NCBI RefSeq assembly: GCF_022968795.1
Contig: NZ_JALJRB010000004.1
Location: forward strand, 1 to 64,000
Direction of reading: 5' to 3'
DNA length: 64,000 nt
Source of the DNA: Desulfatitalea alkaliphila
GTDB lineage: Bacteria > Desulfobacterota > Desulfobacteria > Desulfobacterales > Desulfosarcinaceae
Shown here piece by piece: positions 1 to 64,000 of the stretch (position 1 is its first letter; each line of letters starts with the position of its first letter). The notes beneath the pieces are model-generated. The model saw only the letters and a program-made list of their open reading frames with translations, ran no database searches and had not been told where the DNA came from. Made by a program: the position numbers and the translations under genes.

Positions 1-11
1 CTTTAAACTAT
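1..11. repeat. Terminal motif of an AT-rich dispersed repeat, cut by the window edge
   Basis: The first bases read CTTTAAACTAT. The same 11-mer closes the repeat ending near 44597, and its reverse complement ATAGTTTAAAG opens the repeats at about 10174 and 44479. This is probably the right end of a third copy whose body lies outside the window. It is short, so the assignment rests on the other two copies. Confidence 0.4.
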
Positions 12-232
12 CTTAATTACGCATGACAGCAAACCACAACCTATGGATGGAATATCGTCTTGACCCCGGCATCCATTTTGGTATCTTGACTTGCGTTCAA
101 TCACTGAAGACGCCTTGCACCGAACCGGGCGCCGCCGTCACCGTCGGCTTTCTCCGGCGTCCATTCCGGATCGGTGGCGCATCGGCCCCAGGAAACCGGT
201 TGTCGCCGTCGGTTGCCAACGAAGGAGATAGC

Positions 233-904
233 ATGCCTATGCCGCGTAACGCCTATTATTTGAAGGGCTACACCCTGATCTTTGTGGCCGCTGGTTTGGT
301 TTTTCTGGTGCTGCTGGCCCTGGGGGTGCCCGGTATCGGGAGGTCGTTGCTCAAGGCGGTGCCGGTAAGCACCTTGGCGGTCCTGGTGCTGCGGGAAATG
401 AGCGGCCTGCCGCGCGTCGCCCTGGCGGGTGCCTTGATCGGTTCGGCCTGCGGCGATTTCCTGCTGGATCTGCCCGGGGAGGATTTCTTCGTTTTCGGTT
501 TGGCGGCTTTCCTGACGGGGCATCTGTTTTATACGGGTCTCTTTTTCCGCTACGCCAGCCGACCCGATGGGGCCGGCCTGGCGGTCATCGCCGGCCTGGT
601 GGTGTTTGCCGGGTTCATGATGTGGCTGTTCAGGGGGATCGAGCCCGGACTCTATCCGCCGGTGGTGCTCTACATCGCTGTGATTGTGGCCATGAGCATC
701 GGTGCCTACCTGGTGCCCGCCGGCAGCCGGCTGCTCTTTTGGGGCGCACTGCTGTTCATTTTATCGGATGTGGTGCTGGCGGTGAACAAATTTCTGGTGG
801 CCATTCCCAATGGCCGCCTGGTCAACATCAGTCTCTATTTTCTGGCCCAGTATCTGATTGTCGTCGCCGCCCGTTCCATTTGGGGGCGCCGCGCGGCGGG
901 ATGA
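233..904 (+). CDS. YhhN-family membrane protein (lysoplasmalogenase-like)
   Basis: This 223-residue integral membrane protein matches the YhhN/TMEM86 family in length and pattern. It has about eight hydrophobic segments, from residues 9-30 to the C-terminal NISLYFLAQYLIVVAA. Acidic residues sit inside or next to membrane segments (GDFLLDL near residue 80, SDVVLAV near residue 180), as in the family. Characterised members hydrolyse the vinyl-ether bond of lysoplasmalogens, but many bacterial members are untested, so the substrate is an inference. The ATG at 233 is chosen because GAAGGAGA lies just upstream at 221-228; the frame stays open back to 23, but that extension is not membrane-like. 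The dehydrogenase at 965 follows after 60 bp on the same strand. Confidence 0.75.
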   Translation: MPMPRNAYYLKGYTLIFVAAGLVFLVLLALGVPGIGRSLLKAVPVSTLAVLVLREMSGLPRVALAGALIGSACGDFLLDLPGEDFFVFGLAAFLTGHLFYTGLFFRYASRPDGAGLAVIAGLVVFAGFMMWLFRGIEPGLYPPVVLYIAVIVAMSIGAYLVPAGSRLLFWGALLFILSDVVLAVNKFLVAIPNGRLVNISLYFLAQYLIVVAARSIWGRRAAG

Positions 905-964
905 CGGTGGCGGGCGGGCTGCCAAGCGACTGCCTGGATCAAATGAAAGGATGGCGAACCGAAA

Positions 965-1885
965 ATGAAAAAAGCAGTCTATTACGGCATTCGGGATGTG
1001 CGCGTGGAAGAGGTGCCGGAACCCGAGCCGGCAGCGGGCGAGGTGAAGGTCAAGATCCACTCCTGCGGCATTTGCGGCTCGGATCTGCACGAGTACCTGC
1101 ACGGTCCTTTTCCCGAGAGCCCCTTCGGGCACGAGGCCTGCGGCACCATCTGCGCCATGGGTCAGGGGGTGGACGGGCTTGCCGTGGGGGATCGGGTTTG
1201 CGCGGTCAGCCCGGGTGCCTTTGCCGAGTACCTGGTCTGCCCCGTGGCGCGGCTGATCAAAATACCAGACGACATGACCTGGCAACGGGCTGTGGTGCTG
1301 GAGCCCTTTTCGGGTGCGGCCTACGCCATCAGTCGCGGCGGGGTGAAACCCGATGACACGGTGCTTGTGGCCGGCGCGGGCACCGTGGGCCTGATGCTGT
1401 TGCAAGGGCTCAAGGCCATGGGGGTGGAAACCGTTTTCATGACCGATGTGCTGGCTGATCGTCGCCGCAAGGCGGAGGTGTTGGGCGCCGCCCGGGTGTG
1501 GGACCCGACCCGTGTCAAAAGCGGTGCAAACATCAAGGCGTTGACCGGGGGGCGGGGCGTGGATGTGGCCATCGAAGCGGTGGGCGTGGCGGCAGCGCTC
1601 AAAGATTGTCTCTCCTCGGTGCGTTATCAGGGCACGGTGATCGTTCAGGGGATTTTCACCGAAAAGGTGCCCATGCACATGCTCGGCTTCGTCTCCCGCG
1701 AGACCACCATGATGGGCACCAATGCCATCGATGTGCCCTTGGCCATGTCGTGGCTGGAGGCCGGAACCATCGCGCCTGAAAACGTCATCACCCACACCAT
1801 CCCGCTGGAGGGGATCGTTACGTCCGGTTTCGAGACGCTGGCCGCCAGGCAGGAAGGGGTCATCAAGATCGTGGTCGCTTTCTGA
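965..1885 (+). CDS. Zinc-type medium-chain alcohol dehydrogenase, short form without structural-zinc lobe
   Basis: This 306-residue protein belongs to the MDR superfamily and resembles threonine/sorbitol/butanediol dehydrogenases. The catalytic-zinc region is present: CGICGSDLHEY at residues 36-46 and GHEACG at 55-60. The Rossmann nucleotide motif is VAGAGTVGLMLL. The family usually has about 340-350 residues. Here VGDRVCAVSPGAFAEYLV runs directly where the four-cysteine structural-zinc lobe is normally inserted, so about 35 residues are missing with no frame disruption. Substrate cannot be assigned; a polyol or secondary alcohol is likely from family membership. The gene follows the YhhN gene and is convergent with the J-domain gene. 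A purine-rich AAAGGA lies about 14 bases before the ATG. Confidence 0.75.
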   Translation: MKKAVYYGIRDVRVEEVPEPEPAAGEVKVKIHSCGICGSDLHEYLHGPFPESPFGHEACGTICAMGQGVDGLAVGDRVCAVSPGAFAEYLVCPVARLIKIPDDMTWQRAVVLEPFSGAAYAISRGGVKPDDTVLVAGAGTVGLMLLQGLKAMGVETVFMTDVLADRRRKAEVLGAARVWDPTRVKSGANIKALTGGRGVDVAIEAVGVAAALKDCLSSVRYQGTVIVQGIFTEKVPMHMLGFVSRETTMMGTNAIDVPLAMSWLEAGTIAPENVITHTIPLEGIVTSGFETLAARQEGVIKIVVAF

Positions 1886-1927
1886 CGGCGGGTGCAGGGA
1901 TATCTGAAGTTGGAAATCGAAAGCGGA

Positions 1928-1996
1928 ATCGGGATCGCTATCGAAATATCGTCGAACCGAAGCGCAAAACGGAACCGAATCGATTGCGATCCCGAT
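1928..1996. terminator. Inverted repeat between convergent genes (possible bidirectional terminator)
   Basis: Arms at 1928-1944 and 1980-1996 pair at 16 of 17 positions (ATCGGGATCGCTATCGA against its near-complement), with a 35-base loop. It lies between the dehydrogenase (plus) and the J-domain gene (minus). There is no long T tract, so it could equally be a dispersed palindromic repeat. Confidence 0.35.
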
Positions 1997-2063
1997 GCTG
2001 CGTTCGCCGGCTGCCAATCTCATTTGGGCATTGTGCATAGCCGCATCTATTTACGCATGAGCC

Positions 2064-2477
2064 CTAAAAGCGGCCGGGCCCGAAGGGGAAACCGAAAAGC
2101 CACCCCAGAAGTGCGTCGAGGGAGGGGTCGGTCCTGCGGGCGCCGCGGATCGGGGCTGGGCCCACGGGGCCGGACGGCCGGGTCGGGATGAGCGGTTCGG
2201 GTGTTCCGGGCCGCTGGGCGTAGGTTCGGTATGCCGCCTGTCGTGGGGGTTCCGGTCGCAAGTTGCGCTGTTGGGCCGCCAGCCGATGACGATAGGCTTG
2301 GCGCTTGGCGCTGTCGCCCAGCACGGCATAAGCTTCCTGAATTTCGCGAAAAGGTTCGCTGCCGCCGGAAAAGTGGTCCGGGTGGTATGCCTTGGCCAAG
2401 CGGCGGTAGGCGGATCGGATCTCCTCCGCGGAGGCGTCGGCGGCTACACCGAGTATGGTGAAATAGCTCTTGCCCAT
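2064..2477 (-). CDS. J-domain (DnaJ-like) co-chaperone
   Basis: The 137-residue protein starts with a complete J domain at about residues 1-65: KSYFTILGVAADASAEEIRSAYRRLAKAYHPD contains helices I-II and the HPD tripeptide that stimulates DnaK ATPase, followed by FREIQEAYAVLGD. The rest is proline- and arginine-rich, ending LLGWLFGFPFGPGRF. No Gly/Phe linker, zinc-finger or DnaJ C-terminal domain is present, so this is a type III J protein, not canonical DnaJ. The start at 2477 is chosen because the domain begins there; the frame is open 31 codons further upstream without domain sequence. It lies downstream of two small heat-shock genes on the same strand, which suggests a proteostasis role. 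Confidence 0.8.
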   Translation of the reverse strand: MGKSYFTILGVAADASAEEIRSAYRRLAKAYHPDHFSGGSEPFREIQEAYAVLGDSAKRQAYRHRLAAQQRNLRPEPPRQAAYRTYAQRPGTPEPLIPTRPSGPVGPAPIRGARRTDPSLDALLGWLFGFPFGPGRF

Positions 2478-2541
2478 GGTGCGATTATGCCACTGTCCGG
2501 ATCCTGATTTCAAGTAGTGCTGACAACACAAAAAGCCAATG

Positions 2542-2585
2542 GATGCATGGGCCGGCTTGGGTTTGAACAATGCCGCCCATGCATC
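2542..2585 (-). terminator. Hairpin after the Hsp20 pair
   Basis: GATGCATGGG at 2542-2551 pairs with CCCATGCATC at 2576-2585, with CGGC/GCCG extending the stem. On the minus strand the stem is followed within ten bases by a run of five T. It lies 17 bases after the stop of the downstream Hsp20 gene and before the J-domain gene, consistent with a rho-independent or partial terminator. Confidence 0.5.
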
Positions 2586-2601
2586 GCTTTTGTTATGTAC
2601 T

Positions 2602-3006
2602 TCAACCGGCGTTCACGGTGATTTTGCGCGGTCGCGCCTTTTCCGCCTTGGGAAGGGTCAAGCGCAGCACGCCGTCAGCGAGCTTGGCTTGTATCTTGTC
2701 CTGGTCAATGGCTTCCGACAGAGCGAACTGCCGGTGATACTTTCCGATTTCGAATTCGATCAGAACATCCTTTTCGTCGGGGTTTTCCCAAGGTATTACA
2801 TCCCCCGTGAACGTCAGCACCCCGTCATGCAGATCGATGGTCATTTTATCCGGCGTTACACCCGGCATATCGGCCAGCAGGGTGATCTCGTGGTCGGTCT
2901 CGAAAATATCCACGGCCGGGGTGAAGATCAAGCCGGGTCGGGTTTGCTCGGCGGGGGTGGTCATCTCCTGCTTCTCTTTGACTTGCAGCTCTTTGGATTC
3001 CGCCAT
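2602..3006 (-). CDS. Hsp20/alpha-crystallin small heat-shock protein (second of pair)
   Basis: This 134-residue small heat-shock protein has an alpha-crystallin domain from about residue 27 to the end. It begins FTPAVDIFETDHEITLLADMPG, with the family hallmark LADGVLRLTLPKAE near the C terminus. Small heat-shock proteins bind unfolding clients without ATP and hand them to DnaK/DnaJ. The N-terminal arm is short and charged (MAESKELQVKEKQEM). The conserved C-terminal IXI-like element is represented by KITVNAG. It follows the other Hsp20 gene by only 25 bp, so they are probably co-transcribed. AAAGGAGG lies just upstream of the ATG. Confidence 0.9.
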   Translation of the reverse strand: MAESKELQVKEKQEMTTPAEQTRPGLIFTPAVDIFETDHEITLLADMPGVTPDKMTIDLHDGVLTFTGDVIPWENPDEKDVLIEFEIGKYHRQFALSEAIDQDKIQAKLADGVLRLTLPKAEKARPRKITVNAG

Positions 3007-3031
3007 GGTTCATTCCTCCTTTCAATCGGCT

Positions 3032-3493
3032 TTATTGGACAGTGATCTGCTTGGGCTTGGCCGCTTGCGTTTTGGGTAGGGTGATGGTCAGGACGCCGTT
3101 GGACATCTTGGCCTGGATATTGTCCCCATCGGTCTCACCCGGCAAGGCGATGATTTTCGAGAACCGTCCCGCTTTCCGCTCACGGCGGTGATAGCGCACG
3201 TCCTCTCCTTCGGTAGGGATCTTGCGCTCACCGGAGATCGCGAGGTTGCGTCCGGTCAATTGAACGTTCAGGTCCTCGGCGGCCATGCCGGGCAGTTCGG
3301 CACGGGCATAGTAGTTGTTCGCGTCTTCGGTCAGATTGACCGCCGGGAATACCCCCGACCCCAACGGACGGTATCCGGCTTGACCGAAAACGGCATTGGT
3401 CAGCAGGTCCATCTCCCTGCGCATGCGCTCCATCTCCCCGAAGGGATTTCGCCAAAAGCGATTGGGTTGATCGAACAAGCTGCGTGCAATCAT
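3032..3493 (-). CDS. Hsp20/alpha-crystallin small heat-shock protein (first of pair)
   Basis: This 153-residue protein has the small heat-shock layout. The N-terminal arm is MIARSLFDQPNRFWRNPFGEM, then an alpha-crystallin domain from about residue 48 (FPAVNLTEDANNYYARAELPG) to MSNGVLTITLPKTQAAK, then a C-terminal ITVQ tail. The ATG at 3493 is preceded by a strong Shine-Dalgarno, GAAAGGAGGAGG, which decides the start over an open frame running 56 codons further upstream. It forms an operon with the next Hsp20 gene. The two proteins share the fold but differ in arm and surface, so they may form mixed oligomers; that is an inference. Confidence 0.9.
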   Translation of the reverse strand: MIARSLFDQPNRFWRNPFGEMERMRREMDLLTNAVFGQAGYRPLGSGVFPAVNLTEDANNYYARAELPGMAAEDLNVQLTGRNLAISGERKIPTEGEDVRYHRRERKAGRFSKIIALPGETDGDNIQAKMSNGVLTITLPKTQAAKPKQITVQ

Positions 3494-3558
3494 GGTGTCC
3501 TCCTCCTTTCTGCATGTGTTTGGATTGTGTTTCTTCAGCAGCCAACCCGCAAAACGGG

Positions 3559-3675
3559 TCACGCTTCGGTTTGGACCGCAATGTGCTTCACCTCCCGGTG
3601 CGGCAATGCTATGCTGGCATCCGCCGCCTCTTCTTTCTTGAACCCGTTCCAGGGGATCCATTTGTTGCTATCCAT
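3559..3675 (-). CDS. 38-residue ORF resembling an Hsp20 N-terminal arm (remnant or small peptide)
   Basis: A short minus-strand ORF upstream of the Hsp20 pair starts with ATG at 3675 and has GAGG nine bases before it. It reads MDSNKWIPWNGFKKEEA and ends at a stop at 3559-3561. The W-x-P-W-x-x-FKKEE pattern resembles the N-terminal arm of one class of small heat-shock proteins, but no alpha-crystallin domain follows. It may be the decayed start of a third Hsp20 gene or an independent small peptide in the heat-shock leader. Recognition is from memory of the family pattern and is not certain. Confidence 0.35.
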   Translation of the reverse strand: MDSNKWIPWNGFKKEEAADASIALPHREVKHIAVQTEA

Positions 3676-4132
3676 CCTACGCTGCCTCAAGTTTTTTATA
3701 TTTCGCGGGCCGGGCGAAGCCTCATTCGTCTGCGACGGCCGCAAAGACCGACAGCGCGTCGCAGGTCAACTCCCCGGAGGTTGTCATTCACCCCGGCGGT
3801 GTCCGCGGTTCAACTGTTCAGGAAGGGGATCGATGCCCAAAACACCATAGCTTCACCTCCTATTCGCCGCGATGGGCAGCCCAAAAAGGCAAATCTTGGT
3901 ACCTGGATACATGAGGAAATCGGTTTTGTTGAAAAAGTAATGAGAGGCGCCGTTCTGTCAAGAGGGGGGCAACCCCTGATCGTAAGTTTTTTGGGCGGAT
4001 CGGGAGGTGCCCATCCCCGCCCCCAGGTTTCGCTGATATTGACAAAGATCGGTGGAGATGATTGATATGGAGCCGATGTGAACCGGCGCTGCGACATGCG
4101 GCTGCGTCCCACGGAATGAAAGGTTGGTCCTC
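3676..4132. other. Intergenic region between heat-shock block and methyltransferase
   Basis: About 450 bp without a convincing gene. On the minus strand, an excellent Shine-Dalgarno (TAGGAGGTGA) precedes ATG at 3848, but the frame closes after 12 codons (MVFWASIPFLNS). On the plus strand, TTGACA at 4039-4044 and TTGATA/TGATAT at 4062-4068 form a plausible promoter for the methyltransferase. Longer open frames here have no recognisable domain and look non-coding. Confidence 0.4.
4039..4068 (+). promoter_or_regulatory. Candidate sigma-70 promoter for the methyltransferase
   Basis: TTGACA at 4039-4044 matches the -35 consensus. TTGATA (17-base spacer) or TGATAT (18-base spacer) forms a moderate -10. 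It lies about 65 bases before the chosen start codon of the methyltransferase. The call is from sequence match alone. Confidence 0.4.
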
Positions 4133-4807
4133 TTGAGCGGCATATCCGTCAGAAATCAGATCTACGCACTCATCTTCGACGATATCACGAGCTGGTGCTA
4201 TCGGAACTGCCTTTCCTACTTCCACCCGGGTGCCACCATACTGGATGTCGGCATCGGTAACGGGATCATGATGAAGCATTTTCACCAGCTGATTCGCGAA
4301 AAGGAATTGAGCATTATCGGTATCGACATCAACAAGACCTACTTGAATCAGTGTAACGGTTACATCGAATGCTTCAATCTGGAAGATCATATCCAGATTC
4401 AGAATGCCCCCATCGAACAATATGAGCCACCGGCGCGGCCCTATTTCGACTACATTCTGTTCAGCATGAGTTTCATGCTTTTCGAAGATCAACGGTTGGT
4501 GCTCGACCGCATTAAAAATTGGCTCAAACCGCAAGGGCAATTGGTCTTTTTCCAGACCTTGTTCAAAGAGAAGCTGCGATTGATCGAATTCATCAAGCCC
4601 AAGCTCAACTACCTGACCACCATCGATTTCGGCCGCATCACCTACGAAGATGCGTTTTACAATCTGTTGCAGGAAAAAGGGGTCACGGTGGTCAAGGACA
4701 GGCTGATCAAAAAAGAGTGGTTCAAGGGCGAGTACCGCATGATCGTGGCCAACCCCGAGAACGGTACCGGTCCAAAGAAGTCGCCCCCCCCATCCGCCAC
4801 CGGTTGA
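4133..4807 (+). CDS. Class I SAM-dependent methyltransferase, unassigned substrate
   Basis: The 224-residue protein has a Rossmann-type SAM-binding fold. Motif I is ILDVGIGNGIMMKHF (about residues 35-49), the acidic residue that binds the ribose follows in IIGIDINKTYL, and YFDYILFSMSFMLFED corresponds to motif IV. Substrate and pathway cannot be read from the sequence. TTG at 4133 is chosen because AAAGG lies at 4119-4123 with a 9-base spacer; another TTG at 4124 in the same frame would add three residues. The C terminus ends in a Pro/Ser tail that looks unstructured. It lies immediately before the cobalamin riboswitch but reads through no visible terminator of its own. Confidence 0.7.
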   Translation: MSGISVRNQIYALIFDDITSWCYRNCLSYFHPGATILDVGIGNGIMMKHFHQLIREKELSIIGIDINKTYLNQCNGYIECFNLEDHIQIQNAPIEQYEPPARPYFDYILFSMSFMLFEDQRLVLDRIKNWLKPQGQLVFFQTLFKEKLRLIEFIKPKLNYLTTIDFGRITYEDAFYNLLQEKGVTVVKDRLIKKEWFKGEYRMIVANPENGTGPKKSPPPSATG

Positions 4808-4850
4808 AATTCGCCGGCGGCGACGGCCCAGCCATTTCCCTGAAAAAGGC

Positions 4851-4880
4851 TTGACATCCCGCCAGCCCCCATTGTACGTG
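4851..4880 (+). promoter_or_regulatory. Candidate promoter for the cobalamin riboswitch transcript
   Basis: TTGACA at 4851-4856 is a consensus -35 box. A weak -10 (TGTACG or similar) lies about 17 bases downstream. The position, just before the riboswitch aptamer, fits the start of the leader RNA. Confidence 0.35.
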
Positions 4881-5062
4881 CACCGTCAGTGCAAGTGGCC
4901 CATGGGCCTTCAAAGGGAAGACGGTGCGAAGCCGTCGCGGTCCCGCCGCCGTAACCGGGGACAAACGCCGCAACAACGCCACTGTCCGAGAGGATGGGAA
5001 GGCGCGGCAAGTAGAACGATCCGGAAGCCGGAAGACCTGCTGGCACACTCAACAACAGCTCC
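4880..5062 (+). ncRNA. Cobalamin (adenosylcobalamin) riboswitch aptamer
   Basis: The leader contains the conserved blocks of the cobalamin riboswitch in order. AAGGGAAG at 4913-4920 is followed by GGTGCGAAGCC, the core CGGTCCCGCCGCCGTAACC with the GGGGA that follows it, GCCACTG near 4978 followed by GGGAAGGCG, and finally the B12 box AAGCCGGAAGACCTGC at 5025-5040. The aptamer binds coenzyme B12. An intrinsic terminator follows at 5114-5150, so ligand binding most likely lowers expression of the downstream B12 operon by premature termination. Confidence 0.95.
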
Positions 5063-5113
5063 GCCCCTCGTGGAAAGGGGGTCGGCCAAGCGACAAAGGG
5101 ATAAAAAACGGTA

Positions 5114-5150
5114 TCCCCGAGCCTTGATAAAAAGGCTCGGGGATTTTTTT
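5114..5150 (+). terminator. Intrinsic terminator of the cobalamin riboswitch
   Basis: A perfect 12-bp stem, TCCCCGAGCCTT (5114-5125) with AAGGCTCGGGGA (5132-5143), is followed by seven T. It lies about 70 bases after the B12 box and before the first cobalamin gene, so it is the expected expression platform. Confidence 0.95.
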
Positions 5151-5163
5151 GGCCTAACACAAT

Positions 5164-5237
5164 TAGGGGACGTTCATGAAAATATGAATTTATGAGATGA
5201 GATCCAATTATTTTCATATTTTCATGAACGTCCCCTA
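5164..5237. repeat. Perfect 25-bp inverted repeat in the operon leader
   Basis: Arms at 5164-5188 and 5213-5237 are exact reverse complements, with a 24-base loop. The arms begin TAGGGGACGTTCATGAAAAT. The element sits after the riboswitch terminator and ends about 15 bases before the ATG at 5252. Its size and symmetry resemble a REP/MITE-type palindromic element. As RNA it would form a long hairpin next to the ribosome binding site. No second copy was found in this window by eye. Confidence 0.8.
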
Positions 5238-5251
5238 TTGGGGTGGTGGTG

Positions 5252-7843
5252 ATGGGTTTTGCGCATGGTGGGTATGTCAGGGCGTTGGCGGCGGCGGCCG
5301 GGTGCGCTGTGGAGGAGCTGCTGGATTTCAGCGCCAATATGAACCCATTGGGTCCCCCGGAGGGGTTGCGGGGGGTGGTGGCCGCTCATTTGGGGGAGGT
5401 GGTGCACTATCCCGATCCTTTGTGCCAGGCGTTGCGCGAGTCCGTCGCGGGGCGGTTCGGGATCGGGCCGGACGAGGTGGTGCCGGGCAATGGTTCGACG
5501 GAATTGATTTACGCTTTGCCGCGGGCCCTGGGGGTGCGCCGGGCTGTTTTGCCGGTGCCGGGCTACATCGATTACGGGGTTGCCGCCGAAAGGGCCGGGG
5601 TGGTGGTGGAGACGGTGCCATTGGCGGCGGACCGGGGCTTTGCCATGGATTGGGATGCCTTGGCGGATCGGTTGCGGGGCGATGAGATGGTGGTGATCGG
5701 CCGGCCCTCCAATCCAGCGGGCGTTCTGTGTGATGGGGCGGAATTGGTGGCCCTGGCTGACCGTTTCCCGGACACCTGGTTTGTGGTGGACGAGGCGTTC
5801 GTCGACTTCGCGGGTGACGACCCATCCCTGATCCGCTGTGGCCGGCCCAATGTGGTGGTGTTGCGCTCCATGACCAAGTTCTATGCGATTCCCGGCATCC
5901 GGTTGGGCTACGCTGTGGCAGCCGAAGCGGTGGCGCGACGTTTGAACGAGCAGTTGCCGCCCTGGTCGGTGGGTTCCCTGGCCCAAGCGGTCGGCGCGGC
6001 GTTGGTGACGGAAACGGATTATGCCGCGCGCAGCCGCGCGGCGGTCGCCCGGCTGCGGGCGGCACTGCAGGTAGGGTTGGCGGCGTTGCCGGGTTTGCGG
6101 CCGCTGCCGTCGGCGGCCAACTACCTGCTGGTGCGCATGGCGCGCGGCGGCATGGATGCCCGCGATCTGGCAAAGGCACTGCTGCAGCGGCGTCTCGCCA
6201 TTCGTGTGTGTGACAACTATGCGGGTTTGGACCGTTACTATTTCCGGGTGGCGGTTCGTACCGATGCGGAGAACGAAAGGTTGCTGGCGCTGCTGTCCGA
6301 GGTGCTCGGCCCGGCGGAGCGGCCCGTCCCGGTTCGGCGCCGGGTGCGTCCCGCACCGGCGGTGATGTTTCAGGGGGTTTCCTCCAATGCGGGCAAGAGC
6401 GTGCTCACCGCTGCCTTTTGCCGCATTCTGCTGCAAGATGGCTACCGGGTGACGCCGTTCAAGGCCCAGAACATGTCGTTGAACTCTTTTGTGACCCGGG
6501 ATGGCGGCGAAATGGGACGTGCCCAGGTGGTGCAGGCCCAAGCCTGCCGCCTGGACCCCGATGTTCGCATGAACCCGGTGCTGCTCAAGCCCAACTCAGC
6601 CACGGGCGCCCAGGTGATCGTCATGGGCCGCCCGGTGGGCAACATGGATGTGGGGCGCTACATCGACTACAAGCCCCAAGCCTTTACGGCGGTGCGGGAG
6701 GCCTACGATGCCCTGGCCGCCGAGAGCGACGTGATGGTGCTGGAAGGGGCCGGCAGCCCAGCCGAGGTGAACCTCAAGCACCACGACATCGTCAACATGG
6801 CCATGGCCCGGCATGCGCAAGCACCGGTGCTGCTGGTGGGCGATATCGATCGGGGGGGCGTGTTCGCCGCCTTCGTGGGCACCATGGAGCTGCTCAGCGA
6901 GGCGGAGCGGCGCATGACCGCCGGATTCGTGATCAACCGTTTCCGGGGCCAACAGGCGCTGTTGGGGGACGCCATGGACCGCACCGCCCGCCACACCGGC
7001 TTGCCCACCTTCGGGGTGGTGCCTTACATCCCCGACCTGGGGCTGCCGGAGGAGGATTCGGTCAGTTTCAAATGCGGGGCGCAAGATCCAGCTGATCGGC
7101 GGGACGTGGATGGGGTGACCATTGCCGTGGTGGATTTGCCCCACATTTCCAACTTCACCGACATCGATTCCCTGCGCATCGAGCCGGACGTGCAGCTGCG
7201 CATCGTGCGCAGCGCAGCCGATTTGGCGGCTGCCGACGCGGTGATTCTGCCGGGCAGCAAGAATGTGCCGGGCGATCTGCGCCACCTGCAGGACAACGGA
7301 ATGGCGGGGCGCTTGCTGGAACTGGTCCGGGCGGGCGACACGACCCTTGTGGGCATCTGCGGCGGTTTGCAGATGCTGGGCCGCACCATCGGCGATCCCT
7401 TTGCCTTGGAATCGTCCGGCGGCCCGGCGCCGATTCAGGGGTTGGGGCTGCTGCCGGTCGATACCGTATTGGCGTCGGAAAAGACCTTGCGTCTCGTTCG
7501 GGCCCGCCATGTGGCTTCCGGGTTGTCCCTTCAGGGCTACGAGATCCATCACGGTCAGACCGTGGGCGACGGCGCGGCGCCGGCCGTGGTGCGGGAGGAC
7601 GGCGCCGCGGTGGGCTTCGACGGCTTCGGCGGCCGCATTTTCGGTACCTATCTGCACGGGCTGTTCGACAATGACGGATTCCGCCGTTGGTTCATCGACG
7701 ACCTGCGCCAACACCGCGGTCTGGTACCGCTGGGCAAGGTGCAGGCCCACTACGATATCGAACCGGCCCTGGATCGGCTGGCCGCCATTGTGCGCGCCAA
7801 CCTTGACGTGGCCGCGATTTACCGATGCATGGGGCTGCAATAG
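5252..7843 (+). CDS. CobD-CbiP fusion: threonine-phosphate decarboxylase + cobyric acid synthase
   Basis: One 863-residue reading frame carries two B12 enzymes. Residues 1-365 are a HisC-like PLP enzyme ([16 protein letters not shown] at the start, the PLP lysine in [15 protein letters not shown] near residue 206), matching CobD, which makes aminopropanol phosphate from threonine phosphate. From about residue 370 comes CbiP/CobQ: P-loop [15 protein letters not shown], then [13 protein letters not shown], and a C-terminal glutamine amidotransferase with the nucleophile in [11 protein letters not shown] and YEIHHGQT. CbiP amidates adenosylcobyrinate diamide at four side chains. Both products feed the reaction of CbiB, the next gene. 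ATG at 5252 is preferred; three GTG codons lie just upstream. The stop abuts the cbiB ATG. Confidence 0.93.
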
Positions 7844-8806
7844 ATGATCGATCCGCTGCTGCAGATTTGGTTGGCCTTGGCCCTGGACGGCTGCCTGGGC
7901 GATGCCCGCCGGTGGCCCCACCCGGTGCGCTTCATCGGCCGAACCGCTCTGGCGCTGGAAGGGCCGGCACGGCGCTGGATCCCATCGCCGCGCTTGGCCG
8001 GGGCGGTGGTGGCTTTTCTGGTGGTGGCGGGGACCATGGCCCTCACTGGTCTATTACTGCTTGTGGCCCGGCGCCTTTCACCCCTGGCCGGCGATTTGTT
8101 TTCGATCCTGCTGTTCTATTTCGCTTTTGCGGCCCGCGACCTGGCCGACCACGCCCTGGCCGTGGCGCGCCCATTGATGGCGGGTGATACAATCACCGCC
8201 CGGCAGCGGGTGGCATGGCTGGTGGGCCGCGACACCGATGCGCTGGATGCGGCCGGCGTCAGCCGCGCCACGGTGGAGAGCGTGGCCGAGAACACGGTGG
8301 ATGGCGTGCTGGCCCCCCTTTTCTTCGCTTTCTGTTTCGGCCCCGTGGGGGCTTGGGGATATAAGGCGGCCAGCACCCTGGATTCCACCTTCGGTTATCG
8401 AAACGCGCGCTACCGTCTGTTCGGTTGGGCCTCGGCCCGTCTGGATGACGCGGCCAACTTTCTGCCCGCCCGCCTGGGCCTGTTGTGCATCGCCCTGGCC
8501 GCCGCCTGCGATGGCGGATCCGCCCGCCGCGTGCTGCACATCGGTCGGCGGGACAGCCGCGCGCATGCCAGTCCCAACGCCGGCTATCCCGAAGCGGCCT
8601 TTGCCGCCGCCCTGGGGGTGCAGTTGGGTGGTGCAGTGATGCGCGCGGGGGTCCGCCAGGAGATGCCCGTGATGGGCGATCCGGGGCCGTCGCCGGATCA
8701 CGGCCACATCGCGGCGGCCGTGGCATTGATGGTCCGCACCACATTGGTGGGGGCTTTGCTGGGCACCGTCGTCACAATCGCCTGGCGGGCGGGAGGTGGA
8801 TCATGA
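7844..8806 (+). CDS. cbiB: Adenosylcobinamide-phosphate synthase CbiB
   Basis: The 320-residue membrane protein matches CbiB/CobD, which joins adenosylcobyric acid to aminopropanol (phosphate). It begins DPLLQIWLALALDGCLGDARRWPHPVRFIG, with the family pattern D-x-x-x-GD-x-x-x-x-PHPV. It contains ENTVDGVLAPLFF and the conserved DAANFLPARL and SPNAGYPEAAFAAALGVQLGG. Several hydrophobic segments place it in the inner membrane. Its ATG follows the stop of the CobD-CbiP fusion without a gap and its stop overlaps the cbiA start as ATGA, so translational coupling is likely. Both substrates come from the upstream fusion protein. Confidence 0.95.
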   Translation: MIDPLLQIWLALALDGCLGDARRWPHPVRFIGRTALALEGPARRWIPSPRLAGAVVAFLVVAGTMALTGLLLLVARRLSPLAGDLFSILLFYFAFAARDLADHALAVARPLMAGDTITARQRVAWLVGRDTDALDAAGVSRATVESVAENTVDGVLAPLFFAFCFGPVGAWGYKAASTLDSTFGYRNARYRLFGWASARLDDAANFLPARLGLLCIALAAACDGGSARRVLHIGRRDSRAHASPNAGYPEAAFAAALGVQLGGAVMRAGVRQEMPVMGDPGPSPDHGHIAAAVALMVRTTLVGALLGTVVTIAWRAGGGS

Positions 8807-10197
8807 GCGTCCATGTGCCCCGTCTCCTGGTGGCCGGCGCCCAGAGCGGCAGCGGCAAGACCAGTCTGACCCTGGCGCTGGTGGCGGCCCTGGTGCGACG
8901 CGGGCTCAAGGTGCAGACCTTCAAGGTCGGGCCCGATTTCCTCGACCCCACCTACCTGGCCATTGCATCGGGCCGACCCTGTTACAACCTGGATGGTTGG
9001 ATGTGCGGCCGGGCCTACGTGGCGGCACTGTTCGCCCGCGCCGCCGCCGATGCCGACATCGCCGTGATCGAAGGGGTGATGGGACTGTTCGACGGCGCCC
9101 GTCCCGACGGCCCGGACGGCAGTACGGCCCAGATCGCCTGCTGGCTGCGGGCGCCGGTGCTTCTGGCGGTCAATGTCCACGGCATGGCGCGCAGCATCGC
9201 CGCCTTGGTGGCCGGGTATGCGGGGTTCGAAAAAGGGGTGGCCATCGGCGGAGTGATCGCCAATTTTTGCGGTTCCGCGGGGCATGCCGACATTCTGCGG
9301 CAAGCCTTGGTCGCGGCTTGCCAACCGGCCTTGCTGGGTGCGCTGCCCCGCAACGGTTTGCCGGAAATCCCGCGCCGGCACTTGGGGCTGGTTTCCGCGG
9401 ATCCACAAACCAATTGCGACACTGCTCTATTGGACCGTTTTGCCGACGCGGCCGAAGCACACATGGACATGGCGGGCATCATCGCCATGGCCGCCGGTGC
9501 GGCGCCCCTGACCCCGGCCACCGACCCTTTTCACCGAACGGTGTCCGATGCCCATCCATGCCTGGCGGTGGCGCGGGATGCGGCCTTTCACTTTTACTAC
9601 CCCGACCTGTTGGAAATTCTCGAATCGCGCGGTTGCGCCATTCGTTACTTCTCACCGTTGCTGGACCATCAGGTGCCCGTCGATGCCGATGCCCTATACA
9701 TCGGCGGCGGTTATCCCGAACTGTACGCCGACCAATTGGCCGCCAACGGCGCCATGCTCGAAAGCATACGCGCCTTTGCCGGTGCCGGGCGACCGGTCTA
9801 TGCCGAGTGCGGCGGACTGATCTATCTGTCCCGCTCCCTCGAAACCCTGGACGGCCGCCGGCATCGCCTGGCGGCCGTGTTACCGGCCGACACCCGCATG
9901 CGCCGGCGCAAGCGGCACCTCGGCTACGTTAACGTCACCCTGCGCCGGGACACCCTTTGGGGCAAGGCCGGCGACACCCTGCGCGGCCACGCCTTTCACT
10001 ACTCCGAACTGCTCAACGATCCGGCCGAAGCGCCCGGTTGGCATCACGCCTATCATCTGACCGGTCGCAGCAACCCGTCCGGCTGGCTGGAAGGCTATGG
10101 GAGGGGGAATGTGTTGGCCAGTTATGTGCATTTGCATTGGGGGGGAAGTGATGGGGTGGTGGAGAGGTTTGTAGATAGTTTAAAGTTTAAAGTATAA
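8803..10197 (+). CDS. cbiA: Cobyrinate a,c-diamide synthase CbiA
   Basis: The 464-residue protein is a glutamine-dependent amidotransferase that amidates the a and c carboxylates of cobyrinate. The N-terminal P-loop domain has GAQSGSGKTSLTLAL, then FKVGPDFLDPTYL and YNLDGWM, typical of CbiA. The C-terminal triad-type amidotransferase domain has ALYIGGGYPELYAD and the nucleophile Cys in VYAECGGLIYLS. The ATG at 8803 is fixed by an ATGA overlap with cbiB and by GGGAGG at 8791-8796; the frame is open another 106 codons upstream. The last nine codons (VDSLKFKV and stop) lie inside the AT-rich repeat that begins at about 10171, so the C terminus was modified by repeat insertion. Confidence 0.95.
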   Translation: MSVHVPRLLVAGAQSGSGKTSLTLALVAALVRRGLKVQTFKVGPDFLDPTYLAIASGRPCYNLDGWMCGRAYVAALFARAAADADIAVIEGVMGLFDGARPDGPDGSTAQIACWLRAPVLLAVNVHGMARSIAALVAGYAGFEKGVAIGGVIANFCGSAGHADILRQALVAACQPALLGALPRNGLPEIPRRHLGLVSADPQTNCDTALLDRFADAAEAHMDMAGIIAMAAGAAPLTPATDPFHRTVSDAHPCLAVARDAAFHFYYPDLLEILESRGCAIRYFSPLLDHQVPVDADALYIGGGYPELYADQLAANGAMLESIRAFAGAGRPVYAECGGLIYLSRSLETLDGRRHRLAAVLPADTRMRRRKRHLGYVNVTLRRDTLWGKAGDTLRGHAFHYSELLNDPAEAPGWHHAYHLTGRSNPSGWLEGYGRGNVLASYVHLHWGGSDGVVERFVDSLKFKV

Positions 10198-10596
10198 AGT
10201 TTAAAGCAATGAATTCTATCATTTATATGTGGTGTGGGGGGAGATGATGATGTTGAAGGGCGACTTGCCATAAGTGTCAGGTAGCAGGGGAGTAAAGGAG
10301 TGGCGTGGTGATAATATCCTGCGCAGCCAACAAGCGGTGTGGTTATCCATAAGGGACAGGGTTGTAGTGGATATCGGAGATGCGCAATACTGCCATGAAG
10401 CCCACTGTTTCAGCATTGGAAGACATATCCAACGGTATTTCATGGCACCAAAGGCAGGAGAATGAGACTTTGGCACCTTTCATCGCGTGAGCGTCATGGA
10501 CCCACACACAACATATTCATCCACCCTCTAATCGGCAGAATACCTTAACTTTACACTTAAAACTTTAAACTTAAAACTTTAAACTCAATAAAGGAA
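10171..10596. repeat. AT-rich repeat element with ATAGTTTAAAG-type ends inside the B12 operon
   Basis: The left end, GTAGATAGTTTAAAG, is followed by direct TTTAAAG repeats to about 10206. The right end (10543-10585) is a run of CTTAAAACTTTAAA-type heptamers, so the ends are inverted with respect to each other. The 330-bp interior has lower GC than its surroundings and holds only short frames (10219-10476 minus, 85 codons) without a recognised domain. A second, shorter copy with matching ends and a similar right flank (CAGAAT-x-CCTTAACTT) lies at 44476-44597. It separates cbiA from cbiC-cbiX and provides the cbiA stop codon. Confidence 0.7.
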
Positions 10597-10601
10597 CTCC
10601 C

Positions 10602-11798
10602 ATGCCCCCCAAACCCTTGATCCACAATCTTCTGTTTCACCCTATCGATGGCCCAACCATAGAACAGCACTCCTTTGATGCCATCGACCGTGAGGCGCCG
10701 GCGCATGATTTTACTGCTGCACAGTGGCCGGTGGTGCGGCGCATGATTCACACCACGGCCGATTTCGGGTTGATCGAGGCGGTGCGGTTTTCCGACGATG
10801 CCGTCACGGCCGGTTGCAAGGCCCTTGGCGAGGGGCGGCCGATCTATACCGATGCGCAGATGATCCGTTCCGGTATTTCCACGGTGCGTCTGCGGGCCGT
10901 TAATCAGGGATACGATCGGACCCGGATTCACTGTCATGTCGCCGATCCGGACGTGGCCGCGGCGGCGCGGGAGAGCGGTCTGCCGCGGGCCGTGGCCGCC
11001 ATCCGCAAAGCGCGCGGGATGCTGGACGGGGCCATCGTGGCCGTGGGCAATTCGCCCACGGCATTGCTGGAGCTAAACCGCATGATCATCGAGGAGGGGG
11101 TGCGGCCGGCCCTGGTGATCGGCATGCCGGTGGGATTCGTGCATGTGGTGGAGAGCAAGGAGGAGTTGATGGGGCTGGACCTGCCCTGGATCGTGGTCCG
11201 TGGCCGGCGGGGGGGCAGCCCCCTGGCGGTGAGTGTGATCCATGCGTTGTGCGTCCTGGCGGAGGCGGAGCGGACCGAAGCGGCCTGCGATGCGGCTGCG
11301 GCGGCGGACGATTTCGATGCCGTGATTCTTTTGGGCCACGGCAGCCGCGTGCCGGATGCGGGTCAGTCCATGCAGCGGGTGGCGGCGGCACTGCAAGAAG
11401 CCGGACGTTACCCCCGGGTGGCCTGCTGCAACATGTCGCGCTTGGGTCCCCATTTCGAGGAAACCTTCACGGCCATGGTGCGGCAGGGGGCGCGGCAGGT
11501 GCTGGTGCTGCCCTATTTCCTGCACGATGGACTGCACATTCGTCTGGATATTCCGGCCATGATGCAGGCGGCAGCAGCGCAGCATCCCGATGTCGGGCTG
11601 GTGTTCGGCCCCAACCTGGGTTTCGACCCGTTGCTGGTGGAGTTGGTCGAACGGCGCATCGCCCAGTCCCGGGGATTGGCGGATGTGCGGCAGTTGCGAC
11701 TGCCGGAGGAGGACGATTATCCAGTGCCGCCCGGACAGTGCGCCTTCGTGGCCATGCCGCCGGAAGAGGCGCAGCGGTGGAAGTCAAAGCAGTCTTAA
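10602..11798 (+). CDS. CbiC-CbiX fusion: cobalt-precorrin-8 methylmutase + sirohydrochlorin cobaltochelatase
   Basis: The 398-residue protein contains two enzymes. Residues 1-215 are CbiC/CobH: the family pattern RMIHTTADFGL, then IYTDAQMIRSGI, AVGNSPTALLEL and PALVIGMPVGFVHVVESKEEL. This half moves the C-11 methyl to C-12 to form cobyrinate. From about residue 230 comes a short-form CbiX chelatase: AVILLGHGSR and VLVLPYFLHDGLHIRLDIP carry the metal-binding histidines. It inserts Co2+ into sirohydrochlorin at the start of the pathway. First and near-last ring steps are thus joined in one polypeptide. The start ATG at 10602 follows the AT-rich repeat, with AAAGGAA seven bases ahead. Confidence 0.93.
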   Translation: MPPKPLIHNLLFHPIDGPTIEQHSFDAIDREAPAHDFTAAQWPVVRRMIHTTADFGLIEAVRFSDDAVTAGCKALGEGRPIYTDAQMIRSGISTVRLRAVNQGYDRTRIHCHVADPDVAAAARESGLPRAVAAIRKARGMLDGAIVAVGNSPTALLELNRMIIEEGVRPALVIGMPVGFVHVVESKEELMGLDLPWIVVRGRRGGSPLAVSVIHALCVLAEAERTEAACDAAAAADDFDAVILLGHGSRVPDAGQSMQRVAAALQEAGRYPRVACCNMSRLGPHFEETFTAMVRQGARQVLVLPYFLHDGLHIRLDIPAMMQAAAAQHPDVGLVFGPNLGFDPLLVELVERRIAQSRGLADVRQLRLPEEDDYPVPPGQCAFVAMPPEEAQRWKSKQS

Positions 11799-11873
11799 AT
11801 GGTTGGACAAGGTGTGCCTTGGTGGGGTGCGCTGTTGCGCCGCTTGGCGTTTGTCGGAAAAGGAGGACTTGGT

Positions 11874-12020
11874 ATGCGAAGTGTTGTCAGGAAGCCTTGG
11901 CCGTCAATGACGGTGATGCTGCCGGCGGCGGGGTGGCTTGCGCCGGGTCGGGCCCATGCCATGCACATCGCCGAGGGTATTCTACCGGCGGGGGGAGGGA
12001 CGACGGGGCACAATGGCTGA
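11874..12020 (+). pseudogene. Truncated CbiM (cobalt ECF transporter S component) N-terminal stub
   Basis: A 48-residue frame starts at ATG 11874 behind an excellent AAAGGAGG (11859-11866). It encodes a basic start, a hydrophobic stretch and then GRAHAMHIAEGILPAGGG. M-H-I-x-E-G-x-L-P is the hallmark start of mature CbiM; its N-terminal histidine coordinates cobalt. The reading frame then ends in TGA at 12018-12020, eight codons after the motif, where a normal CbiM continues for about 200 residues of membrane segments. The remainder of cbiM appears deleted and cbiD begins inside the stub at 12013. It could survive only as a leader that couples translation into cbiD. Confidence 0.7.
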
Positions 12021-13104
12021 GCATCGCTGGGGATACACGACCGGCGCCTGTGCCGCCGCCGCCGCCAAGGCGGCTTTGCAGGTGCTTTGCGGGATCGCCG
12101 AACCGCCGCCTGTTGTGTGCCTGACTTTTCCCGGCGGCCGCCGGCACACCTTGCCCCTGGCCTTTGTGCGGGCCACCGCCGGGGGGGCGGAGGCCGGGGT
12201 GGTCAAGGACGCGGGGGACGATCCCGATGTGACCCACGGCGCCTTGGTAACCGCCCACGTGTGCTGGACCAATGGCGCAGAGATGGTGTTTCGTGCCGGC
12301 GAGGGAGTGGGTACGGTGACCAAGCCGGGTTTGTCCATCGCGCCGGGCGAGCCGGCCATCAACTCCGGCCCCCGCCGCATGATCCGCCGCGCACTGGCGG
12401 AGGTGAGCGACCGGCCGGTGCAGGTCACCATCGGCATTGCCGGCGGTCGCCAACTGGCTGCCAAGACCTTCAATCCCCGTCTGGGGATTGAGAACGGCCT
12501 GTCGGTGCTGGGCACCACCGGCCGGGTGCGCCCCTTCAGCTGCGCCGCGCTGCGCTCCGCTTTAGTGTGCACCCTGGATGTGGCATGGGCTTGCGGGGTG
12601 CGTGCCCCGGTGCTGGTGCCGGGTCATATCGGTGAACAGGCGGCCCGTTGCCATTTGCAAACCACCCCCGAACAGGTCCTCGAGGTGGGCAACGAATGGG
12701 GATTTGTGCTTGGGCGTCTGGTGCGCTACCCCTTCGAGCGCTTGCTGTTATTCGGCCATCCGGGCAAGTTGGCCAAGTTGGCCGACGGCCAGTGGGACAC
12801 CCACTCCGCCCGTTCCACCAGCCCGGTGGCGGCGGTGCGGCGTATCGCGCAACCGTTGCTGGCGGCGCCGCTGCCCGACAGCCCCACCACCGAAGGCGTC
12901 TTCGGCGCTCTGGCGCCGCATGAACGCCGCCGGGCGGCCGAGGCGGTGGCCGCCGCCGTGGCTGCGGCCGTGGCGGAGAAGATCGGCGCCCGGTGGCCGG
13001 TGGCGGTGGTGTTGGTGGATATGAAGGGCGGGTTGTTGGGGGCGGTCGGTCAGTGGCAAAGATGGCGTCCGCGGCAATCGCCGAAGGCCGCGGAGGGTGC
13101 TTGA
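12013..13104 (+). CDS. cbiD: Cobalt-precorrin-5B C1-methyltransferase CbiD
   Basis: The 363-residue protein is CbiD, the SAM-dependent C-1 methyltransferase of the anaerobic pathway. The conserved N terminus is RWGYTTGACAAAAAKAAL. VTKPGLSIAPGEPAINSGPRRMI and GIENGLSVLGTTGRVRPFS are also family signatures, as is LLFGHPGKLAKLADG. Family length is about 360-380. The ATG at 12013 is preceded by GGGAGGG at 11993-11999 and overlaps the stop of the cbiM stub. cbiE follows after an 86-bp gap. Confidence 0.95.
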   Translation: MAEHRWGYTTGACAAAAAKAALQVLCGIAEPPPVVCLTFPGGRRHTLPLAFVRATAGGAEAGVVKDAGDDPDVTHGALVTAHVCWTNGAEMVFRAGEGVGTVTKPGLSIAPGEPAINSGPRRMIRRALAEVSDRPVQVTIGIAGGRQLAAKTFNPRLGIENGLSVLGTTGRVRPFSCAALRSALVCTLDVAWACGVRAPVLVPGHIGEQAARCHLQTTPEQVLEVGNEWGFVLGRLVRYPFERLLLFGHPGKLAKLADGQWDTHSARSTSPVAAVRRIAQPLLAAPLPDSPTTEGVFGALAPHERRRAAEAVAAAVAAAVAEKIGARWPVAVVLVDMKGGLLGAVGQWQRWRPRQSPKAAEGA

Positions 13105-13190
13105 GCCCGCTTCCAGTCTTACTTGGGCTTTGCGCATAACCGCATTTTATTTTAATCTTGCTGCTTGTAAGGTCGGGCGGGAGAAGCGAT

Positions 13191-13847
13191 GTGGATATGA
13201 TACCTGATGCCGATCCATTGCCGATTGCCATCGTCGGCTGCGGGCCGGGTGCCCCTGAATATTTGACCGCGGCGGGACAGGACGCCATCCGGTCGGCCGC
13301 GGTGCTGGTCGGCAGCGCGCAGTTGCTGGCGCTGCACGCGGCGGCGGGCCAGGCGCGGGTGGTGTTCGGCAGCGATGTCGCCGAAACATTGGCGCAGATC
13401 GAGCGCCACCGGCGGCGGCACGCCGTGGCGGTGTTGGTCAGCGGCGATCCGGGGCTGTGCAGCCTGGCGCGGCCGGTGCTGCGGCGGTTCGGCCGGGCGT
13501 CCTGCCGGGTGATACCCGGGGTGAGCGCGGTGCAGGCTGCTTTCGCCGCCGTGGGGGTGGACTGGCTGGATGCAGCCATTGTCGACGCCCATCACGCCTT
13601 GCCGGAGGCGGACATCGAGGCCCTGTCTGATCGGCAAAAGATTGCCGTGCTGGGGGGCCACCGGGAGGCCCTGGCGTGGATCGTGCGTTTGGGCGCCCGG
13701 CTGGGAGATGCCTACACGCCGGTGGTGTGCGAAGATCTGACCTTGCCGGGCGAGCGTGTTCGCATTCTCGCGCCGGGCAGCAGTGTGCAAGGGCCGCTGG
13801 CCTCCCGTACCATTGTGCTTTTTTTAGGAAAGGAACTGCTTACATGA
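13191..13847 (+). CDS. cbiE: Cobalt-precorrin-7 C5-methyltransferase CbiE
   Basis: The 218-residue protein is a precorrin methyltransferase of the CbiE family. It opens IAIVGCGPGAPEYLTAAG, the SAM-binding loop is VAVLVSGDPGLCSLARPV, and RVIPGVSAVQAAFAAVGVDW follows. CbiE methylates C-5. In many genomes it is fused to, or next to, CbiT, which methylates C-15 and decarboxylates; no CbiT domain follows here. GTG at 13191 is chosen because GGGAG (13179-13183) is seven bases upstream; ATG 13197 and TTG 13158 are alternatives. The stop overlaps the cbiL ATG. Confidence 0.9.
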   Translation: MDMIPDADPLPIAIVGCGPGAPEYLTAAGQDAIRSAAVLVGSAQLLALHAAAGQARVVFGSDVAETLAQIERHRRRHAVAVLVSGDPGLCSLARPVLRRFGRASCRVIPGVSAVQAAFAAVGVDWLDAAIVDAHHALPEADIEALSDRQKIAVLGGHREALAWIVRLGARLGDAYTPVVCEDLTLPGERVRILAPGSSVQGPLASRTIVLFLGKELLT

Positions 13848-14572
13848 CCCTCGGAACCTTATACGGCATCGGCATCGGTCCGGGCGACCCGGATCTGATC
13901 ACCGTCAAGGGCGCCCGGCTGCTGGGCCGCTGCCGCCACCTTTTTGTGCCCAAGGCCCGGCAGGCCGCCGACAGCGTTGCCCTGGGCATCGTGCGCAAGC
14001 ATTTGTCGCCGGACACCGTGATTCACGCGGTGCTTTTTCCCATGGTCACCGACCCGACCGAATTGGAAAGCCGCTGGCGCGAATCGGCACGGCAGGTGGC
14101 GGCGGTGCTCGAACAGGGCGAAGACGCCTGTTTCGTCACCTTGGGCGACGCTTTTCTCTACTCCACCTACATCTACCTGGTGCGTACCTTGCGGCAGGTG
14201 CTGCCCGGCGCCGTTGTCGTCACCGTGCCGGGTATCACCGCCTTCAGTGCCGTGGCCGCGGCCACCGAATTTCCGGTGGGGGAGGGCAAGATGCCGGTGA
14301 CCATCGTGCCCACGGCCGACGATCTCAGCGCCGTGGACAGGGCCCTGGCCGGGCCGGGGACCGTGATACTGATGAAAATCGGCAAGCGGCTGGACGCCGT
14401 GCTGGATCTGCTCGAACGGCACGAGGCCCTGGACGCCGGGGTCTTCGTGGCCCATGCGGGCATGGCCGACGAAGTGGTATCCACCGATCTGCGCGCATTG
14501 CGGGGGCGGGGCGAGGGGTTCGGCTATCTGTCCACCATCCTGGTGAGCCCGCAACGGGGAGGGGTGTCATGA
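13844..14572 (+). CDS. cbiL: Cobalt-precorrin-2 C20-methyltransferase CbiL
   Basis: The 242-residue protein matches CbiL/CobI. It starts LYGIGIGPGDPDLITVKGARLL, with the metal/substrate-type region VFVPKARQ-like and SLALGI-like elements (LFVPKARQAADSVALGIVRK). CFVTLGDAFLYSTYIYL and VVTVPGITAFSAVAA form the methyltransferase core. It uses SAM to methylate C-20 of Co-precorrin-2, the first methylation after cobalt insertion. The ATG at 13844 overlaps the cbiE stop and has AGGAAAGGAA upstream. The stop overlaps the cbiF ATG as ATGA. Confidence 0.95.
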   Translation: MTLGTLYGIGIGPGDPDLITVKGARLLGRCRHLFVPKARQAADSVALGIVRKHLSPDTVIHAVLFPMVTDPTELESRWRESARQVAAVLEQGEDACFVTLGDAFLYSTYIYLVRTLRQVLPGAVVVTVPGITAFSAVAAATEFPVGEGKMPVTIVPTADDLSAVDRALAGPGTVILMKIGKRLDAVLDLLERHEALDAGVFVAHAGMADEVVSTDLRALRGRGEGFGYLSTILVSPQRGGVS

Positions 14573-15324
14573 AAGTCTATTTTGTCGGCGCGGGGCCGGG
14601 AGATCCCGATCTGTTGACCCGCAAGGCCGAGCGGCTGCTGCGCCGGGCCCAGGTGTGCATCTACGCCGGCTCCCTGGTCAGTCCGATGGTGTTGGCGCTG
14701 TTGCCGGCGGCGGCCCGGTCTTATAATTCCGCCGGTCTCACCCTGGAGGAGACCATCGCCATCATGTTGCAGGCCAGGGACGCGGATCAGGACGTGGTGC
14801 GGTTGCACACCGGCGATCCCTCCCTCTACAGCGCCACGGCGGAGCAGATGGCCGCCCTGGAGCGCCACGGCATGGTTTACGAGGTGGTGCCGGGGGTCAG
14901 CGCCTTTCAAGCCGCCGCGGCGACCCTGGGCTGGGAACTGACATTGCCCGAAACCACCCAGAGCGTGGTGTTGACCCGCACGCCGGGTCGCACCCCCATG
15001 CCCGCCGGTGAAACCCTGGCGCGGTTCGGCCGTTCGGGGGCCACTTTGTGCCTTTACCTGTCGGCCCACACCATCGCGGAGACGGCCGCCACCCTGGCGG
15101 CCCACTACGGCCGCGACTGTCCGGCGGCGGTGGTCTATCGCGCCTCATGGCCCGACGAGCGGATCGTGCGGGGCACCCTGGCCGACATCGCCGCCAAAAC
15201 CCGCGCGGCCGGCATCACCAAGACGGCCTTGATTCTGGTGCGGCCGGCGCCCGTCCAGCCGGCCTGCTCCCGGCTCTACGATGCCGATTTCAGCCACGGC
15301 GCGCGCGAGGGGCGGACATCATGA
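14569..15324 (+). CDS. cbiF: Cobalt-precorrin-4 C11-methyltransferase CbiF
   Basis: The 251-residue protein matches CbiF/CobM. The N terminus KVYFVGAGPGDPDLLTRKAERLL and IYAGSLVSP are diagnostic. VVRLHTGDPSLYSATAEQM and YEVVPGVSAFQAAAATLGWELTLPE form the SAM site, and VVLTRTPGRTPMP is the CbiF-specific loop. It methylates C-11 of Co-precorrin-4. Start and stop both overlap their neighbours by 4 bp (ATGA), so cbiL, cbiF and cbiG are probably translated in a coupled fashion. Confidence 0.96.
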   Translation: MKVYFVGAGPGDPDLLTRKAERLLRRAQVCIYAGSLVSPMVLALLPAAARSYNSAGLTLEETIAIMLQARDADQDVVRLHTGDPSLYSATAEQMAALERHGMVYEVVPGVSAFQAAAATLGWELTLPETTQSVVLTRTPGRTPMPAGETLARFGRSGATLCLYLSAHTIAETAATLAAHYGRDCPAAVVYRASWPDERIVRGTLADIAAKTRAAGITKTALILVRPAPVQPACSRLYDADFSHGAREGRTS

Positions 15325-16088
15325 TCGCCCTGGTGACCCTTTCGGCGACCGGTGCGGAGTTGGCCGCCACCCTGCACCGGCGAATGGCCGGCAGCGCGCT
15401 CTATATTCACAGCGCGGTGGCGCCGGCGCCCGCCGACGCCGAGCGTTTTGAACGTTCCGCCGACCTGCTGGCCCGACTGTTTGCGACGGTCGACGGCATC
15501 GTTTTCATCGGCCCCTGCGGGGTTGCGGTGCGGGCCATCGCTCCCTGTCTCCAGGACAAGTACAGCGATCCGGCGGTGGTGGTGCTGGATGTGGGCGCGC
15601 GCCACGCCATCAGCCTGCTCAGCGGCCACGAAGGCGGCGCCAACGACCTGGCCCTGACCGTGGCCAATATCCTGGGCGCCGAGCCGGTGGTGACCACCAC
15701 CACCGAAGCGGAGAAGCGGATCATCGTGGGCGTGGGCTGCCGTCGCGGATGTTCGGCCGAAGCTATCGCGGCGGCGGTGCGGGTGGGGTTGGCCCGGGCC
15801 GGCACGGATCTGACCCAGGTGCGCTACCTGGCCAGTGCCGACATCAAGGCCGACGAACCCGGCCTGGCGGCCGCGGCCCGCCAACTGAAACTGCCGCTGC
15901 GCCTGATCGCCTCCGAAGCGATTCGGAACTGTACTCAGCCGTTCAACGAACAGGCCTTGGTGAAAGAAAAAGTAAACCTGCCCGGCGTCGCCGAACCGGC
16001 GGCCCTTCTGGCGGGAAGGAGGACCCGATTAATACTGCCCCGCATCATACACAATCAAGTGACCGTGGCCGTCGCCCGGGAAGAGTAA
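15321..16088 (+). CDS. cbiG: Cobalt-precorrin-5A hydrolase CbiG, short form
   Basis: CbiG opens the delta-lactone of Co-precorrin-5A and releases acetaldehyde, which contracts the ring. This protein is 255 residues, against about 330-350 for the family. The N-terminal part is present (VFIGPCGVAVRAIAPCLQDKYSDPAVVVLD and ISLLSGHEGGANDLA). It continues from TTTTEAEKRIIVGVGCRRGCSAEAI straight into the C-terminal domain (LASADIKADEPGLAAAA, FNEQALVKEKVNLPGVAEPAAL). The variable middle domain is therefore missing or minimal, without a frameshift. ATG 15321 overlaps the cbiF stop. Its 3-prime end overlaps the cbiH frame by about 60 bp. Confidence 0.92.
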   Translation: MIALVTLSATGAELAATLHRRMAGSALYIHSAVAPAPADAERFERSADLLARLFATVDGIVFIGPCGVAVRAIAPCLQDKYSDPAVVVLDVGARHAISLLSGHEGGANDLALTVANILGAEPVVTTTTEAEKRIIVGVGCRRGCSAEAIAAAVRVGLARAGTDLTQVRYLASADIKADEPGLAAAARQLKLPLRLIASEAIRNCTQPFNEQALVKEKVNLPGVAEPAALLAGRRTRLILPRIIHNQVTVAVAREE

Positions 16089-16807
16089 CCGTCGTCGGCA
16101 TCGGTCCGGGCGGTCCCCTGGACCGCACCCGTCGCGCCGAACAGGTTATCGCCCGCAGCACTGTGGTGGTTGGCTATCACCGCTATCTGGAGCTGATCGC
16201 CGATTTGACCGACGGCAAGAAGATCATCGGCTCAGGCATGACCCGCGAGGTGGTCCGCTGCCGGGCCGCCATCGAACGCGCCCTGCAAGGCGAAGAAGTA
16301 AGCCTGGTCTCCTCCGGCGATCCGGGGGTGTACGGCATGGCCGGCCTGACCATCGAGCTGGCCGCCGAGATCGCGCCGGAGCTGAGCATCGAATTCGTGC
16401 CCGGCGTGTCCGCCGCCAATGCCGCCGCGGGCCGCCTGGGCGCCCCCCTGATGCTCGACTACGCCGTCATCAGCCTCAGTGATCTGTTGGTGCCCTGGGA
16501 GATGATCCAGCGCCGCCTGGAAGCCGTGGCCGCCGCCGATATGGTCACCGCGTTGTACAACCCGCGCTCCAAGAAGCGGGTGCAGCAGCTGGAAACGGCC
16601 GTTGCCATCTTCCGGCGGCACCGCCCGGAGAGCACCCCGGTGGGTATCGGCACGGCCGTGGGGACGCCCGACGAAACGATCTGTTTGAGCAACCTGGGCC
16701 GCCTGCTTGCCGAGGAGGTCAACATGCGCAGCATCGTGATCGTGGGCAACAGCCAAACCAGAATCGACCGTCAATGGCTGGTGACGCCCCGGGGCTACCG
16801 GCTGTGA
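16028..16807 (+). CDS. cbiH: Cobalt-precorrin-3 C17-methyltransferase CbiH, apparent ATT start
   Basis: The protein is CbiH/CobJ, which methylates C-17 and begins ring contraction. Signatures are VTVVGIGPGGPLDRTRRAEQ, VVVGYHRYLELI, VSLVSSGDPGVYGMAGL, EFVPGVSAANAAAGRLGAPL, DYAVISLSDLLVPWE and ALYNPRSKKR. No ATG, GTG or TTG exists in a sensible place in this frame; the nearest ATG is at 15749, deep inside cbiG. AAGGAGG at 16016-16022 sits five bases before ATT at 16028, so AUU initiation (259 residues) is the simplest reading. A sequencing error or a frameshifted CbiG-CbiH product are the alternatives. The stop overlaps the cbiJ start as GTGA. Confidence 0.88.
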   Translation: MNTAPHHTQSSDRGRRPGRVTVVGIGPGGPLDRTRRAEQVIARSTVVVGYHRYLELIADLTDGKKIIGSGMTREVVRCRAAIERALQGEEVSLVSSGDPGVYGMAGLTIELAAEIAPELSIEFVPGVSAANAAAGRLGAPLMLDYAVISLSDLLVPWEMIQRRLEAVAAADMVTALYNPRSKKRVQQLETAVAIFRRHRPESTPVGIGTAVGTPDETICLSNLGRLLAEEVNMRSIVIVGNSQTRIDRQWLVTPRGYRL

Positions 16808-17559
16808 TCCTGTTGTTGGGCGGTACCAGCGAAGCCGTGCCCATCGCCATGGCCCTGGTGGCGCAGGGCCATGCCGTGTTGCTCTCCAGCGCCACCGATG
16901 CGCCCCTGCGGGATCCGCTGCCTCCAGGGGTGCGGTGCCGCAGTGGACCGTTGGACAAGGATGGCATGGTGGCTTTGATCCGGCGCCACGCCATCGCTTG
17001 CGTGGTGGATGCCACCCATCCCTATGCCGGCAACGCCACCGCCAATGCACGGGATGCCTGTCGGGCCGCCGGCGTGCCTTGTTTGCGCTTCGAACGGCCG
17101 GCGGTGGATGTCGACCTGCAAGGGATCGACCTCCGGCACGCCGCCGATCACAGTCGAGCGGCCGTATTGGCCTGCGCGCCGCGCAAGTCGATCCTGCTCA
17201 CCGTCGGATCGCGCCATGTCCACCTTTACAGCGCCGCGGCCCGGTCCCATGATCTGCCCTTATGGGCAAGGGTATTGGACCACCCCGCCTCCATCGCCGC
17301 CTGCCGGGAGGCCGGTTTGCGTCCCGACCGGATCATCACCGGCCGGGGACCGTTCAGCGAACAGCAGACCGGCGATCTGATCCGCCGGCACGGCATCGGC
17401 GTGCTGGTCACCAAAGAGAGCGGGGCGGCCGGCGGCCTGACGGCCAAAATCGCCGCCGCCCGCAGCAACCATTGTGTCGTTGTTCTCGTGGATCGGCCAC
17501 CCGCCGAGCCCGGCGCGGTCCATTCCATTGACGCGTTGCTCAGCAAAACAAAACTTTGA
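16804..17559 (+). CDS. cbiJ: Cobalt-precorrin-6A reductase CbiJ
   Basis: The 251-residue protein matches CbiJ/CobK, the NAD(P)H-dependent reductase of the corrin macrocycle. The N-terminal ILLLGGTSEAVPIAMALVAQGH is the dinucleotide-binding loop, VVDATHPYAGNATANARDACR is diagnostic, and the C-terminal half has ITGRGPFSEQQTGDLIRRHGIGVLVTKESGAAGG. GTG 16804 overlaps the cbiH stop and lets the glycine-rich loop begin at residue 2. ATG 16774 would add ten residues overlapping cbiH. This is the last gene of the cobalamin run; a convergent aldolase gene follows after 42 bp. Confidence 0.95.
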   Translation: MILLLGGTSEAVPIAMALVAQGHAVLLSSATDAPLRDPLPPGVRCRSGPLDKDGMVALIRRHAIACVVDATHPYAGNATANARDACRAAGVPCLRFERPAVDVDLQGIDLRHAADHSRAAVLACAPRKSILLTVGSRHVHLYSAAARSHDLPLWARVLDHPASIAACREAGLRPDRIITGRGPFSEQQTGDLIRRHGIGVLVTKESGAAGGLTAKIAAARSNHCVVVLVDRPPAEPGAVHSIDALLSKTKL

Positions 17560-17601
17560 GCAATTCATTGGCGGGCGGCCGTTGCAAGGAATTGCCCGGA
17601 T

Positions 17602-18618
17602 TTACGTTTCTTCCATGGCCGGCGTGTATTCGCCTCTGCGCGCGGCGCTGTTGCACTTGGCACGGTGGAAGAATGCGCGTTGGGCGGCTTCGACATTGGC
17701 GCTCTCGCCCTGCCAGGCCTTGAGCGTGTGCTCCTGCAGTGCCCGTCCGTAGGAGAAGCTCAACGCCCACGGCTGTTTTCCCAACGCATTGATGGCATTC
17801 AGGTTTTCTGTTGCTTGCACCGGAGATTGGCCGCCCGAGAGAAACACGATGCCGGGCACGGCCGCCGGCACCACCTGCCGGAAACAACCCACCGTGGCTT
17901 CGGCGATCTCTTCGGCGCCGGCCTGCCGGGGGCAATCCATACCCGAGATCACCATATTGGGTTTCAAGAGCGTGCCCTCCAGGTAGACACAGTGCTCGAA
18001 CAGGGCTTCATAGAGCCGTTTGAGGGTGGCGGCGGTGGCGTCGCGGCAGCGGCTGATGTCGTGGTCGCCGTTCATCAGCACTTCCGGTTCCACAATGGGC
18101 ACGATTCCCGCCTCCTGGCACAAAGCGGCATAGCGTGCCAGGGCATGGGCGTTGGCATCCATGCAATAGCGGGTGGGAATGCCCTCGCCGATGGTGATCA
18201 CGGCCCGCCACTTGGCGAATCGGGCCCCCATTGCCGCATATTCGCCCAGACGTTCGCGCAGGCCGTCCAGCCCTTCAGTGACCTTTTCGCCATCAAAACC
18301 AGCCAACGCTTTGGCCCCCTTGTCCACTTTGATGCCGGGCAGGATGTTTTTGCGTTCCAGCAGTTGAGGAAAGGGGGTGCCGTTGTTTGACGTCTGTCGC
18401 ATGGTCTCGTCGAAAAGGATCACGCCGCTGATGAACGCCTCTACGCCCTCGGTTGTGAACAGCAGATCGCGATAGGCACGCCGGTTCTCCTCGGTCGATG
18501 CCACATCGATGGTGTCGAAACGCTTTTTTATGGTCGGCGAACTCTCATCGGCGGCCAGGATACCCTTGCCCGGAGCGACAATGGCGTTGGCAATTTTCGC
18601 AAGGCGTTCTTTGTCCAT
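17602..18618 (-). CDS. Class I fructose-bisphosphate aldolase
   Basis: The 338-residue protein belongs to the Schiff-base (class I) aldolase family of the eukaryote-like type. It begins with IANAIVAPGKGILAADESSPTIKKRF, a family signature. GVILFDETMRQ, KVDKGAKALAG, RFAKWRAVI and PIVEPEVLMNGDHDI line the active site. The Schiff-base lysine lies in LEGTLLKPNMVISG, and FLSGGQSPVQATENLNAIN binds phosphate. It cleaves fructose-1,6-bisphosphate to DHAP and glyceraldehyde-3-phosphate in glycolysis/gluconeogenesis. AAAAAGGAGG lies seven bases before the ATG. The gene stands alone between the B12 operon and a Kazal lipoprotein gene. Confidence 0.95.
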   Translation of the reverse strand: MDKERLAKIANAIVAPGKGILAADESSPTIKKRFDTIDVASTEENRRAYRDLLFTTEGVEAFISGVILFDETMRQTSNNGTPFPQLLERKNILPGIKVDKGAKALAGFDGEKVTEGLDGLRERLGEYAAMGARFAKWRAVITIGEGIPTRYCMDANAHALARYAALCQEAGIVPIVEPEVLMNGDHDISRCRDATAATLKRLYEALFEHCVYLEGTLLKPNMVISGMDCPRQAGAEEIAEATVGCFRQVVPAAVPGIVFLSGGQSPVQATENLNAINALGKQPWALSFSYGRALQEHTLKAWQGESANVEAAQRAFFHRAKCNSAARRGEYTPAMEET

Positions 18619-18775
18619 GGAAAGCCTCCTTTTTGAGATTAGAGAAATCGCAAGCGGATCGCATCTTGGTTATGTATCAGACACTCGACACCATCTCGCC
18701 CCTGTCAAGGGCGGCACCCCCTAAAAACAACTTGAGCAGCATGGGCCACGATAGCGGTTTTCTGATTTGTGTGTG

Positions 18776-19618
18776 TTACCGGGACCTGTTTTTGCACTCG
18801 CCGGGATAATCAATGGATGCCCCCCTGGCAGCGGCGATGCAACGGTTGGCGTAGGTTTCGCCGTCACATCCGCACACCGGCTCCCACAGGCGCGGGCAAT
18901 CGCTTACCTGCGGACGGGGTTGGCAAACACCCGTCTCCAGAGCGCACTCCCTGAAAAAGCAGTATGCCTCGGCGCCGCACTGATCGTTGTGCCAGCAATA
19001 TTGCGGCGCACATTCTCCTTTGTAATCGACATTGACGCCGTTGGATGCGGCGACGCAGGCATTGCCGTAAGTTCGGCCGTCGCAGCCGCACACCGGATCC
19101 CACACGTGGGGGCAAATCTCCGGCCTGGGAGCGCATTGCCCCACGGCGGCGCATTCTCCCGGTGCCTTGCGACAAAAGGCGTCGCGGGTGTCGCAATCGG
19201 TGTTGTCAATGCAGGAATCGGTCCCCTGCAACACCTGCAGGACCGCCACGTAGTCCTTTTTGCCGGGTGGATTCCGCAGCGAATAGGGCGGGAACAGATC
19301 ATGCAAAACAACCGTATAGCCGGCCACCGGGTGGATTTGGATGCCGGCACCGGCCTGCAATACAAAGGATTCCCGGCGCGCGCCTTTCCAGAACACCAGT
19401 TGCAATTCGGCCGTGCCGGGCACAAGGCAGTTTTGTTCGATGGGGCATCGCCGGTCGCTGAGCACCGCGTTGAAGCGGATGCGGATGTTTTCCCCTTTGT
19501 TGATTTTGGTCTCCTGGTACTGCAGGCGGAACAGCTCCTCCAATTGAAATTCATCCGCCGGTTGACAAGCGCAGACCAGCAAGACGACGATGGCCGCGGA
19601 TACGGTTCTGAGAAACAT
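18776..19618 (-). CDS. Lipoprotein with two Kazal-type domains
   Basis: The 280-residue product has a lipoprotein signal peptide: MFLRTVSAAIVVLLVCACQP, with cysteines at residues 16 and 18 in a lipobox-like context. Residues 20-130 form a beta-rich region of unknown family. The rest is cysteine-rich and contains two Kazal-type modules, each with VCGCDGxTYxNxCxAxxxGxxxDYxGEC, separated by another six-cysteine stretch. Kazal domains inhibit serine proteases or act as folded scaffolds in exported proteins; the bacterial target is not known. It is divergent from the sensor kinase at 19902. Confidence 0.75.
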   Translation of the reverse strand: MFLRTVSAAIVVLLVCACQPADEFQLEELFRLQYQETKINKGENIRIRFNAVLSDRRCPIEQNCLVPGTAELQLVFWKGARRESFVLQAGAGIQIHPVAGYTVVLHDLFPPYSLRNPPGKKDYVAVLQVLQGTDSCIDNTDCDTRDAFCRKAPGECAAVGQCAPRPEICPHVWDPVCGCDGRTYGNACVAASNGVNVDYKGECAPQYCWHNDQCGAEAYCFFRECALETGVCQPRPQVSDCPRLWEPVCGCDGETYANRCIAAARGASIDYPGECKNRSR

Positions 19619-19901
19619 GGGCGGGGCCTCCTTTCTCGGAAAGGGGTTGGGTGAATCGCTGTGTTTTTTCTGGAACGCGAAGCCTGAGCGTGTGGAACGA
19701 TTGAATCACCTCAACTATGACAAGACAACGGATGGAATGTCAAGTCGCTGTAGAAGATGGCACAACCATCAAGGCCTGAAGATCGCCCACGATTTGCGCA
19801 TGCCCGGGCCTATAATGAGACAGCGCCGAAAAGATGCTCAAGTTCGGATGCAAAAATGCCGAAAATTAAAAAATATCATTGTTTTTTCACCGGAGCACGC
19901 C

Positions 19902-22900
19902 ATGGGCCGATATGATCGAAAAACCAAGAAGGCGCTCATCGAAGAGCTGGAGCGCCGCGACCCGGCGAATGAAATTCACGGTTCATCCGAGGCGCAGGAG
20001 CACCCGGCGGATATTTGGCAGAACACCTTTGATGCCTTGCCGGAATTGATTGCGTTGATCGATACGGATCATCGAATTCTGCGGGCCAACCGGGCGATGG
20101 CCGCTTGCCTGAATCGAAAAGCGGATGATGTGCGCGGCCTCCGTTGCTATGAAGTGGTGCACGGTCTCGCGGCGCCGCCGGATTATTGCCCCCATGCACA
20201 AACGATGAAAACCGGGAAGGCCGTCTGCCGGGAAGTTTCAGAACCGGGTCTGGGCGGCATCTACGATATCACCACCACACCATTGCGCGGGCCGGCAGGC
20301 GATCTATTGGGCAGCGTGCATGTGGCCCGCGATTTGTTGTCTCTGAAAAAGACGGAAGACCTGCTGCAAGACAGCGAGGAAAGATACCGCCTTTTGGTGG
20401 ACCATGCCGTATCGGCCATCGCGCTTCACAAATTGGTGTTCGATGCCGCAGGCAATCCCGTCGATTACATTTTTCTTTCGGCGAATCCGGCTTTTGAAAC
20501 CCACACGGGGTTGAAGGCTTCCGACGTTATCGGGCGCCGGGCCACCGAGGTGATGCCCGGCATAGAAAACACTCCCTTTATTGAAATTTACGGCCGGGTC
20601 GTTGAGACCGGAGAAAGTGTCTGCTTCGAGCAGTATTCCGAAGTGCTCAAGCGCCATTTTATCGTCAACGCATATAGCATTGGCGAACAGCGGTTTGCGG
20701 CGACATTCATGGATATCACCGATCGCAAACGGGCGGAAGAGGAGCGGGAGCAGGCCATCGCTTCCCTACGGGATCGCGAGGCGCGTTTGGATCTCCTGAT
20801 GGCGGCCACCGACGAAGGTTTATGGGAATGGGATGTCGCAACCAACCGCCTGACGTTCAGCGACGGCATGCTGCGTTCCATCGGGTTTGAAGACGGCGAT
20901 CCGGGATTCAATTTTCAATGGTTTGCCGACCATATCCACAAGGACAGTGTCCACGTTTTTGAAGAAGCGCTTACGGCCTATACGCAAGGGCGAAGCAAGT
21001 ATTACGAGTTCCAGTACCTCATGAAAACCAAAACAGGCCTTTGGCGTTGGTATTGGGCGCGCGGTGCCTGCATTTCATGGGCTGCGGACGGACGCCCATT
21101 GAAATTTATGGGAAGCCATCGCGACATCACTGAACAAAAAAAGATCGAGCGGGAAAAGGAAGCGGCGCTCTCGGCGCTTCGCGCCAAAAGTGAAGAGCTG
21201 GACCGCTACTTCACCTCAAGTCTCGACCTTTTGTGCATTGCCGACACCAGTGGTCGATTTTTGCGCGTCAATCCGGAGTGGGGCAAAATTCTCGGATACC
21301 GCCCCGAGGATCTGGAAGGACGGGTTTTCCTGGATTTTGTCCATCCGGATGACCTTGCGGCGACACTTGCCGCCATTGCCGATCTTGAGGCGCAAAAGGA
21401 TGTGCTGAGTTTTGAAAACCGGTATCGTGCCAAGAATGGCGCTTACCGCTGGATTGAATGGCGTTCGAGGCCGCAGGGCAACCTTATCTATGCCGTCGCC
21501 CGCGACGTTACCGTGCGCAGGAATATCGAAACAGAGCTGATGTCCGCCAACCGGCGGTTGGAGAAAGCAACCGAGCGGGCGCGCACGATGGCGAGGCAAG
21601 CCAAGCTTGCCAATCTGGCCAAAAGCGAATTTCTGGCCAACATGAGTCACGAAATCCGCACGCCCATGAATGCCGTTATCGGCTTGAGCAAGCTGCTTTT
21701 GGAAACGTCCCTGGATGAACGCCAGAGGGACCATCTCAACAAAATCATTCTCTCGTCGCGTATGTTGACGGCTATTATCAACGACACTCTGGATCTTTCC
21801 AAAATCGAGGCGGGAAAACTTGAACTGGATGCTTCCCATTTCCATCTGGGTCAATTGATCAACCAGATGAAGAGTCTTTTCGATTCGGCCGCCATCGACA
21901 AAGGGCTTGAACTGCGTTTTCGGGTATCGCCGGAGATTCCGACCCTGCTGGTGGGCGACGCGTTGCGCTTGGGGCAGGTTTTGGCCAATTTGTTGGGAAA
22001 CGCCGTCAAATTCACCCAAAAGGGGCGTGTCGCACTCGATATTACGCGGCAATCCGGCAATGCGGAACGCGTCCGGCTGCGGTTTGCCATATCGGACACG
22101 GGCATCGGGATGAACAAAACCCAGATCAAACGGCTTTTCAAACCGTTTGCGCAGGCGGACAGTTCGACGACCCGCAAATACGGCGGCACCGGGTTGGGTC
22201 TGTCGATCAGCAGCAAACTGGTTGAACAAATGGGCGGAAAGATTGCGGTTGCGTCAACGCCCGGAGCCGGGAGCGTCTTTTCCTTTGAATTGGATTTGCC
22301 TGTTTCGCGCAATGCGGATTCCGGGCGCGCCTTCCGCGCCATATCGCAGACGGCGGTTGCTGCAGGGCCGGCCAAAGCAGATATCCCCGATCTGGGCGGG
22401 TACACTATTTTGCTCGTGGAGGATAACGCGCTCAACCAGGAGGTGGCAAGGCATTGGCTGGACAAGACCGGCGCGGCAGTGGCGGTGGTCGAAAACGGGG
22501 TCGCAGCCGTGCGGCGCGTTCAGGAACAGCCCTGCGACTTGATCCTGATGGATCTTCAGATGCCGGGGATGGATGGCTTTGAGGCAACCCGACACATCCG
22601 CGCCGAATTCCCGCACTTGCCGATAGTGGCGTTGTCGGCGGCGGCCATGGAGGAAGACCGGCGCAAGTCCCACGGGGTCGGGATGAATGCGCATCTGGCC
22701 AAACCGATTGATGAAAATGAACTGTACCGGGTGTTGGCTGAATACTTGAAAGGCGACGTCACGCAAACGCAGGCAAACTTCAGGGCAAGCGGTACCAACG
22801 CCGTGCCCTCCGGGACCGTGGAAGGATTCGATTTCGCTCGCGGGCTTCGCTCGGCCGATGGTGACGAGGCGTTTTATCAACGCTTGCTGAGGCACTTCCA

Positions 22901-23396
22901 ACGGCAACTTGACGGAGAATTCTCCTTGCTTGCGGATCTGCTCGATCAACCGCATGACGGTGAAGCGTCCCGCCTGATTCACGCGCTCAAAGGCATAGCC
23001 GGGACAGTCGGACACCAACGGCTGTTCACAATTACAACCGCCATCCATGACCTTTTCAATAAGAACCGGCCGATCCCGGAAGATGTTCGCATGGAATTTC
23101 GCGCCGCCATGCAGGACGTCAAAACTCGATTGGCGGATTTGCCGCCGCTGTCTGCCGACCCGCGCCATGTCGGTCCGGATGAAGGCCGACGGGCAATGCA
23201 AAATCTTTTGCGCGTGCTCCAAAACAGCGAGTATGTCGAGGAAGGTTTGCTCGAAATGGTGTGCGATTATATCGACGCCCGCATAGGGCAGGGGGCATCG
23301 GCAACGCTTTTCGAGTTGGTTGAAAATTATGATACGGATCCGGCGGCTGAAAAGCTCATGGAGCTGGCGCAGCAAACGGGAGAACAATTAGGGTGA
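19902..23396 (+). CDS. Multi-PAS hybrid histidine kinase with REC and Hpt domains
   Basis: The 1164-residue protein has four PAS-type sensor domains (about residues 40-145, 160-275, 285-405 and 425-540). Then come a HisKA dimerisation domain with the phospho-acceptor His in NMSHEIRTPMNAVIG (about residue 584), a HATPase domain with GTGLGLSISSKLVEQMGG, a receiver domain (ILLVEDNALNQ, phospho-acceptor Asp in LILMDLQMPGMDG near 885) and an Hpt domain with HALKG near 1026. No transmembrane segment is visible, so it is probably a cytoplasmic phosphorelay sensor. ATG 19902 has GGAG upstream; the open frame from 19590 overlaps a divergent gene and looks non-coding. It overlaps the next gene by 4 bp, so the diguanylate cyclase is the likely output. 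Confidence 0.92.
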   Translation: MGRYDRKTKKALIEELERRDPANEIHGSSEAQEHPADIWQNTFDALPELIALIDTDHRILRANRAMAACLNRKADDVRGLRCYEVVHGLAAPPDYCPHAQTMKTGKAVCREVSEPGLGGIYDITTTPLRGPAGDLLGSVHVARDLLSLKKTEDLLQDSEERYRLLVDHAVSAIALHKLVFDAAGNPVDYIFLSANPAFETHTGLKASDVIGRRATEVMPGIENTPFIEIYGRVVETGESVCFEQYSEVLKRHFIVNAYSIGEQRFAATFMDITDRKRAEEEREQAIASLRDREARLDLLMAATDEGLWEWDVATNRLTFSDGMLRSIGFEDGDPGFNFQWFADHIHKDSVHVFEEALTAYTQGRSKYYEFQYLMKTKTGLWRWYWARGACISWAADGRPLKFMGSHRDITEQKKIEREKEAALSALRAKSEELDRYFTSSLDLLCIADTSGRFLRVNPEWGKILGYRPEDLEGRVFLDFVHPDDLAATLAAIADLEAQKDVLSFENRYRAKNGAYRWIEWRSRPQGNLIYAVARDVTVRRNIETELMSANRRLEKATERARTMARQAKLANLAKSEFLANMSHEIRTPMNAVIGLSKLLLETSLDERQRDHLNKIILSSRMLTAIINDTLDLSKIEAGKLELDASHFHLGQLINQMKSLFDSAAIDKGLELRFRVSPEIPTLLVGDALRLGQVLANLLGNAVKFTQKGRVALDITRQSGNAERVRLRFAISDTGIGMNKTQIKRLFKPFAQADSSTTRKYGGTGLGLSISSKLVEQMGGKIAVASTPGAGSVFSFELDLPVSRNADSGRAFRAISQTAVAAGPAKADIPDLGGYTILLVEDNALNQEVARHWLDKTGAAVAVVENGVAAVRRVQEQPCDLILMDLQMPGMDGFEATRHIRAEFPHLPIVALSAAAMEEDRRKSHGVGMNAHLAKPIDENELYRVLAEYLKGDVTQTQANFRASGTNAVPSGTVEGFDFARGLRSADGDEAFYQRLLRHFQRQLDGEFSLLADLLDQPHDGEASRLIHALKGIAGTVGHQRLFTITTAIHDLFNKNRPIPEDVRMEFRAAMQDVKTRLADLPPLSADPRHVGPDEGRRAMQNLLRVLQNSEYVEEGLLEMVCDYIDARIGQGASATLFELVENYDTDPAAEKLMELAQQTGEQLG

Positions 23397-24319
23397 GTGA
23401 TTTGGCATTGCAGGAAAAAGCGACCATCTTGGTGGTCGATGATCAGCGTTCCAATTTGATGGTCTTGTCGAAATTGCTCAAGGACGACTACCGTGTTTTG
23501 GTTGCCAACAACGGCGCCAAGGCACTGGCGCTGTCAACGGGCGACCACCCCCCGGTTCTCGTTTTGCTCGATATCGAGATGCCCGGCATCGACGGCTACG
23601 AAGTCTGTCGGCGACTCAAGGCGAATGAGAAAGCCAATGCCATCGCCGTCATCTTCGTAACGGCGCGCGACGCCGCGGAAGACGAAGAAAAAGGACTGCG
23701 CCTCGGAGCGGTGGACTATATATCAAAGCCCTTTCACCCTGCTATCGTACGTGCGCGGGTGCGCAATCATATCGAGCTTAAGATCAAGACCGATCTGCTT
23801 GAGAGCCTTTCCAATCAGGATGGCCTGACCCGGATTCCCAACCGTCGCCATTTTGAAGATCGCATACAGGCCGAATGGTCGCGCGCCAACCGGGGCGACA
23901 AATGCTTGTCGGTCATCATGATGGATATCGACCATTTTAAATCGTACAACGATCACTACGGCCACGGCGCGGGCGATGACTGTCTGCGCAGGGTTGCGAT
24001 GCTTCTGAAAACGACGCTCAAAAGACCCATGGATATGGTTGCCCGGTATGGCGGAGAAGAATTCGTGGCGCTTTTGCCGGACACCGACCCAAACGGCGCT
24101 CGCTATGTCGCCGAGCAAATGCGGTCCATGGTTGAAGCGGCCGCGATACCTCACGACCAGTCGCCGACACAACCTGTTGTAACCCTCAGTTGCGGCGTGG
24201 CCAGCTCCGGCGGGCAATCCCCGAAATCCGATGTGGCGGCCCTGCTGCAATGCGCCGATCAGGCTCTCTACAGAGCCAAGCAGCAGGGGCGCAATCTGGT
24301 TCACGCCTGCACCACCTGA
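23393..24319 (+). CDS. Response regulator with GGDEF domain (PleD-like diguanylate cyclase)
   Basis: The 308-residue protein has a receiver domain (residues 12-130; ILVVDDQRSNLMVL, phospho-acceptor Asp in VLLDIEMPGIDG near residue 62, and the conserved Lys in DYISKPFHP). A GGDEF domain follows (about 140-305), with the active-site motif GGEEF in ARYGGEEFVALLP and ISMDIDHFK-like MMDIDHFKSYND. It should make cyclic di-GMP when phosphorylated. The start is GTG at 23393, overlapping the kinase stop as GTGA, so the two form a cognate pair. No RxxD inhibitory site was obvious immediately before the GG[DE]EF motif. Confidence 0.93.
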   Translation: MSDLALQEKATILVVDDQRSNLMVLSKLLKDDYRVLVANNGAKALALSTGDHPPVLVLLDIEMPGIDGYEVCRRLKANEKANAIAVIFVTARDAAEDEEKGLRLGAVDYISKPFHPAIVRARVRNHIELKIKTDLLESLSNQDGLTRIPNRRHFEDRIQAEWSRANRGDKCLSVIMMDIDHFKSYNDHYGHGAGDDCLRRVAMLLKTTLKRPMDMVARYGGEEFVALLPDTDPNGARYVAEQMRSMVEAAAIPHDQSPTQPVVTLSCGVASSGGQSPKSDVAALLQCADQALYRAKQQGRNLVHACTT

Positions 24320-24625
24320 TCAGTAATCGCGTTTGCAGTGCCGTTACTTCCATCACCCATTCCCCTGTCAAGGCGGTCACGGTTTTCGATAGGGTTGTAT
24401 GCGCAGCGTGACCCGTCAACGCCTTGACAAGCGTTTTGATTCCATGTTGAGTGTCCACTTCGGAATTGTACGTTTGCGGTTCATTGTGAGGTTGTAGGGG
24501 TTTTCATTCAGGGGTGCGGTGCAGCTGCCTTGCAGGTGGTGGATGAGTGATGATGCGGTGATGGTTGCAAGCGGCATCACCCGGATGAATGGCGATGAGG
24601 GACGAACGGTCAAGGGAGCTTTGAT
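24320..24625. other. Intergenic region with a composite hairpin
   Basis: No gene is visible in these 306 bases. TGTCAAGGCGGTCACG at 24366-24381 can pair with CGTGAC (24407-24412) and CGCCTTGACA (24420-24429), giving a two-part hairpin shortly after the GGDEF gene. A weak T run (GCGTTTTGATT) follows, so it may terminate that transcript. Confidence 0.4.
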
Positions 24626-27600
24626 TTGGCGCATAAAGGTCGAGGCAAAGGTACAAGGAAAGCGGCCGCCGGCACCAAGCGGGTGCAAAGGAGAGGCGCC
24701 GCGCCTTCGACAAAGGCAACGTCCGCCGTAGACGAAGCGGACATGACGCGACTGGAGTTTTTTCGACACGCTTTTGCGTTGATGCCCGGTGCCGATGATC
24801 GTTTTCCCGCCATCGCCGTGATGGCGCCGGCCCGCAAGGGCCTTGCAGGGTATCGGGCCTGTTCCTGTGCCGTTGCGCGGCAAAAAAGGTGCGTCCATCT
24901 GAAGGCCCTCGAGCGCATCCGGCGTGCGTTCGTGGACCGCTTCGAGCAGGGTGACCCGGCCGAGGCGTTCCGGCAAAGCGTCTGGTATCGATTGGCCGCG
25001 ATCTTGGCGGAGCGTCGCGGCGGGGCGCCGGATTCGGTCGGCGGTGTCATCGGCGACAGAGAGCGCGATGATGGGGATCTGTGCTTGGTGGACCGGTCCG
25101 GTGACTTGCTGCTGGTCTATCAATCGGCCGGATCCGACCGGGAACGCTTGGTGGATCGGCTCAGGACCCGCGCCGACGAGAGCGTGGTGCCGTCACGGGG
25201 CGATGTGCTGCGGGATCTGACCCGATTGACCATGACGGACGACGAACGCCTGTTGTGCGAACGGGGTATGCGGACGGTGCGCCAGGCGTTGGAGGAGAGT
25301 TTCTGGCATCGTTTCGCCTACCACTGTTTCATGGAGTACCATGGGCGGCACACCCTTTTGCAACCCTCCATCGACACCCCCAGCGGCGATTTTTTTCTGA
25401 CGGCCCGTTTTGATGAGGACACGCCGCTGTTTTATGTCTCGGTGCCTCGCAAGAAAGTCAGAACAGTGTTGACCGATTTGGCCGACGCCTTGGCCAATCA
25501 GCATGGGCTGCGGATTGCGCCCCTTTCCCTGGATGCGGTCTTCGATGTGTCGCTCAACGAGGGGTTGGGCCTGGAGATCCGCCCCTTGCTGCGCCTGATT
25601 CAGCAAAACGGTGAGCGACGTTTCTTCAAACGGGAGGACCTGACCCGCTACCAATACGGCGATTTGTACTACATCAAGGAGTTGGGCATGCTGGTGGAGG
25701 ATCGCTATCCCGCGTCGCCGCCGGACTTTACCGAGCCGCTGCCGACGGTGGTGCGCAAGAGTCAGGTGCCCCTCTTTCTGGCGCGCCACGGCGCCGATTT
25801 GCAGGGGGAGACGTTTCGTCTGGATGAAAAGGTGCGGCGCTTGCAGATCATGGATCGCTTCGACCAGGTGGAAATCGGCCCCGAGGTCATCGAGCGGGAC
25901 TGGCTTTGGTTGTCGGTGTCCTACGGCGACGGCAGCCAGTCGGTGTCGTTGCGCGATCTGCTGGCGGCCAAGAAGGCCGACCAGCGGTTTGTGGCCACCG
26001 ACAGGGGGTGGGTGGACTGTCAAGCACCGGCTTTCGATTTCCTGGACGGCGTGGCCGAGCGCGCGTCCGCCGCTGCCCAAGGCGCGTCAGGGGACTTGGT
26101 GGGGCTATCCCGGATCGACGTGCTGCGACTCTTCGCGGGTCGGGACGGCACCATCCAACCGGCAGGTGAAGCAGAGGCGGCCGCGGCCTTGCACAATTTG
26201 CTGTCGCTGCAACCGACGGTCCCAATGCCCGCCTTGGAGGGATTGCGTTCCCGGCTGCGGGGCTATCAGCAGCGCGGTGTGGATTGGTTGCGGTTCTTGT
26301 ACGAAAACCGGTTGGGCGGCCTGCTGTGCGACGACATGGGACTGGGCAAGACCCACCAGGTGATGGCCCTGCTGGTGGCCTTGCGGGAGGCCGGCGGTGT
26401 TCCGGCGCCTTTTCTGGTGGTTTGCCCCACGTCGGTGCTCGGCCACTGGGAACAGAAACTGGCTTGCTACGCACCCGGTTTGGCCGTGGTGGTGCACCAC
26501 GGCGGCGGACGCGATCCGGGCGCCATGGCCGCCGCCGACGTGATTGTGACCTCCTACGGCATCTTGTGGCGCGATATCGAGGCGCTGGGGGCCATCGCCT
26601 TCGCGGTGGCTGTGTTCGACGAGATGCAGCAGATCAAGAATGCCGAAACCCGCGCTTACCAGGCGGCGCGGGACATCGTCGCCGACATCAAGCTGGGGGT
26701 CAGCGGCACGCCCTTGGAAAACCGGCTGAGCGATCTCAAAGCGTTGATGGATATCGTGCTGCCCGGCTACCTGGGAAGCGACGAGGATTTCAGGGCGCGG
26801 TACCAAGTGCCCATCGAACAGGAGCATGCCTCCCGGCGGCAGGAAGCGTTGCGCCGCCTGATTCACCCCTTCACGCTGCGCCGGCTGAAAAAGAGCGTGC
26901 TGCACGAGCTGCCGGAAAAAATCGAAGATCTGCGCACCTGCCGCCTCAGCGAGCAACAGGTCAAGCTCTATCGCGACGCCGTCGAGCAGCGGGGGCGCGA
27001 CCTGCTGGGCGCCTTGCACGACGCGCAGGCGGTGGTGCCCTATATGCACATATTCGCCTTGCTCCATCTGCTCAAGCAGATTTGCGACCATCCCGCCCTG
27101 GTTGAAAACGCGCCCGACCAATACGCCGATCATGCTTCGGGCAAATGGGATCTTTTCACCGAACTGCTGGCGGAGGCGCTGGACAGTGGACAGAAGGTGG
27201 TGGTCTACAGCCAGTATTTGGCAATGGTGGAGATCATCGCCCGCCATCTGACAACGCTGCAGGTCGATCATGTGGCGCTCACCGGCCGCACCCGGAATCG
27301 CGGAGAGCGCATCCGGCGCTTCAACGCAGATCCCGATTGCCGGGTTTTCGTGGGCAGCCTCAAGGCGGGCGGGGTGGGCATCGACCTGGTGGCCGCATCG
27401 GTGGTGATCCATTACGACCGCTGGTGGAACGCCGCCCGCGAAGACCAGGCCACCGACCGGGTTCACCGCATCGGCCAGACGCGCGGCGTCCAGGTGTTCA
27501 AGCTCATCACCGAAGGCACCTTGGAAGAGAAGATCGCGGCCATCATCCAACGCAAACGCAACTTGCTAGACACCATCGTGCAGGAGGACGACCCGAATCT

Positions 27601-27676
27601 GGTGAAAACTTTCGATCGCCGGGAGCTGATCGAGATGCTGGCGCTGCCGGCCTATCCATCGTCGGATGGTTTTTGA
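24626..27676 (+). CDS. SWIM-domain SNF2-family ATPase (DEAD/DEAH helicase-like)
   Basis: The 1016-residue protein is a Swi2/Snf2-type DNA translocase. Near the N terminus CSC-x7-CVH (Cys79, Cys81, Cys89, His91) forms a SWIM zinc-binding motif. A middle region of about 400 residues precedes the motor. Motor motifs are DDMGLGKTHQVMALL (Walker A, about residue 570), VVCPTSVLGHWEQ, VFDEMQQIKN (motif II as DEMQ), VSGTPLENRLSDL, VVYSQYLAMVEII, GSLKAGGVGIDLVAA and QATDRVHRIGQ. Such proteins move along DNA to remodel protein-DNA complexes in repair or transcription; the specific role is unknown. The start is TTG at 24626 with AAGGGAG upstream. Its last 25 bp overlap the convergent kinase gene. Confidence 0.9.
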   Translation: MAHKGRGKGTRKAAAGTKRVQRRGAAPSTKATSAVDEADMTRLEFFRHAFALMPGADDRFPAIAVMAPARKGLAGYRACSCAVARQKRCVHLKALERIRRAFVDRFEQGDPAEAFRQSVWYRLAAILAERRGGAPDSVGGVIGDRERDDGDLCLVDRSGDLLLVYQSAGSDRERLVDRLRTRADESVVPSRGDVLRDLTRLTMTDDERLLCERGMRTVRQALEESFWHRFAYHCFMEYHGRHTLLQPSIDTPSGDFFLTARFDEDTPLFYVSVPRKKVRTVLTDLADALANQHGLRIAPLSLDAVFDVSLNEGLGLEIRPLLRLIQQNGERRFFKREDLTRYQYGDLYYIKELGMLVEDRYPASPPDFTEPLPTVVRKSQVPLFLARHGADLQGETFRLDEKVRRLQIMDRFDQVEIGPEVIERDWLWLSVSYGDGSQSVSLRDLLAAKKADQRFVATDRGWVDCQAPAFDFLDGVAERASAAAQGASGDLVGLSRIDVLRLFAGRDGTIQPAGEAEAAAALHNLLSLQPTVPMPALEGLRSRLRGYQQRGVDWLRFLYENRLGGLLCDDMGLGKTHQVMALLVALREAGGVPAPFLVVCPTSVLGHWEQKLACYAPGLAVVVHHGGGRDPGAMAAADVIVTSYGILWRDIEALGAIAFAVAVFDEMQQIKNAETRAYQAARDIVADIKLGVSGTPLENRLSDLKALMDIVLPGYLGSDEDFRARYQVPIEQEHASRRQEALRRLIHPFTLRRLKKSVLHELPEKIEDLRTCRLSEQQVKLYRDAVEQRGRDLLGALHDAQAVVPYMHIFALLHLLKQICDHPALVENAPDQYADHASGKWDLFTELLAEALDSGQKVVVYSQYLAMVEIIARHLTTLQVDHVALTGRTRNRGERIRRFNADPDCRVFVGSLKAGGVGIDLVAASVVIHYDRWWNAAREDQATDRVHRIGQTRGVQVFKLITEGTLEEKIAAIIQRKRNLLDTIVQEDDPNLVKTFDRRELIEMLALPAYPSSDGF

Positions 27677-30414
27677 CCCATCACTTCGTTCAGGGTTTGC
27701 AGCAGTTTGGCCATGTTGTAGGGTTTTTGAATGAAGCCGGCGGCCTTGGAGAGGATGGTGTCGCCGGTGGGGGCGTCCATGGCGAAGCCGCTGGCGATCA
27801 GCACCTTGGTCCGCGGGTCGATCTTCATGATTTCCACCAGGCACTGTTTGCCGCCCATGCCCGGCATGATCAGATCGAGGATCACCAGGGCGATGCGCTC
27901 CTTGTGGGCCTTGAAAAGCGCCAGGCCGGCCTCGCCGCTTTCGGCCAGCAGCACGTCGTAGCCGTGCAGGGAGAGCATGTCCCGGGTCAAGTCCCGCAAA
28001 AAGAGTTCGTCGTCCACCACCAGCACGGTTTCTCCCCGACCGCGTGCAATGGCCGGCTCGATCTCTTCCCGCGGCGGCGGCACCGGCTCCTTGATGGCGG
28101 GCAGGTAGATGTTGAAGGTGGTACCTTGGCCGGGGACGCTTTCGCAATTGATGTGGCCGCGGTGGTTTTTGATCAAGCCGTAGGCCATGGCCATGCCCAG
28201 ACCGGTGCCGTGACCCTTCTGCTTGGTGGTGAAAAACGGCTCGAACATGTGCTGCTTGACTTCCGGTGTCATGCCGTGGCCGGTGTCGGAGATGGAGAGC
28301 AACACATAGTCCTGGATCGTTTCGTCCAGGTGGATGCGACGGAAATTGTGCTCGGGTTGGATGTTGGCGGTGGTGAAGGTCAGGCAGCCGCCTTCGGGCA
28401 TGGCATCGCGGGCGTTGAGCCCGATGTTGAGCAGCACCTGTTCCAATTGCACCGCATCGGCGTTGACGGTCATGATGGGCTCGGCCAGGTCGAGCCGGAT
28501 TGCGATCATCTTGGGGATGGTCCGCTCCAGCAGTTTCTTCACCTGCCGCACGGCCTGGTTCAAGTCGGTGGGCAACGGGTGGGATTCGGCTTTGCGGCTG
28601 AAGGCCAGCAACTGTCCGGTGAGTTCGCTGGCGCGGCGGGCCGCATTCTCGATGGCCCGCAGTTTGCCGGCGCGGGGATCGGGAGAAGGGGTTTCGGCGA
28701 TCAGCAACTGGGTGTAGCCGATGATGGCTTGCAGCAGGTTGTTGAAATCGTGGGAGATGCCGCCGGCCAGAATGCCGATGGCCTCCATCTTTTGGGCTTG
28801 CAGCAGTTGGGCTTCCAGGTTGCGGGTGGCGGTCATGTCCCGCGTAAAGCCGCACAATCCGGTGATGCGGCCGTCATGGTCGACCAGGGGCACCTTGATG
28901 CTGTGAAAGATGCGCGGGCGGCTGCCGATTCGCCACCGCTCGTCCTCTTCCACGATCCGGCCTTGGAGAACGCGCTGTTCAGAACGCTTTACGGCGGCCA
29001 CATCTTCGGGGTGAAACACCTCCTCGTTGGTACGGCCGATGAAGGCCTCCGCCGCTAGGCCGAACAGTTTTTCCATTACCGGGTTGACCAGGGTGTAGCG
29101 CAGCGATTCGTCCTTGAGGAAGATGGCATCCTGGGCGCTTTCCACGATGGTCCGGAAACGCTGTTCGCTTTTGGCCAGCTCACGCTGGGCGCGCTTCAAG
29201 GCGGTGATTTCGGTGGTGATGAAAAGGATGCAGTCCTCACCGCGAAACCGCAGGGGGCGGGCGGCCACCAGTGTTTCGAGGGGATCGCCGTTTCTGCTTT
29301 TGAAGGTCACCTCCATGCCGTCGACGCCGCCTTGCAAGTTGAAAGTGTTCATGATCCGGGCACGATCAGCGGGGTCGGTATAGAGATCCAGTTCCGTTGC
29401 GGTGGCGCCGATCACCTCTTCGCGGCTGTAGCCGGTGCGAGTACAGAAGGCGTCGTTGGCCTCGAGGTAGCGCGCATCGGATTGCCGTGTAACGGTGATG
29501 GAGTAAGGCGCGCAGGACAAAATTTGGCGATAGCCGGCTTCGCGCTCCGCCAGATCCCTTTCCATTTGCAGTGCTTCGGTGCGATCCCGGGCGATGCCGA
29601 AAAAACCCGTGGGTTCGCCGGCGGCATTGCGCGTCAGGGAGACGGAAATCTCCTGGAAGCTGCGCGAACCGTCCTTGCGGATCAGCTCGCAGGCGTAAAC
29701 TTTGGCCGGTTGGCCGGATTGGTGGACGGCATTGAACACCTCGAAGGTTTTGGCCGCTGTGTCAGGGGTCATGAAGTCCCGATAGGAGAGGCCCATCATC
29801 TCCTCGCGCGAATACCCCAGATTCCGTGCGCTGGTGTCGTTGAAGTAGGTGAGTTGGCCGGTCGGATCGGTTTCGTAATAACCTTCCTCCATGTTTTCGA
29901 TGATGCCGCGGTGCTTGCTCTCGCTGTCCCGCAGCGCCTTTTCGGTGCGCTTGCGTTCCGTGATGTCGCGGGAAATGCCGCAAAAACCGATGGGGGTGCC
30001 CTCGTCGTCGCGCAAAAGGGAGGTGGCGGTTTCCACCGATACCCGCCTACCGTCGGCGTCGATGATTTGGTACTCCATCACCGGGGACGGGTTGCCGGTG
30101 CGATAGACCGTCTCGAACATTTCGTACACCCGTTGCACGTCGTCGGGGGCAAGAAAGTCCTTCGGGCGCAGTTGCCGCAATGTTTCCGCCGAACGGCCGT
30201 GCAGTCGGGTGACGTATTCGTTGAAAAAGGTGAGGCGGCCGGCGAGATCGCTTTCGAAATAGCTCGCCCGGATCAGCGCCAGCATGCGGTGGAAGTGCGC
30301 TTCGGAGGGATGGTGGCGGCGAACGGGCAATTTGCTTTCGATCCCGGAAACGTTCCCGCCGTCGGATCCTGACGGGGCGGGGCTGCCAGGCGGAAGAGCT
30401 GCGGTCATATTCAT
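27652..30414 (-). CDS. Multi-PAS hybrid histidine kinase with C-terminal receiver
   Basis: The 920-residue cytoplasmic sensor kinase has four PAS domains in its first 520 residues (repeats of the FNEYVTRL / FNDTSARNLGYS / NDAFCTRTGYS / NPVMEKLFGL type). Then come a HisKA domain with the phospho-acceptor His in GISHDFNNLLQAIIG (about residue 552), a HATPase domain with SISDTGHGM and GTGLGMAMAYGLI, and a receiver domain starting VLVVDDELFLRD near 795, with the acceptor Asp in LVILDLIMPGMGG. No membrane segment is seen. No regulator gene is adjacent, so it is an orphan kinase. It converges on the SNF2 gene with a 25-bp overlap of coding ends. Confidence 0.92.
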   Translation of the reverse strand: MNMTAALPPGSPAPSGSDGGNVSGIESKLPVRRHHPSEAHFHRMLALIRASYFESDLAGRLTFFNEYVTRLHGRSAETLRQLRPKDFLAPDDVQRVYEMFETVYRTGNPSPVMEYQIIDADGRRVSVETATSLLRDDEGTPIGFCGISRDITERKRTEKALRDSESKHRGIIENMEEGYYETDPTGQLTYFNDTSARNLGYSREEMMGLSYRDFMTPDTAAKTFEVFNAVHQSGQPAKVYACELIRKDGSRSFQEISVSLTRNAAGEPTGFFGIARDRTEALQMERDLAEREAGYRQILSCAPYSITVTRQSDARYLEANDAFCTRTGYSREEVIGATATELDLYTDPADRARIMNTFNLQGGVDGMEVTFKSRNGDPLETLVAARPLRFRGEDCILFITTEITALKRAQRELAKSEQRFRTIVESAQDAIFLKDESLRYTLVNPVMEKLFGLAAEAFIGRTNEEVFHPEDVAAVKRSEQRVLQGRIVEEDERWRIGSRPRIFHSIKVPLVDHDGRITGLCGFTRDMTATRNLEAQLLQAQKMEAIGILAGGISHDFNNLLQAIIGYTQLLIAETPSPDPRAGKLRAIENAARRASELTGQLLAFSRKAESHPLPTDLNQAVRQVKKLLERTIPKMIAIRLDLAEPIMTVNADAVQLEQVLLNIGLNARDAMPEGGCLTFTTANIQPEHNFRRIHLDETIQDYVLLSISDTGHGMTPEVKQHMFEPFFTTKQKGHGTGLGMAMAYGLIKNHRGHINCESVPGQGTTFNIYLPAIKEPVPPPREEIEPAIARGRGETVLVVDDELFLRDLTRDMLSLHGYDVLLAESGEAGLALFKAHKERIALVILDLIMPGMGGKQCLVEIMKIDPRTKVLIASGFAMDAPTGDTILSKAAGFIQKPYNMAKLLQTLNEVMGQKPSDDG

Positions 30415-30751
30415 CCCTCCATTTCACTCCGGTCCATGCCTTGACGGCCATCGAACCGGGTCGTGGGGGTTGGGTGGTGTGGAAGCCCTCCTTTTTCCTC
30501 GCTCTTCTTTTCCGTTACTATGGCAGCAAATCGCTTGCGTTGTCAATTTTGGTGTTGTGTATGGCGTGCGATGATAATACATATTGGCCATCCGGAAGGA
30601 GCGGCCCGCGATCCACGGCCGCCTTTTCCGGTGCAAACGCAAAAAGGGACGCCCATGTCGGTAGTGCCCGTGAACCCGGATCATTCTGATGCCGCTGTAC
30701 TCAAGCCCGCGGCCACTGAGTCGGGGCGGTTGGAATTTTGGAGGTGTGGTG
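30415..30751. other. Divergent intergenic region (kinase / HEAT-repeat gene)
   Basis: These 337 bases separate the divergent kinase and HEAT-repeat genes and must contain both promoters. GATAAT near 30570-30578 is a good -10-like box on the plus strand, but no clear -35 at standard spacing was seen. Short frames here show no recognisable protein. Immediately before the HEAT gene, GGAGG at 30740-30744 is its ribosome binding site. Confidence 0.35.
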
Positions 30752-31600
30752 ATGGATGTCAAGAAACTTCTCGAAATGGAACCCTGGCAGTGGCCGGCGG
30801 AAACGGCCGACCTGCTGCGTGACCTGCTGGGCCGCAAGGACGCCGACCCTGAAGAACGTCTGGTGGCGGCGGAATTGGCCGGGGATTATGTCGTTATGTG
30901 TGATGGCCTCGCCGCGGCACTATTGACCATCCTGAACGATGCCCGGGCACCGGAAGCGCTGCGGGCCACAGCGGCCATCTCCCTGGGGCCGGCGCTGGAG
31001 AATGCGGATTTGATGGGTTTTGACGATCCGGAAGACATCCTGATTTCCGAAGCGGTTTACATGGCGGTGCAACAGACCCTGCAGGCACTGTGTCAGGATG
31101 AACAGGCACCCAAGGAGGTGCGGCGCCGGGCTCTGGAGGCCGCGGTGCGCGCCCCCATGGATTGGCAGCAGGATGCGGTGCGCAAGGCCTATGGCGCGGG
31201 CGACCCCGAGTGGCGGCTGACGGCCGTGTTTTGCATGGCCTATGTGGAAGGCTTTGAGCAGGAGATTCTGGAAGCATTGCAAAGCGAGGATCCCGACATC
31301 CGTTATCATGCCGTACAGGCAGCGGGCAATTGGGAGCTGGAAGCCGCCTGGGATGAGATCGTGCCCCTGGCGCTGTCCGATCGGACCGACAAGACCCTGC
31401 GCCTGGCCGCCATCGATGCCGTTATCGGCATACGACCGGAAGAGGCCTCCCTGGCATTGACCGAACTGATGGCGGACATGGACGAGGACATTGTCGCCGC
31501 GGTGTTCGAGGCCCTGGCCATGCACGGCATCCTGTGGGATGCGGAAGAAGATCTGGAAGATATGGATGATGATGACGACGATGAGGTCCCGCCCCTCTGA
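30752..31600 (+). CDS. HEAT-repeat (PBS-lyase-type) protein with acidic tail
   Basis: The 282-residue protein is built of alpha-helical repeats typical of HEAT/PBS lyase proteins, such as PEALRATAAISLGPAL, PKEVRRRALEAAV, DIRYHAVQAAGNWEL and DKTLRLAAIDAVIGI. These fold into a curved scaffold for protein-protein contacts. The C terminus is strongly acidic (DMDDDDDDEVPP). No catalytic motif is seen, so its partner is unknown. ATG 30752 is chosen from GGAGG seven bases upstream; the frame opens 21 codons earlier. It converges on the Rho-like gene, whose operon reads the other way. Confidence 0.75.
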   Translation: MDVKKLLEMEPWQWPAETADLLRDLLGRKDADPEERLVAAELAGDYVVMCDGLAAALLTILNDARAPEALRATAAISLGPALENADLMGFDDPEDILISEAVYMAVQQTLQALCQDEQAPKEVRRRALEAAVRAPMDWQQDAVRKAYGAGDPEWRLTAVFCMAYVEGFEQEILEALQSEDPDIRYHAVQAAGNWELEAAWDEIVPLALSDRTDKTLRLAAIDAVIGIRPEEASLALTELMADMDEDIVAAVFEALAMHGILWDAEEDLEDMDDDDDDEVPPL

Positions 31601-31703
31601 AGACGCGGGCTTGCTGGATTCCGCCCGCGTGGGTGCGCCGGTGGCGGTCGGCGCGATCCGGCAGGCGTGGGCCTGGGGCGCCGAACGGTGCGGCATCGGC
31701 CGC

Positions 31704-32777
31704 TCAATGTTTTTTAAGATACTCCAGTAATGCTTCCATTGCGCCGCATTCGTCGAAGCGGGCCAGGGCGCGGCGGATTTCGATGCTTTCCCGGTAGGCC
31801 TCCCGGTCCAACAACTGCTCCTCCTTGCGGGTGCCCGACTGGTGAATGTGGATGGCCGGCCAGATGCGCTGCTCGGCGCAGGCGCGGCTCAACACCAGGT
31901 CCATGTTCCCGGTGCCCTTGAACTCCTGGTAGATGATGTCGTCCATGCGGCTGCCGGTTTCGATCAGGATGGTGGCCACGATGGTCAACGAGCCGCCGTT
32001 TTCCACATTGCGGGCGGCCCCGAAGATCTGGCGCGGAATTTCCAGGGCCTTGGCGCCCAGGCCGCCGCTCATGGTCTTGCCGTGGCTGGGGGTGTCGGCG
32101 TTGAAGGCGCGGGCCAAACGGGTCAGCGAGTCGATGAACACAACGGCGTCGCGGCCCGCTTCCGCATGGCGGATGGCGCTGTTCATGGCCAGGCGGGTGA
32201 TGCGCATGTGCTGGGCGATGTTCTGATCGGCCGAGGAGAAGAGCACGTGGGCCTTTTCCAGGCGCCGCCGGAAATCGGTGACCTCCTCCGGACGCTCGTC
32301 CACCAGCAGGACGAACACGCGGGCATCGGGGTGATGGGTGGTGATGGCATTGGCCATATGTTGCAGGATCGTGGTTTTGCCGGTTTTGGGGGGCGCGATC
32401 ACTAGGCCGCGCTGCCCCCGGCCCATGGGTACGATCATGTCCAGGGCCCGGCCCATCAGGTCGCCGGGGCCCATGGATAGGCTGAAGCGTTCATCGGGGT
32501 TGATGCTGATCCGCTCCTGCAGCAGAGGCGGGGCGTTGTAACGTGCCAGCGGCACGCCCTCGAGCGCATCGATGGTGTTGAGCCGCAAATTGGTGCTCTT
32601 GGTGTCTTTGCGTTTGCCCTTGCCTTCGATGAACAGCCCTTCCCGCAATTGGTACTGGTTGATCAGGGGAGCGGGAACGAAGGTGTCGGTGGGCTTGGGT
32701 TGGAAGTTGGTCGCCAGGTCGCGCAAAAAGCCGTAGCCCTGGTCCATGATTTCAAGGTGTCCTTGTACCGGTGTCAA
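31704..32777 (-). CDS. Rho-type transcription termination ATPase, short paralogue
   Basis: The 357-residue protein is clearly Rho: RNA-binding cold-shock-like domain (GHLEIMDQGYGFLRD), Walker A in VIAPPKTGKTTILQ, catalytic Glu in LVDERPEEVTDF, Walker B in VVFIDSLTRLARAFN, Q loop GKTMSGGLGAKAL, FGAARNVENGGSLTI and R loop HQSGTRKEEQLL. Canonical Rho is about 415-420 residues; the N-terminal helical Rho_N domain is absent here. The start is TTG at 32777, with AGGAGA upstream. It lies 15 bp after a small DNA-binding-like gene and a ParA gene, an unusual context. Whether it is the only Rho of this genome cannot be judged here. Confidence 0.9.
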   Translation of the reverse strand: MTPVQGHLEIMDQGYGFLRDLATNFQPKPTDTFVPAPLINQYQLREGLFIEGKGKRKDTKSTNLRLNTIDALEGVPLARYNAPPLLQERISINPDERFSLSMGPGDLMGRALDMIVPMGRGQRGLVIAPPKTGKTTILQHMANAITTHHPDARVFVLLVDERPEEVTDFRRRLEKAHVLFSSADQNIAQHMRITRLAMNSAIRHAEAGRDAVVFIDSLTRLARAFNADTPSHGKTMSGGLGAKALEIPRQIFGAARNVENGGSLTIVATILIETGSRMDDIIYQEFKGTGNMDLVLSRACAEQRIWPAIHIHQSGTRKEEQLLDREAYRESIEIRRALARFDECGAMEALLEYLKKH

Positions 32778-32792
32778 ACGTTCTCTCCTGAT

Positions 32793-33101
32793 TCATCCGC
32801 TGTTGGCGCGGGTTTTGTGAAGGGTTTGGAGCAGTCGGCTGTTTTCGCCGCGATCCAGATCGTCCAGGGCGAATCCCAGGCTGATTTCCAATAAATCCGA
32901 TTTGTTTTCGATGGGCAGGCCGGCGAGCTTCATTTCGTGAAAGCGACGGTTGAACCGTGCCAACAAGGCTTCGGTCAGATAAAACCCCGCCTTCTTTTTG
33001 GGTTGGGGGGATGCCGCCGCTGCGCGGGTTGCCGTGCGCACCGGATCCAGCGTGTGTTCTTCAAAAAAATCGGGGGACCTGTTGCGCTCGGATGCCGTCA
33101 T
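32793..33101 (-). CDS. Small protein with predicted ribbon-helix-helix-like C-terminal region
   Basis: The 102-residue protein lies between ParA and Rho genes. The first 35 residues are charged and low in structure. From residue 36, KKKAGFYLTEALLARFNRRF followed by ENKSDLLEISLGFALDDL looks like a short strand plus two helices, the pattern of ribbon-helix-helix DNA-binding proteins that partner ParA ATPases. This is a pattern-based guess, not a recognised family. The ATG at 33101 has AGGAGG seven bases upstream and lies 41 bp inside the parA end, so expression is coupled. Confidence 0.6.
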   Translation of the reverse strand: MTASERNRSPDFFEEHTLDPVRTATRAAAASPQPKKKAGFYLTEALLARFNRRFHEMKLAGLPIENKSDLLEISLGFALDDLDRGENSRLLQTLHKTRANSG

Positions 33102-33855
33102 CGATGAGCCTCCTGGTCAGTTTACGGTAGTCTTGGGCGCCGGTGGCACGCGGGTCGAATTCGAAAATCGTTTGGCCGGCCGAAGGGGCCTCCGACAGTC
33201 GCACGTTGAGCCGGATCGGATGGCAGATCTGCTTGGTGAACAGCCGTTTGAGCTTTTTGTAGAGATCGTAACTCTGCCGCGTGCGACGATCGAATAGGGT
33301 CGGCAGGATGTATTTGAGTCCTAAAGGGTTGTTTAATTTCTGTGCTGAAATGAGATACTGGAAAAAGGTTTTCAACCCTTCGATGGCCGGCCCCTGCAGC
33401 GCCACCGGGCAGAGCACCTCGTCGACGGCCATCAGAATGTTCACGCTGAGAAGGTCCCATCCCGGTGCGCAGTCGAAGATCAGGTAGTCCAGGGCGTCCC
33501 CCTTGGGCACCAGGGCCTTGCGCAGCAGCGCGTGGCGATTCTCCCGGGGTTGTTCGCCGAGCCAGTACTTGAGCTCCACCAGCTTGATGCCGCCGTCCAG
33601 GATCCAGAGATTGTCACGGGCGGGATGCACCGCTTCCCGTTTGCTCACGGTGTTCCCCTGCGCATCCCGACCGGTGATGAACTCGTATAAACCATATGGC
33701 GGTGTGACCCCCAAAAAGCGGGCCACTTGGCCCTGGGTGTCACAATCCACCAGCAGGACGCGGTGCCCCTGCAGGGCCAGATCGTGGGCCAAGTTCACCG
33801 CCGTCGTGGTTTTGCCCACACCGCCTTTGGCCATGGCGATGGCGATTTTTCTCAT
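33061..33855 (-). CDS. ParA/Soj-family ATPase
   Basis: The 264-residue protein has the deviant Walker A motif MAKGGVGKTTTAVNLAHDLA (two lysines), LLVDCDTQGQVARFLGV (motif A-prime) and LIFDCAPGWDLLSVNIL (Walker B). VALQGPAIEGLKTFFQYL and YILPTLFDRRTRQSYDLYKKL follow as in Soj/ParA. Such ATPases dimerise on DNA and position plasmids, chromosomes or protein complexes. No parB gene is adjacent; a small predicted RHH protein overlaps its end, as in ParA/small-adaptor pairs. It is not in the usual rsmG-parA-parB context near the replication origin, so it is probably an orphan ParA. It leads a three-gene operon ending in the Rho paralogue. Confidence 0.88.
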   Translation of the reverse strand: MRKIAIAMAKGGVGKTTTAVNLAHDLALQGHRVLLVDCDTQGQVARFLGVTPPYGLYEFITGRDAQGNTVSKREAVHPARDNLWILDGGIKLVELKYWLGEQPRENRHALLRKALVPKGDALDYLIFDCAPGWDLLSVNILMAVDEVLCPVALQGPAIEGLKTFFQYLISAQKLNNPLGLKYILPTLFDRRTRQSYDLYKKLKRLFTKQICHPIRLNVRLSEAPSAGQTIFEFDPRATGAQDYRKLTRRLIDDGIRAQQVPRFF

Positions 33856-34039
33856 TTACAGGGAATTTCCTCGAGGTGGGCGATACATGGCGCCGTTTGG
33901 GATCGGATTTCAGGGCGATGACGCGGCCGGGCCCCTGACGGTCCCAGCCGTGACGGCATTGTCTTCGTACATGGTAGAATTCAGATGTTCGGGTAATACA
34001 CGACATCCGGGGCGAGGGCAACCCTTTTTCCGCGACTGC

Positions 34040-34306
34040 TCAAGGAATGGGCAGCGGTGCCGGTTCGCACAACAACTCCGGGTTGACGGCGGTCTGACCG
34101 CAGTTGCGGCACTGCCATCGCGCCGTGTGGGTTTTGGTGTGGCAGTCCTTGGGGGGCATTGTTCCCTTGACGCCGCACCAATCGCTCTTTTTCCCGAGGC
34201 CTTGCACCTTGCAGAGGTTGTTGGGGTCCAAGGCCACTGCGCCGCAATTGGCGCAGATATAGGCCGGCGTCTCTTTGGGTACCGGTATGTGTTTGGCTTG
34301 AGCCAT
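34040..34306 (-). CDS. Small zinc-ribbon protein of unknown function
   Basis: The 88-residue protein contains two CxxC pairs, CANCGAVALDPNNLC near residue 18 and CRNCGQTAVNPELLC near residue 66, each followed by a further cysteine. Between them is GKKSDWCGVKGTMPPKDCHTKTH. The two halves look like a duplicated zinc ribbon. It may bind metal, nucleic acid or a protein. The ATG at 34306 has GAAAGGAG upstream. It is transcribed on the same strand as the ParA operon, 184 bp before it, but linkage is not certain. Confidence 0.65.
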   Translation of the reverse strand: MAQAKHIPVPKETPAYICANCGAVALDPNNLCKVQGLGKKSDWCGVKGTMPPKDCHTKTHTARWQCRNCGQTAVNPELLCEPAPLPIP

Positions 34307-34493
34307 GGGCGGTCTCCTTTCGATACGATTCGCAATGTCGATAATATAACCACAATCCGACAGAGTCCAATGGTCGGCGTGAACAGATGCATGGTCGTCG
34401 TTGGGTGTTGTTCGGTGTCATCCTGGGGCACGGTATGGACGGTGCGAGAGCGACGTTGGGTTGAGCGTGATGGCGTGGCTCGGATCGAAATTA

Positions 34494-34534
34494 ACAAAAG
34501 GGGTGGCGGCGCATTGGATGGCCGACACCCCTTT
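34494..34534 (-). terminator. Intrinsic terminator after TAXI receptor 2
   Basis: On the minus strand, AAAGGGGTGTCGGC (34534-34521) pairs with GCCGCCACCCCTTT (34510-34497), with one mismatch, followed by TGTTAA. It lies just after the stop of the receptor at 34548 and ends the minus-strand catabolic block. Confidence 0.7.
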
Positions 34535-34547
34535 CGTGGAAAATTCT

Positions 34548-35756
34548 CTAATCCAGCCGGGTTGTGAAGACGGGGATTCCTTCGGTGTGCTTTTTGAAGA
34601 TGGCCAGGAATTCCGGTTCCTCGAAATGGACTTTCACCTTTTTGGCTTCGGCCTCGTCCAAGGCTGCGTTGCGGGCGGCGATCCAGCGTTCCTGCAAGGC
34701 GATGGCATCGTTGTTCCACTGGTCGTCGGCCTCCGTCCACTGACCGATCTCACGCAGGTAGCGGATGGTGCCTTCGGCCACCGGATAGGGATTGTGGTTC
34801 AAGAATTTGCGGAAATGGTCGAGGGACATCCGCTTGGCGATGGCATGCACATCCTTGTAGTCATCGAAGGATTCGTGGAGCCATTTGGCGACCCGGTACA
34901 CCATCTCCTGGTCCAAATCAGGCCTTGTGTAGTAAAGAAAGGCGGATGCGAGACCGTCCACACCAAGGGCGGACTTCACACCGAAATCCATTGTTACGGG
35001 AATGACCGTCGGGCGAAAATCCATGAACCGCTGCCATCCCGCCTTGTCATCGAGGGGCAGGGCCAGCCAGCGCAATCCGCGGGGGTGGGCCTCCATCTCG
35101 AAGGTGATGGAGCTGATGGGGGTCACGTAGGCTACATCCGCCCGCCCATCGGTAATGGAGCGGCAATTGTCCGGGTAACTGCCCGCGGGTACGAAGGTCC
35201 AGTTGGCGGCGGCCTCTTCTTTTGTCCAGCCGAGAAAGGCCGGCAACGCTTCTTGAACGGCAACCATCATGGGCGGTGACTGGGTCGAAAGGGCTACCCG
35301 GACCCCCTTCTTTTTCAGATCGTAAACGGTCTTGATATCCGAGTCGCCCCGCACCACAAAACTCCAGGGGGTGTCGTTCTGAAACCACAATATTCGGGTG
35401 GGCATGGCCCGCTGGGTCTTGTAGCCGTCCTGACCCTCCATGGACGCCGCGCCGTCGGCGATGGAGATGGAGGCCATTTCGAACTCTTTGCTGATGGCAA
35501 AGCGCATGTAGCGACGCAGCTCGCTGTCCTCGGGCACCACCCGGATGTTGACGCCCGTGTCGTTGCGCAGCAAGGGGGCCCAGCCGTTGGTGGATGCGAA
35601 GCTGGCGCTCTGGGTGGTGGGGGTGGCGATGCGAAACATCGGCGGCCATTTGAAATCGTTGCCGGCTTTTTGCTGTGCCAACGCGGTTGCACTGAAAACC
35701 AGAACCAGGATCATCAGGCAACTGATGATCGCGCCGAAAAGGACACTTTTTTTCAT
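34548..35756 (-). CDS. TAXI-family TRAP transporter substrate-binding protein (copy 2)
   Basis: The 402-residue protein has a Sec signal peptide (MKKSVLFGAIISCLMILVLVFSATALAQQ) and then a TAXI-type periplasmic receptor. It begins FRIATPTTQSASFASTNGWAPLLRN, and RVVPEDSELRRYMRFAISKEFEMASIS follows. It delivers a small organic anion to a TRAP permease. It closely resembles the receptor at 38210-39415 along its whole length, including the C-terminal AEAKKVKVHFEEPEFLAIFKKHTEGIPVF. ATG 35756 is set by the signal peptide and GGAGAG upstream. It is separated from the permease by 400 bp, so it may have its own promoter. Confidence 0.88.
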   Translation of the reverse strand: MKKSVLFGAIISCLMILVLVFSATALAQQKAGNDFKWPPMFRIATPTTQSASFASTNGWAPLLRNDTGVNIRVVPEDSELRRYMRFAISKEFEMASISIADGAASMEGQDGYKTQRAMPTRILWFQNDTPWSFVVRGDSDIKTVYDLKKKGVRVALSTQSPPMMVAVQEALPAFLGWTKEEAAANWTFVPAGSYPDNCRSITDGRADVAYVTPISSITFEMEAHPRGLRWLALPLDDKAGWQRFMDFRPTVIPVTMDFGVKSALGVDGLASAFLYYTRPDLDQEMVYRVAKWLHESFDDYKDVHAIAKRMSLDHFRKFLNHNPYPVAEGTIRYLREIGQWTEADDQWNNDAIALQERWIAARNAALDEAEAKKVKVHFEEPEFLAIFKKHTEGIPVFTTRLD

Positions 35757-36155
35757 TGTTCTCTCCTCTGGGTTGGGATGTTTCGTACGGTCGACCCAAT
35801 GGTCACGGGCGCCGGACAATGCCATGGTTGGTGCAAGAAACGGGTGATGTCGCGAAGCTTGATCAGCAACATGCACAAAATCGGTATCGAGCATGGGTTG
35901 ATGGGTCGATCTCTTTGTTTGTGTGTGCCCGTGATGGATCAATTGCAATCTATCATGAATTTTCAGGGTTCGACAATAAAAAATCCATATTCATTTATTT
36001 GGCTTTGCAAAATAGTGTTTGGTATTGTGGAACATTGCGAATTGCTGAGATGCGAGATGCCGGTGATCGCGGGGCGTTGCGGGCTGCAGGCGGAGATTTC
36101 GGCGCCGGACCGCCTGTCAAGTCGGTCCGGCGCCGTTGGAGGGCAATGGCGGGAA
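35757..36155. other. Intergenic region between TRAP permease and second receptor
   Basis: These 399 bases contain no convincing gene. A strong hairpin (36100-36135) follows the permease. The stretch 35930-36050 is AT-rich compared with the rest of the window and probably carries the promoter of the second receptor. A TTGCA-type element occurs near 35943 but not in the full TTGCA-N4-TGCAA form seen near 42540. Confidence 0.4.
36100..36135 (-). terminator. Strong hairpin after TRAP permease
   Basis: CGGCGCCGGACC at 36100-36111 pairs perfectly with GGTCCGGCGCCG at 36124-36135 across a 12-base loop. On the minus strand no T tract follows, so it may protect or attenuate the transcript rather than act as a classic intrinsic terminator. 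Confidence 0.5.
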
Positions 36156-38093
36156 TCAGGGTTCAGGCGACGGGCTGGGTTCGGTTGCCCCCGCCTTACG
36201 ATGGTACAACAGCAGCGCCACCACCAGGATGGCGGACAACACCAGCCCGACGACGGTGATGCGCGGCGTGGGAAAGCTGAGCAGGAATCCGGCGCCGACC
36301 AGGGGTAGGCGCATCCAGAAGGGCACCTTGCCGACACCCAGCAGGTACCCTTCGCTGCCGGCGCAGATCAGCATGATACCTAGAATGCAGGAAGGCAGCA
36401 CATAGGTCAGAAGCCACAAATTCCCTTGCAGCACCAGGGCCGGTTGAAAGATGAAGAAGAAGGGCACGAAATAGATGACGATGCCCAGCCGCATGGCGGT
36501 CATGGCGGTTTTCATCGGTGCCGCACCGGCGATGGCCGCGCCCAGAAATGCGGCCGCGGCGACCGGCGGCGTGATACCGGCCAGCATGGCGTAGTAGACG
36601 ATGAACAGATGCACGGCGATGGGGTTCAGATCACCGATGGCGATGATCGCCGGGGCCAGGGTGACGGCCAGGAAGATGTAGGCCACGATCATCAGACCGG
36701 CCATACCCATGATATAGCAGGCGATGATACCCAGCAGCAGGATCAGGAACATGTTGCCGCCGCCCAAGGCCAGCAGACCGGAAGTCATGGAGCCGGTGAC
36801 TCCGGTGATGGTCAGGGCGCTGACCACGAAGGCCACGGGCAGGATGAGGGCTGCTGTCTGGGTGATCAGCTCGCCGATGCGACGGATGGTGGCGAACAGT
36901 TTGGCCGGCGTCATCCAGGTGTTGCGGTTCAGAAAGGAGAGCCCGATCATCAACAGGGAGGCGTACCACGGCGCCAGGTACTCCCAGCGCATCACCAGCA
37001 GGCCCCAGATCAGGAAGATCAGCACGGTCAAAAAGGGCCAGCCCTTGCGAAGCACGGACCACATGGAAGGGATCTCTTCCTTGGGCAGTCCTTGCAAATC
37101 GGTTTTGGCGGCATAGGCATCCACTTGCAGCAGCAGGCCCAGGTAGAACAAGAAGGAGGGGATGATGGCGGAGACCATGATGACCCGGTATTCCACGCCC
37201 ACGGTGACGGCCATCACGAAGGCGATGGCGCCCATGACCGGCGGCATCAGGGTGCCTCCGGTGGAAGCGCACGACTCGATGGCGCCCGCATAGTGGGGCG
37301 GGAAACCGGTTTTTTTCATGGTGCGGATGGTGATCGACCCGGTGCCGACGATGTTTGAAAAGACACTGCCGCTCAAGCTGCCGAAGAAACCGCTGGCCAC
37401 CACGGAGACCTTGGCCGGGCCGCCGCGGAATTTACCGAAAATGGAGTTGGCCAGGTCGATGAAGAAATCGCCCGCCCCCGTGGCCAACAATACACCGGCG
37501 AAGACCAGAAAGCCGAGAATGATTTCGGCCACAATCTTGGTGGTGATTCCCATCATGCCCTCGGAGCGGAAGATGTGGGACTCCATGGTGCTGTCGAAGG
37601 TGTAGTTGATGCCTCGGAGCAGACCCGGAAAGGAGTCCGCCGCCAAGGGGTACATGCCCAGCAGCAGCACCACCAGGAAGAAGGGGATGCCGCCGGCGCG
37701 GCGCGCCGTCTCCATCATCAGCACCCAGATGACAATGCCCAGGGGGATGTTGCTCCATCCCATCAGGATCATGTCGCGGCTGTTGAGGAAAAAATAGAAA
37801 CAGATGCCCAGGGAAACCGCCGCCAACAAAAGATCATACCAGGGCGGCGGACCGGATCGTTTGCGCGCCGGCAGGTAAATGAAAGTAGCCGCGGAGAAGA
37901 TGCCGATGAACAGCCAATAGTACTCCGCCTCCAGAAACACCTTGCCGCGGAAGGTGAATCCGAAGATGTGGTAGACGGCCAGCAATATTCCCGCGATCGA
38001 AAGGATGGAAAAGAGGATGCTTTGCCAGCTGCCCAAGGCGCCGAGGCGCGCCACTTGGGAGGTTACTTTTTCAACGCCCTTGTTTTGATCCAT
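36156..38093 (-). CDS. TRAP transporter permease, fused small and large subunits (TAXI type)
   Basis: The 645-residue polytopic protein joins a short N-terminal membrane unit (about four to five segments, residues 25-180) with the large TRAP permease unit. The family motif region FASGVLLATGAGDFFID-like (VFAGVLLATGAGDFFIDL) and GGPAKVSVVASGFFGSLSGSVFSNIVGTGSITI are typical of TAXI TRAP DctM-type subunits. ASTGGTLMPPVMGAIAFVMA is another signature. These transporters use an ion gradient and a periplasmic receptor to import organic anions. Two receptor genes flank it, one on each side. The first two-thirds of the reading frame has no break. The start is ATG at 38093. Confidence 0.93.
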   Translation of the reverse strand: MDQNKGVEKVTSQVARLGALGSWQSILFSILSIAGILLAVYHIFGFTFRGKVFLEAEYYWLFIGIFSAATFIYLPARKRSGPPPWYDLLLAAVSLGICFYFFLNSRDMILMGWSNIPLGIVIWVLMMETARRAGGIPFFLVVLLLGMYPLAADSFPGLLRGINYTFDSTMESHIFRSEGMMGITTKIVAEIILGFLVFAGVLLATGAGDFFIDLANSIFGKFRGGPAKVSVVASGFFGSLSGSVFSNIVGTGSITIRTMKKTGFPPHYAGAIESCASTGGTLMPPVMGAIAFVMAVTVGVEYRVIMVSAIIPSFLFYLGLLLQVDAYAAKTDLQGLPKEEIPSMWSVLRKGWPFLTVLIFLIWGLLVMRWEYLAPWYASLLMIGLSFLNRNTWMTPAKLFATIRRIGELITQTAALILPVAFVVSALTITGVTGSMTSGLLALGGGNMFLILLLGIIACYIMGMAGLMIVAYIFLAVTLAPAIIAIGDLNPIAVHLFIVYYAMLAGITPPVAAAAFLGAAIAGAAPMKTAMTAMRLGIVIYFVPFFFIFQPALVLQGNLWLLTYVLPSCILGIMLICAGSEGYLLGVGKVPFWMRLPLVGAGFLLSFPTPRITVVGLVLSAILVVALLLYHRKAGATEPSPSPEP

Positions 38094-38164
38094 TTGTCCT
38101 CCAATTGTTCGAACTTCCCATTACCGATGGGCGGACGCCAAGGCGACGTTACACGGATGGTTTA

Positions 38165-38197
38165 TAAAAAAAGGGCGGCCCCTTGGCGGACCGCCCC
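38165..38197 (-). terminator. Intrinsic terminator between TAXI receptor 1 and the permease
   Basis: On the minus strand GGGCGGTCCGCC, loop, GGGGCCGCCC is followed by seven T. It lies 13 bases after the stop of the receptor at 38210 and before the permease start. It may lower permease expression relative to the receptor, which is common for transporters that need excess binding protein. Confidence 0.75.
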
Positions 38198-38209
38198 CAT
38201 TGATACGGG

Positions 38210-39415
38210 CTATTGAAGACGGGTCTTGAACACAGGGATGCCTTCGATGTGTTTGTTGAAAATATCGAGATACTCCTGGTTTTCGAAATGGATGCGCACT
38301 TTCTTGGCCTCGGCCTCGTCGATGGCCGCGTTGCGGGCCGCCACCCAACGATCCATCAGGGCGATGGCCTCGTTGTTCCACTGGTCGTCCGCTTCGGTCC
38401 ACTGCCCGATTTCCCTCAGGTAGCGGATGGTGCCTTCGGCAACGGGCAACGGCGAGGTGTCGAGAAACTTCCTGAAATGAGACAGGCTCATGCGCTTGGC
38501 GGTGGCATGCACATCCTTGTAAGTGTCGAAGGATTGATCGAACCATTTGGCCATGCGGTAGATCATTTCCTGGTCGACGTCCGGACGGGTGTAATAGAGA
38601 AAGGCGGATCCGATGGCATCCGTGCCGATGGATGACTTGGCGCCGAAATCGATGGTGATCGGCACGGCCATGGGCCGGATCTCCAGGAAGCGGGCCCAAC
38701 CTTCCGTGTCTTCCAGGGGCAGGGCGATCCAGCGCAACCCCTTGGGGTGTGCCTCCATTTCGAAGCTGATCGAAGAGATGGGAGTGAGGTAGGCGATATC
38801 GGCCCGTCCGTCGGGGATGGTGCGGCAGTTGTCCGGATAGCTGCCCGTGGGTACGAAGGTCCAGTTGGCGGCGGCTTCTTCTTTTGTCCAGCCGAGAAAG
38901 GCCGGCAGCGCTTCCTGCACCCCGATGGTCATGGGCGGCGATTGCGAGGCGACGGCCACCCGGACGCCCTTTTTCTTCAGATCGTAGACGGTTTGCAGTT
39001 CGGAATCGCCCCGCACGGCGTAGGACCACGGGGTGTCGTTCTGAAACCAGGTGATGCGGGTGGCTTGCGCCCGTTGGGTCTTGTAGCCGTCGTGGCCTTC
39101 GGTGGAAGCGGCCCCTTCGGCGCTGGAAATGGAGGCCAGCTCGAACTCCTTGGACAGGACGAAGCGCATGTAGCGGCGCAATTCGCTGTCTTCGGGCACA
39201 ACGCGCACATTGACGCCCACGTCATTGCGCAGCAAGGGGGCCCAGCCGTTGGTGGCGGCGAAGCTGGCGCTCTGGGTGGTGGGGGTGGCGATGCGCAACA
39301 TGGGCGGCCATTTGAAATCGTCCTTGCCTTGTTGAGCGAAAACAGGGGAGCTGAAAAGCATGAACAGCACTGCGAGACAAGCGATTACCAATCCTACTGA
39401 ACGACCGTTTTTCAT
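38210..39415 (-). CDS. TAXI-family TRAP transporter substrate-binding protein (copy 1)
   Basis: The 401-residue periplasmic receptor has a signal peptide (MKNGRSVGLVIACLAVLFML then SSPVFAQQ) and the TAXI fold. It begins LRIATPTTQSASFAATNGWA and closely matches the second receptor at 34548. Differences cluster in the ligand-binding half (for example STEGHDGYKTQRAQATRITW against SMEGQDGYKTQRAMPTRILW), so the two may differ in ligand. It lies 23 bp after the flavoprotein gene, in the same transcription unit. A terminator follows before the permease. Confidence 0.88.
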   Translation of the reverse strand: MKNGRSVGLVIACLAVLFMLFSSPVFAQQGKDDFKWPPMLRIATPTTQSASFAATNGWAPLLRNDVGVNVRVVPEDSELRRYMRFVLSKEFELASISSAEGAASTEGHDGYKTQRAQATRITWFQNDTPWSYAVRGDSELQTVYDLKKKGVRVAVASQSPPMTIGVQEALPAFLGWTKEEAAANWTFVPTGSYPDNCRTIPDGRADIAYLTPISSISFEMEAHPKGLRWIALPLEDTEGWARFLEIRPMAVPITIDFGAKSSIGTDAIGSAFLYYTRPDVDQEMIYRMAKWFDQSFDTYKDVHATAKRMSLSHFRKFLDTSPLPVAEGTIRYLREIGQWTEADDQWNNEAIALMDRWVAARNAAIDEAEAKKVRIHFENQEYLDIFNKHIEGIPVFKTRLQ

Positions 39416-39438
39416 TCCTTGCTCCTTGAACTATGTGT

Positions 39439-40560
39439 TTAATAATTCCCGTCAACCAGATGACGGGGCATCGACGTAACGATTCGCACGGCATCGTCCA
39501 TGATGCCGTCGACCAGGGTCTTCACCTTTGGCAGATCCTCCACCCGCTGGGCGCACTCGCCGCCGGCCATCATGGCATTTTCGCGGTCACCGGTGCAGAC
39601 CGCCCGGATGGCGTCCCGCTCATACTGAATCAGGTCGGGCGGAACGGTGGTGAAATCGTCGGGCACACCGGAGAAGACGCCGGGGGATTTGGTCAGGGTG
39701 TTTTGCAGATGTTGGACGCTGGAGGGGGTTTTGAGCCAACGGGCCGGCCCCACGATGCCACGGGCCACCAGGGTGCCGCGATCTTCGGTTTTGACCACCT
39801 GTTCCTTCCAGAGCGGATGGAAATCACTCTCTTGGGTGGCCAGAAAACGGGTGCCCATCTGGGCGCCGGCGGCACCCATGGCCAGGGCGGCCGCCAGGGT
39901 TTTGCCGTCACAAAAACCGCCGGCGCCGACCACCGGCAGATCGGGGTCGCCGACGGCATCCACCACGGCGGGCAGCAGCACCATGGAGTGCACCGGCTCC
40001 CAGGCGATATGAAATCCGCCCTCATGGCCGGAGGCCACGATGCAATCGACGCCGGCTTTTTTACAGCGCAGGGCGCCCTTGACCGAGGGCACCACGTGCA
40101 GCCAGGTGAACCCGGCGTTCTTGATTTTCTCGCGCCACGGCACGGGATCGCCGGCCGAGGTGAAGATCACTTTGAAGTGGTTCTTCATATCCGGATTCTC
40201 TTCCCGCACCCGGATGGCGGTGTCAATCAAAATCTTGGACTTGTCCACCAGCTCGGCGGAGACCATGACATTGATGCCGAAGACGCCGCCTTGATCCTTT
40301 GTCAGGCGGTAGGTTCGCTTGAGCACCTTTTCCAGGACGGTGGCCATGTCGTCGTCCATGTCGGCTTCGCCGCTGTCCACAAAGGCCTTGTAGATCCAGG
40401 GCTGGTCGGTTTTACTGAAAATGCCGCTGGTGGACAACAACCCCAGTACTCCCGCGTTGGCGGCCGCCACACACAAATTGTTGTTGCTGAAAGGGCCCAT
40501 GCCGGCCTGGATGATGGGGTGCCGGATGCCTAGCAGTTCAGTCAGTCGGGTTTTAAGCAT
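39439..40560 (-). CDS. Nitronate monooxygenase / enoyl-ACP-reductase-II-like FMN protein
   Basis: The 373-residue TIM-barrel flavoprotein belongs to the 2-nitropropane dioxygenase-like family. It starts TRLTELLGIRHPIIQAGMGPFS, and has CIVASGHEGGFHI (the His conserved in the family), LLPAVVDAV, PVVGAGGFCDGKTLAAALAMGAAGAQMGTRFLA, which binds FMN phosphate. Family members include nitronate monooxygenases, FabK and dehydrogenases of acyl-CoA compounds. In an anaerobe a monooxygenase role is doubtful; a flavin-dependent reduction next to an acyl-CoA dehydratase is more likely, but this is inference. ATG 40560 has AAGGAG eight bases upstream. It follows the dehydratase gene by 157 bp. Confidence 0.8.
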   Translation of the reverse strand: MLKTRLTELLGIRHPIIQAGMGPFSNNNLCVAAANAGVLGLLSTSGIFSKTDQPWIYKAFVDSGEADMDDDMATVLEKVLKRTYRLTKDQGGVFGINVMVSAELVDKSKILIDTAIRVREENPDMKNHFKVIFTSAGDPVPWREKIKNAGFTWLHVVPSVKGALRCKKAGVDCIVASGHEGGFHIAWEPVHSMVLLPAVVDAVGDPDLPVVGAGGFCDGKTLAAALAMGAAGAQMGTRFLATQESDFHPLWKEQVVKTEDRGTLVARGIVGPARWLKTPSSVQHLQNTLTKSPGVFSGVPDDFTTVPPDLIQYERDAIRAVCTGDRENAMMAGGECAQRVEDLPKVKTLVDGIMDDAVRIVTSMPRHLVDGNY

Positions 40561-40642
40561 GGATGCTTCTCCTTCATTGGGTCCGGGGCGCCCCGACGCA
40601 AGCGCGACCACCGGCCATTTGTGTCTCTTTGCGGTGTAGATG

Positions 40643-40690
40643 GGGCCGCTCTCCCTGCGTGGAGGATGCACCTCGCGGGAAGAGCGGCCC
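40643..40690 (-). promoter_or_regulatory. Hairpin between dehydratase and flavoprotein genes
   Basis: GGGCCGCTCT at 40643-40652 pairs perfectly with AGAGCGGCCC at 40681-40690, with partial inner pairing CCCTGCG/CGCGGG. No T tract follows on the minus strand. It may be a processing or stabilising structure inside the transcript, or a weak attenuator. Confidence 0.45.
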
Positions 40691-40717
40691 TTGGTTTTGT
40701 GCAAAGAGAGTTATGGG

Positions 40718-42214
40718 TTAGTCTTTCTTTTTGGCCAACACCTCACGATCGCCGTCGCTCATGCCGGCGATATGGCGGACCAGCTTTTTGCGGGACTCGA
40801 TGTCATATTGGGTGGTGATGGCGATCTGTTCCATGACCGGGGAACCGCCGCCATGGAAGCCGCCCACGTTGTGAATGCCGCCCTTGGCGGAACAGAGGGC
40901 ATCACCCAGGTAGCGCCAGAATTGGGCCTGGTCTTCCACCGGCATGTTCGGGTTGCGCTGGGTGTACTTGAGCAGCAGGTCCTTGGTTTCCGGGTTCATG
41001 AAGTCTTTTTCGTGGGGGAAAGTGGCAACGACGCCACCGGCGATGTCGCACAGAATTTCGGCTTCGCGGAAGACCGATTCGCCCGTCAGGCAGCGGCCCA
41101 CGTTGCAGTAAATGGAGTGGGGGATGTAGGAACCGGGGCCGTAGGGCACCAGGCCCTTGCCCGGCATGAAGACTTTCGGGCTGCCCAGGTCGGAGGCGGT
41201 GTACCCCGCCGCATAACCCAACTCGGTGATCATGATCAGTTCGGACAATTTTTCGCGGATATGGGAGGCCTTGTGCACATTGTTGACCTCGGCGGCCAGG
41301 GCCGCGGCGCCCAAAACGATATCGCCGATGGCCGGCTTGCACCCGGAGTAGGAGTGGCGATGGAAGAGGGCGAAGAGCAGGGCGTTGATGCCGCCGTGCT
41401 GGTGTTCGCCGGCCAGAAAGACCCGTTCCCAGGGAATGAAGCAGTTTTCGAAAATCATGTAGGAGTCTGTGGAGCCGGGCATGAAACCCCGTTTGAAGTG
41501 CTCGCGGGGCCGGAAGTTGTGGATGGTGGCCACCTGGGTCAAGCCGTCCCAGTCGCCGGGCACCGCGAAGGCCACGGCGTAATCTTTGTCCTCGGGCCGC
41601 AGGGCGCGGGTGGGCACCACCATCACCTCATCGGCCACCGAGGCCTCGGAAATGTGCAGCTTGCACCCTTCCACCACGATGCCGTCCTTGAGGCGCTCCT
41701 TGATATAAACATAAGCGCCCGGATTGGGTTGGTCGGCGGGGCGCAGCATGCGGTCGCCCTTGACGTCGGTCTGGGCGCAGCAGCCCACCAGGTCCTCGGT
41801 CTGAAAACGGGTGAGCCATTTCTTGAAATTCTCATGATATTCGGTGGCACCGTTGTTCATCTTGTCCGCCTCGTAGGAGACGTTGTAGATGGCGTTGACG
41901 GCGTCGATGCCCATGCAGCGTTGAATGCAGCCGCCCACCTTCTGGCACAGCATGCGGGTCATGTCCTGTTTCTTGTGCAAATCGTCGGTGTTTTGATGGA
42001 TATGGGTGAAGCGGTTGATGCGTTCGCCGGTCAGGTGGGAAATTGCGGTCATCAACTCCTGGTTTTCCGGTTTGGCGGCCTCATCGAAGGTGGTGCCCAT
42101 AACATTGAGGCAGTTCATTTGCATTTCATCGGTGCGATCGATAAGTTCACCGTTGAAATAGATGTTGCGTTTCATTTTGGATAGACCCTGGATGTACTCT
42201 TCTTTGGTCCGCAT
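40718..42214 (-). CDS. abfD: 4-hydroxybutyryl-CoA dehydratase / vinylacetyl-CoA isomerase
   Basis: The 498-residue protein matches the 4-hydroxybutyryl-CoA dehydratase family, an FAD plus [4Fe-4S] radical enzyme that makes crotonyl-CoA. All four cluster ligands can be placed: Cys96 and Cys100 in GGCIQRCMG, His285 and Cys292 in FHRHSYSGCKPAIGD, with the adjacent Lys293. FAD-fold signatures of acyl-CoA dehydrogenase type follow (MPGKGLVPYGPGSYIPHSIY, GGVVATFPHEKDF). ATG 42214 has AAGGAG eight bases upstream. It is the first gene of the minus-strand block and is preceded by a candidate sigma-54 promoter. Related flavin hydroxylases such as HpaB lack the Fe-S ligands, so the assignment is firm; the growth substrate is not known. 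Confidence 0.93.
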   Translation of the reverse strand: MRTKEEYIQGLSKMKRNIYFNGELIDRTDEMQMNCLNVMGTTFDEAAKPENQELMTAISHLTGERINRFTHIHQNTDDLHKKQDMTRMLCQKVGGCIQRCMGIDAVNAIYNVSYEADKMNNGATEYHENFKKWLTRFQTEDLVGCCAQTDVKGDRMLRPADQPNPGAYVYIKERLKDGIVVEGCKLHISEASVADEVMVVPTRALRPEDKDYAVAFAVPGDWDGLTQVATIHNFRPREHFKRGFMPGSTDSYMIFENCFIPWERVFLAGEHQHGGINALLFALFHRHSYSGCKPAIGDIVLGAAALAAEVNNVHKASHIREKLSELIMITELGYAAGYTASDLGSPKVFMPGKGLVPYGPGSYIPHSIYCNVGRCLTGESVFREAEILCDIAGGVVATFPHEKDFMNPETKDLLLKYTQRNPNMPVEDQAQFWRYLGDALCSAKGGIHNVGGFHGGGSPVMEQIAITTQYDIESRKKLVRHIAGMSDGDREVLAKKKD

Positions 42215-42274
42215 TGCTGAAGCTCCTTGAATTATAAGGGTTTTTTGGTATCGGGCCGACCGTCGCCCGGCAAA

Positions 42275-42291
42275 GGGCGATGCGGTTGCCA
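42275..42291 (-). promoter_or_regulatory. Candidate sigma-54 (-24/-12) promoter of the abfD block
   Basis: On the minus strand TGGCAACCGCATCGCC matches TGGCAC-N5-TTGC, with GG and GC at the invariant spacing. It ends about 60 bases upstream of the abfD start codon. A sigma-54 activator gene and three TTGCA-N4-TGCAA palindromes lie upstream, which supports it. Confidence 0.55.
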
Positions 42292-42473
42292 TGGCTGACA
42301 ATATTCGACGAAGTCTCGAATGGCTCGGGATCGTTCTGCTGTGTTCCGTTCTCGGCTTGCCAGATGCATGCCATCGGCTGTGGCCAGAAGAGGCAAATCC
42401 ATAACCTGTTCTATTGAAAGAACAAATAGAACGAATGGTTCATGGAGTGAATGAAATTAAGGCGCGCTGGGAT

Positions 42474-42487
42474 TTGCAATGTTGCAA
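42474..42487. promoter_or_regulatory. Candidate activator binding site (TTGCA-N4-TGCAA), promoter-proximal copy
   Basis: TTGCAATGTTGCAA is a 5-4-5 palindrome. It lies about 185 bases upstream of the candidate sigma-54 promoter, a typical enhancer distance. Two more copies lie at 42534-42564. Confidence 0.55.
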
Positions 42488-42533
42488 TACCTGAATTGGA
42501 ATCAGTTAATTGATGACCGAAATTCAGGGGTAT

Positions 42534-42564
42534 TTGCATTATTGCAATATTTGCAATAATGCAA
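42534..42564. promoter_or_regulatory. Pair of TTGCA-N4-TGCAA sites forming a perfect 14-3-14 palindrome
   Basis: TTGCATTATTGCAA, three bases, then TTGCAATAATGCAA: each half is a TTGCA-N4-TGCAA site, and the whole is one perfect inverted repeat. It abuts the stop codon of the sigma-54 activator gene. Together with the copy at 42474 it looks like an upstream activating sequence for abfD. A terminator role is less likely since no T tract follows. Confidence 0.6.
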
Positions 42565-44343
42565 TCATACGGTGAGGTGGTATTTGGCCACTTTGCGATA
42601 GACCGTGGTATAGTCCACGCCCAGTACTTGGGCCACCTTCTGCCACGACTTGTGTTCCTTGTAGGTTTCCTTGAGCAGGTAGGTTTCGGTTTCGGCGACC
42701 GCCTCCTTGAGGCGACTGCCCACCTTGGGCAGCGGCCGTTTGGGTTGGATGAAGGCCGGCAGGTCGTCGGTCGTCACCCGCGGCGCGCCGGACATGACCA
42801 TCATCCGCTCCACAACATTTTTGAGCTCCCGCACGTTGCCGGGCCAATCGTAAGCCACCAGGCGGTCCATCACTTCCGGCGCGATGGTCTTGCTGAAATT
42901 GTGGTGCCGGTTGAAGGCATCGACAAAGTGGTAGACCAGCGGCGGAATGTCCTCCCGACGTTCTCGCAAGGGCGGCGTGTGGATGGGCACCACCATCAGA
43001 CGGTAATAGAGGTCCTCCCGGAAACGTTTTTCCATGAGCATCCGGGCCAGATCCTTGTTGGTGGCGGTGATGATGCGGGCATCGACGGGGATGGGACGGG
43101 TGCCGCCCACCCGGAGCACTTCCTTGCTCTGCAACACCCGCAATAGTTTGGCTTGCAATGCGAGGGGCAATTCGGCCACTTCGTCCAGAAAGAGGGTTCC
43201 GGTGTGGGCCAGTTCGAACATGCCCGGCTTGCCCTCCTTTTTCGCGCCGGTGAAGGCGCCGCCTTCGTAGCCGAACAGTTCCGATTCCAGGAGCTGGTCG
43301 GGGATGGCGCCGCAGTCGATGGCGATGAAGGGTTTTTTGTCCCCTCGCCCCAACTGATGGATCAGCCGGGCGATCATCTCCTTGCCGGTGCCGGATTCAC
43401 CGGTGATCAGAATGGTGGAGTCCACGTCGGCCACCCGGGAGGAGAGCTCCACGATACGCTGCATGTCCGAGCCGCGATAAATCAAATCGGCCGATTTGCT
43501 CTGTAATTTGCGCAGTTGCACCAGCTCGGCCATGTAACGCAGCGACAGTTCCTGCTCCTTGTAGAGCCGGTCCCGCAGCCGCACCAGCTCGCTGATGTCC
43601 CGGGTGTTGGTGACGATGCGGTACAAATTGCCCGTATCGTCGAATACCGGGTTGCCCGTCGCCAGCACCACCATGGTGTCGCCGTTGGCGGTCTTGATGG
43701 TCTGGTTGATGGTCACCCGTTCGCGTTTTTCCATCACCAGCAAGGTGGTGGATTGATCCAGCAATCCTTTGTCCACCAGCTCTTTCATGTTGCGGCCGAT
43801 GTAGGTCTTGGCCGGTCGGCCGGAGATGCGTTCGCTGGCCTTGTTTATGTTGAGGATGACGCCGTTGCCGTCGGTGATCCAGATGCCGTCGTAGGAGGAG
43901 TCGATGATCGCTTCCAGTTCCTTGTTCAGCAGCTTGACTTCGCCCAGCTCACGTTGCGCGACGGTGCAGCGGTTCTGCAATTCGCTGTTGTGCCGGTGCA
44001 AAAAGGCCGCATAGGTGGTTAAGGTCACGACGCCGATCGGCGCGCCGGCGTTGTCCACGACAAGTGCCGGCAAATCCTGCGGCGCAAGGCTTTGCGGATC
44101 GGCATCGGCGGCAAGTGTGGGTGGATCGGTGTCGATCAGCGGGCGGACGGGGCCGTCCCAGGGCTGCCCGTTTTGCAAAGCGGCCAATAAACGCTGGGTG
44201 GTCAGTACCCCCGTTAGGCGCCCTGCCGCGTCGGTCACCGGTAACAATCCTGTATCCGATCCGCACAGCAGGGCGATGGCCTTTGCAATGGCGGCCGTTT
44301 CCGGCAAGGAAGGGGTATGCACCAAGATCTCAGCGATCTGCAT
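42565..44343 (-). CDS. Sigma-54-dependent transcriptional activator with CBS-like and PAS sensor domains
   Basis: The 592-residue regulator has a CBS-like pair in the first 120 residues (LLPVTDAAGRLTGVLTTQRLL and LPALVVDNAGAPIGVVTLTTY). A PAS domain follows (about 140-250; IIDSSYDGIWITDGNGVILNINKASERISG), then the AAA+ core: Walker A GESGTGKEMIAR, the sigma-54 contact loop GAFTGA, Walker B GTLFLDEVAELPL and the arginine region FREDLYYRL. A Fis-type helix-turn-helix ends the protein (WQKVAQVLGVDYTTVYRKVAKY). It should bind the TTGCA palindromes just downstream of its own gene and activate abfD and the transport genes. The signal sensed by PAS/CBS is unknown; CBS pairs often bind adenine nucleotides. 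Confidence 0.93.
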   Translation of the reverse strand: MQIAEILVHTPSLPETAAIAKAIALLCGSDTGLLPVTDAAGRLTGVLTTQRLLAALQNGQPWDGPVRPLIDTDPPTLAADADPQSLAPQDLPALVVDNAGAPIGVVTLTTYAAFLHRHNSELQNRCTVAQRELGEVKLLNKELEAIIDSSYDGIWITDGNGVILNINKASERISGRPAKTYIGRNMKELVDKGLLDQSTTLLVMEKRERVTINQTIKTANGDTMVVLATGNPVFDDTGNLYRIVTNTRDISELVRLRDRLYKEQELSLRYMAELVQLRKLQSKSADLIYRGSDMQRIVELSSRVADVDSTILITGESGTGKEMIARLIHQLGRGDKKPFIAIDCGAIPDQLLESELFGYEGGAFTGAKKEGKPGMFELAHTGTLFLDEVAELPLALQAKLLRVLQSKEVLRVGGTRPIPVDARIITATNKDLARMLMEKRFREDLYYRLMVVPIHTPPLRERREDIPPLVYHFVDAFNRHHNFSKTIAPEVMDRLVAYDWPGNVRELKNVVERMMVMSGAPRVTTDDLPAFIQPKRPLPKVGSRLKEAVAETETYLLKETYKEHKSWQKVAQVLGVDYTTVYRKVAKYHLTV

Positions 44344-44475
44344 TCAAGTACCTGTCTGTTGGAAGATGTGTATCCGTCCGGTGTCGTGAAGGCTAAAAGG
44401 CTGTGCGTTTCCTGACGGTTCACAGTTCGCATAATGTCTCAATTGCGCAGGCGGATGTCAATGTTTGTGCGGGAT

Positions 44476-44597
44476 GTAGATAGTTTAAAGCGTGGAAGGC
44501 CCGATGCGTGGAAATCCCCATCTGCTCGATCACCCCCTACCATCTATAACCGACAGAATTCCTTAACTTAAAACTTAACACTTAAAACTTTAAACTA
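44476..44597. repeat. Short copy of the AT-rich repeat element
   Basis: It begins GTAGATAGTTTAAAG (44476-44490) and ends CTTAAAACTTTAAACTAT (to 44597), so its ends match the element at 10171-10596 in inverted orientation. The left end is identical over 15 bases, and the right flank shares CAGAATTCCTTAACTT with the other copy. It is about 120 bp, with a non-coding interior, and lies between the activator gene and the HD-GYP gene. Confidence 0.7.
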
Positions 44598-44631
44598 TTT
44601 TCACACATAACCGCACAGCAACCGGTCCCGT

Positions 44632-46101
44632 CTATTGAAGTAGAAACGCGGCCGCCTGAATCCCTTTACAACTTGGATGCATGGTTTGGGTGATGTTGCG
44701 CCGGTAGGGACCGTCGGGTTCCCGCCGTTCGGCGAGGGAGACGATGGCACCTTTGTCGAAGCCGCCGGGGGGTGCGGGTTGCAGTAGCTGTACGACGGGT
44801 CGGGTGGGGGTATCATCCGCCGACGGTTGGACGACGATGCCCAGCTCGCCGGTGTCCAGCGTCACCATGGTGCCCACCGGATAGACGCCCAGCATGTTGA
44901 TGAACACCTTGAGCAGAATCGGGTCGAAATGGGTGCCGGAGCGTTCCATCATGTGGGCCAGCGCCCTGTCGGGACTCATGATCCGGGCGCGATAGATGCG
45001 CGGCGAGGTGATGGCGTCGTACACGTCGGCAATGGTCAGGATGCGGCCGAACAGGGTGATGCCCGGGCCGGCGGTGGTTTGGGGGTAGCCGGAATGATCG
45101 TATCCCATGTGGTGTTCGAAGGGGGGCACCAGCAGCCTGATTTTACGTTCCCTTTGTGCCTTCAGCTTGAGAATCAGGCGTGAACTGTGTACGGCGTGGC
45201 TTTTGATGAGGTCGAATTCAGCCTCGGTGAGTTTGCCCCGTTTGTTCAGGATTTCCTTGGGAATGGCCGTTTTGCCCAAATCGTGGAACAGACCGCACAA
45301 ACCGAGCCGTTCCAGGGCGCTGCGGCTCAAGCCGATCCGTCTGCCGAGACACATGGAAAGAATGGCTACATTAATAGAGTGCGCATAGGTGTAATCGTCG
45401 TAAATCCGTATGGTGCTGATGCCCAGAAAAAGGGATTCGTCCTCGGCGAGGATGTCCACCATGCCCTGCACCAAGCGCACCGAGTGGCGCATGGCGACGC
45501 TTTGGTTGGCGGAAAGCTTGGTCGCCACCTCCTTCACGGCGCTCAGGGCATGGGCGTAGGAACGGCGTATGTGTGCTTTGCGTCGGACCATGGGGTCTTC
45601 CCGGCCGATGGCGCCCATGGCCCGGCCCGACCTGTCTTCCGCCGCGGGCGGCTTTTGTTCGATGGCGACCCAGGTCCATTGTTGCGCCTCGCACTGCGCT
45701 GCGAGCCATCCGGCGGGAGACGGTTGAACGATGGCCTGGTCGATCAGCCGAAAGAAGGCAATGATCTGCAGCGGCAGGACGTTGGGTAGCGGGGTTTGGA
45801 ACTGGAGGCCGTAAATGCCTCGATTTTCCAAAAAGCGCCGCATTGTAGTGAGCAAACGGTGGTTGGCGGGGCGAATCGGGAGGTTGCTCTCCTGGAAATA
45901 GAAACGGCCGCCGGTGTGTCGAATGGTGACCCGGTCGTCGGTTTTCCCCAGGTACGCCATGAGGTTTGTGAATTTTTCCGCGCCATGACGCAACTGATCG
46001 TTGTTGTCCGAATGCAGCCGGGTGATCCGGGTCATGCTGTGGATGGCGTTGAGCAGGACTTCGCCGGCCTTGCCCGGGGTCCATTGCGTGGTTTCCGTCA
46101 T
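44632..46101 (-). CDS. HD-GYP-type phosphodiesterase-like protein
   Basis: The 489-residue protein has an unassigned N-terminal region (residues 1-210) and an HD-GYP domain (about 230-420). LCGLFHDLGKTAIPKEILNKRGKLT carries the HD pair and the conserved HDLGK...P..IL...G.L pattern. HAVHSSRLIL, FEHHMGYDHSGYP (family HHE-x-x-DG-x-GYP) and ILTIADVYDAITSPR follow. The E of HHE is replaced by M and the DG by DH, so c-di-GMP hydrolysis may be altered. The ATG at 46101 overlaps the stop of the HEAT-repeat gene, and AAGGAG lies upstream. An N-terminal start 20 codons earlier would overlap that gene. Confidence 0.82.
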   Translation of the reverse strand: MTETTQWTPGKAGEVLLNAIHSMTRITRLHSDNNDQLRHGAEKFTNLMAYLGKTDDRVTIRHTGGRFYFQESNLPIRPANHRLLTTMRRFLENRGIYGLQFQTPLPNVLPLQIIAFFRLIDQAIVQPSPAGWLAAQCEAQQWTWVAIEQKPPAAEDRSGRAMGAIGREDPMVRRKAHIRRSYAHALSAVKEVATKLSANQSVAMRHSVRLVQGMVDILAEDESLFLGISTIRIYDDYTYAHSINVAILSMCLGRRIGLSRSALERLGLCGLFHDLGKTAIPKEILNKRGKLTEAEFDLIKSHAVHSSRLILKLKAQRERKIRLLVPPFEHHMGYDHSGYPQTTAGPGITLFGRILTIADVYDAITSPRIYRARIMSPDRALAHMMERSGTHFDPILLKVFINMLGVYPVGTMVTLDTGELGIVVQPSADDTPTRPVVQLLQPAPPGGFDKGAIVSLAERREPDGPYRRNITQTMHPSCKGIQAAAFLLQ

Positions 46102-47840
46102 TGCGGCACGCTCCTTGATTGCGTCGGGCAATTTTTTGCCGAACGCAATAGGTTTTTCCAAAAACCGCTGCTGTTTCTTCGCAGCAGCGGGGCGGCGATG
46201 GACGGGTCGAGGGCGGACAGGGCCGTGACGGCGGCGCGACGCTGTCGGCCGGCGGCGGGCCGCAGGATACCCAACAAAGGCCAGCGAAACAACAGGCGGC
46301 GCAAATAGGGCAGGGACTGTTCGGAGCCGCTGCGTCCCAAGACCTGGTGCAAGGCCATCAGGTGTTCATCGCCATCGTCGCCGGGGGGGGGTTGCGCCAG
46401 ACGCGCGAGCAGGTGTTGTTCCACCTGCCGATTGCGTTCCCGCCCCAGCTCTTGCAATGCACACTTGCGGACCGTCGGGTCCGGATCGTCCATCAACGCA
46501 AAGAGCTCTTCGAGGGTCGGCCGGCCGTGGGCCGATATCGCCTTGAGGGCCTGGCGTCGCACCGGGGCGGCCGGATGGCCCAGCAACCCGGACAACATGC
46601 GGCGCGAATCATCATCCTTGAGATAGCCGAGGACGTACACCAGACGCGCAGCCAGCTCGTTGTTGCCGCCTTGGATCAATGCCGCCACGGGAGCCAAATC
46701 GTTGTGGGCGAAGGTGGCGATGGTTTCCAGCAGCAGACGCTGGAGCGCCGCGGATGATGTGTGCATCATCATGGCGCCCAGGGCGGGAAGGGTGCTGTGG
46801 CCAAGCAACAGGAACAGCTTTTTCAACTGCTTTGCCGCACTGGGCGCTCTTTGGTCCATGGGGGGCATCAGCGTCAACAAGGCGTTCAGAAAGGTGGCGT
46901 CGGCCAGATTGTCCAAAAAGCACCGCAAACGGCGTGCCGTCCCATGCTGGCGGCGCTCCAGATCGGCCGTATGCTGTTGTAACTTGAGCAACACGTCATG
47001 GAGATGGTGAAAACGTCCCTGCCCCAGTGTTTCGTGGAGTTCCTGGAACAGCGTATCCAAAAGGTCGGCAATGTCCTCCTCGCTGCAATGGTGGTGGGTC
47101 AAAATATATAGCAAAACCGCAACCACCTGAGCAGTGCCGTCCATTCGTTCTTCGGAGGCCACCATTTTGCGCAATTGTATCCGTTCGTCGGCGCTGATGC
47201 GAAACAAGGCCGGCGTTTGGGCCAGGGGGGCGATGGGCATGGCATGCGGCGCGTCGGCCGTGCGGTTTTCATTGTGAGCAGGGGTCTCGGCCGGTGCGCC
47301 GTCCTCTTCGTTGACGACGCCATTCCAGATTTTTTCCAGATCCGTCAGGGGAGTTTCGGTGATGGGGCCCAGGGCTGGCGCAGCGGCCTCGTAGGACACG
47401 GAGGGCAGGTCGAGTTGCCACAAAGCGGTGACGATGTCCTCTTCGGCATCTTCGGGCAGAACGGCGTGTTCGTGCCAGATGGAGACGAGGGTATCCAGTT
47501 CCCAGCGTTGCAGGCCCCGCCTCAGGGTCAGCGACAAGAGCCCGTCACGGTGCAGGATGAAGGTCAGGTCGGTGGGTTCGCCGGCGCCTTCCAGAATCAT
47601 CGCTTCCCGGTGCCGGATGCCGTCCTGTGCGATGGTCAATTGCAGGCGGTCGGCGCCGGCGAAGAGTCGGTCGCACAGCTGCATCAGCCCATCGAGGGCG
47701 CTTTGGTAAATGGTGTGCTCAGGGTCGTACAGATTGCGCTTTTTGTAGGCGCCGGAGAGGGCCGTGGCGACTTGTCGGATCAGGGACGGCTCGGCAGATT
47801 CGCTATGGGTTTCGTTCGCATGCACCGGTACTGGTTTCAA
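46098..47840 (-). CDS. Large HEAT-repeat protein, partner of the HD-GYP gene
   Basis: The 580-residue protein has an N-terminal alpha/beta region (about 1-150; KRNLYDPEHTIYQSALDGLMQLCDRLF), a linker rich in Pro/Ala/Thr (about 175-215), and C-terminal helical HEAT-type repeats. Clear repeats are NNELAARLVYVLGYLKDDDSRR, APVRRQALKAISAHGRPTLEEL and PTVRKCALQELGRERNRQVE. It has no signal peptide or catalytic motif. It overlaps the HD-GYP gene by ATGA, so they are translated together and may form a signalling complex. It is divergent from recD2, 65 bp away. Confidence 0.75.
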   Translation of the reverse strand: MKPVPVHANETHSESAEPSLIRQVATALSGAYKKRNLYDPEHTIYQSALDGLMQLCDRLFAGADRLQLTIAQDGIRHREAMILEGAGEPTDLTFILHRDGLLSLTLRRGLQRWELDTLVSIWHEHAVLPEDAEEDIVTALWQLDLPSVSYEAAAPALGPITETPLTDLEKIWNGVVNEEDGAPAETPAHNENRTADAPHAMPIAPLAQTPALFRISADERIQLRKMVASEERMDGTAQVVAVLLYILTHHHCSEEDIADLLDTLFQELHETLGQGRFHHLHDVLLKLQQHTADLERRQHGTARRLRCFLDNLADATFLNALLTLMPPMDQRAPSAAKQLKKLFLLLGHSTLPALGAMMMHTSSAALQRLLLETIATFAHNDLAPVAALIQGGNNELAARLVYVLGYLKDDDSRRMLSGLLGHPAAPVRRQALKAISAHGRPTLEELFALMDDPDPTVRKCALQELGRERNRQVEQHLLARLAQPPPGDDGDEHLMALHQVLGRSGSEQSLPYLRRLLFRWPLLGILRPAAGRQRRAAVTALSALDPSIAAPLLRRNSSGFWKNLLRSAKNCPTQSRSVPQ

Positions 47841-47923
47841 CCTCGGCAGTTGTAGATGAACGACGTCGGCACAAGCTACTTATCGGTTGATTTGCCGAAT
47901 TCTTAATGAAAAGATGGGGCGCC

Positions 47924-50413
47924 ATGGAACAGCGGTCGGAACAAGCACTCACTGCCCTCGGCGAGTCCCTGCGCGGCATCGTCCAGCGGGTCACCTATCA
48001 CAATCCCACCACCGGTTGGTCGGTGTTGCGGGTGCAACCCTTCGACACTCCCCACCAGCAAGAAACCGTGGTGGTGCATCAGACCAAGGTGTTCGCCGGC
48101 GCCACCATGTTGTTTCGCGGCGCCTGGACGGTGCACCCCCGCCACGGGCGACAGTTCCGGGCCGTTGAGGCGCTGGAACAGAAACCGGCCGACAGCGCCG
48201 CCCTGGAAAAGTATCTCGGCTCCGGATTGATCAAGGGTGTGGGGCCCAAGACGGCGCGCAAAATCGTGCGCCATTTCGGCGCAGACACCTTGACGGTGTT
48301 CGAGGAGGCCATCGAACGGCTGACGGAGGTGCCCGGCATCGCCGAGAAGAAGCTGGCGGCCATCCGCACCGCCTGGCAGGCCCATCGCGCCGTGCGGGAT
48401 GTGATGATGTTTTTGCAGTCCCACGGTATCAGCACCCTGTTCGCGGTTCGGATTTATCAGGTCTACGGGGATGAAGCCATTGCGCGGGTGTCGGAGGACC
48501 CTTACCGCCTGGCCGCCGATTTCTACGGCATCGGTTTTTTCTCGGCCGACCGGGTGGCCCTCAGTCTCGGGTGGACGGTCGACAGCCCCCGGCGCATCAT
48601 GGCCGCCATTCGCCACGTACTGGCCGACAGCCGCCAGATGGGCCACTGCTATCTGACCCAAACCCAGGTCGCACGCCAGGTGGAAACACTGCTGGATTTT
48701 TCGCCGCAGGACCGCCTGGCGGACATTCTGGGCGCCATGGCGACCGAAGGGCAGTTGATGGTGCGCATGCTGCCCGATGCCGCGGGACAAGCGGTGCCTT
48801 GTTACTATTCCAAAACGCTGTACTACGATGAGCTGGCCGTTGCGCGTAAAGTGGCTGCCATGACGGCGCCCGTGGCGGTGGACCGGCCCAGGGTGGCGGC
48901 CTGGATCGATCGCTACTGCCGCAAGCAGCACATCGTGTTGAGTGATGAACAGAACGCGGCGGTGCAAGGGATCGTGGGTTGCGCCTTTTCCGTTTTAACC
49001 GGTGGGCCGGGCTGCGGCAAGACCACCACAACCCGGGTGCTGGCCGGTTTGTTGACCGCCATGGGGCGCAAGGTGCTGCTGGCCGCGCCCACCGGGCGGG
49101 CCGCCCAGCGCATGATGGACGTGATCGGCAAAGAGGCCAAGACCATTCATCGCCTGTTGGAGTGGCGGCACAATGGGTTTCGCAAGAACGAGACGGCGCC
49201 CCTGGAGATGGATTGGTTGATCGTGGACGAATGCTCCATGCTGGATATCAGCCTGACCGCCGCACTGTTGCGGGCGGTACCGCAGGGCGCCCAGGTGCTG
49301 TTCATCGGCGATGCGGATCAACTGCCGGCGGTGGGGGCCGGCAATGTCCTCAAGGATCTGATCAGCGCCGGGACGGTGCCCGGCTTTCGTCTGACCCGTA
49401 TTTTTCGTCAGGCCGAGCAGTCCTTGATCATCCGCTATGCCCACCAGATCAACGCCGGCCGGCTGCCGCGCATCGACTCGCCCTTCCACAAACCGGAGAT
49501 CTGGCGCACGGGGGCCGAGTGTCTGTTCATCGACGCGGAGGAGGCGACCCGCGACCAGTTGCAGTTCATCAACAAGGTCAAACGGTTTTTCGACGCCAAC
49601 GGCGCAACCACCGGCGAGCAGACCGGCGAAGATCCCTACACCTTTCGTGCCGTGGCGCAGCTGCCTGAGCGAACCCCGGAACTGGTCATTCCGCAGCGAT
49701 TTCGGCATGTGGACCTGGAAATCCTGCAACAAGCGGACAGCCGGGTGGACGAATTGTTGGCCGTGCTCAACCAGGTGCACCCCTGGTCCGCCCTGCACTA
49801 TGGACTTCCGGCCGTCGAGGTCGTTCGCAAACTTTACATGGAGTGGATTCCCAAGTACCATGGGGGCTGCGAGGTGCAGATCCTTTCGCCCATGATTCGG
49901 GGCAGTCTGGGCACGTTGAACCTCAATGCCATGATCCAGGCGGCGGCCAACCCGCCCGGCGGGGGCAAACGCCAACTGCAGGTAGGACAGCGGCTTTTCC
50001 GGGAAGGGGACCGGGTGATTCACCGGCGCAACAACTATGAGCTGGGGGTGTTCAACGGCGACATCGGCGTCATCCGTCAAATCGACAACGAAACGCTCAG
50101 CTGTGAAGTGGCCTTCACCGAAGATCAGCCGCCGGTGCGCTATCAGCGCAACGACATCCTGGAGCTGGATCTGGCCTATGCCATCACCATCCACAAATCC
50201 CAAGGCAGCGAGTTCGATGCGGTGATCCTGCCGGTGCTCACCCAGCACTACAAGATGCTGTTTCGCAATCTTCTCTACACCGGCTTGACGCGCGCCCGCC
50301 GCCTGGCGGTGCTGGTGGGCACCCGCAAAGCGCTGGCCATGGCGGTGCACAACCAGGACACCACCCTGCGCCAGACCGCCCTGGGCCGATTGTTGGCGGA
50401 TTTCCGACCATAA
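47924..50413 (+). CDS. recD2: RecD2-type ATP-dependent 5-prime to 3-prime DNA helicase
   Basis: The 829-residue protein matches RecD2 (RecD-like helicase without RecBC). The N-terminal region has an OB-like domain (GIVQRVTYHNPTTGWSVLRV) and tandem helix-hairpin-helix motifs (GLIKGVGPKTARKIVRHFG and LTEVPGIAEKKLAAI). The motor has Walker A TGGPGCGKTTTTR (about residue 360), AAPTGRAAQRM, DECSMLD, GDADQLPAVGAGNVL, LTRIFRQAEQS and AYAITIHKSQGSEFDAVILP. RecD2 acts in DNA repair and replication restart. It carries about 60 residues of insertion near 585-640 between motor segments. ATG 47924 is chosen because it is where homology begins; ATG 47906 adds six residues. Confidence 0.93.
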   Translation: MEQRSEQALTALGESLRGIVQRVTYHNPTTGWSVLRVQPFDTPHQQETVVVHQTKVFAGATMLFRGAWTVHPRHGRQFRAVEALEQKPADSAALEKYLGSGLIKGVGPKTARKIVRHFGADTLTVFEEAIERLTEVPGIAEKKLAAIRTAWQAHRAVRDVMMFLQSHGISTLFAVRIYQVYGDEAIARVSEDPYRLAADFYGIGFFSADRVALSLGWTVDSPRRIMAAIRHVLADSRQMGHCYLTQTQVARQVETLLDFSPQDRLADILGAMATEGQLMVRMLPDAAGQAVPCYYSKTLYYDELAVARKVAAMTAPVAVDRPRVAAWIDRYCRKQHIVLSDEQNAAVQGIVGCAFSVLTGGPGCGKTTTTRVLAGLLTAMGRKVLLAAPTGRAAQRMMDVIGKEAKTIHRLLEWRHNGFRKNETAPLEMDWLIVDECSMLDISLTAALLRAVPQGAQVLFIGDADQLPAVGAGNVLKDLISAGTVPGFRLTRIFRQAEQSLIIRYAHQINAGRLPRIDSPFHKPEIWRTGAECLFIDAEEATRDQLQFINKVKRFFDANGATTGEQTGEDPYTFRAVAQLPERTPELVIPQRFRHVDLEILQQADSRVDELLAVLNQVHPWSALHYGLPAVEVVRKLYMEWIPKYHGGCEVQILSPMIRGSLGTLNLNAMIQAAANPPGGGKRQLQVGQRLFREGDRVIHRRNNYELGVFNGDIGVIRQIDNETLSCEVAFTEDQPPVRYQRNDILELDLAYAITIHKSQGSEFDAVILPVLTQHYKMLFRNLLYTGLTRARRLAVLVGTRKALAMAVHNQDTTLRQTALGRLLADFRP

Positions 50414-50521
50414 GGGGACGGCGCCTCAAAATAGTACCTTCGACATGCCCATGATGCGCCGCCGATGCGTCGGTTCGGTATGCTGCTCATCGTTTAATGC
50501 CACCATGAGGGCAGCGCTGCA

Positions 50522-50857
50522 TCACTCTCCGCGGATCATCACCAGCAGCATCTTGAAACGCTGCTCGGCATGCAGCGCGTGGGGGATATTGGCCGGCATG
50601 ATGAACATTTCACCCGCCGCCACGTTCTGCGGTTTGCCGCCGATGGTGATGCGCGCCTGGCCGTCCAGGATGTAAACCACGGCATCGAAGGGTGCCGTGT
50701 GCTCGCTGAGTCCCTGGCCTTGGTCGAAGGCAAAAAGGGTGAGGTTGCCCGTCGATTTCTTGAGCAGCGTTTTGCTGACCACCGAGCCGTCCGCGTAATC
50801 CACGAAAGAGGCCGGCTGAAACGGTGTCGCCTTGAATTGGTCGTTGGTATCCGTCAT
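50522..50857 (-). CDS. Cupin-domain protein
   Basis: The 111-residue protein is a single cupin barrel: LSEHTAPFDAVVYILDGQARITIGG (motif 1) and GEMFIMPANIPHALHAEQRFKMLL (motif 2). The histidines and the glutamate-equivalent positions suggest a metal site. Small cupins of this type bind metals and act as isomerases, dioxygenases or sensors; the specific function is not assignable. It is divergent from the MFS gene. Confidence 0.75.
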   Translation of the reverse strand: MTDTNDQFKATPFQPASFVDYADGSVVSKTLLKKSTGNLTLFAFDQGQGLSEHTAPFDAVVYILDGQARITIGGKPQNVAAGEMFIMPANIPHALHAEQRFKMLLVMIRGE

Positions 50858-51043
50858 GAGGGTTTCCTTTCCATGTGATCAAGGGGCTGATTGGTGCTGC
50901 GGTATGTTGTCAATGGCCCATTATAAGAGATGATGACTGAGATGCAAGGCGCGGCGCCGATGGTGTGCAGTGCGCACGGCCATTCTTTGGAGTTGCGATT
51001 TCCTGTATTGCCTGTCGGGGGCAAGTGGCATAAAAATGGCGTT

Positions 51044-52258
51044 ATGGGATCCATTGCGCCATATCGCGCCACCCTGGTCATCTGTCTGGCGGAAGTATTG
51101 GGGCTGGCTGCCATTGCCGCATTTCCGGCCTTGTTGCCCACCTTTCAGGCGCAATGGGACTTGAGCAATACGGCGGCGGGCTGGATCAGCGCGGCCTATT
51201 ATGCCGGTTACATGCTTTCCGTGCCGTTGCTGGCAGGTATCACGGATCGGATGGACGCCCGCCGGATCATGGCCCTCGGCGCTTTACTGGGGGTTGCTAC
51301 GGCGCTGGGATATGCTTTGCTGGCCAGAGGTTTCTGGTCCGCACTGGCCTTGCGCTGGTTGGCCGGCATCGGGTTGGCCGGCATCTACATGCCGGGCCTC
51401 AAGCTGGTCAGCGACCACACCGAGGGGGCGCTGCAATCCCGTTTCGTTTCCTTTTACACCGCCAGTTTTGGTTTGGGCATGGGGCTCTCCTATTTGATGG
51501 CCGGCGAGATCAACGCCTTGGCCGGTTGGCGGTGGGCATTCCTGGCCAGTGCAATCGCGGCCGCCATGGCGTTGCTGGTGATCTGGCGCTATGTGCCCGG
51601 CGGCGTCCGGCTGCCAAGCGGCCAACCATTGCGGTTGGCCGATTTCGTAACGGTGTTGCGCTGCCGTCCGGCCATGGCTTATGTTTTTGGTTATGCCGCC
51701 CACATGTGGGAACTGTTCGCTTTCCGCACCTGGATCGTCGCCTTCCTGGTGTTCAGCATGGGTTATTCATCGGACGGTGACGGCGGCTGGCGGCCGACAC
51801 AGGTGGCTTTCCTGGCCAACCTTGTCGGACTGGCCTCCAGCATCGCCGGCAACGAGTTGGCCCGCATCCATGGACGGCAACGGGTGATCGCCGCCGTCAT
51901 GCTGCTGTCGGCCGCCTGCGGCGCGGGCCTGGGTTTCATGGCGCCCTTGCCATATGCCTGGGTGGCATTGGGCGCACTGGTTTACGGTTTGCTGGTCACC
52001 GCCGATTCGGCCGCCCTCACCGCCGGTGCGGTGGCTGCGGCACCGGCGGGGCTGCGGGGGACCACCCTGGCGGTCCATTCCACCATCGGCTTTGGCGCCG
52101 CCTTTGCCGGGCCCCTGGCCGTGGGTCTGGTACTCGATGCCTTCGGTGGCGCGACCCCCCTTGCCTGGGGCATGGGATTTGTTACCATGGCGGCCGGTTG
52201 CTTGGTGGGGCCGTTGATCTTGGCCTATTACAGTGACCATCATGCGGCGCGGGAGTGA
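51044..52258 (+). CDS. Major facilitator superfamily transporter
   Basis: The 404-residue protein shows the MFS layout of about 12 membrane segments. It includes the loop 2-3 motif GITDRMDARRIMALG (family G-x-x-x-D-R-x-G-R-R/K) and symmetry between halves. Substrate is not predictable. The start is uncertain: ATG 51044 lets the first helix begin at once, whereas ATG 50930 would add a 38-residue tail with two cysteines and no clear ribosome binding site for either. The next gene starts 6 bp after its stop. Confidence 0.8.
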   Translation: MGSIAPYRATLVICLAEVLGLAAIAAFPALLPTFQAQWDLSNTAAGWISAAYYAGYMLSVPLLAGITDRMDARRIMALGALLGVATALGYALLARGFWSALALRWLAGIGLAGIYMPGLKLVSDHTEGALQSRFVSFYTASFGLGMGLSYLMAGEINALAGWRWAFLASAIAAAMALLVIWRYVPGGVRLPSGQPLRLADFVTVLRCRPAMAYVFGYAAHMWELFAFRTWIVAFLVFSMGYSSDGDGGWRPTQVAFLANLVGLASSIAGNELARIHGRQRVIAAVMLLSAACGAGLGFMAPLPYAWVALGALVYGLLVTADSAALTAGAVAAAPAGLRGTTLAVHSTIGFGAAFAGPLAVGLVLDAFGGATPLAWGMGFVTMAAGCLVGPLILAYYSDHHAARE

Positions 52259-52264
52259 TCGGGC

Positions 52265-52801
52265 ATGGCTGAAATCGTTCATTTGTCCGCCTATCGTGAT
52301 CAGATGGCTGTTCAGGCGGGTTTTCGAGAGTGGCACCGGCGCTTCGGACAGCAGTTCGATGCCCGCACACGGCTCAACGATCTGAGCCCGGCCACCCTGT
52401 TGGCCCTGGCCGAACCCGGCGAGGCCGGCACCAACCTGTTTTACGGCCTGATCATCGGATTCATGGGGCACGGGCCGCGGCGCACCTTCGACAGCCTGGA
52501 TACCCCCACCCAATTGCGTGTGGTGGACATCCATCTCTTCCTGGCCGATCAAGTACGGTTCGAGATGATGCGGCGGCTGGGCTGGTTGGCCCGCTACGGC
52601 GCCACTCAGTACGGGTTGTTTGACATGGTGCGCCGATTCGACGATGTGCAGTTGGCCTGCCGCCAGGACCCGCCGGTGTTGGCGCCGTCCCATCCCGCCC
52701 ACCCGGAGTACGCGGCCTTGACCCATCGGGATCGGGATGTATTCATCCGGCGATTACTGCCTTCGGCCCTGGACCGTTTTCAGGCACGGTTCGGCGTTTG
52801 A
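52265..52801 (+). CDS. Uncharacterised 178-residue protein
   Basis: The family is not recognised. The protein is mostly helical and soluble, with AEIVHLSAYRDQM at the start, a central FYGLIIGFMGHGPRRTFDSLD and C-terminal LTHRDRDVFIRRLLPSALDRF. It begins 6 bp after the MFS stop and ends 27 bp before the sugar phosphorylase start, so it is probably co-transcribed with both. No signal peptide, metal-binding or catalytic pattern was recognised. Confidence 0.65.
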   Translation: MAEIVHLSAYRDQMAVQAGFREWHRRFGQQFDARTRLNDLSPATLLALAEPGEAGTNLFYGLIIGFMGHGPRRTFDSLDTPTQLRVVDIHLFLADQVRFEMMRRLGWLARYGATQYGLFDMVRRFDDVQLACRQDPPVLAPSHPAHPEYAALTHRDRDVFIRRLLPSALDRFQARFGV

Positions 52802-52828
52802 CATGGATGCGGCCGCCGAGGGGGGACC

Positions 52829-54532
52829 ATGACCGCCATGCATACCATTCGCCGGTTGCTCGACGCGCTCTACGGCGCCCACGGGGGCCGGGCCTTTGAT
52901 CGTATTTCCGGAATTTTGGCTGCTTACGAAACACGGACGACGGGGTCCGGGCGGGGCTTTTCGGAACGGGACGTGGTGCTCATCACTTACGGCGACACCC
53001 TGCGCGCCGGGGACGAGCAGCCCCTGGGCACCTTGCACCGCTTCGCCAAGGCGCGGCTGGCCGAGGCGATTTCAGCCATTCACCTGTTGCCCTTTTTCCC
53101 TTACTCGTCGGATGACGGTTTCGCCGTATGCGACTATTATGCGGTGGATCCGGCCATCGGCGATTGGGAAATGGTGGAGCGCTGCGGCGATGATTTCGAC
53201 CTGATGGTGGACTTCGTGCTCAATCACATTTCGTCGCGCAGCCGGTGGTTCAGCGACTATCTGTCCGAGCAGCCGGGGTTTACCGATCTGGCCATCGAGG
53301 TCGATCCGACGGCCGATTTGTCCGCCGTGGTCCGGCCGCGGGCGCTGCCCCTGCTGACCCCCTTTACCAAGCAGTCGGGTCGGCAAGTGCACTTGTGGAC
53401 CACTTTCAGCGCCGACCAGATCGACTTGAATTACAAGAGTGTCGAGGTCTTGGGCAAAATGGTCGAGGTGTTGCTCTTCTATGTCTCCCGGGGTGCGCGC
53501 CTGATTCGCATGGACGCAGTGGCCTATCTGTGGAAGAGATTGGGCACCCGTTGCATCCATCTGCCCCAGACCCATGATGTGGTGCGGCTGCTGCGGGCTG
53601 TGCTGGATGTGGTGGCGCCCGATGTGTGGTTGATCACCGAAACCAATGTGCCCCACGCGGAGAACATCCGCTATTTCGGCAATGGCACCGATCAGGCCCA
53701 AATGGTGTACAACTTTACATTGGCGCCCTTGTTGCTGCACGCTTTTACGACGGCCGACAGCCGCGTTTTGTCCAAATGGGCCGCCACCCTGACCACACCA
53801 TCGGACCGCACCGCCTTTTTCAACTTTACCGCTTCCCATGACGGCATCGGTGTGCGCCCCCTGGAGGGCATTCTGCCTGCGACCGAAATCGACCGGCTGG
53901 CGGGCTTGGCCGAGAAGGGCGGCGGCGGCGTCTCTTTGCGCCACAGCGCGGGCAGTGGACCCATCCCTTACGAACTGAACATCACCTATGTGGATGCCAT
54001 GGGGCTTGCGGGGCCGTGGGGCGGTGCCCTGCACGCGGCGCGTTTCCTGGCGTCCCAGGCCATCCAGCTTTGCCTGCCCGGGGTGCCCGGGGTCTATTTG
54101 CACAGTTTGCTGGGATCTCGCAATTGGCGGGAGGGGGTGGCGCGGACCGGCCAAGCCCGCAGCATCAACCGGGAGAAGTTGCGCCTGGAAGCAGTGAATG
54201 CCGCCTTGGCCGATGTTCGAAATTTCCGCTCACGGATATTTTTCCCTTACTGCAGAATGCTGGCGGTGCGCCGGCAACAGCCGGCCTTTCACCCCAAGGC
54301 CGATTGCCAGGTACTGCCGCTGCAACCCAATCTGTTTGCCGTCAAACGGCAGGCCGATCAACAAACGCTCTTTGCCGTTACCCATATCGGCGGCGCATCG
54401 GTTGTCTTAAATTTACAGCCTTTCGGCGGCGTCGGCCGGCTGCATGATGTGCTCAGCGGCCGCTGGTTCGAGGCGGCGCGCGTGCCTGTCAACGCTTATC
54501 AAGCCGTGTGGCTCACACCGGGTGTGGCGTGA
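52829..54532 (+). CDS. GH13 sugar phosphorylase (sucrose/glucosylglycerate phosphorylase-like)
   Basis: The 567-residue protein has the (beta/alpha)8 barrel of glycoside hydrolase family 13, subfamily 18-type phosphorylases. The start HLLPFFPYSSDDGFAV...DYY and DLMVDFVLNHIS are typical. The nucleophile Asp is in RLIRMDAVAYLWK (about residue 229), the acid/base Glu in WLITETNVPH (about 271) and the transition-state Asp in ASHDGIGVRPLEG (about 336). It should cleave sucrose or a glucosyl-glycerate/glycerol using phosphate to give glucose-1-phosphate; specificity is not decided. GAGGGGG precedes the ATG. Its end overlaps the HU gene by 20 bp. Confidence 0.88.
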   Translation: MTAMHTIRRLLDALYGAHGGRAFDRISGILAAYETRTTGSGRGFSERDVVLITYGDTLRAGDEQPLGTLHRFAKARLAEAISAIHLLPFFPYSSDDGFAVCDYYAVDPAIGDWEMVERCGDDFDLMVDFVLNHISSRSRWFSDYLSEQPGFTDLAIEVDPTADLSAVVRPRALPLLTPFTKQSGRQVHLWTTFSADQIDLNYKSVEVLGKMVEVLLFYVSRGARLIRMDAVAYLWKRLGTRCIHLPQTHDVVRLLRAVLDVVAPDVWLITETNVPHAENIRYFGNGTDQAQMVYNFTLAPLLLHAFTTADSRVLSKWAATLTTPSDRTAFFNFTASHDGIGVRPLEGILPATEIDRLAGLAEKGGGGVSLRHSAGSGPIPYELNITYVDAMGLAGPWGGALHAARFLASQAIQLCLPGVPGVYLHSLLGSRNWREGVARTGQARSINREKLRLEAVNAALADVRNFRSRIFFPYCRMLAVRRQQPAFHPKADCQVLPLQPNLFAVKRQADQQTLFAVTHIGGASVVLNLQPFGGVGRLHDVLSGRWFEAARVPVNAYQAVWLTPGVA

Positions 54533-54827
54533 CGGGCGCCTGGTCGCCGTCGCCGTTGATCGCTTCGCGCAGCTTGCCGGAGCACTTGAAGGTGACCACC
54601 TTGCGCTGATCCAGCAACAGGGCTTCGCCGGTTGCCGGGTTGCGTCCACGCCGGGGCCTTTTCTGCTTGATGCAAAATTTGCCGAAGCCCGAGACCAGCA
54701 CGTCCTCACCCTCGGCCAAGGCGTCCTTCATAATTTCCAGCAGGGACTCGACGACTTCGGCCGATTTTTTCTTGGTGAAGCCCAAGTCGTTGACTTTGGC
54801 CACGATGTCATTTTTCGTGAGTGTCAT
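54513..54827 (-). CDS. HU/IHF-family DNA-binding protein
   Basis: The 104-residue histone-like protein has TLTKNDIVAKVNDLGFTKKKSAEVVESLLEIMK (dimer helices) and the DNA-clamp arms around GKFCIKQKRPRRGRNPATGE, with the conserved proline of the NPxTG motif, close to IHF-alpha. It bends DNA; IHF supports sigma-54 enhancer looping, so it could assist the abfD promoter, though that is inference. ATG 54827 has GGAGGAGG upstream. The last eight residues (DQAPVTPHPV) are unusual for IHF. Confidence 0.9.
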   Translation of the reverse strand: MTLTKNDIVAKVNDLGFTKKKSAEVVESLLEIMKDALAEGEDVLVSGFGKFCIKQKRPRRGRNPATGEALLLDQRKVVTFKCSGKLREAINGDGDQAPVTPHPV

Positions 54828-54925
54828 CTGCGCCTCCTCCAAGCCCCGGTTGCCGGGGGATCGTAGGGATCTGCCATGGGGTCCGGACCGGGGGGTTCAT
54901 GACAGCGCACCCGACCGAAGGGGAC

Positions 54926-55057
54926 TTATTCTTCGTCCGGCGGGGGTGGCTCCTTGCGCGCCGGGTCGAGTTTTTCCACCGTTTCGATAATGGTGTCGAT
55001 TTTTTGTGCAATACGGTCGATTTCAGCCTTCAAATCCATGTCGTCCACATCTTCCAT
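54926..55057 (-). CDS. 43-residue acidic coiled-coil-like protein
   Basis: A short minus-strand gene encodes MEDVDDMDLKAEIDRIAQKI followed by DTIIETVEKLDPARKEPP and PPDEE. Hydrophobic residues at heptad positions (I, I, I, I, L) suggest one amphipathic helix, then a proline/acid-rich tail. It is too short to place in a family, but the pattern is protein-like and the codon usage matches its neighbours. It lies on the HU strand, 99 bp before the HU start. Confidence 0.5.
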   Translation of the reverse strand: MEDVDDMDLKAEIDRIAQKIDTIIETVEKLDPARKEPPPPDEE

Positions 55058-55151
55058 GTCGAGAGAATACCTTCTTTATGAGCGTTGTATTATACCGGCC
55101 CGTGAGTTTGTCGACGGCCTTCCCAATCTTTCGCGCAAAGGGCCTTATTGT

Positions 55152-55490
55152 TCAGAGCGGGTAGACGCCACGCTGATAGAGATAGTCATAGTAATAGGTT
55201 TGGTATTCTTCGCTGTCGTCGCTGCTTTCACTCTTGGACGAGGGCGGCGCATCGGTGGGCTGAGGGCGGGTCAGCCACAGGCCCCTGGAATAGGCGTAGA
55301 GCACATCCAGCAACAGTTGCGGCTCCGCCACCACTTCCGGATTTTGCGAAAGGAACCGCTTGGTGCCGTCGATGATCGCTTTTGCATTGCGCACATATTC
55401 GCTGTCATCCAGGCAATGATCCATGCAAACGGCGTGCATTTGGTCGATGATGCTTTTAGCTGTTCCTTCGATGACATCGATGCATTTCAT
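55152..55490 (-). CDS. Uncharacterised 112-residue protein with Tyr-rich end
   Basis: The family is not recognised. Residues 1-75 are helical (IDVIEGTAKSIIDQMHAVCMDH, and AKAIIDGTKRFLSQNPEVV), then comes an acidic Ser-rich linker (SSKSESSDDSEEYQ) and a tyrosine cluster (YQTYYYDYLYQ). No signal peptide is present. It is on the same strand as the 43-residue gene and the HU gene, about 95 bp upstream, so they may form a small transcription unit. Confidence 0.6.
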   Translation of the reverse strand: MKCIDVIEGTAKSIIDQMHAVCMDHCLDDSEYVRNAKAIIDGTKRFLSQNPEVVAEPQLLLDVLYAYSRGLWLTRPQPTDAPPSSKSESSDDSEEYQTYYYDYLYQRGVYPL

Positions 55491-55700
55491 GCTGTCCCCT
55501 TCGATTCCCCCCGCGGCCTTCGCTTCGGCGTCATCTTTTGATTGGATTTTAAGATCCGGGTGTGATAACTACCATAGCCTTTGTTTGGGAATGATTTCAT
55601 ATGGATGGCAGGATATACGGATGGGAACAAGGTGTCAAGACAACAAATCCGGCATTCTTAAATCTCGCCGTTTATAAATGGACAATGGAAAGGATCCGGT

Positions 55701-55874
55701 TTGAGCGAGAAACCCACCGAAATCACATGCTCGGAAGAGACCCGGGAGATCGTCATCAACATCCCCTGCCGTTTGGCGGAAAGGGCATCTAAATACGCCA
55801 ATGAAAACGGCAACACCATCACGGGCGTCGTCATCGAAGCGTTGGACGCGCTGTTGAGCGGCCGCACCAAGTAG
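55701..55874 (+). CDS. 57-residue ribbon-helix-helix-like protein with TTG start
   Basis: A short plus-strand gene starts at TTG 55701, six bases after AAAGGA (55689-55694), and stops at 55872-55874. The middle, REIVINIPCRLAERASKYAN followed by ITGVVIEALDALLSG, is a strand plus two helices, the pattern of ribbon-helix-helix (CopG/Arc-type) DNA-binding proteins. It may be an antitoxin or regulator; no toxin gene is next to it. A hairpin follows directly after the stop. Confidence 0.6.
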   Translation: MSEKPTEITCSEETREIVINIPCRLAERASKYANENGNTITGVVIEALDALLSGRTK

Positions 55875-55908
55875 CGGGCAGCGCGGCGAACGCTTCGCCG
55901 AGTGCCCG
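55875..55908 (+). terminator. Hairpin after the small RHH-like gene
   Basis: CGGGCA at 55875-55880 pairs with TGCCCG at 55903-55908, and inside it CGGCGA pairs with TCGCCG. It starts at the base after the stop codon. No T tract follows, so termination strength is uncertain. Confidence 0.5.
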
Positions 55909-55994
55909 CGCGTCACGACGACCGCGACAACCCCACCGGGGACGGAAAACCCCTCCCCGCCATACGGCAGGGGGGCGTATTCCGATGGTTCGAA

Positions 55995-56024
55995 AATGAG
56001 GGGGTGGGAAGGACCCGACCCCCG
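55995..56024 (-). terminator. Probable terminator of tRNA-Thr
   Basis: On the minus strand GGGGGT-GGG pairs with CCC-ACCCCC around a short loop, followed by TCATTTT. It lies about 10 bases downstream of the 3-prime end of the tRNA gene. Confidence 0.55.
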
Positions 56025-56034
56025 TTGATATTTC

Positions 56035-56110
56035 TGGAGCCGGCGAGCGGATTCGAACCGCTGGCCTGCTGATTACGAATCAGCTGCTCTACCGACTGAG
56101 CTACGCCGGC
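56035..56110 (-). tRNA. tRNA-Thr (anticodon CGT)
   Basis: The minus-strand sequence folds as a 76-base cloverleaf. Acceptor GCCGGCG pairs with CGCCGGC, followed by discriminator T and an encoded CCA. The D arm is GCTC/GAGC, the anticodon arm is GCTGA-TTCGTAA-TCAGC with anticodon CGT, and the T arm is AGCGG-TTCGAAT-CCGCT. CGT reads the threonine codon ACG. The gene lies just before mfd on the opposite strand. Confidence 0.96.
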
Positions 56111-56137
56111 CAAAAACGACACAGAACTACTGTTTTT

Positions 56138-59100
56138 ATGCACCGAAATCAAGGGGAAATTTCCTGGGACCAATTGCTGGCGGGCCTGATGCGTCGCGCC
56201 GATGGCGTGGATGTCGCCGGCATGACCGATGCGGCGGCGCCCTGGGCGATCGCCCAAATGTATCGCACCCATCGTGCCCCGCTGCTGGTGGTGGCGGCAA
56301 CGGCTCGTGAAGCGGAGCAATGCATCGAGATCCTTGCCCGCTTTTTAACGGACTTGGCGCCTCCGCTGCTCCTGTTCCCGCCCTACCACGCTTCCGCCTT
56401 CAAATCCCTGGCCTACCACAACGAAACCGCTGGAAAACGCATCCGTACCCTTTTTCAGATGGTTGAGGGTGTGCAGGCCCCTCTGGTGGTGACCACTGCG
56501 GGGGCTTTGCTGCAGCGGTTGATCCCCAAGGCGGTGCTGACCGGTTACGCCGAGCTCCTGGCCAAGGGCGAGGAGATCGACCGTGATGCCCTGGTGCAGA
56601 AACTGGTGGACGGCGGTTACAGCAGGGCCGCTCTGGTGGAGGAGATGGGCGACTTCGGGGTGCGGGGGGGGATTCTGGATATCTTCACGCCCATGCACGA
56701 TGATCCGCTGCGGATCGAGTTGGACGGCGACCTGGTCGCTTCCATCCGAAGCTTCGATCCCGATACCCAGCGCACCATTCGAGACCTGGATGAGGTGGTG
56801 ATTTTGCCGGCCCGGGAGGCGGTGCTGGACCGCGGGACGCTCAATGCGGTGCTGGGGCGCATTCGGACGCGGGCCGCCGAGCTGGGTCTGCCGGTAACGG
56901 CGGTGCGGGATATCGTTCAGCGGTTCAAAACCGAGGGGTTGTTTCCCGGATTGGAGGGGTTGCTGCCCCTGATTTTCGATCAATTGGACACCCTTTTCGA
57001 TTATCTGGCACCCGACACGGTGCCGATCCTGCTGGACCCGGTCGACCTGGCACGGTCCGCCGCCGAGACGGCCAACCAGTCCCAACAGGGTTACGAGAGT
57101 GCCAAGGCGCGGCAGCAGTTGGTGGTTGCGCCGGACGCCCTCTATTTGGGATGGGACCGGGTGGGAGCATTGCTGGATCGCTTCAAACCGGTAACCTTCA
57201 TCGCATTGGCGGTGACGGCCGGCCGGGGGGCTGCCGAAACCATCCTATGCCGTACCAAGGTGAGCGACACCGACGATCTGCGACGGCGTTTGCAGGCCGG
57301 CGTTGCCGGCGAGCAGCCGTTGCAGCCGCTGGTGGACTGGTTACAGGTGCAAAGCGCTGCAGGGCTGACCGTGCTGTTGATGTGTCGCCGTCCCTCCCAT
57401 CGCAACCGCTTGGCGGAAGGGTTGGCCGCCTATGGTCTCCAGGCCAACCTCATCGAGGCCCCTTGCGATATGTTGACGGGACGGAGAAGGATATACCTCC
57501 TGCCGGGCGGCGCAACCGCCGGCTTTGTCTGGCCGGACGCGGGCATCGCCCTGCTCAGTGACGAGGAGATCTTCGGTACGGCCTACCGGCCGCGCAAAAC
57601 CATCGCCCGCCCCGCAGCGGCCGACCAGCTGCTCAACATCGAGGATCTGAAGAGCGGCGATTTGGTGGTGCACAGCGAGCACGGCATCGGGCGGTATGAG
57701 GGGTTGGTCAAGCTGGCCGTCGATCGTTCGGTCAACGACTACCTGCTGTTGGTCTACCGTGACGGCGACAAGCTTTATCTGCCAGTGGAGCGTATGGGGC
57801 TGGTACAAAAATACATGGGGGTCGACGAGGTTGCCCCGGTGCTGGACAAGATGGGCGGGGTGACCTGGGAGCGGGTCAAGGACAAGGTCAAACGTTCCAC
57901 GGAGAAGATCGCCGGCGAGCTGCTGAAACTGTATGCGGAACGCAAGGTGCAGAAGGGGCATGCTTTCGGCGAGGTGGATACCTATTTTCGGGATTTTGAA
58001 GAGGGGTTTCCCTACGAGGAGACGGCCGATCAGCGTAAAACCATCGAGGATGTGCTCAACGACATGCGACAGCCCATGCCCATGGATCGACTGGTGTGCG
58101 GCGATGTGGGCTATGGCAAGACCGAGGTGGGCTTGCGGGCCGCCTTTCTGGCGGTCAGTGATGCCAAGCAGGTGGCGGTGCTGGTGCCCACCACCGTGCT
58201 GGCCGAACAGCACTATGCCACCTTCAGTCAGCGTTTCAAGCGCTACCCGGTGCGCGTCGCTTCCTTGAGCCGTTTCCGCTCCGCCAAGGAGCAGCGCCAA
58301 ATCGTCGAGGGCATCCGCGAGGGCACCATCGACATCGTCATCGGCACCCATCGGCTGTTGCAAAAGGATGTGGTCTTCAAATCATTGGGGCTGCTGATCC
58401 TGGACGAGGAGCAGCGGTTCGGGGTGCGGCACAAGGAGAAGATCAAAAGCCTGCGCGCTTCGGTGGATGTGCTGACCCTGACCGCCACCCCCATTCCCCG
58501 TACATTGCACTTTTCATTGCTGGGTCTGCGGGACATCAGTTTGATCGCCACGCCGCCGGAGCAGCGTCGGGCCATCGTCACCTATGTGTGTGAATTCGAC
58601 GAGGCCTTGGTGGCCGATGCAATCCGCAAGGAGCTGGCCCGCGACGGTCAGATTTTTTTCGTGCACAACCATATCGCCGGCCTGGAGCGTTTGGCCGATC
58701 ATCTGCAGCGGCTGGTGCCCGAAGTGCGACTGGCGGTGGCCCATGGTCGGATGCCCGAAGACCAATTGGAAAAGGTGATGCTGGATTTCATGCAACACCG
58801 AATCCAGATGCTGGTGTGCACCACCATCATCGAATCGGGGTTGGACGTTTCCGGGGCCAACACCATTTTCATCAACCGTGCCGACTACTTCGGCCTGGCC
58901 CAGATTTACCAGCTGCGCGGGCGGGTGGGCAGGGGCGACGAGCAGGCCTACGCCTACCTTTTCATCCCGCCGGAAACCACGCTGACCAAGGATGCCCAGA
59001 AACGGCTCAAGGTGCTCATGGAGCACAGCGATCTGGGATCGGGCTTTCAGATCGCCATGAGCGATTTGAAGATCCGGGGCGGCGGCACCATCCTGGGGGC

Positions 59101-59650
59101 TTCCCAATCGGGCCATATCGCCGCCGTGGGGTACGACATGTTTTTGCGGCTCATGGAAAGCTCCATCGCCGAGCTCAAGGGCGAGCCGGTCCAGGAAAGC
59201 CTGGAGCCGGAAATCAATCTGCCTCTGGCCGCCTTTTTGCCCGAACACTATATCGCCGACATCGATCAGCGCCTCTCCATCTACCGCCGGCTGGCACGCA
59301 TGACCGAAGTGAAGGCCGTCAGTGCCCTGAAAGCCGAAATGGAGGACCGTTTCGGTCGCCTGCCCGATGAGGCGGGCAACCTGCTGCTCAAGATCATGTT
59401 GAAAATTCTGGCGGTGCGGGCTGGATGCAAACGTTTGGATTTACAAGATCATCATCTGCAGCTGCAATTTTCCGAACTGCATCAGCAAAAACCGTTCGGG
59501 ATCGTGGAGATGGTTGCAGCGGCCGGTCAACAGTACCGGATCACCCCCGACCACATCTTCAAAGCCACCCTGTCCCCCGGCCCACCCAAGGCCTTGGTGG
59601 CCCGCACGAAAAACCTCTTGATCGAAATCGCCCGCCATGTTAACGAATAA
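56138..59650 (+). CDS. mfd: Transcription-repair coupling factor Mfd
   Basis: The 1170-residue protein matches Mfd in length and domain order. An N-terminal UvrB-like region (residues 40-350; YHASAFKSLAYHNETAGKR, FGVRGGILDIF) is followed by the RNA-polymerase-interacting CarD-like domain (SGDLVVHSEHGIGRYEGL, about 508-560) and the SF2/RecG-like motor. The motor has Walker A CGDVGYGKTEVGLRAAF (about 654), DEEQRFGVRHKEK, TATPIPRTLHFSLLG and QLRGRVGRGDEQAYAYLF. The C-terminal TRCF domain has LPEHYIADIDQRLSIYRRLA. Mfd releases stalled RNA polymerase at lesions and recruits UvrA. It heads a plus-strand run of envelope and repair genes. Confidence 0.97.
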   Translation: MHRNQGEISWDQLLAGLMRRADGVDVAGMTDAAAPWAIAQMYRTHRAPLLVVAATAREAEQCIEILARFLTDLAPPLLLFPPYHASAFKSLAYHNETAGKRIRTLFQMVEGVQAPLVVTTAGALLQRLIPKAVLTGYAELLAKGEEIDRDALVQKLVDGGYSRAALVEEMGDFGVRGGILDIFTPMHDDPLRIELDGDLVASIRSFDPDTQRTIRDLDEVVILPAREAVLDRGTLNAVLGRIRTRAAELGLPVTAVRDIVQRFKTEGLFPGLEGLLPLIFDQLDTLFDYLAPDTVPILLDPVDLARSAAETANQSQQGYESAKARQQLVVAPDALYLGWDRVGALLDRFKPVTFIALAVTAGRGAAETILCRTKVSDTDDLRRRLQAGVAGEQPLQPLVDWLQVQSAAGLTVLLMCRRPSHRNRLAEGLAAYGLQANLIEAPCDMLTGRRRIYLLPGGATAGFVWPDAGIALLSDEEIFGTAYRPRKTIARPAAADQLLNIEDLKSGDLVVHSEHGIGRYEGLVKLAVDRSVNDYLLLVYRDGDKLYLPVERMGLVQKYMGVDEVAPVLDKMGGVTWERVKDKVKRSTEKIAGELLKLYAERKVQKGHAFGEVDTYFRDFEEGFPYEETADQRKTIEDVLNDMRQPMPMDRLVCGDVGYGKTEVGLRAAFLAVSDAKQVAVLVPTTVLAEQHYATFSQRFKRYPVRVASLSRFRSAKEQRQIVEGIREGTIDIVIGTHRLLQKDVVFKSLGLLILDEEQRFGVRHKEKIKSLRASVDVLTLTATPIPRTLHFSLLGLRDISLIATPPEQRRAIVTYVCEFDEALVADAIRKELARDGQIFFVHNHIAGLERLADHLQRLVPEVRLAVAHGRMPEDQLEKVMLDFMQHRIQMLVCTTIIESGLDVSGANTIFINRADYFGLAQIYQLRGRVGRGDEQAYAYLFIPPETTLTKDAQKRLKVLMEHSDLGSGFQIAMSDLKIRGGGTILGASQSGHIAAVGYDMFLRLMESSIAELKGEPVQESLEPEINLPLAAFLPEHYIADIDQRLSIYRRLARMTEVKAVSALKAEMEDRFGRLPDEAGNLLLKIMLKILAVRAGCKRLDLQDHHLQLQFSELHQQKPFGIVEMVAAAGQQYRITPDHIFKATLSPGPPKALVARTKNLLIEIARHVNE

Positions 59651-59693
59651 ATTCCTAAATAATTAGATGGTTTGAGTGGTATGGAGGCAGAGT

Positions 59694-60398
59694 TTGAACC
59701 TCTTGTGCAAGACACTGTTCGAAACGGCCGGGCGGGCGTTGTGCCCGCTCGTCATTTTTGGGCTGATCCTCCTCGGCGGGTGTGCGCGGGAGCGGACACC
59801 GGAGGATGTGCTGCTCCAGGTCGGTGACCAGACCATCACCTTGAGTGAATACGACCAGTCGGTGCGGATGGCCAAGGAAGAGGCCTTTCCCGGAGAGCGA
59901 CAGGTCGATCCCGAGATGTTGGCCGATTTGCATTTGCGGGTGTTCAACCAGTTGAGCGAAGAGCTGGTGCTGGCCTCCTACGCGGCGGATCGGGGCATCA
60001 TGGTGAGCCCCGCCGAGCTGGAGGCGGCCGTGGACGCCATCAAGGCCGATTACCCGGACGATACCTTCGAGGAGACCTTGCTGGAGAACGCCGTCTCTTT
60101 TCCACTCTGGAAGCGGCGCCTGCAAGCGCGCCTGTTGGCGGAAAAGGTGATCCGAGAGACCCTCGTGGATGAGATGCGCATCACCCCGGAAGATGTGGCC
60201 GAATACCATGCCACCTACTACCCCCAAGGTGTGCCGGAAACAGAGGATCGAGACGCGGTCCACCAAAGGATTGTCACCCATCTGCGGCGCAACAAGGGCG
60301 AGGCGGGTTACGAGGCATGGATCGCCGATCTGGAAAAAAACTATCCGGTGGCGATCAATCAAACGGTATGGGAAAGCTATATGCAAGACACGCCCTGA
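59694..60398 (+). CDS. Lipoprotein of the SurA-N / peptidyl-prolyl isomerase type
   Basis: The 234-residue protein has a lipoprotein signal ending LLGGC and then a SurA N-terminal-like chaperone region: VLLQVGDQTITLSEYDQSVRM, and LADLHLRVFNQLSEELVLASYAADRGIMVSPAELEAAVDAIK. The parvulin domain seems absent or very diverged: the C terminus ends RNKGEAGYEAWIADLEKNYPVAI. It probably helps outer-membrane protein folding with the next gene product. TTG 59694 is chosen because GGAGG (59683-59687) sits six bases upstream; GTG 59676 would add six residues. Confidence 0.75.
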   Translation: MNLLCKTLFETAGRALCPLVIFGLILLGGCARERTPEDVLLQVGDQTITLSEYDQSVRMAKEEAFPGERQVDPEMLADLHLRVFNQLSEELVLASYAADRGIMVSPAELEAAVDAIKADYPDDTFEETLLENAVSFPLWKRRLQARLLAEKVIRETLVDEMRITPEDVAEYHATYYPQGVPETEDRDAVHQRIVTHLRRNKGEAGYEAWIADLEKNYPVAINQTVWESYMQDTP

Positions 60399-60461
60399 GG
60401 AAATCGCAAAAGCGATGCTATTGTGCATTCAGGTGGATGCCTGGATTAAAGGAGAAGAGAA

Positions 60462-61457
60462 GTGTTGAAGCCAATGGACCAGATCCGCCGAATTTTGGCG
60501 GTGGTAATATTGACAGGGCTCCTGTCGGCCTTGTTCGTCGGCGGCCCGGTGCATGCCGAACTGGTGGACCGCATCGTGGCCGTTGTCAACGATGATATCA
60601 TTTTACAGAGCGATTTGGAAAAGGCCATGGCCCCCATGCGCGCGCGACTCAAGCAGCAAGGCTATTCCGATGCGAGGGTCGACCTGGTGCTGCATTCGGA
60701 ACGAGATGCCATTCTGGAACAAATGATCACCGACACTTTGACCGATCAACAGGCCCGGCGACATGGGATCACGGTCAGCGATGCCGAGGTGGACGAAACC
60801 ATTGCCCGCATTCGGCAAATGAACAATGTGTCCGAAGAAGACATGACCCGCATGCTGCAATTGGAGGGCATGACCTATGAGATGTACCGCGACCATCTGA
60901 AAGAGCAACTGCTGCGGTCGCGCATCGTCAACCGGGAGGTCAAGTCCCGTATCGTGATCACCGATGAAGCGGTGCGGGCCTATTACGAAGCCAACCGGGA
61001 CCGGTATGCCGGACAGACCGAATACCACTTGCGGCACATTCTGATGCGGGTGACCTCCCCCTCTCCGACCGAGCGGGAACAGGTGCGCCAGGAGATGGCG
61101 CGCCTCCATGAGCGTTTGCAGCAGGGCGAGGCCTTCGAGCGTTTGGCGCGACGCTACTCCCAGGCGGCCACGGCCCGCGAGGGCGGCGACTTGGGATTGT
61201 ACGCCGGTCGCCTGTTGGCCGAGCCGGTGCGCGAAGCCTTGCAAGGGCTGCAGGCAGGACAGTTTACGCCGGTGGTGGAAACCGAGCAAGGCTACCAATT
61301 GTTCTACATTGAGGAAGTGGTTCATTCGGGCGGTAGAGATTTGGAGGAGATGAAACCGGAGATTCAAGAGAAACTCTACGCCGAACAGGTGGATGAACGT
61401 TTCGATGCCTGGCTGGCGGCTTTGCGCCGCAGGGCCCACATCCAGGTCGTCCAGTAG
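60462..61457 (+). CDS. SurA-like periplasmic chaperone / parvulin-type prolyl isomerase
   Basis: The 331-residue exported protein has a Sec signal peptide ending GGPVHAEL. A SurA N-terminal chaperone domain follows (VDRIVAVVNDDIILQSDLEKA to about residue 170) and one parvulin domain (about 185-285; YHLRHILMRVTSPSPTERE, RYSQAATAREGGDLGLYAGRL, FTPVVETEQGYQLFYIEEV). E. coli SurA has two parvulin domains; one-domain forms are common outside Enterobacteria. It assists outer-membrane protein folding in the periplasm. GTG 60462 with GGAGAAGAG upstream is the start; ATG 60474 is possible. Confidence 0.85.
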   Translation: MLKPMDQIRRILAVVILTGLLSALFVGGPVHAELVDRIVAVVNDDIILQSDLEKAMAPMRARLKQQGYSDARVDLVLHSERDAILEQMITDTLTDQQARRHGITVSDAEVDETIARIRQMNNVSEEDMTRMLQLEGMTYEMYRDHLKEQLLRSRIVNREVKSRIVITDEAVRAYYEANRDRYAGQTEYHLRHILMRVTSPSPTEREQVRQEMARLHERLQQGEAFERLARRYSQAATAREGGDLGLYAGRLLAEPVREALQGLQAGQFTPVVETEQGYQLFYIEEVVHSGGRDLEEMKPEIQEKLYAEQVDERFDAWLAALRRRAHIQVVQ

Positions 61458-61477
61458 CGCATCGAAGAGGGACTTGC

Positions 61478-62482
61478 ATGACTGAAAAAACCGACCAACC
61501 CATCGATTTCGGGCAATATTTGCAGAGCCGTCGGCGTGCCGAAGGGATCTCTCTGGAGGAGGTGGCGCGCCGGACCAAGGTCAGCATGACCTGTCTGCGG
61601 CAGATCGAAAGCGAAGATTGGGCCAACTTGCCTTCCCCCACCTTCGTCAAGGGGTTTGTCAAGGCCTATGCCGATGCGGTGGGCGCCGATCCCGGGGAAG
61701 CCTTGGATCGTTATGCAGCCTATTGCGCCGTGCAACAGGAACTGAGCGCACCGCAACCGCCCGTTACGGGAAGTACGGGGTTCGGCAAACGTCTGGCCCT
61801 GGCGCTGGTTTTATTGGTTCTGCTGATCGGCGGCACCATTCTCATCATGCAGCGCATTTCAACGGAGGCGGAGCCGGTAAATGCCGAGGATGCCCTCCCG
61901 GCTGCGCAAAGGTCCGCTTCGGATGGGGAGCGGGCGGCAGCAACGGCGACCGACGCGCCTTCGGCGCCAAAGCCGGCAGCGGAACCGCCACCGCCCGCAG
62001 CGGCGGGGGAAACGCCCGCGGCGCCCGAACCACCGGCGGTTGTTGCGCCACCGGCCACCGTCGCAACACCGCCCGATCCGGTGCAGCCGGTGTCCGAGGC
62101 GCCGCCCGCGACAACCGGATCGGCTGCCGAAACGTTGCCGTCGGCAGCGGCACCGGCCGCCGAAACAGTAGCGCCCCCTGCACCTGCGGCCGATATGCCT
62201 GCCGAACCAGAGGCCGCGGCAGCGGCGGCAGAGACGCCTTCGCCGACGAAGGTGCTGCGGATCAGCGTCGTGGAGACCAGCTGGCTCAGCGTCGCCGGCG
62301 ACGGAAACCCGCCGCGGGAAGCGATCCTCGCACCGGGTGACAGCATCACCGTGGAAGCCCGCAACCATTTTGCGCTGGTCATCGGCAACGCCGGCGGCGT
62401 GCGCCTGGAACTGGACGGTCAACCGGTGCCGCTGTCCGGCCGCAGCGGTCAGGTGGTCCGACTGCGGTTGCCGCGGGAATAA
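61478..62482 (+). CDS. RodZ-like protein with HTH_25 and DUF4115 domains
   Basis: The 334-residue protein has a cytoplasmic helix-turn-helix of the RodZ type (residues 11-75; GQYLQSRRRAEGISLEEVARRTKVSMTCLRQIESEDW, then PSPTFVKGFVKAYADAVG). One membrane segment follows (about 105-127). A long Pro/Ala-rich spacer (about 130-260) leads to the periplasmic C-terminal domain (LRISVVETSWLSVAGDG to the end, DUF4115-like). RodZ links MreB to the cell envelope and sets rod shape. It lies in the mfd-surA run, 20 bp after the SurA-like gene. Confidence 0.85.
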   Translation: MTEKTDQPIDFGQYLQSRRRAEGISLEEVARRTKVSMTCLRQIESEDWANLPSPTFVKGFVKAYADAVGADPGEALDRYAAYCAVQQELSAPQPPVTGSTGFGKRLALALVLLVLLIGGTILIMQRISTEAEPVNAEDALPAAQRSASDGERAAATATDAPSAPKPAAEPPPPAAAGETPAAPEPPAVVAPPATVATPPDPVQPVSEAPPATTGSAAETLPSAAAPAAETVAPPAPAADMPAEPEAAAAAAETPSPTKVLRISVVETSWLSVAGDGNPPREAILAPGDSITVEARNHFALVIGNAGGVRLELDGQPVPLSGRSGQVVRLRLPRE

Positions 62483-62601
62483 ATCGGCCTCGCGCCTCGC
62501 GCACGGATGATTTGCGGTGCATGCCGCCGGCCATCCGAAACGCTTCCGTCCTTCCGGCCGCACGCCTTGCTTTGAACCTTGGACGCCGAACTGATTTTTG
62601 C

Positions 62602-63369
62602 ATGCCCCACATCCAGAACCCCGCCATTGTACTGCGCCGGCGCGACTACGGTGATTTCGACCTGATCCTGACGGTTTTGACCGAGGATCACGGCGTTTGC
62701 ACCCTGATCGCCAAAGCGGCCAAAAAGAGCACCAAGCGGTTTCCCGGGATTTTGGAGCCTTTCGCGGGGTTGCGGATCGTCTACCGTCGAGGGCGCGGCA
62801 ACGGTATGGCGGTGCTGGAGGAGGCCACTCTCGATCGCGCGTTGGGCGGTGTGCGCTCCGATGTGGTCAAGGCGGCCTATGCCGGCTACTGGTCGGAACT
62901 TGTCGCCCTGTGGTTGGAAGAGGGACAAGCGCGACCGGACATCTATCGGTTGTTGGCCTATGCCTTGGCCGCTTTGGGCGAAGGCCGCTTGCCCGATGCG
63001 GTGTTGAGCCTCCTGTTTCAGATGCGTTTCATCGGCCAGGAAGGCTTGCAGCCGGTCCTCGAGCGCTGTGCCTGCTGTCAAACCGCCGTGGCGGAGATAT
63101 CCCAGCAACGCTTTTGTGTCGATTTGCGCAGGGGCGGCGTGGTGTGCGCGCATTGCCCCACCGAGCGCGAGCACCATCTGCAGGTGACCAAAGGCACCTT
63201 GAAGCAGTTGCTCTGGCTCGCCGGTGGCGATTTGCAACAGGCGGTTCGCTTGCGCTTCGCCCCGGGCGTGCTGGCGGAAGCCACCACCTTTTTGGAGGCT
63301 TTCGTGCCGTACCACATCGGTCGGATACCTAAAAGTTTGGCATTCTTGCGCCAGGTACGCGATCATTGA
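62602..63369 (+). CDS. recO: DNA repair protein RecO
   Basis: The 255-residue protein matches RecO. The N-terminal OB fold starts NPAIVLRRRDYGDFDLILTVLT, the middle has KRFPGILEPFAGLRIVYRRGRG, and a C-terminal zinc-binding region has CACCQ and CAHCP (about 177-217). RecO loads RecA on gapped DNA with RecR. ATG 62602 is chosen because the OB fold begins there; the frame is open 30 codons further up but without RecO sequence. No strong ribosome binding site precedes it. The GHMP-kinase gene follows 58 bp later. Confidence 0.93.
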   Translation: MPHIQNPAIVLRRRDYGDFDLILTVLTEDHGVCTLIAKAAKKSTKRFPGILEPFAGLRIVYRRGRGNGMAVLEEATLDRALGGVRSDVVKAAYAGYWSELVALWLEEGQARPDIYRLLAYALAALGEGRLPDAVLSLLFQMRFIGQEGLQPVLERCACCQTAVAEISQQRFCVDLRRGGVVCAHCPTEREHHLQVTKGTLKQLLWLAGGDLQQAVRLRFAPGVLAEATTFLEAFVPYHIGRIPKSLAFLRQVRDH

Positions 63370-63427
63370 CGGCTGTCCGGGGGCAACCGGCGGGCCTTGA
63401 CCGGATGGCGCTGCAGGAGAGCACCAT

Positions 63428-64000
63428 ATGACATCGATTCACTCGTTGTTGGCCGCGGGGCCGGTTTCCGCCTCGGCGCCGTGCCGCATCGACATGGGCG
63501 GCACCCTGGATTTGAGCACCTTTCACTTGCCGCTGCAACCCCTGGGGCCTTGCACCTTCAACGCAGCCCTGAATCTGCGTACTACGGTGACATTGCGGCC
63601 CCACACCGCCGGTAAAATTCGACTGACAGCCACCGGGTTCGCGCCCATGGAGCTGGACGGCGACAAGGCCTCCTTCGATCATCCCCTGGGATTGATGGCC
63701 GCCGTGGCCGCTTTTTTCGGCGCCGACGGGGTCCATATCGACATCGACTCCGCATCCCCGCCGCGCAGCGCCTTGGGCGGCTCCTCGGTGGCCGCCGTGG
63801 CCCTCATCTGGGCTTTCAGCAAATTATGGGCCCGCCAAGGGCAGCCGATGCCCGACAAGCGATCCGTTGCTTTGCTGGCCCATGCCATCGAGCAGGGTGT
63901 GGCCGGATCGGTATGCGGGTTGCAGGATCAGCTGGCTGCCGTATACGGCGGCGTCAACGGCTGGTATTGGTCCGGCATGCTGACCGGCGAAGGGTTTCGA
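63428..64000 (+). CDS. GHMP-family kinase, 3-prime end beyond the window
   Basis: The visible 191 codons start at ATG 63428, with AGGAGA seven bases upstream. The start SAPCRIDMGGTLDLSTFHLPL is the substrate-binding N terminus of sugar-type GHMP kinases (D-glycero-D-manno-heptose-7-phosphate kinase or galactokinase/fucokinase-like). The ATP-binding motif is SPPRSALGGSSVAAVALI near residue 113. GLQDQLAAVYGG corresponds to a later conserved block. The substrate cannot be decided from the part seen. The gene runs off the end of the window with no stop codon. Confidence 0.8.
   Translation, partial: MTSIHSLLAAGPVSASAPCRIDMGGTLDLSTFHLPLQPLGPCTFNAALNLRTTVTLRPHTAGKIRLTATGFAPMELDGDKASFDHPLGLMAAVAAFFGADGVHIDIDSASPPRSALGGSSVAAVALIWAFSKLWARQGQPMPDKRSVALLAHAIEQGVAGSVCGLQDQLAAVYGGVNGWYWSGMLTGEGFR

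Follow-up and report, generated by a model that had tools for sequence, protein, structure and literature searches.

A cbiM-cbiO fusion frame ahead of cbiD in Desulfatitalea alkaliphila as the probable scar of a cbiMNQO deletion, with a candidate replacement importer

Background

CbiM is the S component of the ECF cobalt transporter, and translational coupling at overlapping stop and start codons is a known arrangement; both bear on a short frame in the vitamin B12 operon of Desulfatitalea alkaliphila. This frame, hereafter the stub, resembles the group I ECF cobalt transporter CbiMNQO, as kept at the locus of a close relative (L005), in that its first 40 codons correspond to the cbiM start, its tail corresponds to the cbiO end, and its place in the operon is the same; it differs in lacking the transmembrane and ATPase parts, and it cannot make a transporter. 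Similarly, it resembles coupled gene pairs in its 8-nt overlap with a downstream gene, cbiD, that has a poor ribosome site of its own, whereas the upstream partner here would be the remnant of a deletion rather than a working gene, and the coupling is putative.

Two further systems bear on cobalt supply in this genome. Zhang et al. 2009 (PMC2667541) describe, in five proteobacteria, NikK1ML1QO operons that adjoin B12 genes or follow B12 riboswitches, and interpret them as recently evolved Co uptake. A solitary gene on another contig of the D. alkaliphila genome (C23) shares with them an S component grouped as NikM-type in association with B12 control; however, whole operons are concerned there, and here it is a single duplicated S-component gene, with a nikMLQ copy kept elsewhere. 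For BioMNY and two cobalt transporters, S components are reported to take up substrate without A and T units (PMC3246461), and the C23 metal S component may likewise work alone. A lone duplicated gene under a riboswitch, in a genome that lacks cbiMNQO, goes beyond those descriptions (PMC2667541; PMC3246461). Within the open-access literature, no paper was found on a solitary CbiM and cobalt.

The stub itself is unremarkable in kind, being a deletion scar, though its junction is instructive. This natural deletion in a vitamin B12 operon can be compared with a closely related intact locus and is accompanied by a candidate replacement; the stub also offers a simple test of how far operon genes depend on coupling to the preceding gene.

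The short frame between cbiC-cbiX and cbiD

The window, that is, the whole stretch of 64,000 nucleotides analyzed, carries a cob operon headed by a cobalamin riboswitch (Table 1). Seven of its eight scanned cob proteins score above the curated NCBIfam cut-off for one model or more; the remaining one, the cbiC-cbiX fusion product, lies below the NCBIfam cut-offs, yet far above those of Pfam. Directly before cbiD stands the stub, a frame of 48 codons whose translated product is MRSVVRKPWPSMTVMLPAAGWLAPGRAHAMHIAEGILPAGGGTTGHNG, followed by TGA. The original prediction had described a strong ribosome binding site, a hydrophobic start, the exact CbiM mature start and a stop overlapping the cbiD start. 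Most of this description held, for AAGGAGG lies 7 nt before the ATG, codons 30-38 read MHIAEGILP after a leader that ends in AHA, and the TGA (12018-12020) overlaps the ATG of cbiD (12013-12015) within ATGGCTGA. The hydrophobic start stood in part: a leader is present, but it is weak, with a peak 12-residue hydropathy of 1.45, the lowest of the 14 CbiM leaders compared (the others range from 1.75 to 3.13). The number of codons between MHIAEGILP and the stop, given earlier as eight, had to be corrected to ten.

Table 1. Positions of the stub, its parts and its operon neighbors in the window
Feature	Position	Strand	Evidence
Cobalamin riboswitch heading the cob operon with the scar	4876..5058	+	Rfam RF00174, 108.1 bits
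cbiC-cbiX fusion (precorrin-8X methylmutase + CbiX), upstream of the scar	10602..11798	+	Pfam CbiC 232.6 bits, CbiX 79.4 bits
Shine-Dalgarno AAGGAGG of the stub	11860..11866	+	7 nt before stub ATG; sequence
Stub, in-frame fusion of cbiM 5' end and cbiO 3' end	11874..12020	+	48 codons + stop; sequence comparison
cbiM-derived part of the stub: leader (29 codons) + MHIAEGILPAG	11874..11993	+	84/120 nt identical to L005 cbiM 1084-1203, ungapped
Junction stretch, 6 codons, fits neither side confidently	11994..12011	+	By-eye sequence comparison
cbiO-derived tail AAT GGC TGA	12012..12020	+	L005 cbiO ends CAT GGC TGA
8-nt overlap ATGGCTGA, stub stop / cbiD start	12013..12020	+	Identical to the cbiO/cbiD overlap of L005
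cbiD (cobalt-precorrin-5B C1-methyltransferase), 363 aa	12013..13104	+	TIGR00312 341.6 bits; Pfam CbiD 276.3 bits

A Pfam scan of the 48-residue product matched no family, and the CbiM domain PF01891, with its membrane helices, is absent; the stub peptide itself is probably without function. An intact Met-His start preceded by AHA might nevertheless suggest a secreted working peptide, in which signal cleavage would release 19 residues that bind cobalt or nickel, the more so as the first two residues of NikM/CbiM participate in substrate binding (PMC6828968). Against this stand the weakest leader of the 14, a tail that is the end of cbiO, the lack of any Pfam match, and the finding of no such frame in the 29 named relatives' loci, as far as these could be judged; such a peptide is accordingly regarded as very improbable.

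Comparison with the intact sister locus

The nearest relative found is Desulfatitalea sp. SH-MAG143, whose CbiD is 83% identical to that of the window. Between cbiC-X and cbiD, its locus L005 keeps an intact cbiM (mature start at 1171), a gene at the place of cbiN, cbiQ and cbiO; the cbiO gene ends CAT GGC TGA over the cbiD start, with the same overlap as in the window. Placed without gaps on the L005 cbiM start, the first 40 codons of the stub are identical at 84 of 120 nt, and the next best placement of these 120 nt in the 6.7-kb L005 contig reaches 59 on that strand and 51 on the opposite one. Since MHIxEGxL, moreover, occurs only once across the six frames of the 64-kb window, the match to the cbiM start is not a matter of chance. 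At its 3' end the stub agrees with the end of L005 cbiO over nine bases with one difference, and the 18 nt at the junction match neither the cbiM nor the cbiO parent.

Because the stub agrees at either end with the corresponding end of the L005 block, all four genes appear to have been lost, and not cbiM alone; by the coordinates of L005, the window lacks about 2.57 kb, between about 1204 and about 3777. The L005 CbiO and CbiQ proteins gave no tblastn match in the window, and genome-wide profile searches with PF01891 and PF02361 gave none on its contig. Sequence comparison thus indicates that a deletion of the cbiMNQO block almost certainly made the stub by fusing the cbiM start in frame to the last cbiO codons, the in-frame fusion following from the intact block and the same overlap in L005. 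The internal deletion of cbiM, and perhaps of cbiNQO, that had been proposed from the window alone is borne out. In the suggested comparison of the cbiC-cbiD junction with relatives, both L005 and a further genome of the genus, G001, keep the cbiM block there.

The scar is known from one genome only, a draft in 98 contigs, and a real cbiMNQO at the site might have been collapsed by the assembler. However, the site is interior to a 249-kb contig, the assembly holds no second copy of the operon cbiM or cbiQ, and the leader has diverged from that of L005 as under relaxed constraint, so that such an artefact is most improbable. The divergence affects 16 of the 29 leader residues and places prolines within the hydrophobic core, which reads as relaxed constraint on export. 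In the mature part, MHIAEGILPAG, four of the 11 codons differ silently from L005 and none is replaced; these silent changes may have arisen before the deletion. By way of reference, cbiD has 137 identical, 71 silent and 42 replaced codons among its first 250 in the same comparison.

Proposed coupling of cbiD to the stub

The ribosome site of cbiD is poor throughout: in the window GGAGG lies 14 nt before the ATG, L005 has a match of only four bases, and G001 has no match. Such sites would be in keeping with a cbiD coupled first to cbiO and, once the deletion had occurred, to the stub. The reading frame at the junction also matters for cbiD. In translation, frame 0 ends at 12018, on the start of cbiD; frame +1 continues without a stop into CbiD, to which it would fuse the leader; and frame +2 runs to a stop at 12122, about 110 nt into cbiD. 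As only one junction frame in three leaves cbiD unchanged, selection on cbiD would favor the frame observed.

In the proposed course of events, a deletion of about 2.57 kb would have removed nearly all of cbiM and cbiO, together with the whole of the cbiN-place gene and cbiQ, and would have fused cbiM, at about codon 40, in frame with the final codons of cbiO. Ribosomes starting at the strong cbiM site would still stop at the old cbiO stop on the cbiD start, and translation of cbiD would continue by termination-reinitiation. cbiD would thus still be translated after the deletion because the frame is kept up to the old cbiO stop that overlaps its start. On these features of the DNA, which fit the original suggestion that the stub drives cbiD translation, translational coupling of cbiD to the stub is judged reasonably likely. 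A deletion scar with a kept frame is, with good confidence, the main account of the locus, a confidence tempered by the NCBIfam naming of the remaining importer genes as cobalt transporters.

Alternatively, the same deletion may have left a neutral scar that is decaying and unneeded, with cbiD using its own weak site or a coupling from further upstream. The lowest leader hydropathy of the 14, the replaced leader residues and the prolines in the core are in keeping with decay, and in six of the 29 named, more distant loci cbiC-X immediately precedes cbiD with no stub between them, which also speaks against any general need for one. Decay is harder to reconcile with the retained AAGGAGG at 7 nt, a frame intact to the overlap and free of premature stops, the poor site of cbiD, and the absence of replacements in MHIAEGILPAG, though those changes may be older than the deletion. 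A neutral scar is therefore held to be possible but rather unlikely, and the scar with a kept frame is retained as the preferred reading below.

Distribution of the block among relatives

Among the 29 named CbiD loci, the gene directly before cbiD is cbiO in 18 and cbiC-X in six; two others have cbiQ and cbiO about 1.6 kb upstream of cbiD, and three are too short for the gene before cbiD to be judged. The block before cbiD is also kept within the genus Desulfatitalea by G001. In a CbiD tree of 27 rows, made up of the window, G001 and 25 named loci (L018, L031, L032 and L033 of the 29 being left out), the window and L005 are sisters with a support of 100/100. Mapped on this tree, the label of cbiO as the next gene changes six times, and 99 of 500 shuffles were equally low. 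These sequence comparisons are most simply read as a loss on the window's own branch, with a block that comes and goes across the wider relatives.

The original prediction had named the outcome that would speak against it, namely relatives that show the same short frame as an ancient conserved small protein with no cbiM at this place. The sister locus has cbiM, and no such short frame was found in the loci examined, as far as these could be judged. For the six loci with cbiC-X next to cbiD, a search of up to 700 nt before cbiD (268 nt in L030) found no MHxx[ED]G frame, and the same search recovered the window's own stub as a positive control. An ancient conserved small protein was accordingly rejected, with no sign of one in the 29 named loci, including those six, as far as their length allowed.

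The L005 gene at the place of cbiN has no NCBIfam or Pfam family match, so that "cbiN" is a name by position only, and the CbiN model PF02553 matched none of 11 genus genomes, including the block-keeping G001 and G004; its absence from the D. alkaliphila genome is uninformative because the model misses block-keeping genomes too.

As a side observation, the cob operon looks patchy in its distribution within the genus. Among the ten other genus genomes, only G001 and G004 have a CbiD match of at least 57% to that of the window; weaker matches of 38-42% occur in G002, G005 and G010, and five genomes have none at an E value of 0.001.

Possible remaining routes of cobalt supply

The D. alkaliphila assembly (5.07 Mb, 98 contigs, 99.68% complete) was searched for a complete cbiMNQO elsewhere, and none was found; a mere relocation of the block was rejected, the assembly containing no second copy of the operon cbiM or cbiQ. 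In terms of gene content, the claim that cobalt uptake must come from elsewhere is upheld by two other CbiM-family genes, on contigs C12 and C23, neither of the operon kind and one of them behind a cobalamin riboswitch. There are two CbiQ-family genes as well, one in a nik cluster and one beside bioY-like and ATPase frames. Both CbiM-family genes score far higher against each other than against the L005 operon CbiM, a comparison in which the "nik" reference is the solitary protein itself and which therefore groups the genes without testing their metal. Similarly, they stand apart from three operon-type CbiM rows in a tree. They are called NikM-type here on account of the genes that come after the C12 copy, one of the NikL family (156.4 bits) and a CbiQ/NikQ gene (146.9 bits). 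The C12 cluster is syntenic with G004. No ATPase gene was seen beside nikM-nikL-nikQ in D. alkaliphila, G004 or G001 (tblastn with the L005 CbiO; frames listed), and any nikO in these genomes would have to lie away from the cluster (L003 8291-10427 on C12 in D. alkaliphila; L124 and L125 in the others).

Cobalt would now most likely enter through these remaining CbiM/NikM-family genes, particularly the solitary gene on C23. Judged by gene content, control and constraint, this gene is the best candidate to replace the lost block in cobalt uptake, a proposal to which we give an even chance. Cobalt might instead be supplied by the nik-cluster genes alone or by another importer, with a different role for the C23 gene, and this we rate as a serious contender somewhat short of even. 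Against the NikM-type label, the best NCBIfam model for both genes is NF004905, "cobalt transporter CbiM" (245.4 bits for the C12 protein and 258.1 bits for the C23 protein, cut-off 173), and the nik-cluster copy might for this reason import cobalt alone; its neighbor is named "NikL family nickel/cobalt" in NCBIfam, and NikK1ML1QO operons are predicted for Co in five proteobacteria (PMC2667541). Of other importer families, a sample comprising NicO, CbtA and HupE/UreJ gave no match in D. alkaliphila, the one genome searched. However, the nik cluster has no cobalamin riboswitch, whereas the C23 gene has one and is under constraint.

The solitary riboswitch-linked gene on C23

The C23 gene begins with Met-His and matches PF01891 over residues 2-195 (182.7 bits), and a cobalamin riboswitch (RF00174, 109.7 bits) lies 127 nt before its start. 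Its neighbors, named by their reading frames, are a convergent signaling gene and an RND-type operon, and no energizing ATPase gene was found beside it. In the predicted fold, the spacer behind the riboswitch forms a strong hairpin followed by seven U (z of -4.1 over 156 nt), and the U run pairs in the predicted minimum with an A-rich stretch just before the start; a consensus terminator scan of the spacer returned no site.

The C23 and C12 paralogues are identical at 148 of 196 residues, as against 173 of 196 for C12 and its G004 counterpart. In the CbiM-family tree (41 rows, with a bootstrap that has not settled), these three group together at 94/99, with a weakly supported internal order (83/45), and the C23 branch is the longest (0.71 vs 0.17 and 0.11). 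Comparison of the C12 and C23 genes gave a dN/dS of 0.185 (NG86) or 0.119 (YN00), from which the C23 copy appears to be under constraint. The protein retains Met1-His2 and a His aligned with His67 of chain 4m5b, an ion-binding residue.

At 37 other distinct places of the C23 gene's group (genus hits, the C12 copy and the best 28 of many more order-level loci, L127 and L067 being the same place and counted once), no cobalamin riboswitch was found, mostly within 1.5 kb on either side. G004, at 91% completeness, has two CbiM-family genes, neither of the solitary riboswitch kind. No empty site is demonstrable for the C23 gene because its flanks are not conserved: the best genus match of its neighbor is at 57% in G006, the others being 34% or less, and a 4.2-kb stretch of G006 has neither the RND genes nor the solitary gene.

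Taken as a sequence of events, a nickel S-component gene, nikM, may have been duplicated in this lineage, and the copy may have come under a cobalamin riboswitch and become a solitary cobalt importer, whereupon cbiMNQO would have been dispensable and been deleted, with the stub kept as a ribosome lead-in for cbiD. This sequence is offered tentatively, as less likely than not, and the more so because both genes carry the name of cobalt transporters in NCBIfam and a nickel role for the parent copy is putative. If the C23 gene does import cobalt, a metal S component can change its control, and perhaps its metal, and can serve without A and T genes of its own adjoining; such a possible replacement raises the interest of the scar somewhat.

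Other features of the operon and genome

Six more cobalamin riboswitches are present in the D. alkaliphila genome (C23:86498-86713, C23:95225-95419, C1:256442-256643, C1:378426-378637, C24:32863-33049 and C32:8897-9089); some of the frames downstream of these, read by eye, resemble a CobN-like protein, TonB receptors, CobT and an aldehyde oxidoreductase. Within the window, a CobD-type decarboxylase and cobyric acid synthase are fused in a single frame of 866 aa (5243-7843). Between cbiA and cbiC-X, an insert of about 400 bp (10177-10590) is bounded by AT-rich inverted arms of 30 nt that are 90% complementary. The interior of the insert (about query 60-310) has only its self-match among the matches listed, and for the arms there are dozens more across the genome, with 60 listed and 40 scored out of 188 candidates; several of these form inverted pairs a few hundred bp apart. 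In G004, a short spacer takes the place of this insert.
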